From Treponema sp. (GTDB taxonomy: Bacteria > Spirochaetota > Spirochaetia > Treponematales > Breznakiellaceae), in contig JAIRKH010000089.1 of NCBI GenBank assembly GCA_031260245.1, positions 1 to 38,174 of the forward strand: a stretch of 38,174 nt of DNA, read 5' to 3'. Position 1 is the stretch's first letter. Every line of letters begins with the position of its first letter. The notes beneath the pieces were generated by a model. That model saw only the letters and a list, made by a program, of their open reading frames with translations. It was not told the DNA's origin and did no database searches. The position numbers and the translations under genes were made by a program. Of this stretch, positions 1 to 38,174 are shown one piece after another.

Positions 1-1
1 C

Positions 2-137
2 GGCCAATGCCTACGCGATGGTCTTTCTGCACGGTTACGGACAGGTCCCGGCGAAGATGACAAATGACCGCCGCGGGCGCGAGGGGATTTCAACCATTTT
101 TCTCCGCCAGGGATACAGCGTCTACCTCGTTGTTTAG
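2..137 (+). pseudogene. Truncated alpha/beta-hydrolase (esterase-like) fragment, cut by window edge
   Basis: The reading frame open from base 2 encodes about 44 residues, including VFLHGYGQ, GREGISTIFLRQGYSVYLV, then a TAG at 135-137. That pattern (strand, HG oxyanion region, then DGREGF-like and GFSVYLVD-like segments) is the N-terminal part of a bacterial alpha/beta-hydrolase esterase family of roughly 300 residues. The stop falls where the family continues with an Asp-Gln-Pro-Arg-like segment, so the catalytic serine region is absent. Bases 138-340 are open in other frames, but I could not recognise a convincing continuation. The gene start lies outside the window. Likely a decayed gene; a frameshift in an otherwise live gene is the alternative. 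Confidence 0.5.
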
Positions 138-374
138 GGTATGGCAGACAACCCTGAAAAACTGTCCACAGTCCGCGGCATTTCACCGTCCAGGGCGCTA
201 CGAATCAGCGTGGGTTACAGGAAAATTTCTGCCATGCAGAAGTCGGCGCTGTCAGATAGCCGCCCATGGAGAACGTTTGACATGGCATTCTTTTACATCA
301 ACTACGGCTTCATTGTGAAGCGCCTCCAAATATATTAATATTTTCTCAGGTACTATTATATTTAGACTCTATTT

Positions 375-457
375 TGCCGATGGTCGGACTTGAACCGACA
401 CGTCCTCGCGGACAGTAGATTTTGAGTCTACCGTGTCTGCCGTTTCACCACATCGGC
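375..457 (-). tRNA. tRNA-Leu (anticodon CAA)
   Basis: The reverse complement folds as a class II tRNA: acceptor GCCGATG pairs with CATCGGC, discriminator A at 375, a TTCAAGT T-loop, a long variable arm, and anticodon stem GTAGA/TCTAC around loop CTCAAAA, giving anticodon CAA for UUG codons. No 3' CCA is encoded, so it must be added enzymatically. Confidence 0.95.
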
Positions 458-478
458 TTTTTCGCAACAACAAGAAAC

Positions 479-507
479 AGTATAACAAAAAACAAAATAT
501 TACGCAA
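479..507 (-). promoter_or_regulatory. Sigma-70-like promoter of tRNA-Leu
   Basis: On the minus strand TTGCGT (502-507) and TATACT (479-484) are separated by 17 bp and end about 22 bp before the tRNA 5' end. Confidence 0.65.
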
Positions 508-522
508 GCGTTAAGCGTATTT

Positions 523-1086
523 TTATTGGCAAAAATATTTCGCGGAGTCGAGCAACTGGTATGTCTCGCGCATGGGCAATCCTACGACGGCGCTGAAAGA
601 GCCTTTAACGCCGCAAATAAAACAGCCCGCCAGCCCTTGTATCTTGTAGGCTCCCGCGGCGCCTTCCCAGTCTCCACTGTCCAGATACCACGCCGTCTCC
701 GCATCAGATATATTCACGAATTCAACCTCGCTCGCCGCCGAACTACTCGTCAGCCGCCCGCCGCTCATAAGCGCTATACCCGTTACTACTTGATGTACGC
801 GGCCGTTCAGGACGGATAGCATCCGTTCCGCGTCCGTCCTGTCTTTGGGCTTGCCGAATAGAAAATCGTCGACGCTAACAATAGTGTCCGCGCCGAAAAC
901 CCACATATCACCGTCCGCAACCGCTAAAACTTTCTGAGTCGCCAGCCGTTCTGCCGTCTGCCGAGGAGAAAGCCCCAAAGGATACGTCTCTTCGATAAAA
1001 GAAGGACGGACAATAAAAGGCAATCGCATTATTTTGAAATACTCTTGCCTTCGCGGAGACGCGGACGCTAAAATGATAGTTTGCAT
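523..1086 (-). CDS. maf: Maf-like nucleoside triphosphate pyrophosphatase
   Basis: 187 residues, the usual Maf length. The family hydrolyses non-canonical or modified nucleoside triphosphates (dTTP/UTP or m7GTP, depending on subclass) to the monophosphate and pyrophosphate in the cytoplasm, and is linked to septum control. Visible signatures are SASPRR near residue 8, GADTIV with the conserved Asp near residue 67, KP at 79-80, the GRVHQVVTG segment, GAAGAYKIQG and the C-terminal VVGLPM. The subclass cannot be assigned by eye. The start at 1086 puts the conserved ILASASPRR at the N-terminus as in the family, but I see no clear Shine-Dalgarno. It lies downstream of groES on the same strand, separated by an imperfect inverted repeat. 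Confidence 0.92.
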   Translation of the reverse strand: MQTIILASASPRRQEYFKIMRLPFIVRPSFIEETYPLGLSPRQTAERLATQKVLAVADGDMWVFGADTIVSVDDFLFGKPKDRTDAERMLSVLNGRVHQVVTGIALMSGGRLTSSSAASEVEFVNISDAETAWYLDSGDWEGAAGAYKIQGLAGCFICGVKGSFSAVVGLPMRETYQLLDSAKYFCQ

Positions 1087-1106
1087 ATTTATTCATAAAT
1101 GGAGAG

Positions 1107-1178
1107 TAGAGAATAGCGAATAAGAAGCGTATTTCAAAAGTCTAAATTTTCAAAATACACGCTATTAGCTATCCTCTA
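1107..1178. repeat. Imperfect inverted repeat between groES and maf
   Basis: The left arm TAGAGAATAGCGAATA (from 1107) is imperfectly complementary to the right arm CGCTATTAGCTATCCTCTA (1160-1178). A second inner pair, GTATTT with AAATAC, lies inside. It could fold into a long stem in the groES-maf transcript, acting as a processing site or weak terminator, or be a small dispersed element. No run of T follows it. Confidence 0.4.
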
Positions 1179-1193
1179 TAAATAACGGGTACC

Positions 1194-1466
1194 TTACTCG
1201 ATGACAGCGATAATGTCCTGCATCTTGAGGACGAGGTGTTCTTCGCCGTTGATTTTCACCTGCGTTCCCGCGTATTTGTCATGCATGACTTTTTGCCCCA
1301 CGGACACCGTGATTTTTTCTTTTTCGGTACCGGGTCCAACCGCCGTTACGACGCCTATCTGGGTTTTCTCCTGTGCCGTATCAGGAATGATGATGCCGCC
1401 TGAGGTTTTCGCCTCGCTCTTTTCCTGTTTTACAACCACCCTGTCAGCCAAAGGTTTTACGTTCAT
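1194..1466 (-). CDS. groES: Co-chaperonin GroES (Hsp10)
   Basis: 90 residues, a full-length GroES that caps the GroEL cavity as a heptamer in the cytoplasm. The N-terminal NVKPLADRVVVK, the mobile loop around EAKTSGGIIIPDTAQEK (about residues 15-33), the central VVTAVGPG and the C-terminal EEHLVLKMQDIIAVIE strands are all present. A strong GGAGG lies just before the ATG at 1466. groEL is not adjacent on either side, so this is a stand-alone groES, as in other spirochaetes. No CIRCE/HrcA operator was found in the leader; a vegetative promoter lies at 1527-1555. Confidence 0.97.
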   Translation of the reverse strand: MNVKPLADRVVVKQEKSEAKTSGGIIIPDTAQEKTQIGVVTAVGPGTEKEKITVSVGQKVMHDKYAGTQVKINGEEHLVLKMQDIIAVIE

Positions 1467-1526
1467 ATATAGCCTCCTAAAATTTTAAGGATGAGGGAGA
1501 TTTTACCCCTCTTTGAATAATAATCA

Positions 1527-1555
1527 AATATACAAAAAAACACCTTAAGGGTCAA
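1527..1555 (-). promoter_or_regulatory. Sigma-70-like promoter of groES
   Basis: Minus strand TTGACC (1550-1555), 17-bp spacer, TATATT (1527-1532), about 60 bp before the groES start. No TTAGCACTC-type CIRCE repeat surrounds it. Confidence 0.7.
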
Positions 1556-1599
1556 GAAAAAATCGGCGGACTTGCTTGAAAATTTTTACGCTTGAGGAA

Positions 1600-2484
1600 T
1601 CAATCTTTCGGATGTTTGTAGAATCTGCCTTGAATGTGGTCGGTTTTCAAGATATTGATGAACGCGTCCGGGTCAACCTGTTTGATCGCCGCTGCGAGGC
1701 GTTCATCCTCGTCTGCTGAAACCACGGAGTAGAGCATAGTTTTTTCCGCTTTGAGGAACATACCCATGCCTTTAAAGGACGTCGCATCATGGCGGGTTGT
1801 ATCACGGATAAGAGGGTAGACTTCGTCTGGTTTACTTGTGATGATGAAAAGCGTCTTCTTTTGATAACCCTTGTAAAGAGAGCCGAGCGCCATGGTTGTG
1901 GTGAATTGGAATATGATGGAGTAGAGGGCTTTTTCGAGAGAGAAGAGAGAAGCCGCAAAAATCAAAATCACGCAGTTACCCACAAATATGTAGCTCCATG
2001 CGTCTTTGTCGTATTTTTCAGAGATGAATATGGCGATGAAGTCGGTGCCGCCGCTTGTCGCGTCAGCGAAGAGACACATACTTATAGACGCCGCGTTGAT
2101 GATACCGCCGAACACCGCAGAGAGAAGCGTATCATGAATTTTGATGTACTCTATGAACATCGGAGGCATCCAGTCAGTCAAAACACCTGTCAGAAAAACC
2201 ATAATACACGAAAAGACGGTGAATCGTTTCCCAACAAACTTGAAGCATACGATCGCAGGCGCCGCGTTAAGAATATATAAGAGAACGCTGAACGGGATTT
2301 GAATATTGAAGAATTTACGGAAACATTCTTGAATGAGTAGCGCGAGTCCCGTGAAGCCGCCCGGAACAATCTCCCCGGCGTTGACGAAAGTGTTAAGATT
2401 TAACGCCATTATAAAAGCCGCCAGAGACACTATAATGAGTCGTCTCACTAAGCTACTCGTCGAAGTCTTTAATTTAGTTTGCAT
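1600..2484 (-). CDS. YitT family membrane protein with C-terminal DUF2179 domain
   Basis: 294 residues. The N-terminal two-thirds contains five or six hydrophobic segments; the family signatures NAGEIVPGGFTGLALL (about residues 35-51) and DATSGGTDFIA (about 140-150) are clear. Residues from about 215 form a soluble domain (IITSKPDEVYPLI..., TSFKGMGMF, DPDAFINI) that corresponds to DUF2179. YitT proteins sit in the inner membrane; their transport substrate is not established. AAGGA precedes the ATG by about 8 nt. It is monocistronic: its own promoter lies upstream and groES downstream also has one. It diverges from the EF-G paralogue at 2675. Confidence 0.92.
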   Translation of the reverse strand: MQTKLKTSTSSLVRRLIIVSLAAFIMALNLNTFVNAGEIVPGGFTGLALLIQECFRKFFNIQIPFSVLLYILNAAPAIVCFKFVGKRFTVFSCIMVFLTGVLTDWMPPMFIEYIKIHDTLLSAVFGGIINAASISMCLFADATSGGTDFIAIFISEKYDKDAWSYIFVGNCVILIFAASLFSLEKALYSIIFQFTTTMALGSLYKGYQKKTLFIITSKPDEVYPLIRDTTRHDATSFKGMGMFLKAEKTMLYSVVSADEDERLAAAIKQVDPDAFINILKTDHIQGRFYKHPKD

Positions 2485-2517
2485 ACCTTATTCCTTGAAC
2501 CGACAGATTTAATAAGA

Positions 2518-2546
2518 ATTATACCATAAATCAATATAAACGACAA
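2518..2546 (-). promoter_or_regulatory. Sigma-70-like promoter of the YitT gene
   Basis: Minus strand TTGTCG (2541-2546), 17-bp spacer, consensus TATAAT (2518-2523), 34 bp before the ATG. Confidence 0.7.
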
Positions 2547-2616
2547 GCCGTTCGCGGTGAGACAAAAGCGAGGAATCGTATCTCGTAAAAAGGTTTAAAA
2601 AGCGTCAAAATTTGCC

Positions 2617-2645
2617 TTGACAATAATGGAAAACAAGTCCATGAT
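2617..2645 (+). promoter_or_regulatory. Sigma-70-like promoter of the EF-G paralogue
   Basis: Consensus TTGACA (2617-2622), 17-bp spacer, CATGAT (2640-2645; four of six bases match the -10 consensus). AAGGAG follows, about 6 nt before the ATG. Confidence 0.55.
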
Positions 2646-2674
2646 AGGTAAATGAATTTTTTTAAGGAGTTTCC

Positions 2675-4765
2675 ATGGAGTATACTATTGACGCTATCAA
2701 AAATGTTTCAATAGCCGGTCACGGAGGAACCGGCAAAACCACGTTGTTTGAGCGCTTGCTTTTCGCGGGGCGCGTCGTCTCTAAGCCAGAGCTGGTTGAA
2801 TCTGGCAAGACTGTTTCGGACTCGACTCCGGAGGAAATTGAAAGGAAAATTTCAATTCACGCGGCTTTGGCGCACATCGATCGGGACGGCAAGAAGCTCA
2901 ACTTCTTCGACACGCCCGGATCGTCAGACTTTACCGGCGACGTGATACTGACGTTCAGAGCCGCTGAATTCGCGCTTTTGACTGTGGACGGGCGTTCCGG
3001 CGCGCAGATAGAGACCGTCAAACTATGGCGCAATTTAGAAATGAGAAATAAACCCCGCGGAATTTTTGTTACGTACCTTGACGACGACCGCGCTGACTTC
3101 AACAGAGTCCTCGTGGATATAAAAGACAAATTTAAAGTAACGCCGATTCCTTTCACCCTGCCTATGGACGCGGGCGAGGCGTTTAAGGGCGTGATTGACG
3201 TTTTGAACGAGAAAGCTTACCTCGTTCAAAAAGACGCCCTTGAGAAAGAAGGAGCAATACCTGACGGATACAATGAGGCGCTTGCGGCCGCCCGCGAGCG
3301 CCTCATTGAAGCGGCCGCAGAAGGCGACGACGAGCTTATGGACAAGTACCTGGAAAACGGAACTCTCGATAGTGACGAAGTTCGTAGAGGCGTTATCGAG
3401 GCGCTTGCCAAGAACAAAATAGTCCCGGTTTTCGCGGGCGCGGCGCTCAAAAATTCAGGACTCGTCTCGCTATTGAACGCGGCCGCCGACGTATTTCCCA
3501 GCCCAAAAACCGCGAAAGATATAGCGGTAGGCGCGGACGGCGCGCAAAAAGACGCGCCTCTTGACCCGAATAAACCCTTGTCCGGACTTGTCGTAAAGAC
3601 CGCCTACGACCAATTTTCCGGTAAGCTTTCGTGGGTCAAGGTGATTACAGGAACCCTTTCCGCGGATTCTGAAATATTCAATGTATCGGAAAACAAGAAA
3701 GAGCGAATCGGCAAGCTTTTTGTCTGTCAGGGCAGAAGACTGGAGGAAACGCGGGAGATTTGCACGGGCGATATTGGCATTATCGCCAAATCAGCCAGCC
3801 TCAAGACTAACGATACCATTCTTGCCGTGGGCGCGGGCGACGCGTCCGTTACATTCCTACCTCTGCGTCTTCCAGAGCCGGTTCATTCGGTCGCAGTCAA
3901 CGCGACCGCCAAGAAGGACGACGACAAGCTCGGCGAAGCCCTCATACGCGCCTCTGAGGAAGATCTTACCTTGAAGTATTCTTTTAATAGCGAGACTAAA
4001 GAAGCGGTTGTTTCCGGTATGGGCGAGCTTCACGTGAATATGATTCTTGACAAAATCAAAGCCGCGCAGAAAATTGACGTAGAAACCCACATTCCTCGCG
4101 TGCCTTACCGCGAAACGATTACAAAGAAGGCTACCGCTGAATATACGCACAAGAAGCAGACTGGCGGTCACGGACAGTACGGCAAGGTGTTGATTGAAAT
4201 CGCGCCTCTGCCTCGCGGCGAGAACTACCAGTTTGTCAACGCCATCTTCGGCGGTTCTGTTCCCAAGAATTACATTCCGGGCGTTGAAAAGGGCATTGCC
4301 GAAGGAATGGCGCGGGGCGTCATGGCAGGCTACCCGGTGGTTGACGTGGAAGTGAAGCTCGTTGACGGTAAATACCATCCTGTTGATTCTTCTGAATTAT
4401 CTTTCAAACTTGCGTCGCGTAACGCGTTTCGCGAGGCGATGAAGCTCGCCGCTCCGACTCTGCTTGAGCCTATCACCAACCTGACGGTTTTTGTCGAGGA
4501 CAAGTACCTCGGCGACGTAATGAGCGACCTTTCCGGCAAACGCGGCAAAATTTTAGGGCAGGATACGGTTGGCGGCATCGGTGAAATCCACGCCCAAGCG
4601 CCCCAGGCGGAGCTCCTGCGTTATTCAATAGACCTGCGCTCCATTACGAGCGGTACTGGCTCCTTCACTGTAGAATTTGACCACTATGCGCCAATTTCCG
4701 GTAAGATAGCTGAAGACGTCGTCAAGGCGGCAGTCGCCTTCAAGGTGCAAGAAGAGGAAGAATAG
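2675..4765 (+). CDS. Elongation factor G-like GTPase (divergent EF-G paralogue)
   Basis: 696 residues with the complete EF-G layout: GTPase domain, domain II (about residues 295-385), then domains III-V including the conserved GMGELHVNMILDKI segment and the domain IV loop near HGQYGK. EF-G drives tRNA-mRNA translocation or ribosome recycling. The P-loop is intact (GHGGTGKTT, residues 15-23), but the G3 motif reads DTPGSSDF (79-86), so the catalytic His normally after DTPG is Ser, and the G4 motif expected as NKxD or TKxD reads TYLD (133-136). This fits the EF-G-2-like paralogue class rather than the housekeeping FusA; a specialised or GTPase-weak role is inference. AAGGAG precedes the ATG. 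The next gene begins 7 bp after its stop. Confidence 0.85.
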   Translation: MEYTIDAIKNVSIAGHGGTGKTTLFERLLFAGRVVSKPELVESGKTVSDSTPEEIERKISIHAALAHIDRDGKKLNFFDTPGSSDFTGDVILTFRAAEFALLTVDGRSGAQIETVKLWRNLEMRNKPRGIFVTYLDDDRADFNRVLVDIKDKFKVTPIPFTLPMDAGEAFKGVIDVLNEKAYLVQKDALEKEGAIPDGYNEALAAARERLIEAAAEGDDELMDKYLENGTLDSDEVRRGVIEALAKNKIVPVFAGAALKNSGLVSLLNAAADVFPSPKTAKDIAVGADGAQKDAPLDPNKPLSGLVVKTAYDQFSGKLSWVKVITGTLSADSEIFNVSENKKERIGKLFVCQGRRLEETREICTGDIGIIAKSASLKTNDTILAVGAGDASVTFLPLRLPEPVHSVAVNATAKKDDDKLGEALIRASEEDLTLKYSFNSETKEAVVSGMGELHVNMILDKIKAAQKIDVETHIPRVPYRETITKKATAEYTHKKQTGGHGQYGKVLIEIAPLPRGENYQFVNAIFGGSVPKNYIPGVEKGIAEGMARGVMAGYPVVDVEVKLVDGKYHPVDSSELSFKLASRNAFREAMKLAAPTLLEPITNLTVFVEDKYLGDVMSDLSGKRGKILGQDTVGGIGEIHAQAPQAELLRYSIDLRSITSGTGSFTVEFDHYAPISGKIAEDVVKAAVAFKVQEEEE

Positions 4766-4771
4766 CCTATA

Positions 4772-5914
4772 GTGAATAACTTTATAAAATTTAGGAATAA
4801 TTTATACCTCATAGAATTATTCCTTCTATTGACAGCCTGTGTCGGCGCGCCGAAAGGCGGTGAAAAACCAAGGGGGTTCGTCAGTCCAGTTGAAAAATAT
4901 GGAAAAATCAGGATAGCGGAGGTAAACGGCAGGCGGCGGCTCTGCACGGAAAACGGCGACCCTGTCCAGCTAAAAGGCATGAGCACTATGGGACTGCAAT
5001 GGGAGAGTTGGATTTTAACCGAAGAGGCTTTCGACGCGCTCGCCTACGATTGGCGTTGCGATGTCGTTAGAATCGCCATGTACGTTACCGAAGGCGGTTA
5101 TAAAAACGACCCCTTCGGTATGCTCGCAAAGGTTGAAAAAGGTATAAAACTCGCATCTGACAGAGGATTATACGTGATAGTGGATTGGCACGTCTTGACG
5201 CCCGGAGACCCCAACGCCAATGATTACCTCAACGCGGGAAAGAGCCTCAGTCAGTATTCGGAAATCAGGAAAGATCATCCCGAATACGGCGGACCGGAGC
5301 TTTTCTTCGCTTACCTTTCCCAAAAATACGGTGATTTACCGAACATCCTTTGGGAAACCGCCAATGAGCCGAACAAATTAAGCAAGAATTGGTCCGAGTC
5401 GCTTTTGCCCTATCATCAAAAAATACTTAACGCCGTCAGGCTCTACGATAAAGATGGATTAGGCGACAATATCGTCATTTGCGGAACCGATAGTTGGAGT
5501 CAGGAAGTGGACGCTCCTATAGGAAACGAGGTGGCCGACCCAAAGAGACAAGTGATGTACACGGCGCACTTCTACGCGGGGACTCACGGGCAATGGCTTA
5601 TGGACAGAGTGAAAAAAGCGCTTGACGGCGGGCTTGCGGTGTTCTGCACAGAATGGGGAACGAGCGAGGCGGACGGCGGACAAAACGGCAAGGTCTATAT
5701 CGCGGAGAGCGAAAACTGGCTTGATTTTTTTGACGCAAACGGCGTTTCTTGGTGTAACTGGTCGTTGGCGCGGGCGGCGCAGTCTTCAGCCGCGTTTAAG
5801 CCCAACGCCGCGTCATTCCCCAAGGACCTGGACAAAGACGGCGTACCGAGTTGGAAAGATTCCGACCTTTCCGCAAGCGGACTATATGTGAGAGGAAAAA
5901 TCAGGGAGAAATGA
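4772..5914 (+). CDS. GH5 endoglucanase (cellulase), lipoprotein
   Basis: 380 residues. A short signal with lipobox LLTAC predicts lipidation at Cys23. The rest is one GH5 (subfamily 2-like) TIM barrel: LKGMSTMGLQW (68-78), VVRIAMYV (98-105), VIVDWHVL (135-142), acid/base E199 in WETANEP, HFYAGTHGQW (266-275) and nucleophile E294 in CTEWGTS. The family hydrolyses beta-1,4 bonds in cellulose, retaining configuration. There is no separate carbohydrate-binding module. The start is GTG at 4772, the first useful start after the EF-G gene, with GAGGAAG about 10 nt upstream inside that gene; the two are probably co-transcribed. An Asp-rich D-D-G motif near the C-terminus (FPKDLDKDGVP) resembles a calcium site. 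Confidence 0.9.
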   Translation: MNNFIKFRNNLYLIELFLLLTACVGAPKGGEKPRGFVSPVEKYGKIRIAEVNGRRRLCTENGDPVQLKGMSTMGLQWESWILTEEAFDALAYDWRCDVVRIAMYVTEGGYKNDPFGMLAKVEKGIKLASDRGLYVIVDWHVLTPGDPNANDYLNAGKSLSQYSEIRKDHPEYGGPELFFAYLSQKYGDLPNILWETANEPNKLSKNWSESLLPYHQKILNAVRLYDKDGLGDNIVICGTDSWSQEVDAPIGNEVADPKRQVMYTAHFYAGTHGQWLMDRVKKALDGGLAVFCTEWGTSEADGGQNGKVYIAESENWLDFFDANGVSWCNWSLARAAQSSAAFKPNAASFPKDLDKDGVPSWKDSDLSASGLYVRGKIREK

Positions 5915-7164
5915 AAAGTATGATTCAACAAACCCGAATGATTCCCAAGAAAACAGGAGCTTATTTCCCATATTGGCGCCTTTTGCTCGTTTCGCTACTT
6001 GGACTTGATGGTTGTATGACGATAGCGAATCCGCTCAAGGTCGAGCCGTCAACGAATATAGCCATGTCTTCAGAGGCTTTATGTCTTGCTTTTAGTCCAA
6101 ACAGTTCTATTCTTGCGGCCGGCTGTAATGACGGCTATGTGCGCGTTTGGAACGCGGACCACGGCGCCGCGGGATTGGCGAAATCAGCCCGCAGAGGCGC
6201 CGTCAACGCCTTGTCTTTCAGACCTGACGGGACAAGGCTGGCGTTTCAGACAAGGGAAAACCTCAAAGTGTGGGATGTAGAAACAGGCGCGGAACTTTTA
6301 GACGTCCACGGCAGAGGCGGTGAATTCATCGAGTCCATCGCCTACAACATAGACGGTTCTTTGCTTTTATCCGGCGTTTCCGCCTCTGAATACGACGACG
6401 ATATGCCGACTGACTCTGGCGATGTTTATCGCTCGGAAACAGACTTCTCTTATGTATACTATAACGCTCCGCAGAAAAAAGAAAAGGCGGCCGTCTCCGG
6501 CGTTCTGCGTCTATGGGATGCGGGTAGCGGCGCGGTCAAGCGGAATATCTATCTCTTCAATAAGACGGTAACGGTAAGTACATATCGCTCTTCATTAAAT
6601 GAATCAGACGACTCGTCCGGCGTTTTCTCAAACGACAACCTCTCTTCGGATACGGCGGCCGCGACTCTCTACGAAGGTTATAGCAGAATGGCGAATAAAG
6701 CCGTTTTCAGCCCGGACGGCGCGCGGATAGCCGCAAGTTTCAACAACGGAGACGTCAAAGTTTACGCCTTGAACGAGACTTTACTCGCGGAATTTCACAA
6801 TAGGTCAAAGGCGTCAGCTATTGTGTTCAGCCCGGACGGGAAACGCCTGGCGGTCGGTTTTGACAACGGCAACATCATCGTCTATAACATCGAGGAACGA
6901 AAAATGCGGCTTTTACAGCGGCATTATAAGAAAATAACCGCCCTCGTCTACAGTCCTGACGGGGCGTTTCTCGCGTCGGGATCGGCTGACGCGACCGTCC
7001 GATTCTGGAACGCGGACAAAGGCAAAGCAGAGATAGCGACCGTCCGCAATCACCGCAAGGCAATAACCGCTCTGACTTACGCGCCTGACGGTAAGCGTTT
7101 AGCTTCGGCTAGCGCTGATAAAACGGTGAAAATATGGGATATAGCCGCTCTTGGCTTACGATAA
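5911..7164 (+). CDS. WD40-repeat lipoprotein (seven-bladed propeller)
   Basis: About 417 residues. The ATG at 5911 overlaps the GH5 stop as ATGA; an alternative ATG at 5920 has better spacing (11 nt) from the AGGGAG at 5903-5908. A basic N-terminus and hydrophobic stretch end in LLGLDGC, a spirochaete-type lipobox. Seven WD40 repeats follow, each with a [F/Y]xPDG turn and a terminal [V/I]xVW-like strand: LAFSPNSS...VRVWN, LSFRPDG...LKVWD, IAYNIDG...LRLWD, VFSPDG...VKVYA, VFSPDG...IIVYN, VYSPDG...VRFWN, TYAPDG...VKIWD. This makes one closed propeller, a protein-interaction platform likely in the periplasm. A long insert with Ser/Asp-rich sequence sits inside the third blade and between blades three and four. 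No enzymatic motif. The partner is unknown; coupling to GH5 may be incidental. Confidence 0.85.
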   Translation: MKSMIQQTRMIPKKTGAYFPYWRLLLVSLLGLDGCMTIANPLKVEPSTNIAMSSEALCLAFSPNSSILAAGCNDGYVRVWNADHGAAGLAKSARRGAVNALSFRPDGTRLAFQTRENLKVWDVETGAELLDVHGRGGEFIESIAYNIDGSLLLSGVSASEYDDDMPTDSGDVYRSETDFSYVYYNAPQKKEKAAVSGVLRLWDAGSGAVKRNIYLFNKTVTVSTYRSSLNESDDSSGVFSNDNLSSDTAAATLYEGYSRMANKAVFSPDGARIAASFNNGDVKVYALNETLLAEFHNRSKASAIVFSPDGKRLAVGFDNGNIIVYNIEERKMRLLQRHYKKITALVYSPDGAFLASGSADATVRFWNADKGKAEIATVRNHRKAITALTYAPDGKRLASASADKTVKIWDIAALGLR

Positions 7165-7437
7165 AGAGAGCGGGCTTTCATCTATAACGCCGTTCCTGAT
7201 CCTCAGCCTAGAGTCTTGTTAGGAAAGGATAAGAGATTCGATAAGGATAAAGTCGAGGAAGTTAGCGTCGGATTTCTCACGCCTGACAGCAAGCCGCCGA
7301 CTTTTTTTCAGCTCTCCAGTATCGCCGACGTATCGCTGTTTCCCCGCCAATTCACGCCGAGACCGCCATATCCATCGCCGTATATATTATACCGCTACCC
7401 CTTTCTTTTTCACCCTTTCCTAACAGTCTCTAATTGA
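7165..7437 (+). other. In-frame open extension after the WD40 stop; otherwise gene-free gap
   Basis: From the TAA at 7162-7164 the same frame stays open for 91 more codons to 7437, including a charged stretch (LLGKDKRFDKDKVEEV) and a Pro/Tyr-rich tail. It has no ATG; the first possible start is TTG at 7216 without a Shine-Dalgarno. It could be a remnant of a longer WD40 gene cut by a nonsense mutation, or chance. Nothing else is recognisable between 7165 and the hsp20 promoter at 7464. Confidence 0.3.
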
Positions 7438-7463
7438 AGAAAAGATATATCACATTTTCATAC

Positions 7464-7492
7464 TTGTTTTTTCTTGTATTTATGAGTATATT
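7464..7492 (+). promoter_or_regulatory. Sigma-70-like promoter of the small heat-shock gene
   Basis: TTGTTT (7464-7469), 17-bp spacer, TATATT (7487-7492). The predicted start near 7499 gives a leader of about 78 nt containing two hairpins. No heat-shock sigma motif or CIRCE element was seen. Confidence 0.6.
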
Positions 7493-7520
7493 AGGTAAAA
7501 TGACTGCTCGTATGAGGGTC

Positions 7521-7577
7521 GATGCTTTGCATAAGCATCAGAAACCGCAGGGCTGACAGCCTGCAAGGGAGCTTTCT
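7521..7577 (+). promoter_or_regulatory. Structured leader, candidate RNA thermometer of the small heat-shock gene
   Basis: Hairpin I (7521-7539) has a perfect 7-bp stem GATGCTT/AAGCATC. Hairpin II (7540-7577) pairs AGAAA (7540-7544) with TTTCT (7573-7577, directly before the ATG), can pair CC (7545-7546) with GG of the AAGGGAG Shine-Dalgarno, and closes with GCA/TGC and GGCT/AGCC around loop GAC with a bulged G. The ribosome site is thus held in a bulged, weak helix, the arrangement seen in ROSE-like thermometers of other Hsp20 genes. Confidence 0.5.
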
Positions 7578-8135
7578 ATGAAAGGAACAAAAGGTTACAT
7601 GGATATGGGGACTATTTTTGACGAAATTTTTGAAGCCGCCCAGGATTTCAAGGACAAATTCCACCAAAATTTTAATGAATTCGGCAACGAACACTTCGGG
7701 CGCAACTATAATCCGAACTGGCCCTTTGACGAAAACGTGGATTATTATCCAAACTACTCCTATCCGCCGATGAACGTCTATATGACCGCGGGTCGTAGCA
7801 TGGTTTTTGAGTTTGCGCTCGCTGGTTTTAACGAGAAAGACATAAGCCTGTCTTTCCAAGGCGATTATATGGTCTTTTCCGCGAAAATCGGGGACGAATG
7901 GAGTAAAGAGGAGTCGTTAATGGGAAGCAACGCCGAAAATTTCCGTTATTTTAAGCGCCGCCTCAAACTCAAAGACATCGAGAAACAAAAATATTTCGTG
8001 CCTCAAGATAAATACGCCCAAGAATCCGTAAAAGCCGTGTTCAAAAATGGTATTTTAAAGGTCGTCATTCTTCCAAAAGAAGAACCTGATGTAAACGACG
8101 GTATTAAGATTGAAATAATCAAGGAAGGCGTGTAA
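7578..8135 (+). CDS. Small heat-shock protein, Hsp20/alpha-crystallin family
   Basis: 185 residues. The N-terminal 60 residues are rich in Phe, Tyr and Asn (FDEIFEAAQDF, WPFDENVDYYPNY), as in the disordered arm of small heat-shock proteins. The alpha-crystallin domain covers about residues 65-175: FEFALAGFNEKDISLSFQGDYMVFSAK, then FRYFKRRLKL, then VKAVFKNGILKVVILPK, the last containing the conserved A-x-x-x-N-G-[I/V]-L motif. Such proteins are ATP-independent holdases that form cytoplasmic oligomers and bind unfolding proteins. AGGGAG lies 6 nt before the ATG, inside a predicted hairpin. A C-terminal I-x-I motif (GIKIEII) can mediate oligomer contacts. The malic enzyme begins 12 bp downstream. 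Confidence 0.92.
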   Translation: MKGTKGYMDMGTIFDEIFEAAQDFKDKFHQNFNEFGNEHFGRNYNPNWPFDENVDYYPNYSYPPMNVYMTAGRSMVFEFALAGFNEKDISLSFQGDYMVFSAKIGDEWSKEESLMGSNAENFRYFKRRLKLKDIEKQKYFVPQDKYAQESVKAVFKNGILKVVILPKEEPDVNDGIKIEIIKEGV

Positions 8136-8147
8136 CGCGACTGCGGA

Positions 8148-9602
8148 ATGATTGACGTCAAAGACATTGTCTTTCCCGCCGCATGGAGCGAGGATGAAAA
8201 GACGCGGGCAAAGACTGAATTCTTAAAAAGACTCGCTCTTTTGACGCATGAGTTTTACGGTGGAAAGATGCAGACCTTTCCTAAATGCGGCGTTTCTTTG
8301 GAATTGTTGAATATGTGGTACACGCCCGGAGTGTCTAAGATTTCCACAACCATCCGCGACAACAACGATGCATCCTTCAGCCTTTCTAACCGCGGCAACC
8401 TCGTCGCGATTGTATCAGATTCCACGCGGGTCTTGGGGGACGGAGACTGTACTTCGTCAGGCGGACTCGGCGTCATGGAAGGCAAAGCCCTGCTGATGAA
8501 GTACCTGGGCGGCGTCGACGCGGTCGCTCTCTGTATCGATTCGCGAGGAGAAGACGGCTCGCATAATCCTCAAAAAATCATTGACTTTGTGAAAATGGTC
8601 TCGCCGTCTTTCGGCGCCATTAACCTCGAAGATATTAGTCAACCGAATTGTTTTCGCGTGCTCGACGAACTGCGGGAAGACTGCAGCATTCCTGTATGGC
8701 ACGACGACGCTCAGGGAACGGCTTGCGTTATCCTTGCAGGACTTTTGAACGCGCTGAAACTCGCCGAAAAATCTCTTACAGACGCAAAAATCGTGCTTTT
8801 GGGCGCAGGCGCGGCAAACGCCGCTGTCGCACGATTCATTCTGGCGGACGGCGGGGACCCGTCTAATATGACGCTCTTCGACGTGAACGGCGCTCTCCAT
8901 GTGGATAGGGCGGACATCGAGCGAGATGAACGCTATTACCAACAATGGGATCTCTGCCGAAAAACCAACCCGAAAAAGGTTAATTCTATTGAAAAAGCTC
9001 TACAGAATGCGGATGTACTGATAGCCCTTTCCGCGCCGGGACCTGGTATCGTTCAGCCCGAATGGGTGCGTTCTATGGCGAAAAGGGCTATAGTATTTGC
9101 CTGTGCAAATCCAGCGCCGGAAATCTGGCCCCACACGGCAAAGAAGGCGGGCGCGTTCATTGTAGCAACAGGACGAGGCGACTTTCCCAACCAACTGAAC
9201 AATTCCTTGTGTTTCCCCGGACTACTCAAGGGCGCGCTTTTAGCGTGTTCCCGCAAAATCACGGACAGTATGGCGATTAGGTGCGGTCATAGCATCGCGG
9301 ACTTTTCCGAAAAACAAGGCGTTTCCCCTAACAAAATCATCGCGGATATGTCAGAAACGGCTCTGTTCAGCGAAGAAGCCGGCGACGTCGCGGCGGCCGC
9401 GGTCGCGGAAGGACTTGCCCGCGTCAATATTTCTCGCGAAGAAGCGCGGCGCCGCGCGGAGGCTGATATCGCGACTGTCCGCTCTACTTTACGCCATCTG
9501 GAAGAAGCCGGCGATATTCCTCCCCTACCCGACGAATTGATTCAAAGGGCGCTGAAAGAGGTCGGCGGCGAATTTAATAGCGAAGGCGCGCGAAGTTTCT
9601 AG
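8148..9602 (+). CDS. Malic enzyme (oxaloacetate-decarboxylating malate dehydrogenase)
   Basis: 484 residues, bacterial short type without a phosphotransacetylase domain. It oxidatively decarboxylates malate to pyruvate and CO2, reducing NAD or NADP, in the cytoplasm. The catalytic Tyr region is WYTPGVSKIS (about 58-67), the catalytic Lys is in GLGVMEGKALLMKYLG, the metal site includes LEDISQPNCF and PVWHDDAQGTA, the Rossmann loop is LLGAGAANAA, and the C-terminal family segment reads DFPNQLNNSLCFPGLLKGAL. The cofactor cannot be decided by eye. The C-terminus is about 40 residues longer than the shortest homologues, ending in a charged helix. It probably shares the small heat-shock transcript, although no functional tie is evident. 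Confidence 0.92.
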   Translation: MIDVKDIVFPAAWSEDEKTRAKTEFLKRLALLTHEFYGGKMQTFPKCGVSLELLNMWYTPGVSKISTTIRDNNDASFSLSNRGNLVAIVSDSTRVLGDGDCTSSGGLGVMEGKALLMKYLGGVDAVALCIDSRGEDGSHNPQKIIDFVKMVSPSFGAINLEDISQPNCFRVLDELREDCSIPVWHDDAQGTACVILAGLLNALKLAEKSLTDAKIVLLGAGAANAAVARFILADGGDPSNMTLFDVNGALHVDRADIERDERYYQQWDLCRKTNPKKVNSIEKALQNADVLIALSAPGPGIVQPEWVRSMAKRAIVFACANPAPEIWPHTAKKAGAFIVATGRGDFPNQLNNSLCFPGLLKGALLACSRKITDSMAIRCGHSIADFSEKQGVSPNKIIADMSETALFSEEAGDVAAAAVAEGLARVNISREEARRRAEADIATVRSTLRHLEEAGDIPPLPDELIQRALKEVGGEFNSEGARSF

Positions 9603-9709
9603 TAATGAGATTTGGCGATATTGAGTTGTTTTATCACAGAGACGTGGAGAATCTTTCTCTCTATGCCGTCTGTAATTCTCTAACTAACTTGAAAAGGAAA
9701 TGGTTAAAG

Positions 9710-10144
9710 ATGAAAATTTCTACACGAGGACGATACGGAGTCAGGCTTCTCATAGACTTGGCGGAACATATGGATGAGCCTCATATACCGTTGGCAAGCG
9801 TGGCGGAGCGACAGGGCATAAGCGTCCGCTATCTCGAACAGGTGGCGGTTATTCTCAAACGGGCGCATTTCATACGCTCGATAAAGGGCGCTTCCGGCGG
9901 TTACACGCTCGCCCGCAAGCCGGAAGACATCGTCATCGGGGGCGTTCTACGTACGCTTGAAGGCGATATGTTCGTGGTTGATCCGCCCATACCGGGCGTT
10001 TCGGAAACGAAGATACAGCAATGTATACGTACCGTCGTGTTCGACAAACTCAATGCCCGCATCGCCGAAGTCATTGACCGGGAAACGCTCGCCGCCCTTG
10101 TCGGTACCATTGACCCAGAAGAATCTTATATGTATTTTATATAG
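9710..10144 (+). CDS. Rrf2 family transcriptional regulator
   Basis: 144 residues from the ATG at 9710, chosen because the family begins MKxSTRGRYGxR and this start gives MKISTRGRYGVRLL. A winged helix covers residues 1-75 (SVAERQGISVRYLEQVAVILKRAHFIRSIKGASGGYTLAR), the dimer helix follows. Iron-sulfur members such as IscR carry three clustered Cys; here only one remains (KIQQCIRTVVFDKL), so an IscR-type [2Fe-2S] sensor is unlikely, as in CymR-type members that work without a cluster. AAAGGAA lies upstream. The TatD gene begins 4 bp after its stop and the two form an operon. No iron-sulfur or cysteine genes are near, so the regulon is unknown. Confidence 0.88.
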   Translation: MKISTRGRYGVRLLIDLAEHMDEPHIPLASVAERQGISVRYLEQVAVILKRAHFIRSIKGASGGYTLARKPEDIVIGGVLRTLEGDMFVVDPPIPGVSETKIQQCIRTVVFDKLNARIAEVIDRETLAALVGTIDPEESYMYFI

Positions 10145-10148
10145 AACC

Positions 10149-10901
10149 GTGTTGATAGACGCGCATTGCCACCCGTTTGATTTCTTCTCTGCAACCGGGA
10201 AAAAACTAGAGTCGCCGAATAAAGAAATTTTTTTCGCATCAAGCGCGTGGAACCTCGAACAGTTTCTTTTCAATAAAGCAAGCGGCGCGAACGGCGTTCA
10301 CGCCTTTGCCGTTCACCCGCAACTACCCGTAGTCAATCCTTCTCTTGTACAAGGTTCTCTGGAAACCCTCTACCGTTTGGCTTCGGAAAACCAACTCCAA
10401 GCCGTAGGAGAAACTGGCTTTGACTTTTTTAACGAAGAATTTCGTTCCACAGAAAAACTTCAGACCGAACTTTTTATCGCCCATGCGGAATTAGCTATCG
10501 CAAAAAGCCTTCCTTTGATTCTACATATTCGTAGAGCCATGCGCGAGGTCTTCACCCATTCAAAAATTCTTAAAAAGACGTCCGCGGTTGTGTTTCATTC
10601 GTATTCTGGCGCAGTCGCGGAAGGAGAGAGCCTCCTTCGCCGCGGCGTAAACGTCTATTTTTCATTCGGTTCATCCATCCTACTTAACCACAAAACCGCC
10701 ATACAAGCCTGCGCCTTGCTTCCATTTGAGCGGCTACTCACGGAAACAGACGCGCCTTATCAGCCACTCCGTCACGATTTCTCGGATTGGAAAGATTTGC
10801 TCGCGATTTTGCAAGGCATCCTACGTTTGCGCGGTGAAAAGACGGACATAAACGGATTAGAAGAACAAATTTATGAGAATTTCCACAATGCGTACGGTTA
10901 A
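10149..10901 (+). CDS. TatD family metal-dependent hydrolase
   Basis: About 250 residues from the GTG at 10149, which places the metal-binding HCH of LIDAHCHPFD near the N-terminus, as the family requires; the frame is open further upstream but overlaps the Rrf2 gene. The other ligands are visible: Glu in AVGETGFDF, His in PLILHIRRAM, His in AVVFHSYSG and Asp in LLTETDAPYQP. TatD proteins are TIM-barrel nucleases (3'-5' exonuclease or AP-endonuclease activity) or general metal hydrolases in the cytoplasm. It is slightly divergent: several loops are shorter than in E. coli TatD. It is translationally close to the Rrf2 regulator and converges with the DUF445 gene. Confidence 0.88.
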   Translation: MLIDAHCHPFDFFSATGKKLESPNKEIFFASSAWNLEQFLFNKASGANGVHAFAVHPQLPVVNPSLVQGSLETLYRLASENQLQAVGETGFDFFNEEFRSTEKLQTELFIAHAELAIAKSLPLILHIRRAMREVFTHSKILKKTSAVVFHSYSGAVAEGESLLRRGVNVYFSFGSSILLNHKTAIQACALLPFERLLTETDAPYQPLRHDFSDWKDLLAILQGILRLRGEKTDINGLEEQIYENFHNAYG

Positions 10902-10934
10902 ATTATCCAGAGCGCTTAAAGATAAAAGTAGGAA

Positions 10935-12308
10935 TTATCTCATCAACCATGAAAGTAAGGATTGGAAGACGCCAATAAAAGCGCCAAGTATCGCGCCAAA
11001 GACATTTATCCATTTGAGTTGATTCGCCATAATATCCAGGATGATGCGCTCTACCTGAATCATGTCCAGCTCGTCAATACGGTCCGCGACCAAAGCCGTT
11101 ACATTTATAGAGACAAGCGCATTACCGATTTGATCGTCCGCTATCAACAGAAGTTTTTCTGCAATGAACGCGTCGAGCGCGTCTTTTTGCTCCGCAGTAA
11201 TGGGGAAAAAGGATGAAACGACCGCATCTTCGTGTTTTTCAAGCGTTCTTTTGAAAAAGTCTGCAAAAATAGACGAGTTCTTCAAGGAGTTTCGCGTAAA
11301 ATCAAGGATTTTTTGCCCGAAAACCCGGACGTCTTCTTTCTTGACGCCTTTTAGAAATTCTTTCAGCGGCTTGGCGGTCTGGGCGGAAAGAAAACCTACA
11401 ATAACGTCTGCGGCCCGCGCTCCATTATTCGACAAGAGCCGCTCCGTATTATCGGTAAAAAACGTCAACAGTCGTTGCCTGACCTCGTTACCAGAAAACA
11501 AAGTGTAAAGCTGGCGAATAAGGTCGTTGATAATTTCCGGCATTCGTTCAGAAAGCCTCTCATTGTATTGCCCTACCGACAGGAAAAATCGTTGAGTCGC
11601 GCTCAATGTACGAATAGCATTGTTAAGGAAGATACGCCCATGGATTTCAAGCTCTCTACGGACATCGTTGCGTTTCAAGAAATTGATACACATATCTACA
11701 ATTTGCATGAAATTATTAGCGAAAACGACGGTGATTTGTTCAGAGATTACGTTGCTATTCGCCGCTATGTAATCGCTCACGGTCCCGCTCACGCTTTCTT
11801 CCAGAGCGATTATTTTTTCGTCGCCCAGGATTTCGCGAATATTCTTACCAAGAAACTCATTTTCTTCAATATTTTCAATATTATTCGTAATAAAATCGAG
11901 AATCTCGTCAAAGATTGATGCGAAAATCGGGGACTGAAAAAAACTCTTCAGGACGTCGCCAATGACTGGATTAGTTTTGTCAAGGGAAAGCTCTGTTATA
12001 CGGGTTGACAACAACTTGTCCGTGAAATTCGCCGCGCCGTTTTTGACGCTTACCCGGACGTCTTCCCGCGCAAGTCGCGCGCGGACGATTTCTGGCGTGA
12101 GAAGCTCCCGCTCGACCATACGCCCTATACTCTGAGCAAGTTGACGACGTTGACGAGGAAGAATACCTGGCGTAAAGGGAAGCCGCCATTTACCAAAACG
12201 TACTTCCTTGAGAGGACGAAAGAGCATTTTTATAGCGACAGCGTTGGTAACATAACCGATAACCGCGCCGACAATCGGCGGCGTTAGCCATAATAAGAAC
12301 GTTTTCAT
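10935..12308 (-). CDS. DUF445 family membrane protein (YheB-like)
   Basis: 457 residues. The N-terminal hydrophobic helix with PIVGAVIGYVTNAVAIKMLFRP and the FTPGILPRQRRQLAQSIGRMVERELLT segment are the DUF445 signature. A long amphipathic, largely helical middle follows (residues 70-410), and a C-terminal membrane helix (INVFGAILGAFIGVFQSLLSWL). The topology suggests a protein with both ends in the membrane and a coiled helical domain between; its function is not established in any organism I can name. Its ATG overlaps the stop of the SH3-like lipoprotein gene by four bases (ATGA), so translation is probably coupled. Confidence 0.88.
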   Translation of the reverse strand: MKTFLLWLTPPIVGAVIGYVTNAVAIKMLFRPLKEVRFGKWRLPFTPGILPRQRRQLAQSIGRMVERELLTPEIVRARLAREDVRVSVKNGAANFTDKLLSTRITELSLDKTNPVIGDVLKSFFQSPIFASIFDEILDFITNNIENIEENEFLGKNIREILGDEKIIALEESVSGTVSDYIAANSNVISEQITVVFANNFMQIVDMCINFLKRNDVRRELEIHGRIFLNNAIRTLSATQRFFLSVGQYNERLSERMPEIINDLIRQLYTLFSGNEVRQRLLTFFTDNTERLLSNNGARAADVIVGFLSAQTAKPLKEFLKGVKKEDVRVFGQKILDFTRNSLKNSSIFADFFKRTLEKHEDAVVSSFFPITAEQKDALDAFIAEKLLLIADDQIGNALVSINVTALVADRIDELDMIQVERIILDIMANQLKWINVFGAILGAFIGVFQSLLSWLMR

Positions 12309-12700
12309 TGACTCATCACATCCGAAGCAGTTACAGCTTGGGCTTTATAATCGTAGATATAGACATACGCCTCGTTCAACCACCCCTTGTAGCCTCCTTC
12401 GATGAACACCCATGATTCTATCGCGCTCTGCTTTTGAACGGCTTTACGTTCAATCACATTGACAATAGTTCCGCGCCGCATATAGCCCTGTGAGAAACTT
12501 TCGGGGTCCGGAGCGCTCGATAAGTTTATATAAGAAGGAACAATCACGCCATAGCCTATAACGGGTCTTGACAAAGGATAGGTAGGCGGTAGTATAATAG
12601 AAAAATTATCTTTTGTACGGACGCAGGAAAAGAGTATAATAAAGGCGATTACAGACGCCGGTATAGCGGCGTCGACCACTTTTAAAAAAGGAAAACACAT
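12305..12700 (-). CDS. SH3-like domain lipoprotein
   Basis: 131 residues from the ATG at 12700. The N-terminus is hydrophobic and ends in IAFIILFSC, a lipobox predicting lipidation at about Cys26. Residues 45-115 resemble a bacterial SH3 fold: GVIVPSYINLSSAPDPES, then RRGTIVNVIERK, then WVFIEGGYKGWLNEAYVYIYD, which includes the typical W-V-x-V...G-W-[L/V] strand pattern. Such domains often bind peptidoglycan or peptides. The frame is open to 12718, but the promoter at 12709-12737 would place the transcript start near 12702, so 12700 (leaderless) or GTG at 12679 is more likely. Its stop overlaps the DUF445 start. It lies head-to-head with the omptin gene, sharing base 12700. Confidence 0.65.
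   Translation of the reverse strand: MCFPFLKVVDAAIPASVIAFIILFSCVRTKDNFSIILPPTYPLSRPVIGYGVIVPSYINLSSAPDPESFSQGYMRRGTIVNVIERKAVQKQSAIESWVFIEGGYKGWLNEAYVYIYDYKAQAVTASDVMSQ
12568..12640 (+). promoter_or_regulatory. Two candidate promoters of the omptin gene, inside the opposite-strand gene
   Basis: TTGACA (12568-12573) with TATAAT (12593-12598) has perfect hexamers but a 19-bp spacer. TTGTAC (12613-12618) with TATAAT (12635-12640) has a 16-bp spacer. Either would give a leader of 55-95 nt before the TTG start at 12700. Confidence 0.5.
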
Positions 12701-13638
12701 TGTTAAAAAATATAACATTTTTTTTGATTATTTACAATATGCTTTTCTCGTTATTTCCCGCCCGATCGGAACCGCTCTATTCGGTTTCAACCAGCGCGTC
12801 CTTCGGCGCTTTTTATGGGCAAATTGAGGAAATCGTTTATAAAAGCGGCGATTCACGCGATTATTTGAGCCAATTACTCTGGGACATGAAAACCCTTCTG
12901 TTCTGGAGCGTTTCCATGAATTTCGAGAGGCGAACCCCCTTGGATGGATTCGGTTTCTTCACCGAGGCTGTACTGAAATACGGCGTTAATGCAGACTCCG
13001 GCGTCATGGAAGACCGAGATTGGCAAGGAACTCATGGACAGCTCACCAATTATTCTTGCCATTGGAACTATACGCAAAACGCGCTCATACTCAACATTGA
13101 CGCAGGCGTCTCCTTTCCACTATTCAAGACGTTTGTCCTCAAGACTTACGGAACGGTTTTATTCGCAGATTTCTCCTTTGAATCCAGAGATGGTTATTAC
13201 CAATACGTTACTTCATATACCGATACATGGAACGAAACGATACCCAAGCGGTCCCACACAGGTCCGGCTATCAATTACAAACAGCTCTGGTTCATAGGAG
13301 GAATAGGCGCGTCATTGACCCTACCGTTAGATTATTTCCAAATAAACATTACTTTTAACGCAAGCCCTCTTGTCTTTTGCGCGGCGCATGACACCCATCG
13401 TACTTACGGCGGGGAATATTACGACTATGTTCAAAACGGATTTTTTCTTGAACCAAAAGCCGAGGTACGTTTTCTCATTCCGCGATTCACCCTTGCTTTT
13501 TTTTATTCCTATAAATATGCGGCGGGCGCGTTTGGTCCAACCTATAGAAAGGTAAACGGCTATTACTTCGAGTCCGGCGTCGCGGGCGCGGGATTTTCCT
13601 TCATAGAGGCGGGGCTGACAATCAAGGTAATGTGGTAA
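12700..13638 (+). CDS. Omptin-family outer-membrane aspartyl protease
   Basis: 312 residues, the length of OmpT-type precursors. A signal peptide (hydrophobic to about residue 19, cleavage near PARS/EP) precedes a beta-barrel pattern of alternating hydrophobic residues. The omptin catalytic residues are visible: the Asp pair in MEDRDWQGTHG (D105, D107; OmpT has VDQDW) and the Asp-His pair in AAHDTHRTY (D231, H233; OmpT has DNDEHY). Other omptin signatures are YLSQLLWDMK (SQLDWK in OmpT), AINYKQLWFIGGIG and a C-terminal aromatic residue. Omptins are surface proteases that cleave between basic residues in proteins or antimicrobial peptides and normally need lipopolysaccharide for activity. The start is TTG at 12700, supported by AAGGAAAA upstream. 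Confidence 0.85.
   Translation: MLKNITFFLIIYNMLFSLFPARSEPLYSVSTSASFGAFYGQIEEIVYKSGDSRDYLSQLLWDMKTLLFWSVSMNFERRTPLDGFGFFTEAVLKYGVNADSGVMEDRDWQGTHGQLTNYSCHWNYTQNALILNIDAGVSFPLFKTFVLKTYGTVLFADFSFESRDGYYQYVTSYTDTWNETIPKRSHTGPAINYKQLWFIGGIGASLTLPLDYFQINITFNASPLVFCAAHDTHRTYGGEYYDYVQNGFFLEPKAEVRFLIPRFTLAFFYSYKYAAGAFGPTYRKVNGYYFESGVAGAGFSFIEAGLTIKVMW
12709..12737 (-). promoter_or_regulatory. Promoter of the SH3-like lipoprotein gene, inside the omptin coding region
   Basis: Minus strand TTGTAA (12732-12737), 17-bp spacer, TATATT (12709-12714). The -10 element ends 9 nt before the ATG at 12700, and no Shine-Dalgarno lies between, so a leaderless transcript is predicted. Confidence 0.6.
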
Positions 13639-13650
13639 AAAAGGGGGGAA

Positions 13651-13738
13651 CGGAGAGAGTGGGATTTGAACCCACGGTACCCTTTAGGGGTACACACGAC
13701 TTCCAATCGTGCTCCTTCGGCCGCTCGGACATCTCTCC
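13651..13738 (-). tRNA. tRNA-Ser (anticodon GGA)
   Basis: Reverse complement: acceptor GGAGAGA pairs with TCTCTCC, discriminator G, a long variable arm (GTACCCCTAAAGGGTAC), T-loop TTCAAAT, anticodon stem CACGA/TCGTG around loop TTGGAAG, giving GGA. No encoded CCA. It lies 21 bp downstream of the second serine tRNA and is presumably co-transcribed. Confidence 0.95.
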
Positions 13739-13759
13739 AATTTTTTCTTAAAACAAACT

Positions 13760-13846
13760 CGGAGCAGGGGGGATTCGAACCCCCGGAACCCTTACGAGTT
13801 CAACGGTTTTCGAAACCGTCTCCTTCAACCGCTCGGACACCGCTCC
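13760..13846 (-). tRNA. tRNA-Ser (anticodon CGA)
   Basis: Reverse complement: acceptor GGAGCGG pairs with CTGCTCC (one G-T pair), discriminator G, long variable arm, T-loop TTCGAAT, anticodon stem ACGGT/ACCGT around loop TTCGAAA, giving CGA. No encoded CCA. Confidence 0.95.
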
Positions 13847-13859
13847 TCATTTCAGATTG

Positions 13860-13888
13860 AGTATATATAAAAAACGAAAACGTGTCAA
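13860..13888 (-). promoter_or_regulatory. Promoter of the tRNA-Ser pair
   Basis: Minus strand consensus TTGACA (13883-13888), 17-bp spacer, TATACT (13860-13865), 13 bp before the tRNA-Ser(CGA) 5' end. Confidence 0.75.
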
Positions 13889-14193
13889 GACGATAGCGGC
13901 GTAATTTAAATTATTTACCGCCGCGCCGCTGGCGTCTGCTTTAAACGGTCTTTTGAATCTGCCGTTGCAAGCGATAATCAACATATCTACGCTAATAGCC
14001 GCCGTAAAAGGCGCTTTGAGAATAACGGAAAAATAAATTGGAATAAGAAATGATTTAACGAACGCGCCTTGTAAAAGGAACGCTTGTTGAAGAAGAACAT
14101 ATCACGATTAGACGCTTTGTCAAGTTTTTTTCAGGGAATCTCGCTTTTTAGACGCGTCTTGAAAAGGGAATAGCCAAACATCGGCGCGGGGCA
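13889..14193. other. Gene-free stretch between tRNA-Ser promoter and radical-SAM promoter
   Basis: No convincing gene on either strand. It holds an imperfect hairpin at 13896-13924 (GCGGCGTAA against TTACCGCCGC with one bulged C, around AATTTAAATT) directly behind the tRNA promoter. The rest looks like ordinary intergenic or decayed sequence. Confidence 0.5.
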
Positions 14194-14222
14194 TTTACAA
14201 TATCCAATCTATTATGTAGTAT
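14194..14222 (+). promoter_or_regulatory. Promoter of the radical-SAM activase gene
   Basis: TTTACA (14194-14199), 17-bp spacer, TAGTAT (14217-14222), ending 7 nt before the ATG at 14229. There is no Shine-Dalgarno, so the transcript is probably leaderless. Confidence 0.5.
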
Positions 14223-14228
14223 AAGACC

Positions 14229-14957
14229 ATGAAAGTATCGTTACGGAAAACCAGTCTTGTAGATTATCCCAGAAAAATAGCGGCCGTCGTCTTTTTCGCC
14301 GGATGCAATCTTCGCTGTCCCTGGTGCCATAACGGCGAATTAACGACGGGGCGCGGCGAAAAAGACATGGTTTCGTTGGAACAGGCGTTAGCGTACATAC
14401 AGAAACGGCGTTCCGTGCTAGGCGGCGTCGTTTTAAGCGGAGGAGAGCCGACTCTATACACGGAGTTGCCAGATATTATGGCGCGCGTAAAAGATATGGG
14501 CTTGACTGTCAAACTCGACACAAACGGCGTGAATCCATCGGCGCTGGAAACGCTTTTGCGGAAAGTCCCGCCGGATTATATCGCGCTTGACCTCAAATTC
14601 GCTCCTGACCGCTACGACGGACTCTTTCATCCTTCGCAGGCGGCGAGCCTCGCGTCCGCTGGATTAGCTTTAAAACGCAGCGCGGCTCTTATTCACGATT
14701 CAGGCGTCGCCCATGAATTCCGCACCCTCGCCCTGCCCAACGTCGACGAAACGGATATTGACGCGCTCGCTCCCTTGGTCGACGAAGCTCTCTGGCTGTT
14801 CAGGGCGTTCAAATCGGGGAACTGTCTCGACCCGCTCTGGAATACGCTCGCGGATTCAAGCGCGGAGGACGTTGAGAAATTGGTAAAAAGGGCAAGGGAA
14901 CTAGGCAAAAAAGGCAAAAACGCCGCAAGAGGGAACTTTGGAGGTGAGGGGAATTGA
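14229..14957 (+). CDS. Radical-SAM protein, anaerobic ribonucleotide reductase activase-like
   Basis: 242 residues. The CxxxCxxC cluster motif is C26-N-L-R-C30-P-W-C33 in FFAGCNLRCPWCHN, followed by SGGEPTLY (the GGEP SAM-binding motif) and VKLDTNGVNP. Together with the N-terminal LRKTSLVDYPRKIAAVVFF, this matches the family annotated as anaerobic ribonucleoside-triphosphate reductase activating protein, which makes the glycyl radical on NrdD. No nrdD is in the window, and other pyruvate-formate-lyase-activase-like roles are possible. The C-terminus is Lys/Gly-rich and low in information; its last six codons overlap the 3' end of tRNA-Ala on the other strand. Its promoter ends only 7 nt before the ATG. 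Confidence 0.85.
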   Translation: MKVSLRKTSLVDYPRKIAAVVFFAGCNLRCPWCHNGELTTGRGEKDMVSLEQALAYIQKRRSVLGGVVLSGGEPTLYTELPDIMARVKDMGLTVKLDTNGVNPSALETLLRKVPPDYIALDLKFAPDRYDGLFHPSQAASLASAGLALKRSAALIHDSGVAHEFRTLALPNVDETDIDALAPLVDEALWLFRAFKSGNCLDPLWNTLADSSAEDVEKLVKRARELGKKGKNAARGNFGGEGN

Positions 14958-15012
14958 ACCCCTGACCTTTTGAATGCCATTCAAACGCTCTAGCCAACTG
15001 AGCTACACCCCC
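14939..15012 (-). tRNA. tRNA-Ala (anticodon GGC)
   Basis: Reverse complement: acceptor GGGGGTG pairs with CACCTCC (one G-T pair), discriminator A at 14939, D-loop AGCTCAGTTGGCTAGAGC, anticodon stem TTTGA/TCAAA around loop ATGGCAT giving GGC, T-arm AGGGGTTCAATTCCCCT. No encoded CCA. The 3' 19 nt overlap the end of the convergent radical-SAM gene. Confidence 0.95.
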
Positions 15013-15024
15013 AAAAGTTGATTT

Positions 15025-15053
15025 ATCATACACCAATTATAACTTTTTGTCAA
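15025..15053 (-). promoter_or_regulatory. Promoter of tRNA-Ala
   Basis: Minus strand TTGACA (15048-15053), 17-bp spacer, TATGAT (15025-15030), 12 bp before the tRNA 5' end. Confidence 0.75.
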
Positions 15054-15139
15054 GCGCATTTTCAAGAAATAAGAGAAACAAGCGGCGATTTCACGCTCAT
15101 GTAGAGAACAGAAACGCTTTATAAGACGTTTTAAGCGAG

Positions 15140-15703
15140 TCACGCTCTTCCTAATTCAAACGCCCGTTTGTTCGCGTCAATCATCCCTTGTCCTTTAGAC
15201 GCAAACATTTCCTCAATGGCTTTCTCCATGTTTTCGACGGAAATAGGGAGAAACAGAGAAGCCGCGCCCACCATAACCATGTTGACCGCCTTGGACAACC
15301 CCGCGGATTTTCCCAGAGCTACCGCATCAATAATACGGTGAATCGAGAAGCTTTCTATGCGTTTCAACACGAGCGAAATATCTGGATAATCGGGTATATT
15401 AATAAACGGCGCGTCAGCGGCTATCAATGCGCCGTCCGGCGCAAGGAAGTCTACATAACGGAGGCTTTCAAGGGGTTCCATTGAAACAATGAGGTCCGCG
15501 GAACCTCTGGGAACAAGATCGGACGCTATCGCCGCGTCCGCAATGCGGAGGTGGGATAGAACCGCGCCGCCTCTCTGCGCCATACCATGGACTTCGGACT
15601 GCCTCACGAAAAAACCGCTCCTCACCGCGGCTTTGGCAATGACCGCAGCGACGGACAAGACGCCTTGTCCACCTACCCCCGCCAAGATAACGTCTTTCTT
15701 CAT
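15140..15703 (-). CDS. iorB: Indolepyruvate:ferredoxin oxidoreductase beta subunit
   Basis: 187 residues from the ATG at 15703, which gives the family start MKKDVILAGVGGQGVLSVA. This is the gamma-type domain of 2-oxoacid:ferredoxin oxidoreductases: GVGGQGVL (9-16), VRQSEVHGMAQRGGAVLSHLRI (about 34-55), and ADLIVSMEPLESLRYVDFL. With the alpha subunit IorA it converts aryl pyruvates from aromatic amino acids to aryl-acetyl-CoA, reducing ferredoxin in the cytoplasm. iorA, usually adjacent, is not in the window. A consensus-like promoter ends 7 nt before the ATG without a usable Shine-Dalgarno. The aryl-CoA ligase paaK lies 3.4 kb away across the origin. Confidence 0.88.
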   Translation of the reverse strand: MKKDVILAGVGGQGVLSVAAVIAKAAVRSGFFVRQSEVHGMAQRGGAVLSHLRIADAAIASDLVPRGSADLIVSMEPLESLRYVDFLAPDGALIAADAPFINIPDYPDISLVLKRIESFSIHRIIDAVALGKSAGLSKAVNMVMVGAASLFLPISVENMEKAIEEMFASKGQGMIDANKRAFELGRA

Positions 15704-15709
15704 ACAGCC

Positions 15710-15739
15710 AGTATACCTTAATTGTCCATTTGTAGTCAA
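15710..15739 (-). promoter_or_regulatory. Promoter of iorB
   Basis: Minus strand TTGACT (15734-15739), 18-bp spacer, TATACT (15710-15715). The predicted start coincides with the A of the ATG at 15703. It sits in the short recF-iorB gap and so separates the two genes transcriptionally. Confidence 0.65.
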
Positions 15740-15746
15740 TAGCTTG

Positions 15747-16847
15747 TTATTTTCCCCGGCTTTCAATAAAACGCCCCTCAACGACTTGATACGCTATTGC
15801 GCCGTTTTTGCTGTAACGTTCGTAAGGTTCTTCGGGGAGAAAAGTGTAGAAAGCTTGATTATATTCGGGCATGGCTTCCATAAATCTGCGGCGTTTTTTC
15901 GGGTCTAGCTCCAGAAGCACGTCGTCTAATAGTAGAATCGGTTTCTTGGCGGTTACGGCTGAAAAACGCCGCGCCTGCGCGACGCGCAACAAGAGAGCCA
16001 ACAATCGGCGCTGTCCGGTAGAGGCGTTTCGCGCAAACTCTGCGCCTTCGCGGGTGAATAGATAACGGTCGCGGTGGGGTCCGGAGAGAGTCGCCCCAAA
16101 AGCGGCGTCGTGTTCTCGCTTCGTCTTCAAGAATTCAACCGCTTTCCCCGCATCGTCTCCGTTTTCGTCTTTCCAAGACGGAATGTAACGAATCTGGACG
16201 TTGCTTATACCTGACACCTTTTCGTAGAGCGGAGCGAATATTTCTGAAAAAAGTCTCGTCGATTCGGCTCGTTTTTTCATAATATTAACACCGTAATAGG
16301 CAAGTTGAGAATCAAGGACGTCAAGCATTGCGAAATCAGGCGACTCTTTCAACACATTGTTACGGGTTTTTAAAATCTTGCGGAAATTACGGAGGTCGTC
16401 TAAATACAATGGGTCGTAGAGGCTCTGCGTTTGGTCGAAAAACCAGCGCTTGTTTTCCGGCGGGCCTGCGGCAAACGCCATGTCCTCGTGGCAAAACACG
16501 ATACAGGGCGTTATGAAAAGTAACTCTTTGCGGTCGTCAATTTTTTTCCCATCAATGACAACGCTCTTTTTGCCATCCTCCACTTTGACTATCGTCTTTC
16601 TATTTCCATCTTCTTCAGAAATACGTTTCGCTATGACGGCGCACGAACCCTTTCCGCCGATTTTTATAAATTCGTAGTCTTTGGCGCCCCGAAAAGAAGA
16701 AGCGTAGGAAGAAAAGTAAACGGCTTCGAGGAAGTTTGTCTTTCCCTGACCATTTTCACCAATTAAGAAAACGTCGCGCGTTGAGGTATCAACTTCCGCG
16801 TCCGCTAAATTACGGAAAGAGAAAAACTGTAAAGACGCTATTCGCAT
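15747..16847 (-). CDS. recF: DNA replication and repair protein RecF
   Basis: 366 residues from the ATG at 16847, supported by GAGAGGG upstream and the family start MRIxxLxxxxFRN. An SMC-like ATPase with Walker A GENGQGKTN (residues 30-38), the signature region LSGPHRDR followed by STGQRRLLALLLRVAQA, and Walker B PILLLDDVLLELD. RecF loads RecA at stalled forks and gaps with RecO and RecR. The order dnaN-recF on one strand next to the origin is the classic replication cluster. The open frame extends 7 codons upstream to 16868 but without a better ribosome site. Confidence 0.95.
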   Translation of the reverse strand: MRIASLQFFSFRNLADAEVDTSTRDVFLIGENGQGKTNFLEAVYFSSYASSFRGAKDYEFIKIGGKGSCAVIAKRISEEDGNRKTIVKVEDGKKSVVIDGKKIDDRKELLFITPCIVFCHEDMAFAAGPPENKRWFFDQTQSLYDPLYLDDLRNFRKILKTRNNVLKESPDFAMLDVLDSQLAYYGVNIMKKRAESTRLFSEIFAPLYEKVSGISNVQIRYIPSWKDENGDDAGKAVEFLKTKREHDAAFGATLSGPHRDRYLFTREGAEFARNASTGQRRLLALLLRVAQARRFSAVTAKKPILLLDDVLLELDPKKRRRFMEAMPEYNQAFYTFLPEEPYERYSKNGAIAYQVVEGRFIESRGK

Positions 16848-16954
16848 GAGCCCTCTCTTAACGAACAAAAAAGATGTTCACAGAGCAATTTTTCTGATAA
16901 CGCCCTCCGCCGCGTCTAATGGGTTGGAACCAAACTGTTCCATAAAAAGAGACT

Positions 16955-18046
16955 CTACGGTTGCATAGGCATGACGATATGCAGACGATCGTCTTGCTGT
17001 TCGGCGTAAATCGACACTGCTTTGACGGCGTCGGTGAATTTGATGCTGATTTCTTTTTCGCTCATCACCTTGAACGGCTCTTCAATGTAATGGAAGTTCA
17101 TGGCGATGGACAGCTCCTCGCCGTCGTATCTACAGGGAATTTCTTCGTTTGCGGCGCCCAAATCGCTTTCTTCCGAAGAGATGGAAAGCACGCCCGGGGA
17201 GAGTCCTAGGTACACGCGTTTGTCGATCAGTAGAGCTACGCGGCGCAAAGCGTCAAGTAGCTCAAGACGGTTTACCGAGAAGACGTTTTCTTGGCTTTCA
17301 GGAATGACGCGCTGGTAGTTCGGAAATTGTCCTTCAATCAGGACAGACGATAGGTTGTAGACGCCGAAGCGGACAAAAATATAGCGTTCCGTAACGGCGA
17401 TGGAAATAAGCCCTTCGTCGCCGGCGCGTTTCGTGATTATGTTCAAAATCTTCGGCGGCACGATGACAGGTTCAAATGTAGGAACGTCGTCGCCAACAGT
17501 TTTTTTGATGAGCGCAAGACGTCTTCCGTCTGTTGCAACCATGTTGAGCTTGTCTTCGACTCTCTCTAAAAAGACGCCGGTCATAAAATAACGAGTTTCG
17601 TCGTCGGAAACGGCAAAGACCGTCTGTTGAATCATATCCTTGAAATCCTTTACCGGTATCGAGAAGAAATTATTCTCATTCAGTTCAGGAAATTGCGGGA
17701 AGCTGTCTGACGCAATACTTTTGAGATTATAGCGGAGCTTCCTTAAAGGCGTCTTTATGACGAGATTCGAATCAACCTGCTCGAATTCAACTTCTCCGTC
17801 CGGCAACACGTTCAACGCCCCCAAGAATTTATCGCAGAATACGGTAGTCGATCCTGGCTCTATGACGTTGACAGGTACATTCGTCTCGAAACTAACTTTA
17901 AGGTCAGTCGCTTTAATGATGAGCGAATCGTCAAAAGCCTCGATATAAATGTTCGATAGTATAGAATAGGCGTTTTTAGACGCGACAATCTCCTGCGCTA
18001 TCCCGATTTCTTTAAGCAAAACGCTTCGTTCACAGGCGAATTTCAT
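16955..18046 (-). CDS. dnaN: DNA polymerase III beta subunit (sliding clamp)
   Basis: 363 residues, normal clamp length. It begins MKFACERSVLLKEIGIAQEIVASKNAYSILSNI as beta clamps do, has the three topologically similar domains (breaks near residues 120 and 245) and ends LHIVMPMQP, matching the conserved MPM[R/Q]-like C-terminus. The ring tethers DNA polymerase III and other clients to DNA. GGAGGAA lies 6 nt before the ATG. The oriC region begins directly upstream. The gap to recF is 107 bp and shows no gene. dnaA, which usually precedes dnaN, is missing on the far side of the origin. Confidence 0.97.
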   Translation of the reverse strand: MKFACERSVLLKEIGIAQEIVASKNAYSILSNIYIEAFDDSLIIKATDLKVSFETNVPVNVIEPGSTTVFCDKFLGALNVLPDGEVEFEQVDSNLVIKTPLRKLRYNLKSIASDSFPQFPELNENNFFSIPVKDFKDMIQQTVFAVSDDETRYFMTGVFLERVEDKLNMVATDGRRLALIKKTVGDDVPTFEPVIVPPKILNIITKRAGDEGLISIAVTERYIFVRFGVYNLSSVLIEGQFPNYQRVIPESQENVFSVNRLELLDALRRVALLIDKRVYLGLSPGVLSISSEESDLGAANEEIPCRYDGEELSIAMNFHYIEEPFKVMSEKEISIKFTDAVKAVSIYAEQQDDRLHIVMPMQP

Positions 18047-18060
18047 AATGTTCCTCCATT

Positions 18061-18340
18061 CTTCTTATTATATATATTTATATATAATAGCAGTAGTAGT
18101 AGTAAGGGCTGTTCACTTGTGGATATCGTATATTATTTGTTATATTTCAAGTAATTACACTTTCCACAAATTGTTAATAACTTATGCGCGTTTTTCCACA
18201 TATTCACAATCCTTATTATTATCCACAAGATATCCACATATTATACACAACTTATACAGAGTTTTCAACAACTAATCGTAAAAAAAACGACGCTTATGTG
18301 GAAAAATCCACATAATTATCCACAAGATATCCACAAGGCG
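18061..18340. other. Chromosomal replication origin (oriC)
   Basis: An AT-rich tract (18065-18090, ATATATTTATATATAATA) is followed by TAG TAG TAG TAA (18094-18105), a GGGC block (18106-18109) and then a cluster of DnaA boxes. Boxes read by eye: minus-strand ATATCCACA (18118-18126); plus TTTTCCACA (18192-18200), TTATCCACA (18219-18227), ATATCCACA (18230-18238), TTATACACA (18241-18249), TTATACAGA (18252-18260); minus TTTTCCACA (18297-18305); plus AAATCCACA (18304-18312), TTATCCACA (18316-18324), ATATCCACA (18327-18335). The unwinding element, DnaA-trio, GC block and box have the order and strand described for the basal unwinding system of Bacillus subtilis. The position beside dnaN and recF supports the call. 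Confidence 0.88.
18219..18335 (+). repeat. Duplicated 20-bp DnaA-box pair in oriC
   Basis: TTATCCACAAGATATCCACA occurs identically at 18219-18238 and 18316-18335, 97 bp apart and in the same orientation. Each copy is a perfect DnaA box followed, 2 bp later, by a one-mismatch box. Confidence 0.9.
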
Positions 18341-18421
18341 CGCTGGTTTTCGCTATTTAGCTTGCCGATTTCGTCAAATCGGCAGTATCTTTGACGCTAT
18401 ATAATTTTTTAGGAGAAATAT

Positions 18422-18952
18422 ATGAAGACGATAACAATTTTATCCGTTTTAGCTGGCGGTTTGATAGCTTCTTGCGCCGGAAACGCTACGGCGATACAGA
18501 CTGCCGAGTCGGTTTCCACGGCGCAGGAGTCTGAAGCTTTAGGGGCTTCAGTCGAATCTCCAGTAACCTTTGATAGCGGCGTCGTGGGAATATCCTGGCG
18601 CCTATCCGTAATAAAGAAGGGCGCGGATACGATACGGGTGGACAGGACGCAACTGGAAGCCGACGGCATGGGCGGTGTGTATACCCTGCGTTTTGCCGAT
18701 GGGAATGCGGCAGGTAAGGGCGCTCCGAACAATTTCCGCGCTCCTTACAAAACCGAAGGCGCGTCGCTTTCAATTGGGCTGGCGGTTCAAACCTTGATGG
18801 CCGCCGTTAAAGAACCCGAGGTCTTGAAAGAGAACGAATTCTTTGACTATCTCGCTAATGTCAGTTCGTGGTCGCTTGCAGACGGTATTCTCACCCTTGA
18901 GGCGATGGACGCTGACGGGAACGAAACCGCGTTGTCCTTTATCGCAGAGTAA
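18422..18952 (+). CDS. META-domain lipoprotein
   Basis: 176 residues. MKTITILSVLAGGLIASC is a signal peptide with lipobox IASC (lipidation at Cys18). After a Thr/Ser/Glu-rich linker (about 20-48), residues 55-176 look like a META/HslJ-type domain: GISWRLSVIKKGADTIRVDR, VYTLRFADGNAAGKGAPNNFRAPYKTEGASLSIG, then a second half ending SLADGILTLEAMDADGNETALSF. META domains occur in secreted and lipid-anchored stress proteins without a known enzymatic activity. AGGAGAAAT precedes the ATG. A TATAAT at 18400-18405 could be its -10, but I see no good -35. It occupies the place where dnaA would be expected relative to the origin. Confidence 0.75.
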   Translation: MKTITILSVLAGGLIASCAGNATAIQTAESVSTAQESEALGASVESPVTFDSGVVGISWRLSVIKKGADTIRVDRTQLEADGMGGVYTLRFADGNAAGKGAPNNFRAPYKTEGASLSIGLAVQTLMAAVKEPEVLKENEFFDYLANVSSWSLADGILTLEAMDADGNETALSFIAE

Positions 18953-19013
18953 TTCGTCTTAAAAGCGCGCTTCTCAAAATTTTTCCCCATTTCCTCTTCA
19001 TCCAGTTCTCTGC

Positions 19014-19043
19014 TTGACACATACGCGTTGTTTATGATAAAAT
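19014..19043 (+). promoter_or_regulatory. Promoter of paaK
   Basis: TTGACA (19014-19019), 18-bp spacer, TAAAAT (19038-19043). The leader is short and carries AAAGGAA before the ATG. Confidence 0.6.
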
Positions 19044-19060
19044 AGTAGTAAAGGAAAGCT

Positions 19061-20374
19061 ATGCGATACCAATACTGGAACGAAAGAATGGAGACGCTTC
19101 CTCGCGAGCAATTGTTTACGCATCAAGTGGAACTCCTTAAATGGGCGGTTGAAAACGCCCTGCGGACGCCGTTTTACAAGGAGCGGTTGAAAAAAGCGGG
19201 TGTAAATACGCCAGACGACATTAAAAGCCTTGACGATATTCGGCGCATCCCGTTCACCACAAAATATGACTTGCGAGACGGGTTCCCTTATGGTTTTGTC
19301 AGCGTTCCGAAAGACGATATAGCGCGCCTCCACGCCTCAAGCGGCACTACAGGCGCGCCTACCACCATCTATTATACCAAAGACGACTTAACCCGATGGG
19401 CGAATTTTATGGCCCGCTCTATATACGCTACCGGTTGCAATAAGAGCGACGTTTTCCAGAATATGATAACCTATGGGCTGTTTACCGGCGGACTGGGCTT
19501 CCACGCGGGCGCGGAAGAGGTCGGTATGCTGGTCATACCGTCCGGCGCGGGCAATACGGCCCGCCAGTTTCGACTTATGAGAGACTTTGGCACGACTGTT
19601 TTGCACGCCACGCCGAGTTTTTTGCTCCATGTAGAATCCAAGATGCGCGAAGAGGGCTTTTCGTTGAACGAGCTTCGCCTCCGTAAAGCCTTTGCGGGCG
19701 CGGAACCGTATTCCGAAGACACGCGCCGCCGCATCGAGGAATTGCTCCACATCGACGTTTATAATTCCTACGGTCTGTCCGAGATGAACGGACCGGGCGT
19801 GGCGTTTGAGTGTCAATGCAAGAACGGGCTTCATTTGTGGGAAGACGGATATTTTGGCGAAATCATCAATCTTGATACGCTGGAACCCGCTCCTGACGGC
19901 GAAGTCGGCGAATTGGTAATTACGTGTCTCTGCCGCGAAGCGTCTCCGATTTTGCGTTACCGCACCCGTGATTTATCCGCGTTTTACCCAGAGCCGTGCG
20001 CGTGCGGGCGGACGCACCGTCGTCTGCATCGCATCACCGGACGTACGGACGATATGCTCATCATCAACGGCGTTAACCTTTTTCCCAGTCAAATTGAAGA
20101 GGTTATCATGTCAATGAAAGAAGTGGGCAACAATTACCTGATTGTAGTTGAGAAAGAGGGCGTTTTAGATAGATTAACCGTGAAAACCGAGGTGGGACCG
20201 GACGTTTTCTGGGACGACGCCCGTCTCTTAAACGCGCTCAAGGAAAAAATCCGCAAAACCCTGCAAGCCTCAATCAGTATCAACCCACGAGTGGAACTGC
20301 ACGAAAACGGCAGTCTTCCGGTTTCCGAAGGCAAGGCAAAGCGCGTGATTGACAGTCGCCCTAAAGACGTATGA
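19061..20374 (+). CDS. paaK: Phenylacetate-CoA ligase (aryl-acetate:CoA ligase)
   Basis: 437 residues, full-length PaaK. It activates phenylacetate or indoleacetate to the CoA thioester with ATP, giving AMP and pyrophosphate, in the cytoplasm. The AMP-binding P-loop LHASSGTTGAPT (about residues 90-101), VYNSYGLSEMNGPGVAFEC (adenine-binding), RYRTRDLSAFYPEPCACGRTHRRL (the Asp hinge with the Cys pair typical of PaaK) and GRTDDMLIINGVNLFPSQIEE are present, as is the C-terminal domain ending SEGKAKRVIDSR with the catalytic Lys. In anaerobes this enzyme often accompanies indolepyruvate oxidoreductase, and iorB is nearby. It has its own promoter. Confidence 0.93.
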   Translation: MRYQYWNERMETLPREQLFTHQVELLKWAVENALRTPFYKERLKKAGVNTPDDIKSLDDIRRIPFTTKYDLRDGFPYGFVSVPKDDIARLHASSGTTGAPTTIYYTKDDLTRWANFMARSIYATGCNKSDVFQNMITYGLFTGGLGFHAGAEEVGMLVIPSGAGNTARQFRLMRDFGTTVLHATPSFLLHVESKMREEGFSLNELRLRKAFAGAEPYSEDTRRRIEELLHIDVYNSYGLSEMNGPGVAFECQCKNGLHLWEDGYFGEIINLDTLEPAPDGEVGELVITCLCREASPILRYRTRDLSAFYPEPCACGRTHRRLHRITGRTDDMLIINGVNLFPSQIEEVIMSMKEVGNNYLIVVEKEGVLDRLTVKTEVGPDVFWDDARLLNALKEKIRKTLQASISINPRVELHENGSLPVSEGKAKRVIDSRPKDV

Positions 20375-20400
20375 CGCCGAAATAGTCGGGAGATTCTTGA

Positions 20401-20610
20401 ATGGATATAGCAATCCCTGTTAATGAATATGTTTGGAGTTTTATACAATTCTATAAAAAAGCCGTCGAAAAAGGCGCTGATTTTATGGGAGAAGATTTGG
20501 CTGAAGAAGCTGATTTGGTATGGGAAATCGCTCGTATTCTCATCGACGCATATGAAACGGCGGCGTCTCATAAAGATTTGACGACAATTAGGTATTTATA
20601 TGAGACGTAA
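20401..20610 (+). CDS. Small hypothetical protein upstream of the restriction endonuclease
   Basis: 69 residues, acidic and helical in appearance (VWSFIQFYKKAVEKGADF, then LAEEADLVWEIARILIDAYETA). Not recognised. GGGAG lies about 8 nt before the ATG. It overlaps the start of the endonuclease gene by 11 bp, so the two are probably translated together. Codon use is AT-rich like the endonuclease and unlike paaK. It could be a companion or control protein of the restriction system, or the relic of a larger gene; it has no helix-turn-helix or methyltransferase motif that I can see. Confidence 0.55.
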   Translation: MDIAIPVNEYVWSFIQFYKKAVEKGADFMGEDLAEEADLVWEIARILIDAYETAASHKDLTTIRYLYET

Positions 20611-21442
20611 TTATATTCCACATGGGACGCTCATTGAACGCAAAATATCAAATGGAAAACTCGATGGTATTCTCTTGGATTTATCGCAAAAATATAAATT
20701 ATGGGCCGAATTAAGCGGCGCGTTAAATTCTGAAAATAATGATGAATTAGAGAAAAAAGTACGCGCTTTGAACGAATATAAAAACTTTGTGGACGAGCTT
20801 ACTTATAATAAATATTTTATTATGCAAGATAAAATGTCTTCTTCAATCATGGAAGAGTTTTTATTTTATCTCTTTAAAGATATTCCGTCAATTAAGTCGA
20901 GTATAAGCGAAGGCTTAATATATATGGGTTCGGCTAACGCCTATACCGACTTATCTTTCGCGCCAAAGAACTTAAAAGATTTCTTAACGCGTCCAAATGT
21001 TTTTATCAATTATAAAAATCAGGATTTTACCATATCAAAATTGATAAAATGTACGTTTGAGTGTAACGGCGGTCAGGAGTACCGTGAAATTATCGTCCCG
21101 ACAGTCGCTGTTGAATGTAAAACGTTTATCCCTTCGACCATGCTTGGACAGTCGATTTACGAAGCGCAATTATTGAAGCAAGGTAATCCATACTCTTTGT
21201 ATATTATTGTCGCCGAACAAAACGCTTTAAGCGACGACGTTAATCTAAAAAATATACCAATAGACGAAATATTTATTCTGCGGAAACAAAAACGTAACAG
21301 CATGAAAAATAAAGTAAGCGATAAAAAACCTATTGACTATCAAGTAATAAAAGAACTCTATGATTTTGTGAAAGATTATCTTAATAAAGAATGGTTTAAC
21401 AATCAAAGAGCGACTGAGAAAGGAAGATTGATTAAATTTTAG
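20600..21442 (+). CDS. Bpu10I-type type II restriction endonuclease
   Basis: 280 residues. The C-terminal half matches what I know of the Bpu10I restriction endonuclease family (double-strand cut at CCTNAGC in the type member): VPTVAVECKTFIPSTMLGQSIYEAQLLKQGNPYSLYIIVAE, then IPIDEIFILRKQKR, then PIDYQVIKELYDFVKDYL. The PD-(D/E)xK nuclease core is visible as an acidic residue in NAYTDLSFAP and the E-x-K of VECKT. The gene is clearly AT-richer than its neighbours, with many AAA, AAT and TTA codons, which suggests horizontal transfer. No modification methyltransferase lies in the window. It overlaps the upstream small gene and is followed by an 18-codon remnant. The cognate site here cannot be deduced. 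Confidence 0.7.
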   Translation: MRRNYIPHGTLIERKISNGKLDGILLDLSQKYKLWAELSGALNSENNDELEKKVRALNEYKNFVDELTYNKYFIMQDKMSSSIMEEFLFYLFKDIPSIKSSISEGLIYMGSANAYTDLSFAPKNLKDFLTRPNVFINYKNQDFTISKLIKCTFECNGGQEYREIIVPTVAVECKTFIPSTMLGQSIYEAQLLKQGNPYSLYIIVAEQNALSDDVNLKNIPIDEIFILRKQKRNSMKNKVSDKKPIDYQVIKELYDFVKDYLNKEWFNNQRATEKGRLIKF

Positions 21443-21454
21443 GGGGGGGAATTT

Positions 21455-21511
21455 ATGTTGAACATAAACGATTCGGAATTATTGAAAAGCTATTTGAATG
21501 AATATGTGTGA
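21455..21511 (+). pseudogene. 18-codon AT-rich open frame, likely relic of a restriction-modification gene
   Basis: ATG at 21455 behind a G-run (21443-21449) that could serve as ribosome site, encoding MLNINDSELLKSYLNEYV and ending in TGA at 21509. Composition matches the endonuclease island and stops matching at the ABC permease start (21518). This looks like the 5' stub of a gene deleted when the island was trimmed, but a real micropeptide is possible. Confidence 0.35.
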
Positions 21512-21517
21512 GGGATA

Positions 21518-22288
21518 ATGCAAATCAAGCGTAATTTTTTCAGAGGTCAATCGCTCGTTGTTACTATCGTCGTCCTGTTGCTTTTATGGCGCGTTGCGGC
21601 CGCGGCGGTCAATAAGGCGTTTCTGCCTCCGCCCATTGCGGCGGGCAGGGCGTTTCTGCGCCTCGCGGAGAACGGTTCGCTTTGGCGGCACACGTCGGCG
21701 AGTCTTTTACGGCTGTTTTGGGCGATTACCGCCGGGTTTTTCCCAGCCGCCGTCTTGGGGCTTACGGCCGGGCGGTCGCCGCGACTCAACGCCCTTTTGT
21801 CGCCCCTTATCTACCTCATCCACCCGCTTCCAAAAGCGGCTTTTCTCCCCATTATTATGCTGTTTCTAGGCCTGGGAGACGCCTCGAAAGTATTCCTACT
21901 TGGCTTCACCATCTTTAGTCAGGTTCTCATCGCGGCGCGGGACGCGTCGGCGCGAGTTCCGGAGACGTCCGTCCTTGCGGTGAGGTCCATGGGCGCGGGC
22001 CCCTTTGCTGTGTTCCGCCACGTTATCCTACCGTCCGCTTTACCCGACCTCTGCACCGGCCTACGAGTGAGCCTCGGAACCGCAACCGCGGTCCTATTCC
22101 TTGCGGAAACCTTTGCTACAGACGCCGGACTCGGTTATCTGATAGTGGACGCCTGGACGCGGGTCGCGTATCCAGAGATGTTTGCGGCGATTCTTTCGTT
22201 GAGCTTGCTCGGACTTTTGCTTTTTGGCGCGGTTGACGTATTGGAGAGAATTATATGCCCATGGAGGAAAAAAGGAGGGGCGCTGTGA
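21518..22288 (+). CDS. ABC transporter permease (SsuC/TauC-type)
   Basis: 256 residues with about six membrane segments. The N-terminal FLPPPIAAGRAFLRLAENGSLWRHTSASLLRLFWAITAGF and the cytoplasmic loop VLAVRSMGAGPFAVFRHVILPSALPDLCTGLRVSLG (the EAA-type motif that docks the ATPase) are typical of nitrate/sulfonate/taurine and thiamine-precursor permeases. No ATPase or substrate-binding protein gene adjoins it, so the transporter must draw on partners elsewhere or be incomplete. GTGA overlap with folP suggests translational coupling. The substrate cannot be inferred. Confidence 0.88.
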   Translation: MQIKRNFFRGQSLVVTIVVLLLLWRVAAAAVNKAFLPPPIAAGRAFLRLAENGSLWRHTSASLLRLFWAITAGFFPAAVLGLTAGRSPRLNALLSPLIYLIHPLPKAAFLPIIMLFLGLGDASKVFLLGFTIFSQVLIAARDASARVPETSVLAVRSMGAGPFAVFRHVILPSALPDLCTGLRVSLGTATAVLFLAETFATDAGLGYLIVDAWTRVAYPEMFAAILSLSLLGLLLFGAVDVLERIICPWRKKGGAL

Positions 22289-23133
22289 ACCTTGACTTTT
22301 CCGTCCCTTTAGTCATGTCCATAGTGAACTGTACCGACGACTCGTTTTACACGGACAGCCGCGCCCGCGCGCCGGAGTCCGCTGTGGAGAAGGCGTTGCA
22401 AGCTGAGGCGGACGGCGCGAATATCGTTGACTTTGGCGGCGAATCCACGCGACCAGGCGCGGAGTACGTTTCGGAAGACAAGGAATTGGCGCGCGTCCTC
22501 CCTGCTGTTGAAGGTTTCAGGCGGAAGTCTGACCTACCCATATCCGTTGACACGAGAAAGGCCGCGGTCGCTCAAGGCGTTCTGTCTGCGGGCGCGGATA
22601 TTATCAACGACGTCTCCGCGATGGAAGACGACCCGGACATGGCGCGAGTATGCGCGGCTTATGGGGCTTACGTCGTGCTTATGCACAAGAAAGGCGTCCC
22701 AAAAACCATGCAAGTCGCAAGTGGCGCGACATTCTATGAAGACGTGGTTGGCGAAGTCGTCGCGTATTTGCGGACGGCCGCGCAACGAGCTAAAGCGGCG
22801 GGAATTGCGGACAACCGCGTCATACTGGACCCCGGCATAGGATTCGGCAAGAGCGTGGAAGATAACATCGCGCTCGTCAGAGAACTCGCCCGCATCCGCG
22901 CCATTGGGTACCCAGTCCTCATAGGTCTGTCCCGCAAGACCTTCATCGGCAGTATCACGGGGAGGGATATACCCGATAGACTCGTCGGGACATTAGCGGC
23001 GAACGCTGTCGCCGTCGCTGCCGGCGCGAATATCGTCCGCGTACACGACGCGCGGGAACATGTTGATTTGATAAAAATCCTCTTTACGTTTAGAGGGGGG
23101 CGCGCTTTCCAAAACATAGACGGTTGGCGGTAA
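22285..23133 (+). CDS. folP: Dihydropteroate synthase
   Basis: About 282 residues from the GTG at 22285, preferred because AGGAGGGG lies 6-8 nt upstream; the frame is open to ATG 22255 inside the permease gene. It condenses p-aminobenzoate with hydroxymethyl-dihydropterin diphosphate in folate synthesis. Pterin-binding TIM barrel: VMSIVNCTDDSF, IVDFGGESTRPGA, ISVDTRKAAVA, DIINDVSAMEDD, VVLMHKKG, VILDPGIGFGKSVEDN, VLIGLSRKTFIG, RVHDAREHVDLIKI. The loop-1 consensus NVTPDSF is NCTDDSF here (T-P to T-D). The last dozen codons (RGGRAFQNIDGWR) lie within a repeat that recurs, inverted, at 36.7 kb, so the natural C-terminus has been altered. Confidence 0.93.
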   Translation: MNLDFSVPLVMSIVNCTDDSFYTDSRARAPESAVEKALQAEADGANIVDFGGESTRPGAEYVSEDKELARVLPAVEGFRRKSDLPISVDTRKAAVAQGVLSAGADIINDVSAMEDDPDMARVCAAYGAYVVLMHKKGVPKTMQVASGATFYEDVVGEVVAYLRTAAQRAKAAGIADNRVILDPGIGFGKSVEDNIALVRELARIRAIGYPVLIGLSRKTFIGSITGRDIPDRLVGTLAANAVAVAAGANIVRVHDAREHVDLIKILFTFRGGRAFQNIDGWR

Positions 23134-23217
23134 ACTTTTCGCCGCGCCCCCCTACGCGGGAGCCTCGCAAAGCGGGTCTCCCGCTACCCCCGACTTGCGC
23201 CTACGGTGTCAGACACC
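23093..23217 (-). repeat. Dispersed repeat copy A, ending in a GGTGTCTGACACC palindrome
   Basis: Read on the minus strand it begins with GGTGTCTGACACC (23205-23217), then GGGGGTAGC (23183-23191), a GGGGGGCGCGGCGA block, GTTTACCG (23128-23135) and ends with GTTTTGGAAAGCGCGCCC (23098-23115). The same blocks in the same order form copy B at 36696-36776 on the plus strand. Copy A carries an extra segment (about 23155-23182) with its own inverted repeat GGGAG...CTCCC. Confidence 0.75.
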
Positions 23218-23248
23218 CGACGACCAACGATGCCTATTAGCGATTAGC

Positions 23249-23260
23249 GGTGTCAGACAC
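23249..23260. repeat. REP-like palindrome GGTGTCAGACAC
   Basis: GTGTCAGACAC is a perfect inverted repeat around a central A, 44 bp after the palindrome of copy A. The same motif recurs at 33209 and 36696. Confidence 0.7.
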
Positions 23261-23281
23261 TTTACCGCCGTATTTTAACGC

Positions 23282-23310
23282 TTGACGAAAAAAGCGAAAC
23301 GCGCTATATT
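23282..23310 (+). promoter_or_regulatory. Sigma-70-like promoter in the folP-flaB gap
   Basis: TTGACG (23282-23287), 17-bp spacer, TATATT (23305-23310). The nearest start is a 30-codon frame at 23324; flaB is 270 bp away and has its own promoter. Confidence 0.5.
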
Positions 23311-23323
23311 ACCTTTGACGAAT

Positions 23324-23416
23324 ATGAAACATACAAGACATAACGCCAATTACTCAACCGCGCCCGCTGCGTTCCCCAGCGAGAAGACCCATTCACACAG
23401 ACATGGTATCTCGTAA
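23324..23416 (+). CDS. Possible 30-residue small protein or transcribed small RNA
   Basis: ATG at 23324, about 7 nt after the expected transcript start, encoding a His-rich peptide (MKHTRHNANYSTAPAAF... ending HSHRHGIS). There is no Shine-Dalgarno. The only support is the promoter just upstream; the frame may be chance and the transcript non-coding. The remaining 447-bp gap holds the palindromes and the flaB promoter, nothing else seen. Confidence 0.25.
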   Translation: MKHTRHNANYSTAPAAFPSEKTHSHRHGIS

Positions 23417-23453
23417 TCAAAATCTGATAGCTGTCAAATTTTTCTTTAACCCC

Positions 23454-23480
23454 TAAAGCAAATCGTTAATAAGCCGATAT
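23454..23480 (+). promoter_or_regulatory. Sigma-28 (FliA/WhiG) flagellar promoter of flaB
   Basis: TAAA (23454-23457), exactly 15 bp, then GCCGATAT (23473-23480), one base from the TAAA-N15-GCCGATAA consensus. Leader of about 95 nt with AAGGAG before the ATG. Confidence 0.85.
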
Positions 23481-23580
23481 TATTATAGAACGATGCTTTT
23501 TGCGTCGAGATATAGGCAAGGATGCCGAGACGTTTGTTGTCACAGGGATAGTAAACGTCTTAATACCAAAGGAGTGAATT

Positions 23581-24447
23581 ATGATAATCAATCACAACTT
23601 AAGCGCGATGTTCGCGGATAGGTCTCTCAAAGTTACTCAGTCTTATCTGGATAAGAACATGGAAAAATTGTCAAGCGGGTTACGTATCAACCGCGCTGGC
23701 GATGATGCTTCCGGGCTTGCCGTTTCCGAAAAGCTCCGTAGTCAGATTCGGGGACTTAATATGGCTTCTTTCAACGCTCAGAACGGTATTTCCTTCATTC
23801 AGGTAACTGAAGGATACCTTCAGGAAACTCAAGACATCCTCCAGCGTCTACGCGAGCTTGCGGTGCAGTCTTCCAACGGTATCTATACCGCCGAGGACCG
23901 TGAGCAAATTCAGATTGAGGTCTCCTCTTTGATTGATGAAATCGACCGCATCGCCTCCCACGCTCAATTCAACGGTATGAATATGTTGACCGGGCGTTTC
24001 GCGCGCGCGGGAGACGACACCGCTACCGCAACGGCGTCTATGTGGATACATATCGGCGCGAACATGGACCAGAGAGAGCAGATTTTCATCAGTAATTTGT
24101 CGGCAAAAGGTCTTAACGTCCGCAACGTCAGCGACGACTCTTTCAACGTCATGCTAGATAAACCTGATTCCGCTAATAACGCACTGGGGACGTTGGACGA
24201 AGCCTTGAAGAAGGTGAGCAAACAGCGGGCGGACCTCGGCGCTTACCAGAACCGCCTCGAACACGCTATCCGCGGCATCGACATTGGGGCGGAAAATCTG
24301 CAAGCTTCCGAATCTCGTATCCGCGATACTAATATGGCTAATGAGATGGTCGGCTATACCAAGAACCAGATTCTCGTCCAGTCCGGTACCGCAATGCTGG
24401 CGCAAGCGAATCAGCGCAGTCAAACGGTTCTTTCTTTGCTTCAATAA
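23581..24447 (+). CDS. flaB: Periplasmic flagellin core protein FlaB
   Basis: 288 residues, the FlaB length in treponemes. N-terminal flagellin domain (residues 1-140) with [44 protein letters not shown] and [29 protein letters not shown]; the C-terminal domain (about 205-288) ends [18 protein letters not shown]. The middle is short, as in spirochaete flagella, which lie between the two membranes. Which FlaB paralogue this is cannot be told. Expression is predicted from the sigma-28 promoter, with late flagellar genes; a strong terminator follows. No other flagellar gene is adjacent. It has no signal peptide, as expected for export through the flagellar type III system. Confidence 0.96.
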
Positions 24448-24466
24448 AGCGCGAACCTCTGTTGTG

Positions 24467-24496
24467 AAAGCCTCCTCAAGAGAGGAGGCTTTTTTT
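24467..24496 (+). terminator. Rho-independent terminator of flaB
   Basis: Perfect 9-bp GC-rich stem AGCCTCCTC / GAGGAGGCT (extended by A-T pairs) around loop AAGA, followed by seven T. It ends just before the convergent phosphatase gene. Confidence 0.95.
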
Positions 24497-24505
24497 AAAG
24501 GCGGC

Positions 24506-25165
24506 TCAAGCGACTCCGCATAGTTTCGCTTTCAGCATCATCGTCATCTCCATGCCAAGCCTCAACGTCTCCGACACGTAACGTTCCGCCGTTGCAGTCA
24601 GATTTTCGGATATAGGCGTTTCACTGTCTTTGACAAGAGCGAGTTGATTGAAAATCACCGTTCCCACTCCCGCAAAATCACCCTGATATATGTCAGACTC
24701 TGCGCCTACAAGAAAAGATCTTGCGTAGTCCGCGGCGATTTCTGACGGCGTTCCTCCCATGAGCGCTTCCAATACAGCGCATACAAAGCCTGTACGGTCA
24801 ACCCCAGCGTGGCAATGAATCAGATACGGGCCGTCATGGGCGAGTATGAACAACAGCCCTCTACGGAGCTTCCTGTTGAATTCAGGCTTGGCAAAGTCAA
24901 AAGACATATTTAAACCAATAACGCAATCTCGTTTGACTAGTCGGTTATACCAGGGCGAAACAGCCGCGGCGATTCTGACGCCGGACTTGCCGTCGCACAG
25001 GTTAACCACGCTCGTGATATGCGCTTGCACGGCGCGTAAAATGACAGGCTTGTTTTCTACACCGTTCTGTACCGGATGTTCGCTACGGAAAAGTATTCCG
25101 CGCGCAATACTTCCCGCGCATACTTCACGGAAATTACCGACGTCTTCAGGCAAAAAATCCTCCAT
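24506..25165 (-). CDS. Protein tyrosine/serine phosphatase (CX5R, Y_phosphatase3-like)
   Basis: 219 residues. The active-site loop LIHCHAGVDRTGFV gives C118-H-A-G-V-D-R124, the HCxxGxDRTG form found in the atypical bacterial tyrosine phosphatase family related to lipid phosphatases. The N-terminal NFREV...GILFRSEHP (about 11-31) is the family's NFRDLGG...LYRS-like segment. It dephosphorylates phosphotyrosine or phosphoinositide-type substrates; the target is unknown. No signal peptide, so cytoplasmic. AGGAGAAG precedes the ATG at 25165. It converges on flaB and is separated from it by that gene's terminator. Confidence 0.88.
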   Translation of the reverse strand: MEDFLPEDVGNFREVCAGSIARGILFRSEHPVQNGVENKPVILRAVQAHITSVVNLCDGKSGVRIAAAVSPWYNRLVKRDCVIGLNMSFDFAKPEFNRKLRRGLLFILAHDGPYLIHCHAGVDRTGFVCAVLEALMGGTPSEIAADYARSFLVGAESDIYQGDFAGVGTVIFNQLALVKDSETPISENLTATAERYVSETLRLGMEMTMMLKAKLCGVA

Positions 25166-25242
25166 ACTGTTTTTCTTCTCCTAATTCTCTCTTATTAGCC
25201 CTTCGCAAGCGGTTTCAGTTTAACCAGTATCGGTCTAAAGAA

Positions 25243-25974
25243 CTAAAAGATTCCGCCGACTCCCGCAAACATTCGAGTAAAATTCTTCCCTTCTCTCCGA
25301 AAAGAACCGAGCCTTCCATCCGTAAAGGTACAATTTTCACAATAAGCCAGATTTTTCACGCCACTCTCCGCGAGAAGGCGCGCATTTGCCGCTTTTAGGT
25401 CCAGACAATCGCCAGAAACTACCGTGCCAAGCGGGTATTTTCCACCGCCGAATTTTTCCTCAAAGACGCGCCGCCTTTCTTCGTCAACATGGTAACAACG
25501 CCCGCAAATGCAGGGACCTAGAACTGCGGCTACGGCTTCAGGGCGCGCGCCCATAAGCCGTAACGCTTCTAACACGATACCAGTACCTTTCCACCCCGAA
25601 TGAACCACGCCGAAAGCGCCGGACTCCACGTCGAACAGAAATATAGGCAAGCAATCCGCCACCGTAATAGAAAGAATTACGCCTTCTTTTTGGAGCGTTA
25701 CCAGCCCATCTACGTCCTCAAAAACAGGAGGAGAGCCTTCGTCCACCATGGCGACGTTTTGCGAATGGGTTTGCCTACAAGCGTAAAGTTTCTTGTCCAC
25801 GCAGACGTTTTTGAGAAAATTCCGCCTGGTTTCCTCGTTTGATACGCCCATATCCCCTGCTTGCCGTGTTGAAATGAAGCAAGAAACGCCCGTTACAGGT
25901 TTTCCGTTAAATATAAAGGGAAAAAATACGGCGGGACTCTCTGAAAAAATAAGAGAAAAAGAGTAAAGATTCAC
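25243..25974 (-). CDS. YfiH/LACC1-like multicopper (laccase-domain) purine-nucleoside enzyme
   Basis: 243 residues, typical of the family once called polyphenol oxidase and now known to act on purine nucleosides (adenosine deaminase or phosphorylase-like activity). Signatures: GVSCFISTRQAGDMG, RQTHSQNV (metal His), VDGLVTL, ITVADCLPIFLFD (Cys), GAFGVVHSGWKGTG (His), LGPCICGRCYHVD, and YCENCTFTDGRLGSFRREGKNFTRM at the C-terminus. The start is GTG at 25974; there is no closer alternative that keeps the N-terminal strand, and the ribosome site is poor. It lies upstream of the phosphatase on the same strand, 77 bp apart. Confidence 0.9.
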   Translation of the reverse strand: MNLYSFSLIFSESPAVFFPFIFNGKPVTGVSCFISTRQAGDMGVSNEETRRNFLKNVCVDKKLYACRQTHSQNVAMVDEGSPPVFEDVDGLVTLQKEGVILSITVADCLPIFLFDVESGAFGVVHSGWKGTGIVLEALRLMGARPEAVAAVLGPCICGRCYHVDEERRRVFEEKFGGGKYPLGTVVSGDCLDLKAANARLLAESGVKNLAYCENCTFTDGRLGSFRREGKNFTRMFAGVGGIF

Positions 25975-26085
25975 CGTTCGCTTCGCCTTTGCTCGCTTCG
26001 AGCCTCTATAAAGGGATTCTTTTTTATTTTGCTTGGCTGTCGTATTAGCATATTTTTCAGAGCGCCGCCTTTTATCTTCCGTCTG

Positions 26086-26886
26086 CTATTGGTACACCCT
26101 CACGTAATCTACTTGCATCGTAGCGTCTTGTAATTTTGGGTCTATACCCTTTTCGCCGCCCCAGGTCCCGCCTATCGCCACGTTAAGAATGAGATAGAAG
26201 GGTATGTCAAAGGGCCATTCCGCAACTCCTTCGCCGGAGTTCTCAAAACGAAAAATGAGTTCGCCGTCGACATACCACTGGATCCATTGAGGCGTCCACT
26301 CTATGGCGTAGACGTGAAACGCGCTGGATACTCCTTTTACGACGGCGGAAGCGGACTTTTGGGTATTCAATCGGTGGTTAAAAGCCCTTGTATGCACGGT
26401 GGCGTGGATTCTATCCTGGTCAAACCCTACGTGTTCTATGACGTCTATCTCGCCAGAACGGGGCCATCCGCCGTATTTATCGCCGACCGGAAGCATCCAT
26501 ATCGCGGGCCAGGTTCCCCGTCCCTCGGGTAGCTTGGCGCGTACCTCAAGGTACCCATATTTCCACCCCGCCTTATACTGGGTTTTTAAACGAGCGCTAG
26601 TCCATCGTCCGTTATCGTTTCGGGCGGTAATGGACAGGATTCCCTTCCGAACTTCCGAATTTTCCCGTTTGTTCGTATAAGTTTGTAGTTCGGCGTTCCC
26701 CCAACCGTTCCCTCCGACGGAGTAATTCCACTTGTCCGAATCAGGCGCTCCGTCTTGGTCAAATTCATCGGACCAAACCAGAGTTTTTCCTTCAGGAACC
26801 GCGGAAACGTTTTTTCCCGTACAGGCCGGGAAAAACATCGTCATTATGACGGTAAGCGTCGTCATAAACGGAATTTGATACCTCAT
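26086..26886 (-). CDS. GH16 beta-glucanase (laminarinase-like), lipoprotein
   Basis: 266 residues. The signal ends in MFFPAC, a lipobox predicting lipidation at Cys22. A single GH16 jelly roll follows: LVWSDEFDQDGAPDSDKWNY (36-55), GNGWGNAELQTYTNK, YGYLEVRAKLPEGRGTWPAIWMLP, catalytic GEIDVIEHVG (nucleophile E146, D148, acid/base E151), ATVHT, YAIEWTPQWIQWYVDG and FYLILNVAIGGTWGG. The ExDxxE form (with Val between) and overall length point to endo-beta-1,3- or 1,3-1,4-glucanases acting on laminarin, callose or lichenan. AAGGAG lies before the ATG. It sits 43 bp downstream of the DUF5312-like gene. With the GH5 and GH5-GH30 proteins it forms a set of anchored polysaccharide hydrolases. Confidence 0.92.
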   Translation of the reverse strand: MRYQIPFMTTLTVIMTMFFPACTGKNVSAVPEGKTLVWSDEFDQDGAPDSDKWNYSVGGNGWGNAELQTYTNKRENSEVRKGILSITARNDNGRWTSARLKTQYKAGWKYGYLEVRAKLPEGRGTWPAIWMLPVGDKYGGWPRSGEIDVIEHVGFDQDRIHATVHTRAFNHRLNTQKSASAVVKGVSSAFHVYAIEWTPQWIQWYVDGELIFRFENSGEGVAEWPFDIPFYLILNVAIGGTWGGEKGIDPKLQDATMQVDYVRVYQ

Positions 26887-26929
26887 ATACGCTCCTTACA
26901 CCCCTCACGGCAAACTTTTTTCTTCGCGT

Positions 26930-28696
26930 CTATATCATACCCATGGCGTCAATATTATCCAGAATTTGAATAGCGTCTTGCAGGCTTTTGATAACCTCGT
27001 TTATGCCGTTGAAAAAAGCGGTGCCTTTAGGCGTGAAAGCGAGAGGAACGACAGGCGTATTGCTCACTACTGAGCTTATCATGGCTACAGGCGGTTTACC
27101 GATGAATTTTGATATGTTGGCAAGCATTTCATTTTTACCGTCGGGATCCTTCTTGGCAATGCCCTGTAACACGGTCAACATACCTTGCAGGGCTGTCCGT
27201 GCTTCGGAAATAATGAGATTTGCCGAATCGTTTGCCGTTTCAATGACAGACTGCGTCTTCCGTCGTCGGCTAGTGAGGGACATATCGGCATGAGCGATGG
27301 CGTATTGCTTGCCGATTTCTCCGGTAGGCGCGATGTCGCGGTCGAATTTCTTGACATCGTCGTCGAGCTTCATCAAGTTGTTGTAACTCTCCGTGAACAT
27401 CGTCCTGTACTCTCGTTTGGAGAATTCGCCTTCTATCAAGATGGGGCGGAGAGTCTTATTTATGTCCGGGAGGAAGACGACAGCGTGGAAGGTGAGCAAG
27501 AAAGAGAGAGCATAGCTTTTCCGAATCGGCAAGCCGTTTGGGTTTGTTTCAGACTGGGCGTGTTCCAGAGTCCTCAAAGAGGCGCTCTTGAGGAAGTTGC
27601 GGAACGATTCGAGTAATTCCCGCTGACGGCGGGTTTTTTCAAATTCCTCGCAGAGTCCCTCGATATGCTGTTTCCAATAGTCGCGGTATACGGCGAACCA
27701 GTCGTCACCGCCAGACAATTCGGCAGGCGTCAAAGCCGCGTTCCTGTTTGCGAAACGAAGAATGAGCGTCAGCGGTATGGCTTTGTTGAATTCGCGTATC
27801 GTTATCAAAGAATTTTCAGCTTTGGCGAGGAGGTCCTTGCTTTCTTCGTCGATGTCAAAACCGGCTTCGTCGGCCTTTTCCTGTAACACGAATATAAATA
27901 GGGAACCGAGCAATTCAATGGACGGTGGATTCCGCATCGAAAAGAGAATGTTGTTAAGCAAAGCGAGCTGTTCGCGCACGACGCTTGCGGAACAAGACAT
28001 ACCCGATACAGCCGAGTCCGTGGAAAAAGCGTAAAGTACCCGGTCAAACAGGAAAAAAGCCAGGTCCTTGAGACAGAGCAAGGAATGGGCGTTGCGGTAC
28101 ATGGTATTGCGGTGATCTTCGTTGATAGCGGCAAACGCGTCTTCCATAACTCCAAGAGCTAACTGTTTGAGCGCCGCGTTATTCGCTTCGGAATGTTTCG
28201 CGGAAAGGTTCGCGGGGAGAGTCTCTTCCACGAGCCGCTTATGAACATCGGGCATCTCCAGAGAACCGAGAAAGGCGTAGAACGCGCCCAGGTCGCGTTG
28301 TATGCTCGATTCGAGCGTATCTTTGAAGAAGCGAACGCTGTCTTTAAGTTCCACAAGCTCTTTGTGAAAGAGCGGGAGCAGGAGATTCTGTTTATAAGAA
28401 AAATACCCCGGATATTTAGCCTCAATTTCTTGACCTATTTTGTTGATGAGACCATCTTCAAACACTTTCACCGGCGACGTACTCTTAAAGAAACTTAAAA
28501 ATAAAAGCCATATATGATAATACCACGGCAATTCTTGATATTGCGTTTCAACGGAATTTTGCGGCGCTTCTGATCTCTCTTCGTAAAGCGAATCTTTTGA
28601 GATGTTTGACTGGACGGCAAGTTTCTTTAAAAGTCCTTTCCGCTCTTCAACAGTCAAGGTGGAGGATAATTCACCAAACTTGTCACTTTCTGCCAT
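26930..28696 (-). CDS. Large hypothetical protein, DUF5312-like (spirochaete family)
   Basis: 588 residues, mostly helical, no signal peptide. One hydrophobic segment near residues 57-70 (WYYHIWLLFLSFF) could insert in a membrane; the rest has several long charged helices, with VIETANDSANLIISEARTALQGMLTVLQGI near the C-terminus. I recall a family of this size and pattern confined to treponemes (DUF5312), but cannot confirm it. Its function is unknown. The promoter at 28705-28733 has both hexamers close to consensus and ends 9 nt before the ATG, with no Shine-Dalgarno. Confidence 0.75.
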   Translation of the reverse strand: MAESDKFGELSSTLTVEERKGLLKKLAVQSNISKDSLYEERSEAPQNSVETQYQELPWYYHIWLLFLSFFKSTSPVKVFEDGLINKIGQEIEAKYPGYFSYKQNLLLPLFHKELVELKDSVRFFKDTLESSIQRDLGAFYAFLGSLEMPDVHKRLVEETLPANLSAKHSEANNAALKQLALGVMEDAFAAINEDHRNTMYRNAHSLLCLKDLAFFLFDRVLYAFSTDSAVSGMSCSASVVREQLALLNNILFSMRNPPSIELLGSLFIFVLQEKADEAGFDIDEESKDLLAKAENSLITIREFNKAIPLTLILRFANRNAALTPAELSGGDDWFAVYRDYWKQHIEGLCEEFEKTRRQRELLESFRNFLKSASLRTLEHAQSETNPNGLPIRKSYALSFLLTFHAVVFLPDINKTLRPILIEGEFSKREYRTMFTESYNNLMKLDDDVKKFDRDIAPTGEIGKQYAIAHADMSLTSRRRKTQSVIETANDSANLIISEARTALQGMLTVLQGIAKKDPDGKNEMLANISKFIGKPPVAMISSVVSNTPVVPLAFTPKGTAFFNGINEVIKSLQDAIQILDNIDAMGMI

Positions 28697-28704
28697 ATTT
28701 CTAA

Positions 28705-28733
28705 ATTATACGTTCAAAATGGAAATAGGTCAA
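28705..28733 (-). promoter_or_regulatory. Promoter of the DUF5312-like gene, overlapping the dacA stop codon
   Basis: Minus strand TTGACC (28728-28733), 17-bp spacer, TATAAT (28705-28710). The TGA inside TTGACC is the stop codon of dacA. The -10 ends 9 nt before the ATG, predicting a leaderless transcript. Confidence 0.7.
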
Positions 28734-29926
28734 GAGAGTTTCTTTAACGCCACTTTAAAAAATAAACATATCGAGTCCCAAAACCGCTTAAAAAAGCCGC
28801 CGCGCTCGATGTTTTCCGTAAAAACCAATTTAATCGTCCGTAATTCTCCTAGGCTATCGGAAAAAACGAGGTTTCCGGCGGCGCCGCCCGCGTAGCACGG
28901 CGCGATAATCGGTTCATTGAGCCGTATCTCAAAACGAAGTTCCCGCCCTCGTTCTGCGGGCGCGGTCCACTCCGCGGACTCGCCGAGCGCTATTTTCACG
29001 AACTTCCGCTTCCCTTTCCACACGCGGACGTTCTCTAGCGCGCCAACGCTCGGTCTGATTGTCCGAAAATGAGAGAAAGCCCATTCGAGAAGGACGCGCC
29101 CGTCTTCGTCTCTGATATCCGCGCCGTTTTTGACCGCGGGAGCGCCTAGAATAACCGCGATGAAACGGGTATCGTCCCGCCGCGCCGTCAGCGCGATGTT
29201 ATAGCCCGCCTCGTCTATGTACCCTGTTTTTATGCCGTCGACGCCGTCAACACGCCCAAGCAGGTAGTTGTGGTTATACTGGGTGACGGTTCCTGGATTG
29301 GCGCGCGCGCCTTCTGGCATATTCTCCGCTTTTGGATAGTCAAATTTGCCAACCGAGTGATAGTCTATCAGACTCATCGGATGGGATTCGAGGTAATATT
29401 TGCAGAAAGCGGCGAATTCCGCGGCCGTGGTCATATTGTATTCCGAAACGCCGGAGGGCTCCGTAAACACGGTATTATCGAGCCCTAGCCGCTTAGCTTC
29501 CTGGTTCATAAGCCCCACGAAGGCGTCTACCGAGGGCGCAAACCGCAAAGCCACGGCGACCGCCGCGTCGTTGCCTGAAGGAATGGCGAGTCCCAACAGC
29601 AGTTCGCGTAGAGTCGCCCGCTGACCATCCGCCAAGAACATAAGGCTTGAGCGCGGAGGCTGACTCCCCCACCACGTTTCCTGCGGGAGGGGAACGAGTT
29701 CGTCAAGACTGGCGTTCCCCGCGTCGACTTGGGAGAGGGCTATGTGCATAGTCATCACTTTGGCGAGGGAGGCAGGCGGAATCTTCTCGTTCTCATTTTT
29801 TGTGAAAAGCGTCGCTCCAGTCGCCGCGTCCAAGAGAATGGCGGAACGCGATTGTATGGACGGAGGTTCTTGAGAAAAAACAGGCGCAATTAAAAATATC
29901 AATGCAAAAAAAGCGTATTGCTTCAT
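28730..29926 (-). CDS. dacA: D-alanyl-D-alanine carboxypeptidase (PBP5-type, S11)
   Basis: 398 residues. Signal peptide MKQYAFFALIFLIAPVFSQ with cleavage near FSQ/E. The three penicillin-binding motifs are present: S53-L-A-K in IPPASLAKVMT, S117-G-N in AIPSGNDAAV, and K233-T-G in GVDGIKTGYIDEAGYN. It removes the terminal D-alanine from peptidoglycan pentapeptides in the periplasm. The C-terminal part (from about 295) forms the beta-rich PBP5_C-like domain, and the last residues (FFKRFWDSICLFFKVALKKL) make an amphipathic membrane anchor. Its promoter overlaps the rimO stop codon, and the ATG lies 10 nt after the -10 element without a ribosome site. Confidence 0.93.
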   Translation of the reverse strand: MKQYAFFALIFLIAPVFSQEPPSIQSRSAILLDAATGATLFTKNENEKIPPASLAKVMTMHIALSQVDAGNASLDELVPLPQETWWGSQPPRSSLMFLADGQRATLRELLLGLAIPSGNDAAVAVALRFAPSVDAFVGLMNQEAKRLGLDNTVFTEPSGVSEYNMTTAAEFAAFCKYYLESHPMSLIDYHSVGKFDYPKAENMPEGARANPGTVTQYNHNYLLGRVDGVDGIKTGYIDEAGYNIALTARRDDTRFIAVILGAPAVKNGADIRDEDGRVLLEWAFSHFRTIRPSVGALENVRVWKGKRKFVKIALGESAEWTAPAERGRELRFEIRLNEPIIAPCYAGGAAGNLVFSDSLGELRTIKLVFTENIERGGFFKRFWDSICLFFKVALKKLS

Positions 29927-29935
29927 AATTTTTAA

Positions 29936-29964
29936 TGTATAACAAACTATACGCCGTCTGTCAA
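29936..29964 (-). promoter_or_regulatory. Promoter of dacA, overlapping the rimO stop codon
   Basis: Minus strand consensus TTGACA (29959-29964), 17-bp spacer, TATACA (29936-29941). The TGA inside TTGACA is the rimO stop. Only AT-rich sequence without Shine-Dalgarno separates it from the ATG. Confidence 0.65.
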
Positions 29965-31280
29965 GGTGGAGAGAGTATTTCCGCGGTCAAATCAAAACCC
30001 GCGCGCGCGGTAATCTTACAGCGGACAAAACTTCCGAGTTTAAGCGCCGCGTCCGCGTGAACCACCACCGCTCCATCCACTTCTGGCGCCTGCGCGAACA
30101 TTCTGCCCAAGTACAACTCCTCGTCAATCGCTTCCTCGACTAAAACGTCAAATTCCCGCCCCACAAACCGTTCTAACCGTCTTTCTGTTATCGCAATCTG
30201 TTTCTCTTCGACAAGGGCTTTTCGGCGCTCCGCCGCGTTTTTATGTACGCGAGGTTTCATGGCGTAAGCGGGCGTGTTCTCTTCCCGCGAATAAGTGAAA
30301 CATCCCGCCCAATCAAGACGCGCCTTTTCTTGAAAATCGAGTAGGGTTTCTACATCCGCGTCCGTTTCTCCCGGAAAACCAAGCAGAAACGTAGAACGGA
30401 TAACCGCAGACGGCAGCGCGTCTCGTATACGGGCAAGCAGAGCCAAATAATCCTCCGCGCATCCCTTACGGTTCATCTTTTGCAAAAGAGATTTCGAGGC
30501 GTGTTGAAAAGGAATATCAAAATAAGGCAAAAACCGCGCGCCGCCGTCTTCTTTGAGGAAATCGAGAATAGGCGGGAAATGGTCGGGATGCAGGTAGAGC
30601 AAACGCGTCCAGAAATCGCCGTTCAGACAGGAAAGAGCTTCCAAAAGCGTGGGCAAAAGTTGCTTGCTGGAAAAATCCATGCCGAATGCGGCGACGTCTT
30701 GCCCCACTAAGCAGAGTTCACGGACGCCTCTATCCAAGAGCGTCTGGCACTCGTCGACAATATCCTCGATTTGGCGGCTTTTAAGCCCGCCGCGGATGAG
30801 GGGAATAGAACAAAAAGAGCAACGATTATTACAACCTTCCGTAATTTTCACGTACGCGGAACCGGGTAAGGAGAGGAGAGGACGGTTCTTGCGGACGTTG
30901 TTATTCGTCGGCGGGGGAACGATCCGCGTCCGCGTACCGCGGCGCGCGGACTCCGCGGCGGATGCGATTTTGGACAGGTCTTTGACGCCGAAGATGACGT
31001 CTGCTTCCGGAAGAGATTCAAACAGGTCTTTTGCGTAACGCTCTGCAAGACAGCCGGCAAGCACGACGCGTTTGCCGTTTTTCTTATGTTCAAGCGTCGC
31101 GTTGATGGACTCCCGCTTCGCCGTTTCAATAAATCCGCACGAGTTGACGACCACAAGGTCCGCCTCTTCAGCAGAGAGTGTGGAGGTCCATCCCGCATCG
31201 TTCAGATAGGACATGAGGGTTTCCGCGTCGACTTGGTTTTTTGCGCACCCAAAGAGGTCTAGGAAGTAGGTTTTGCTCAT
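29961..31280 (-). CDS. rimO: Ribosomal protein S12 methylthiotransferase RimO
   Basis: 439 residues. The N-terminal UPF0004 domain has its cluster cysteines C12 (FGCAKNQVDAE), C48 (VNSCGF) and C77 (GCLAERY). The radical-SAM domain has C150-N-N-R-C154-S-F-C157 in ITEGCNNRCSFCSIPLIRG, then the TRAM domain at the end. It adds a methylthio group to an Asp of S12 at the ribosome decoding site. The CAKNQVD and IRGGLKSR motifs fit RimO rather than the tRNA enzyme MiaB. AGGACTAGG precedes the ATG. It lies 16 bp below the RodZ-like gene and is probably co-transcribed with it. Confidence 0.93.
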   Translation of the reverse strand: MSKTYFLDLFGCAKNQVDAETLMSYLNDAGWTSTLSAEEADLVVVNSCGFIETAKRESINATLEHKKNGKRVVLAGCLAERYAKDLFESLPEADVIFGVKDLSKIASAAESARRGTRTRIVPPPTNNNVRKNRPLLSLPGSAYVKITEGCNNRCSFCSIPLIRGGLKSRQIEDIVDECQTLLDRGVRELCLVGQDVAAFGMDFSSKQLLPTLLEALSCLNGDFWTRLLYLHPDHFPPILDFLKEDGGARFLPYFDIPFQHASKSLLQKMNRKGCAEDYLALLARIRDALPSAVIRSTFLLGFPGETDADVETLLDFQEKARLDWAGCFTYSREENTPAYAMKPRVHKNAAERRKALVEEKQIAITERRLERFVGREFDVLVEEAIDEELYLGRMFAQAPEVDGAVVVHADAALKLGSFVRCKITARAGFDLTAEILSPP

Positions 31281-31296
31281 AACAACCTAGTCCTAA

Positions 31297-32388
31297 TTAC
31301 TCCAACAGCGACAACACGAGGCGATAGCGATTTTCTTCTTCCTTTATCCAGTGGACGTCCGCGACGACGACTTCGCCAGGCGCTCCTAGTTCGAGGGGAA
31401 CCTGTATGCCGCCGCCCACTGCCTGAATCTTTGCGGCCGCGGCGTTTGACGCGCCGATTCGGACGCCGTTCTGCGCATGGATGCTAAACTCTCTGTTTCT
31501 CTCGAAGTACTGCTCATTACGTCCCTGTCTATTGCTCTCCGCCAGAATCTCCCATCGGAACAAACAGTAATCTTGAAAGGTTATCTGAAGCGTAAAGGGA
31601 TACGGGGTCGGTGAAGAAAATATGACGGTTCGCGTTTTATCCACGTTGTCAGCCAGGGTTTCGAGCGGAGCTTGCTCCGAAGACTGACCTTGCGGCGAAT
31701 CGTCGAATTCAAGCAGAAGACGCGCCCCGGTGGACGGTTTGTTCTTCACGAAATCCAACGCCGTGACTTTCATATCGCTGAGACCATCCGCGTCGACGTC
31801 TATCGGCGTTACAACTCCCAAATCGAGCGTTATGATGTCCGCATTGTTGGAAACCGCCTTGAGCATATCCTCCACCGCGACCAGAGTCAGTCGGTACTCC
31901 GCTCCTTTATACGGGACGACAAAGGAATCGTTAACGAACAGGCGTTTTTCTATGGGAAGAGACTCGACTTTCCAATTTTTCGCCTTGGATGCTGGCTTCG
32001 GCGTCGAATTTTCAAATTTCGGCATATTCTTCAAGACAAGGTAAAATCCGCCCCCAATGAGGGCTAATAAGACAAGAACGCCAAAAATCGTGAGCAGAGG
32101 CTTAACCGGAAACTGCAATTGCGGCTTTAGAAGCTCGGTCGGCATGGGCTGTTCCTGTAATTTCATAGCCGAGTAAAGTCCAAGTAGTTTCTCAGTATCA
32201 AGCCCCAAATATTCGCCGTAATTCTTCATGAACCCAAGCGCGTAAACCTCGCCTGGAAAAACCGAGAAATCCTCGGATTCAAGAGCTTTGAGATAACGAG
32301 TCGCCACATTGATTTTAAAACTTACCTCGTCGTAAGTTTCATTTCTACTCTCGCGGGCTGTTTTTAGTTTGTTTCCAAGAGATTCCAA
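31297..32388 (-). CDS. rodZ: RodZ-like membrane HTH protein
   Basis: 363 residues. An N-terminal xenobiotic-response-type helix-turn-helix (residues 3-75: GNKLKTARESRNETYDEVSFKINVATRYLKALESEDF...GFMKNYGEYLGLD) is the RodZ cytoplasmic domain that binds MreB. One membrane helix at 97-119 follows, then a periplasmic part of about 240 residues with a DUF4115-like beta domain at the end (FTLQITFQDYCLFRWEILAESNRQGRNEQYFERNREFSIHAQNGVRIGASNAAAAKI). RodZ links the MreB cytoskeleton to cell-wall synthesis; the dacA and rimO neighbourhood supports a cell-wall link. The middle of the periplasmic part (130-240) is unusual and longer than in E. coli. Start is TTG at 32388 with GAGGAG 6 nt upstream. Confidence 0.82.
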   Translation of the reverse strand: MESLGNKLKTARESRNETYDEVSFKINVATRYLKALESEDFSVFPGEVYALGFMKNYGEYLGLDTEKLLGLYSAMKLQEQPMPTELLKPQLQFPVKPLLTIFGVLVLLALIGGGFYLVLKNMPKFENSTPKPASKAKNWKVESLPIEKRLFVNDSFVVPYKGAEYRLTLVAVEDMLKAVSNNADIITLDLGVVTPIDVDADGLSDMKVTALDFVKNKPSTGARLLLEFDDSPQGQSSEQAPLETLADNVDKTRTVIFSSPTPYPFTLQITFQDYCLFRWEILAESNRQGRNEQYFERNREFSIHAQNGVRIGASNAAAAKIQAVGGGIQVPLELGAPGEVVVADVHWIKEEENRYRLVLSLLE

Positions 32389-32487
32389 TTTACTCTCCTC
32401 TTCTTATGATTAGGGAATGAGAGAAGGCTCGCTTTTAGGAATTTAGACGTTAAACCCTCTTAACAACGCTTCCCGCTTCCCTGTTCT

Positions 32488-33144
32488 CTAATCCGTATCC
32501 CGAAAGAGAAAATTGTTGTATATATTCGCCGAGCCCGGCGAGTCGTAGATGAAACGCAATTCGGGAATACCTATGTTGCTTCTTATATTGGTAAAATCAA
32601 AGCGTATCACGGAACCGCCCAGGGTCGTGCCTTCCATGCGTCTGATGAGCTTCGTGTCTGGATTTACGCTCAAGATGATTTCGCGAAAACTCTCCGCGCC
32701 GGACCTCCGCGACAGCCTCAATTTCACCACGGATTCTCCGGCTCCCTCAAGCGGGACCGGATTTGGACCTGTCACATAAGACGGCACATAGTTGCGCCGC
32801 ATGAGAGCGAGTCCTCCGCCTGTAGCCAAGCCCGCGCCTCCAGACGCCACTTCTTGATTCAGCACCGCGCGGTATTCGGGTAGATACAGCGTGAGGTGGT
32901 CCCCGTTAAACACGATGACTTGTTCCGCGGGCGTCGTAAAATCTATACGCAGAAAGGACGGAACCAGATAGCTCACCGTTCCTGTCATCGCGGATGAACC
33001 TGATTGTATGCTTATCTTCGCCTCATAATCGCGCATACCGCTGTATCGTTCAGATACCATTTCCATATACCGATTCGCGGTAACGATTTCTTGAGCGAAC
33101 GCCAAGACAGGACAGATTAATAAAAACAAACAAATTTTCTTCAT
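32488..33144 (-). CDS. LolA-like outer-membrane lipoprotein carrier
   Basis: 218 residues from the ATG at 33144. Signal peptide MKKICLFLLICPVLAFAQ with cleavage after AFA. The mature part resembles the LolA half-barrel: NRYMEMVSERYSGMRDYEAKISI, GTVSYLVPSFLRIDFTTPAEQVIVFNGDHLTLYLPEYRAVLNQ, then SRRSGAESFREIILSVNPDTKLIRRMEG and VIRFDFTNIRSNIGIPELRFIYDSP. LolA shuttles lipoproteins from inner to outer membrane through the periplasm; here the abundance of lipoprotein genes fits. It lies 99 bp upstream of the rodZ-like gene. No clear ribosome site precedes the ATG. A general outer-membrane lipoprotein-sorting fold is the fallback call. Confidence 0.8.
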   Translation of the reverse strand: MKKICLFLLICPVLAFAQEIVTANRYMEMVSERYSGMRDYEAKISIQSGSSAMTGTVSYLVPSFLRIDFTTPAEQVIVFNGDHLTLYLPEYRAVLNQEVASGGAGLATGGGLALMRRNYVPSYVTGPNPVPLEGAGESVVKLRLSRRSGAESFREIILSVNPDTKLIRRMEGTTLGGSVIRFDFTNIRSNIGIPELRFIYDSPGSANIYNNFLFRDTD

Positions 33145-33208
33145 AAGTATAATGATAATCAAGAATAGTTAAATATTCAAGTAGATAAAACGCAATAAAG
33201 GACGACAC

Positions 33209-33221
33209 GGTGTCTGACACC
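33209..33221. repeat. REP-like palindrome GGTGTCTGACACC
   Basis: A perfect inverted repeat around a central T, identical to the one at 36696 and the complement of that at 23205, here followed by GCGTACGCGCCC. It lies in the gap between the divergent LolA-like and GH5-GH30 genes. Confidence 0.75.
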
Positions 33222-33254
33222 GCGTACGCGCCCTATGATGAAGCCTAAGAAATA

Positions 33255-33284
33255 TTCACTCTTGACAAAGAACGGCGATATAAT
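33255..33284 (+). promoter_or_regulatory. Possible promoter of the GH5-GH30 gene
   Basis: TTCACT (33255-33260), 18-bp spacer, consensus TATAAT (33279-33284). The nearby TTGACA at 33262 is only 11 bp from TATAAT and cannot pair with it. Confidence 0.4.
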
Positions 33285-33331
33285 AAAGTTATATCTAAAC
33301 AGTAGGGAGAAATCCCAAAGGAGTTTTCAAA

Positions 33332-36300
33332 ATGAAAAACAGTCTTTCTTTACGTTTCTTTTTTATCTTTTCTATAACGCTGATAATGACGTCGGCGTTT
33401 ATGTCAGTTGCCGTAGGATGCGCCAATAACGGAGACGACCCGCCGAAACCAAACGACTCGCCCGCTATTGATGCGCCGGAAGCGATGACTTCGCAAAGCG
33501 CCAAAGTATTCCTTGACGCTTTGTTTACTGACGCGGGAAATACCGCGGGGTGGAACATGGGCAATACCTTCGACGCTCACGTCAACGGCGTTTCAGGCGA
33601 AACCAAGTGGGGCAACCCCGCGGTTACACAGGCGCTCGTAGAAGGCGTGAAAAACGCGGGTTTCAAAGTCATCCGCATCCCCATAACGTGGATGGGACAG
33701 TTCGGCGCCGCGCCGAATTACGCGATAAAAGCCGCGTGGCTTGCCAGAATCGCGGAAGTCGTAGGCTGGGCGCGCGAGAAAGACTTGAAGGTTATCATCA
33801 ACATACACCACGACGACAACCTCGAATCAGGATGGCTGAATGTCGAGGACGCGGTATCGAACCCCGCGAAGAAAGCGGAGATAACCGCGCAATTCACCGC
33901 CTTGTGGAAGCAAATAGCCGCGTATTTCAAAAACCACGGCGATTATCTGATTTTCGAGGGCATGAATGAAATACACGACAAGTCCTGGGGATGGACGAAC
34001 CCGGAAAAATACCGCCCCGTCGTAAACGAATGGAACGCCGCTTTCGTGAAAACGGTCAGGGAAACCGGCGGCAACAACGCGTCCCGCTACCTCGTGATAC
34101 CGGGTTTTTGCCAAAACCCCCAACAGATACTCGACGACGGCTTTACCATACCTAACGACGTTCAAAACAACAGCCGCCTGATTGTCAGTTTCCATTACTA
34201 CGAGCCTTACAATTTTACCCTTAAAGCCTCAACACAAGAATGGGAAGACGTGAAAGCGTCGACAGAAGCTACGTTTAACGCGGTCAAAGCGAAATTCGCG
34301 GATGGGCGCGACATACCGGTAATCATCGGCGAATACGGGGCGAGTCAGCAGGATGGCAATTCGGTCATTAGACAGGAATATATGAAGTATATGACGGAAA
34401 CAGCGAACAAGTACGGCTTTATTCCTATCGTCTGGGACAACGGCGTAACAACGCCGGGCGCGGAATCGCACGGCTACCTCAATAGGCAAAACGGCGAGCC
34501 GAATTCTTTCGCAGCTTCGGTCGTAGCGGCTATCATACAGGGAACCATCGAGGGAGCGCAGGACGACCCAGAAGACGAAGAGACTACAGAGGGCGAAGAG
34601 ACTGACGTTAATATGGATGTGAGCGCTTTTTCTGTGGAGAATGGCGTAACAAAGACGACTCTTTTAGCATACGAGGGCAAATCCAACGTTACGAAACTGA
34701 CGCTTTCCGGGACGGATCCCTGGGCCGCGCTCACCTACGCTTTGGAAGCCCATAAGGGAGAAACCATAGAGGTTTCATTCTCCATGAACGTCTGGCTTGA
34801 CAAGTCCGCGAAGGTCAACTGGCAAGTAAATTTCAACGATTATCAGACCATAGCGTTCGCGGACGCGCCCGCGGGTCAATGGGTTTCCGTGAGCGTGGAA
34901 GATGTAGAAGTTTCCGTACCGACAGACGCTGAAAATCCGACGCTCTATCTTTCAAACCATAGTACCTACGGTTTGAACGGCGCGGTCGTTTACATCGCGG
35001 ACTTTTCGTTCTCCATAAAAACGGAAGAAACCGAAACGCCCACTCCTTCGGGTAATCTCTGGCGCAGTACCGCTTATACGGACACGCCGCTCGGAACGCA
35101 ACCGTCATACGCCAACGGGAACGGGACTATGCAGATAGATTACGCCGCGGAACGGCAGACCATAGACGGGTTTGGCGGCTCCGACGCTTGGAAATCAAAC
35201 CCGTCCGGGACTACATTCACGACGCTCGTAACGAAACTCTACTCGAAGACCGACGGCATAGGCTTCTCGATATTGAGGAACCGCGTCCCGTTCAGGGAAC
35301 GGTTAAGCGGGGACCAGTCCGCGAACGGCGAAAGCTACGACGCGAACGACGGCTTTATTGTCCGAAACGCGGATAATACCTATAAGACGACTACCGCCTC
35401 CAATGGGACGAAGACCTTCTCCCTCAACTGGAATAGTTGGGATATTGCCGCGACCAAGGCGCTCATCGCCAAGATAAAATCTCTTGCGGACGGGCCCGAG
35501 GACGGTCTCAAGATAATCAGTACGCCGTGGACCCCGCCTAACAACAGCGTTACGCGGTGGAAGCAGGGCGGCGTGTACAGCGGCTCCGGCGGGAAATTAA
35601 GCTACATCGGCGGAAAAGACAATACGAGCGACGATTATCATAAACCGGATGTAGGCGGTTCGCTCAAGCCGGAGTTTTACAACGACTACGCGGACCTCCT
35701 CGCGGATTATACGCTCGGTTTTCAGACGAACATGGGGCATCCGCTTACCCTGCTTTCTGTGCAGAACGAGCCTGATACGATGACCGACTACGAAAGCTGT
35801 ATCTGGGATGGGACGAGCATCAAGAATTTTGCTATTGTTCTGGGCAACCGTTTCGCGCTGAAGAACGCGCCGACAAGCATAGGTATCGTCGCCGCGGAAC
35901 AAGAGAACTTCAAGGAAGAGTTGGTTGAAGCCGCGCTGTCCGACGCTGACGCCAGAACGGTGATTACCCACGTCGGAGCGCACCAATACGAAGCGCCCTG
36001 GGATTCACAGCGTTACGGCGCGGAGTCCTTTCCAAACGCCGCGGCTCTAGGCAAACGCATCTGGCAGACTGAGATGGGACAGACCACCGCGGGAAACGGC
36101 GTCTTGTCCACTGGGAAGGACATTGAAAACGCCCTGGCCTACGCCCGAATGATTCACCACTGCTTCACCGTTACCTCCGCGAACGCGTGGCTCTACTGGT
36201 GGATGTGGCAGGTTGACAACCCGAATTCAGACGCGCTTGTCTATATTGACAATGAGGTTTTCAGCTACGCGAAACGCTATTACGCGGTCGGCGCCTTCAG

Positions 36301-36598
36301 CAAGTTCATTCGTCCGGGCTACAAGCGCGTAGGTTCAAGCGACTCGCCGTTGACCGACGTCTACGCGAGCGCGTATATGAGCGCGGACAAAAACAAGGCG
36401 GTACTTGTGTTAATCAACCACGGCGATTCCCAAAAGACCGTCTCGTTTGACCAAATCGGCGGGACCGCCGTATGGACGGGCGCGTACCGCGTATCTGCAA
36501 CCGAAGACCTCGCGTCGCTCGCGGTCAACAACGTCGTGAGTGGTACGATGGTAACGCTTCCGTCAATGTCAATCACGACGTTGACGGGCGATTTGTAG
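33332..36598 (+). CDS. Two-enzyme lipoprotein: GH5 endoglucanase, carbohydrate-binding-like module, GH30 xylanase
   Basis: 1088 residues. Signal peptide with lipobox VAVGC (lipidation at Cys30), a short Pro/Asp linker, then three domains. (1) GH5, subfamily 4-like, about 55-405: GWNMGNTFDAH, VIRIPITW, NIHHDD, acid/base E213 in FEGMNEIHD, HYYEPYNF, nucleophile E334 in IIGEYGAS, VWDNG. This predicts endo-beta-1,4-glucanase, xyloglucanase or xylanase action. (2) An acidic linker (408-427), then a beta-sandwich resembling CBM4/9/22 modules (about 428-563). (3) After a Thr/Pro linker (563-576), GH30, about 597-1088: IDGFGGSDAW, acid/base E813 in SVQNEPD, nucleophile E914 in IWQTEMGQT, then the side beta-domain; the family includes glucuronoxylanases. 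AAAGGAG precedes the ATG. The two catalytic modules predict combined attack on cellulose-xylan composites while anchored at the cell surface or in the periplasm. Confidence 0.92.
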   Translation: MKNSLSLRFFFIFSITLIMTSAFMSVAVGCANNGDDPPKPNDSPAIDAPEAMTSQSAKVFLDALFTDAGNTAGWNMGNTFDAHVNGVSGETKWGNPAVTQALVEGVKNAGFKVIRIPITWMGQFGAAPNYAIKAAWLARIAEVVGWAREKDLKVIINIHHDDNLESGWLNVEDAVSNPAKKAEITAQFTALWKQIAAYFKNHGDYLIFEGMNEIHDKSWGWTNPEKYRPVVNEWNAAFVKTVRETGGNNASRYLVIPGFCQNPQQILDDGFTIPNDVQNNSRLIVSFHYYEPYNFTLKASTQEWEDVKASTEATFNAVKAKFADGRDIPVIIGEYGASQQDGNSVIRQEYMKYMTETANKYGFIPIVWDNGVTTPGAESHGYLNRQNGEPNSFAASVVAAIIQGTIEGAQDDPEDEETTEGEETDVNMDVSAFSVENGVTKTTLLAYEGKSNVTKLTLSGTDPWAALTYALEAHKGETIEVSFSMNVWLDKSAKVNWQVNFNDYQTIAFADAPAGQWVSVSVEDVEVSVPTDAENPTLYLSNHSTYGLNGAVVYIADFSFSIKTEETETPTPSGNLWRSTAYTDTPLGTQPSYANGNGTMQIDYAAERQTIDGFGGSDAWKSNPSGTTFTTLVTKLYSKTDGIGFSILRNRVPFRERLSGDQSANGESYDANDGFIVRNADNTYKTTTASNGTKTFSLNWNSWDIAATKALIAKIKSLADGPEDGLKIISTPWTPPNNSVTRWKQGGVYSGSGGKLSYIGGKDNTSDDYHKPDVGGSLKPEFYNDYADLLADYTLGFQTNMGHPLTLLSVQNEPDTMTDYESCIWDGTSIKNFAIVLGNRFALKNAPTSIGIVAAEQENFKEELVEAALSDADARTVITHVGAHQYEAPWDSQRYGAESFPNAAALGKRIWQTEMGQTTAGNGVLSTGKDIENALAYARMIHHCFTVTSANAWLYWWMWQVDNPNSDALVYIDNEVFSYAKRYYAVGAFSKFIRPGYKRVGSSDSPLTDVYASAYMSADKNKAVLVLINHGDSQKTVSFDQIGGTAVWTGAYRVSATEDLASLAVNNVVSGTMVTLPSMSITTLTGDL

Positions 36599-36614
36599 TC
36601 GGCAGGCGGAGTCT

Positions 36615-36632
36615 ACAGGCTTCGCCTGTTTA
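36615..36632 (+). terminator. Weak hairpin after the GH5-GH30 gene
   Basis: ACAGGC TTC GCCTGT stem (36615-36629) followed by only TTAA. A terminator is possible, but the T-run is poor. Confidence 0.35.
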
Positions 36633-36695
36633 ACGACTTCACAAGCGCAAGGGGCGTTGTACGAAAGGAGGCTCCGCGACCCTACGCGATATTAG

Positions 36696-36776
36696 GGTGT
36701 CTGACACCGCGTGCGTTGTGGGGGTAGCAGGGGGGCGGCGAGGGGTTTACCGACCTCTGTTTTGGAAAGCGCGCCC
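36696..36776 (+). repeat. Dispersed repeat copy B, starting with a GGTGTCTGACACC palindrome
   Basis: GGTGTCTGACACC (36696-36708), GGGGGTAGC (36720-36728), GGGGGGCGGCGA, GTTTACCG (36745-36752), GTTTTGGAAAGCGCGCCC (36759-36776). Same block order as copy A at 23093-23217 in opposite orientation. It fills the gap between two convergent genes. Confidence 0.75.
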
Positions 36777-36786
36777 TCTCTCCCGA

Positions 36787-37632
36787 CTATTCAAATGTTT
36801 CTACCGGCGTATCGAGTCTTGCGCTTTTGAGCGCGGCGCGTAAGGAAGCCGCGCGTTTTTCAAGGAACGCAAGGGGCAGAGCTTGGGCAAGCGGGTCTTC
36901 AGGACTGGGACGCGCCTTGCCGTAGAGATGGACGTTTCGGATCGCGCCCGTTCCCGCCAATCCAAGCACGGTTTGTTCCCATGCGGCCGCCTCTCTTTCG
37001 TCTGGGACCGCGTCCCCCACGCTACAGAGCATCGTCTGAACGGTAACCGCGTTTCTAGCGGACCTTGCCGCAAATTCTCGTATTATCGAGGCAAGCGCGG
37101 AGAATCCTACGCTCGGATTCGGACGGTCGATGGTTTTGAACCATTCCTCGGTACCCGCGTCGATTTTCAACCATAGATTGAACCGTTCCTCGCGAGTCTT
37201 TTCAATCAGGAAATCAAACACATCTTGTCTCAACAAGCCTGTTCCATTGGTAATGACGACGACTTGCGCCGACGGCGCGTATTTCCGACGGACCGCAGAG
37301 GCGCGATCAACCGCGACCTTGAAACGCGGCGACAGAGTCGGTTCCCCATTGCCGGAAAAACAGACGTCCTTGAGGTCGGGCGCAATGTTTTCAATCAACG
37401 CGGTCTCCATAAGGTCTACGTCAAAGGAAAAATCCGTTTTGAATGGAAAAACTTCACAATAGGGGCAGTCAAAGGAACAGACCTTTTGCGACGGGAAGAG
37501 GTTGACGCCAAGCGAAAGCCCTTTCGAGCGCCGCGAATAAACTGGATACACGACGAGTCCCTTTTCGCGGCTCCGATGGTCGCGCGCGGGAGAAACGTTC
37601 ATTCGCGTGGAACTCATGGAAAAACAACTCAT
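36787..37632 (-). CDS. Radical-SAM protein (COG0731-like)
   Basis: 281 residues. The cluster motif is C52-S-F-D-C56-P-Y-C59, preceded by VYSRRSKGLSLGVNLFPSQK, a segment typical of the COG0731-type radical-SAM proteins related to wyosine-type tRNA enzymes. SGNGEPTL replaces the GGEP motif, and VVITNGTGL and LWLKIDAGTEEWFKTIDRP follow. The family's substrate in bacteria is not established. GGAGG lies 12 nt before the ATG at 37632, slightly far; ATG 37602 (MNVSPARD) is an alternative. The leader of about 160 nt starts at a promoter overlapping the transposase stop. Confidence 0.85.
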   Translation of the reverse strand: MSCFSMSSTRMNVSPARDHRSREKGLVVYPVYSRRSKGLSLGVNLFPSQKVCSFDCPYCEVFPFKTDFSFDVDLMETALIENIAPDLKDVCFSGNGEPTLSPRFKVAVDRASAVRRKYAPSAQVVVITNGTGLLRQDVFDFLIEKTREERFNLWLKIDAGTEEWFKTIDRPNPSVGFSALASIIREFAARSARNAVTVQTMLCSVGDAVPDEREAAAWEQTVLGLAGTGAIRNVHLYGKARPSPEDPLAQALPLAFLEKRAASLRAALKSARLDTPVETFE

Positions 37633-37799
37633 TGTCTTTTTAATCCTCCGTTTATGGTTAATTTAACTGTTTCCATGTTTTCAAGCCCGTCGTTATCGAC
37701 GACTTTCACCGCGGCGGAAAATCACAGTTCGTTGTCTCCTATTGTTGTCCCCCTCCCCTAGCGGTATCTTTTCTTTCTAAATTTTTATGGGGCATGGGT

Positions 37800-37827
37800 A
37801 TTATAATGCTTTTCATGTATTTGTCAA
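37800..37827 (-). promoter_or_regulatory. Consensus promoter overlapping the transposase stop codon
   Basis: Minus strand TTGACA (37822-37827), 16-bp spacer, TATAAT (37800-37805), both perfect. The TGA within TTGACA is the transposase stop. It probably drives the radical-SAM gene at 36787-37632. Confidence 0.65.
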
Positions 37828-38174
37828 GGCATGGGTGTCAGATACTCGTCGCCGAGAATAGGTTCGTCTAATAAGTCGGATTGCCGATGCAACCGGTGGT
37901 ATAGACTCCCAAACGCCCACTCCGCCGCCCGCTCCACAAGCCCAGCCTTCACAGGATTCTCCGCAATGTACTCCCGCGTCCGCAGAAAGTCCTCTATCCC
38001 TCCGATTATCCGTGAATAGAAGCGTTCCCCCCACACGTGTCCCTTCCGCCCGTGCGCCTTGTTCCACGCCTTCGCGAAATTACACTTTATCCATTGCATT
38101 ATCTCCGATAGACTAGCGTCTTTACCCGGTTTTATCAGGAAATGAATATGGTTTCCCATGATACAGAAATCCCA
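37824..38174 (-). CDS. REP-associated / IS200-type (Y1) transposase, 5' part outside the window
   Basis: The C-terminal 116 residues of a Y1 transposase, open at the window edge. The HUH metal motif is NHIHF in FCIMGNHIHFLIKPGKD; the catalytic Tyr is most likely in TREYIAENPVKAGLV, the usual YIxxNPxKAGL motif. The segment MQWIKCNFAKAWNKAHGRKGHVWGERFYSRII is the family's R-[Y/F]-x-W-N...G-H-x-W-[Q/G]-x-R-[Y/F] block. These single-strand transposases are often single-copy and act on REP palindromes. The final codons (EYLTPMP, stop) are written by a GGTGTCAGATAC motif, a degenerate copy of the palindromes elsewhere in the window. The C-terminus ends cleanly, so the protein appears intact as far as seen. 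Confidence 0.85.
   Translation of the reverse strand, partial: WDFCIMGNHIHFLIKPGKDASLSEIMQWIKCNFAKAWNKAHGRKGHVWGERFYSRIIGGIEDFLRTREYIAENPVKAGLVERAAEWAFGSLYHRLHRQSDLLDEPILGDEYLTPMP
37834..37845. repeat. Degenerate REP-like motif at the transposase 3' end
   Basis: GGTGTCAGATAC differs by one base from the GGTGTCAGACAC at 23249 and lies inside the last codons of the transposase gene. Confidence 0.6.

Follow-up and report, generated by a model that had tools for sequence, protein, structure and literature searches.

AcXbh30A (Clocl_1795; structure 7n6h), a cellulosomal xylobiohydrolase, is the founder of subfamily 10 of glycoside hydrolase family 30 (GH30_10). Members of the GH30_10 clade share at least 46% identity (PMC8453022). 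Enzymes of GH5 subfamily 4 (GH5_4), to which 6MQ4, 3NDY and 2JEQ have been assigned (PMC10485095, PMC3526467), show the activities EC 3.2.1.4, 3.2.1.151 and 3.2.1.73, with EC 3.2.1.8 as a side activity (PMC3526467), and a set of conserved cleft aromatics has been listed for them (PMC10485095). Breznakiellaceae is the main spirochaete family of the termite gut (PMC13067680, PMC11481507), and in wood-feeding higher termites spirochaetes are major hemicellulose degraders (PMC11481507).

A Treponema contig of 38,174 nucleotides (the window, meaning the whole stretch of DNA analysed) carries a gene whose product combines a GH5 domain, a CBM22-like module and a GH30 domain in one chain (Table 1). 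We consider it likely, with a probability of roughly 0.65, that this product is a cell-envelope lipoprotein composed of a GH5_4-type glucanase, a xylan-holding module and a glucuronate-independent GH30 xylanase, derived from lipoproteins that became joined. The gene is a single intact frame that begins with ATG and contains no N bases, and neither it nor its domains, catalytic residues and lipobox are due to chance. The lipobox, VAVGC with Cys30, was read by eye and is preceded by a basic n-region and a hydrophobic stretch. Alanine at -3 is atypical for a classical lipobox and is tolerated in spirochaetal lipoboxes, and the homologous GH30 proteins of relatives have clearer N-terminal lipoboxes (SPAC, LSAC and TAC). 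VAVGC is a plausible spirochaetal lipobox, and the membrane anchoring that the earlier note had proposed is plausible as well. The source assembly comprises 2.34 Mb in 124 contigs; its closest named relatives, as judged by the fusion protein, are metagenome-assembled genomes (MAGs) of Treponema, and the isolate codes of these related MAGs suggest termite hosts, so that the family is very likely Breznakiellaceae.

Table 1. Coordinates of the fusion gene and of the features within and just ahead of it (residue numbers refer to the encoded protein).
Feature	Position	Strand	Basis and remarks
Ribosome-binding site AAGGAG	33318..33323	+	sequence; 8 bases ahead of ATG
Entire ORF, 1088-aa predicted lipoprotein, GH5 - CBM22-like - GH30	33332..36598	+	
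Signal peptide, lipobox VAVGC, Cys30 expected to be lipidated	33332..33421	+	sequence
GH5 catalytic domain, subfamily-4 type, residues 59-405, E213 and E334	33506..34546	+	
Acidic linker (EGAQDDPEDEETTEGEETDVN)	34547..34609	+	sequence; after GH5, before beta-sandwich
CBM22-fold beta-sandwich, residues 427-565	34610..35026	+	model, alignments
GH30 catalytic domain and C-terminal beta-sandwich, residues 595-1088, E813 and E914	35114..36595	+	
Long GH30 beta2-alpha2 segment	35285..35437	+	alignment
Second GH30 insert, after TPWTPP motif	35549..35659	+	alignment

Two complete glycoside hydrolase domains with four catalytic glutamates had been recognised in the earlier note, and all four residues are present. 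The GH5 domain matches the Pfam Cellulase/GH5 family over residues 83-371 (E 2.5e-58), and its catalytic pair (beta4 and beta7) lies in the motifs MNEI (E213) and IIGEYG (E334). Among solved structures, the best matches belong to GH5_4, namely 6wqy (E 5e-78), 6mq4, EngD (3ndy) and the xyloglucanase PpXG5 (2jep), which have in common with the window domain the full catalytic domain, the glutamate pair and the conserved aromatic cleft (W93, W221, Y290, Y293 and W368 in the window protein, located by eye from local motifs); unlike them, the window GH5 is part of a two-enzyme lipoprotein. Standalone GH5 relatives, 43-49% identical to it, occur throughout the family. Judged by its sequence, the domain fits subfamily 4, as had been assigned before, and would be a broad beta-1,4-glucanase/xyloglucanase. 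Crystalline cellulose is an unlikely target, because GH5_4 acts mainly on soluble or amorphous beta-glucan and xyloglucan and because the sole CBM-like module in the chain resembles a xylan binder.

The GH30 domain has the traits of its family, including a TIM barrel, a beta-sandwich at the C-terminal side and the QNEP and TE motifs (E813 in QNEP and E914 in QTEMG), and Pfam matches cover both GH30 (PF14587, residues 776-971, E 7.7e-8) and the GH30 C-terminal sandwich (residues 998-1084, E 1.2e-4). By sequence, profile and model, its nearest solved enzyme is AcXbh30A, in agreement with its earlier placement in the xylanase group; the model, of moderate confidence (mean pLDDT 75), aligns to AcXbh30A with Z 37.1 over 412 residues, with 1nof tied at 36.5. 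The two proteins share the GH30 group-2 fold, the glutamate pair, an extended beta2-alpha2 segment and the lack of a glucuronate-reading arginine, but the window domain is ~31% identical to AcXbh30A over the domain, has longer inserts and, whereas AcXbh30A is without a GH5, is tied to one in a lipoprotein. The beta2-alpha2 region (window residues 645-740) spans 96 residues, compared with 69 in AcXbh30A and 44-51 in GH30_8 enzymes, and the insert after TPWTPP spans 45, compared with 17-21 in the enzymes aligned. These two inserts appear to enlarge the active-site face relative to GH30_8 and GH30_10; because they fall partly below pLDDT 50 in the model, any influence on the glycone subsites is only predicted. 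Since the beta2-alpha2 loop of fungal GH30_7 enzymes contributes to specificity (PMC8347883), it seems reasonable to guess, by analogy, at a restricted and exo-like cleft.

In two maximum-likelihood trees, the window GH30 falls into a nine-member spirochaete clade (support 100/100) whose sister is a GH30-GH43 protein encoded in a Paenibacillus-family genome (99/97 and 96/96), and this pair adjoins GH30_10 plus its neighbour clade (91/88 in the second tree). Membership in GH30_10 itself was rejected, the spirochaete clade being separate and the ~31% identity lying below the 46% found among GH30_10 members. The likely sequence of Clocl_2746 (AcXyn30B, GH30_12) lies apart from the window clade, at the end of a very long branch. 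The nearest outside relative of the GH30 domain is a GH30-GH43-cohesin-like-dockerin protein (L166, 1243-5691, minus strand), whose gene adjoins another open reading frame with GH43-like and dockerin-like parts.

The GH30_8 enzymes form a clade of their own (support 99-100%) that does not contain the window domain, and membership in that subfamily was rejected. If the protein were a cellulase joined to a glucuronoxylan-specific GH30_8 xylanase, it would make sense that, of the named family models, XynC fits the domain best (NCBIfam, E 3e-33) and that GH30_8 structures align to it almost as well as AcXbh30A does (Z 36.5 vs 37.1), but the XynC score of 116 is under the equivalog cut-off of 650, the domain lies outside the clade, and the arginine that reads glucuronate in EcXynA and CtXyn30A (beta8-alpha8, WWYIRRSYG) is absent, the window sequence being WWMWQVDN with no arginine in residues 955-975, although some non-specific GH30_8 enzymes also lack it. 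We regard this reading as improbable. Because the arginine is missing and the domain lies outside GH30_8, glucuronoxylan is unsupported as the GH30 target; of the cleavage of cellulose and glucuronoxylan predicted in the earlier note, beta-glucan and xylan stand as well-supported predicted substrates, whereas glucuronoxylan specificity is unsupported and crystalline cellulose unlikely. The prediction for GH30 should be worded as xylan cleavage that does not depend on glucuronate, exo or endo.

Whether the cleavage is exo or endo bears on a second alternative, in which GH30 is a non-specific endoxylanase, not an exo-acting xylobiohydrolase, and the rest of the protein is as we propose. A member of the GH30_10 neighbour clade is reported to act as an endoxylanase and to lack xylobiohydrolase activity (PMC8453022), and non-specific GH30 xylanases likewise lack the arginine (PMC11058611); on the other hand, the long beta2-alpha2 segment is like that of GH30_7 and GH30_10 exo enzymes, and relatives already have GH10 endoxylanases adjoining the gene. 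An endo mode is quite possible on this evidence, if somewhat short of even odds.

A beta-sandwich between the two enzymes had also been noted before, and residues 427-565 are all beta in the AlphaFold model (pLDDT 92.8). The module matched no Pfam family above the cut-off (CBM_4_9 included) and nothing convincing in the PDB by sequence or profile. When its model was searched with VIA-align, CBM22 chains occupied ranks 1-8 (Z 12.4-11.1; best match Z 12.4, rmsd 3.2, 132 residues aligned), followed by a non-CBM22 row at Z 10.2 and CBM36 at Z 9.9; Foldseek likewise placed CBM22 on top, and hhalign of the module profile against CBM22 gave 17%, a weak sequence link. With residue numbers fixed through an alignment between 1dyo and an ordinary CBM22 that the same genome encodes, we matched W53, Y103 and W116 of C. 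thermocellum CBM22-2 to W464, Y504 and W517 of the module, and E138 to S541 (a correspondence read by hand and backed by an hhalign block). W53, Y103 and E138 are residues that we take to be important for xylan binding by CBM22, and each of the seven module copies used retains the equivalents of the platform residues W53 and Y103. Compared with CBM22 proper (CBM22-2 of C. thermocellum Xyn10B, 1dyo; P. barcinonensis Xyn10C), the module is alike in predicted fold, in W53/Y103/W116 and in the company of GH10, but differs in its ~14% identity, the lack of a Pfam match and the serine at the E138 position.

The module was found in 10 of 393 spirochaete genomes, mostly on GH10 xylanases (assigned by sequence motifs), to which it is N-terminal in eight loci, these belonging to spirochaetes of rumen type and termite type; at another locus it stands ahead of an esterase-like protein. 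The genome G039 (one contig of 3,855,671 bases, same family), presumably T. azotonutricium ZAS-9, holds seven copies in one cluster, on GH10, GH30 and Ig-like proteins, and there too the module precedes GH10. A 1768-aa spirochaete open reading frame (L055, 268-3426) has in the part read the module and further stretches that look sandwich-like, and lacks an obvious catalytic domain there. Since the carriers are mainly GH10, and also GH30 and esterase-like proteins, the module is linked to xylan enzymes, and in the fusion chain it probably goes with GH30. Its CBM22-like fold and platform residues suggest that it binds xylan. Because the window's own genome also encodes two ordinary CBM22-GH10 xylanases, two kinds of CBM22-fold module coexist there.

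In relatives, GH5 and GH30 are separate proteins. The same-genus standalone GH30 lipoproteins (three loci) have a GH30 that is 65-68% identical to that of the window, but they lack GH5 and the module and lie elsewhere, after a solute-binding-protein gene; the corresponding locus in the window's genome contains no GH30. The module-GH30 lipoprotein of G039 (L051, 7857-10826, minus strand) resembles the window protein in its lipobox and in having the module directly before a GH30 (~50% identical), but has an Ig-like repeat N-terminus where the window has GH5, and sits in a GH10 cluster. Its acid/base motif is QNES, not QNEP, with the glutamate retained. Xylanase genes often accompany GH30 in relatives: GH30 lies among GH10 genes in G039 (L051, 1-19901), where large lipoproteins carry repeated CBM22-fold modules, Ig-like repeats, GH10 and GH30, and in three further loci a GH10 gene immediately precedes the GH30 gene, one of them having another after it. 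Elsewhere a polysaccharide deacetylase lies ahead of GH30.

The fusion gene stands alone in the window, flanked by a lolA-like gene in divergent orientation and a radical-SAM gene in convergent orientation. The lolA-HTH pair is conserved in congeners, where the content upstream of lolA varies even at ~92% LolA identity and the stretches read contain neither GH5 nor GH30, and an IS200-like Y1 transposase gene (37824-38159, minus strand) lies at the contig end, 1.2 kb downstream of the fusion gene. Because the content upstream of lolA differs, the standalone GH30 locus has no GH30 and a transposase is nearby, the gene occupies a variable site. The window also contains a second GH5 gene (4772-5914, plus strand), which starts 6 bases past an EF-G-like stop and overlaps a WD40-repeat frame (5851-7164), and a gene of the beta-glucanase family GH16 (26086-26886, minus strand) ~6.5 kb upstream of the fusion.

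The architecture had been called unusual, and the searches bear this out: the order is not common, and no other copy was found in the genomes searched. Among 199 relatives there was no second GH5-GH30 frame, the largest other GH30 frame being a 1029-aa module-GH30 protein, and a domain-by-domain check confined to the loci fetched out of 391 Clostridia-class and 150 Paenibacillus-family genomes revealed none (119 GH30 frames, of which only copies of the window gene carry GH5). Among 72,556 plasmids there were separate GH5 or GH30 matches only, none covering >80% of the query, and a viral collection gave no match. Seven long GH30 frames of other genomes carried GH43, AbfB, CBM, dockerin, fn3 or SLH in Pfam and no GH5, and a full-text literature search for "GH5-GH30" found no paper. 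The result applies to these sets of genomes, plasmids and viruses. Each part of the protein is known in kind, and what is new is the arrangement of GH5, module and GH30 in the genomes searched. That the fusion occurs in one genome only, and is missing at the same locus in 11 congeners where readable, would also be expected of an assembly artefact in a metagenome-assembled genome; against this, the frame is uninterrupted, with a natural acidic linker and no N bases, and the one-contig G039 shows the same CBM-GH30 order. We judge an artefact to be very improbable and the gene to have arisen, probably, when domains were recently fused in a single species.

Our data are most consistent with two plant-cell-wall hydrolases that share one membrane anchor and would be exposed at the cell surface. 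The membrane-proximal GH5 would make internal beta-1,4 cuts in soluble or amorphous beta-glucans, namely xyloglucan, mixed-linkage glucan and CMC-like cellulose; the CBM22-fold module would keep the protein on xylan; and the distal GH30 would cut xylan with no methylglucuronic acid side group required, its long loops tipping the odds slightly towards exo or end-restricted attack with release of xylobiose, rather than an endo mode. Short products would be imported by the same cell, the linkage may be of benefit, and the cleavage by the two domains, described earlier as coupled, may be so. The protein would have originated when a GH5 lipoprotein was joined to a CBM-GH30 lipoprotein. More tentatively, the spirochaete GH30 clade may be an undescribed subfamily that cleaves xylan in a way of its own, and the module may found a new xylan-binding CBM family across spirochaete GH10, GH30 and esterase-like proteins, with the fusion as the one known case that ties both to GH5_4.

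To our knowledge, few enzymes of these hemicellulose-degrading spirochaetes have been characterised. The locus offers three objects, namely a GH30 clade beside xylobiohydrolases, a non-Pfam module that accompanies xylanases and a natural glucanase-xylanase chimera. The fusion could reveal whether tethered activities help on wood, in which cellulose and xyloglucan have a coat of xylan. Of more lasting value are the uncharacterised GH30 clade and the module of CBM22 fold that Pfam lacks.
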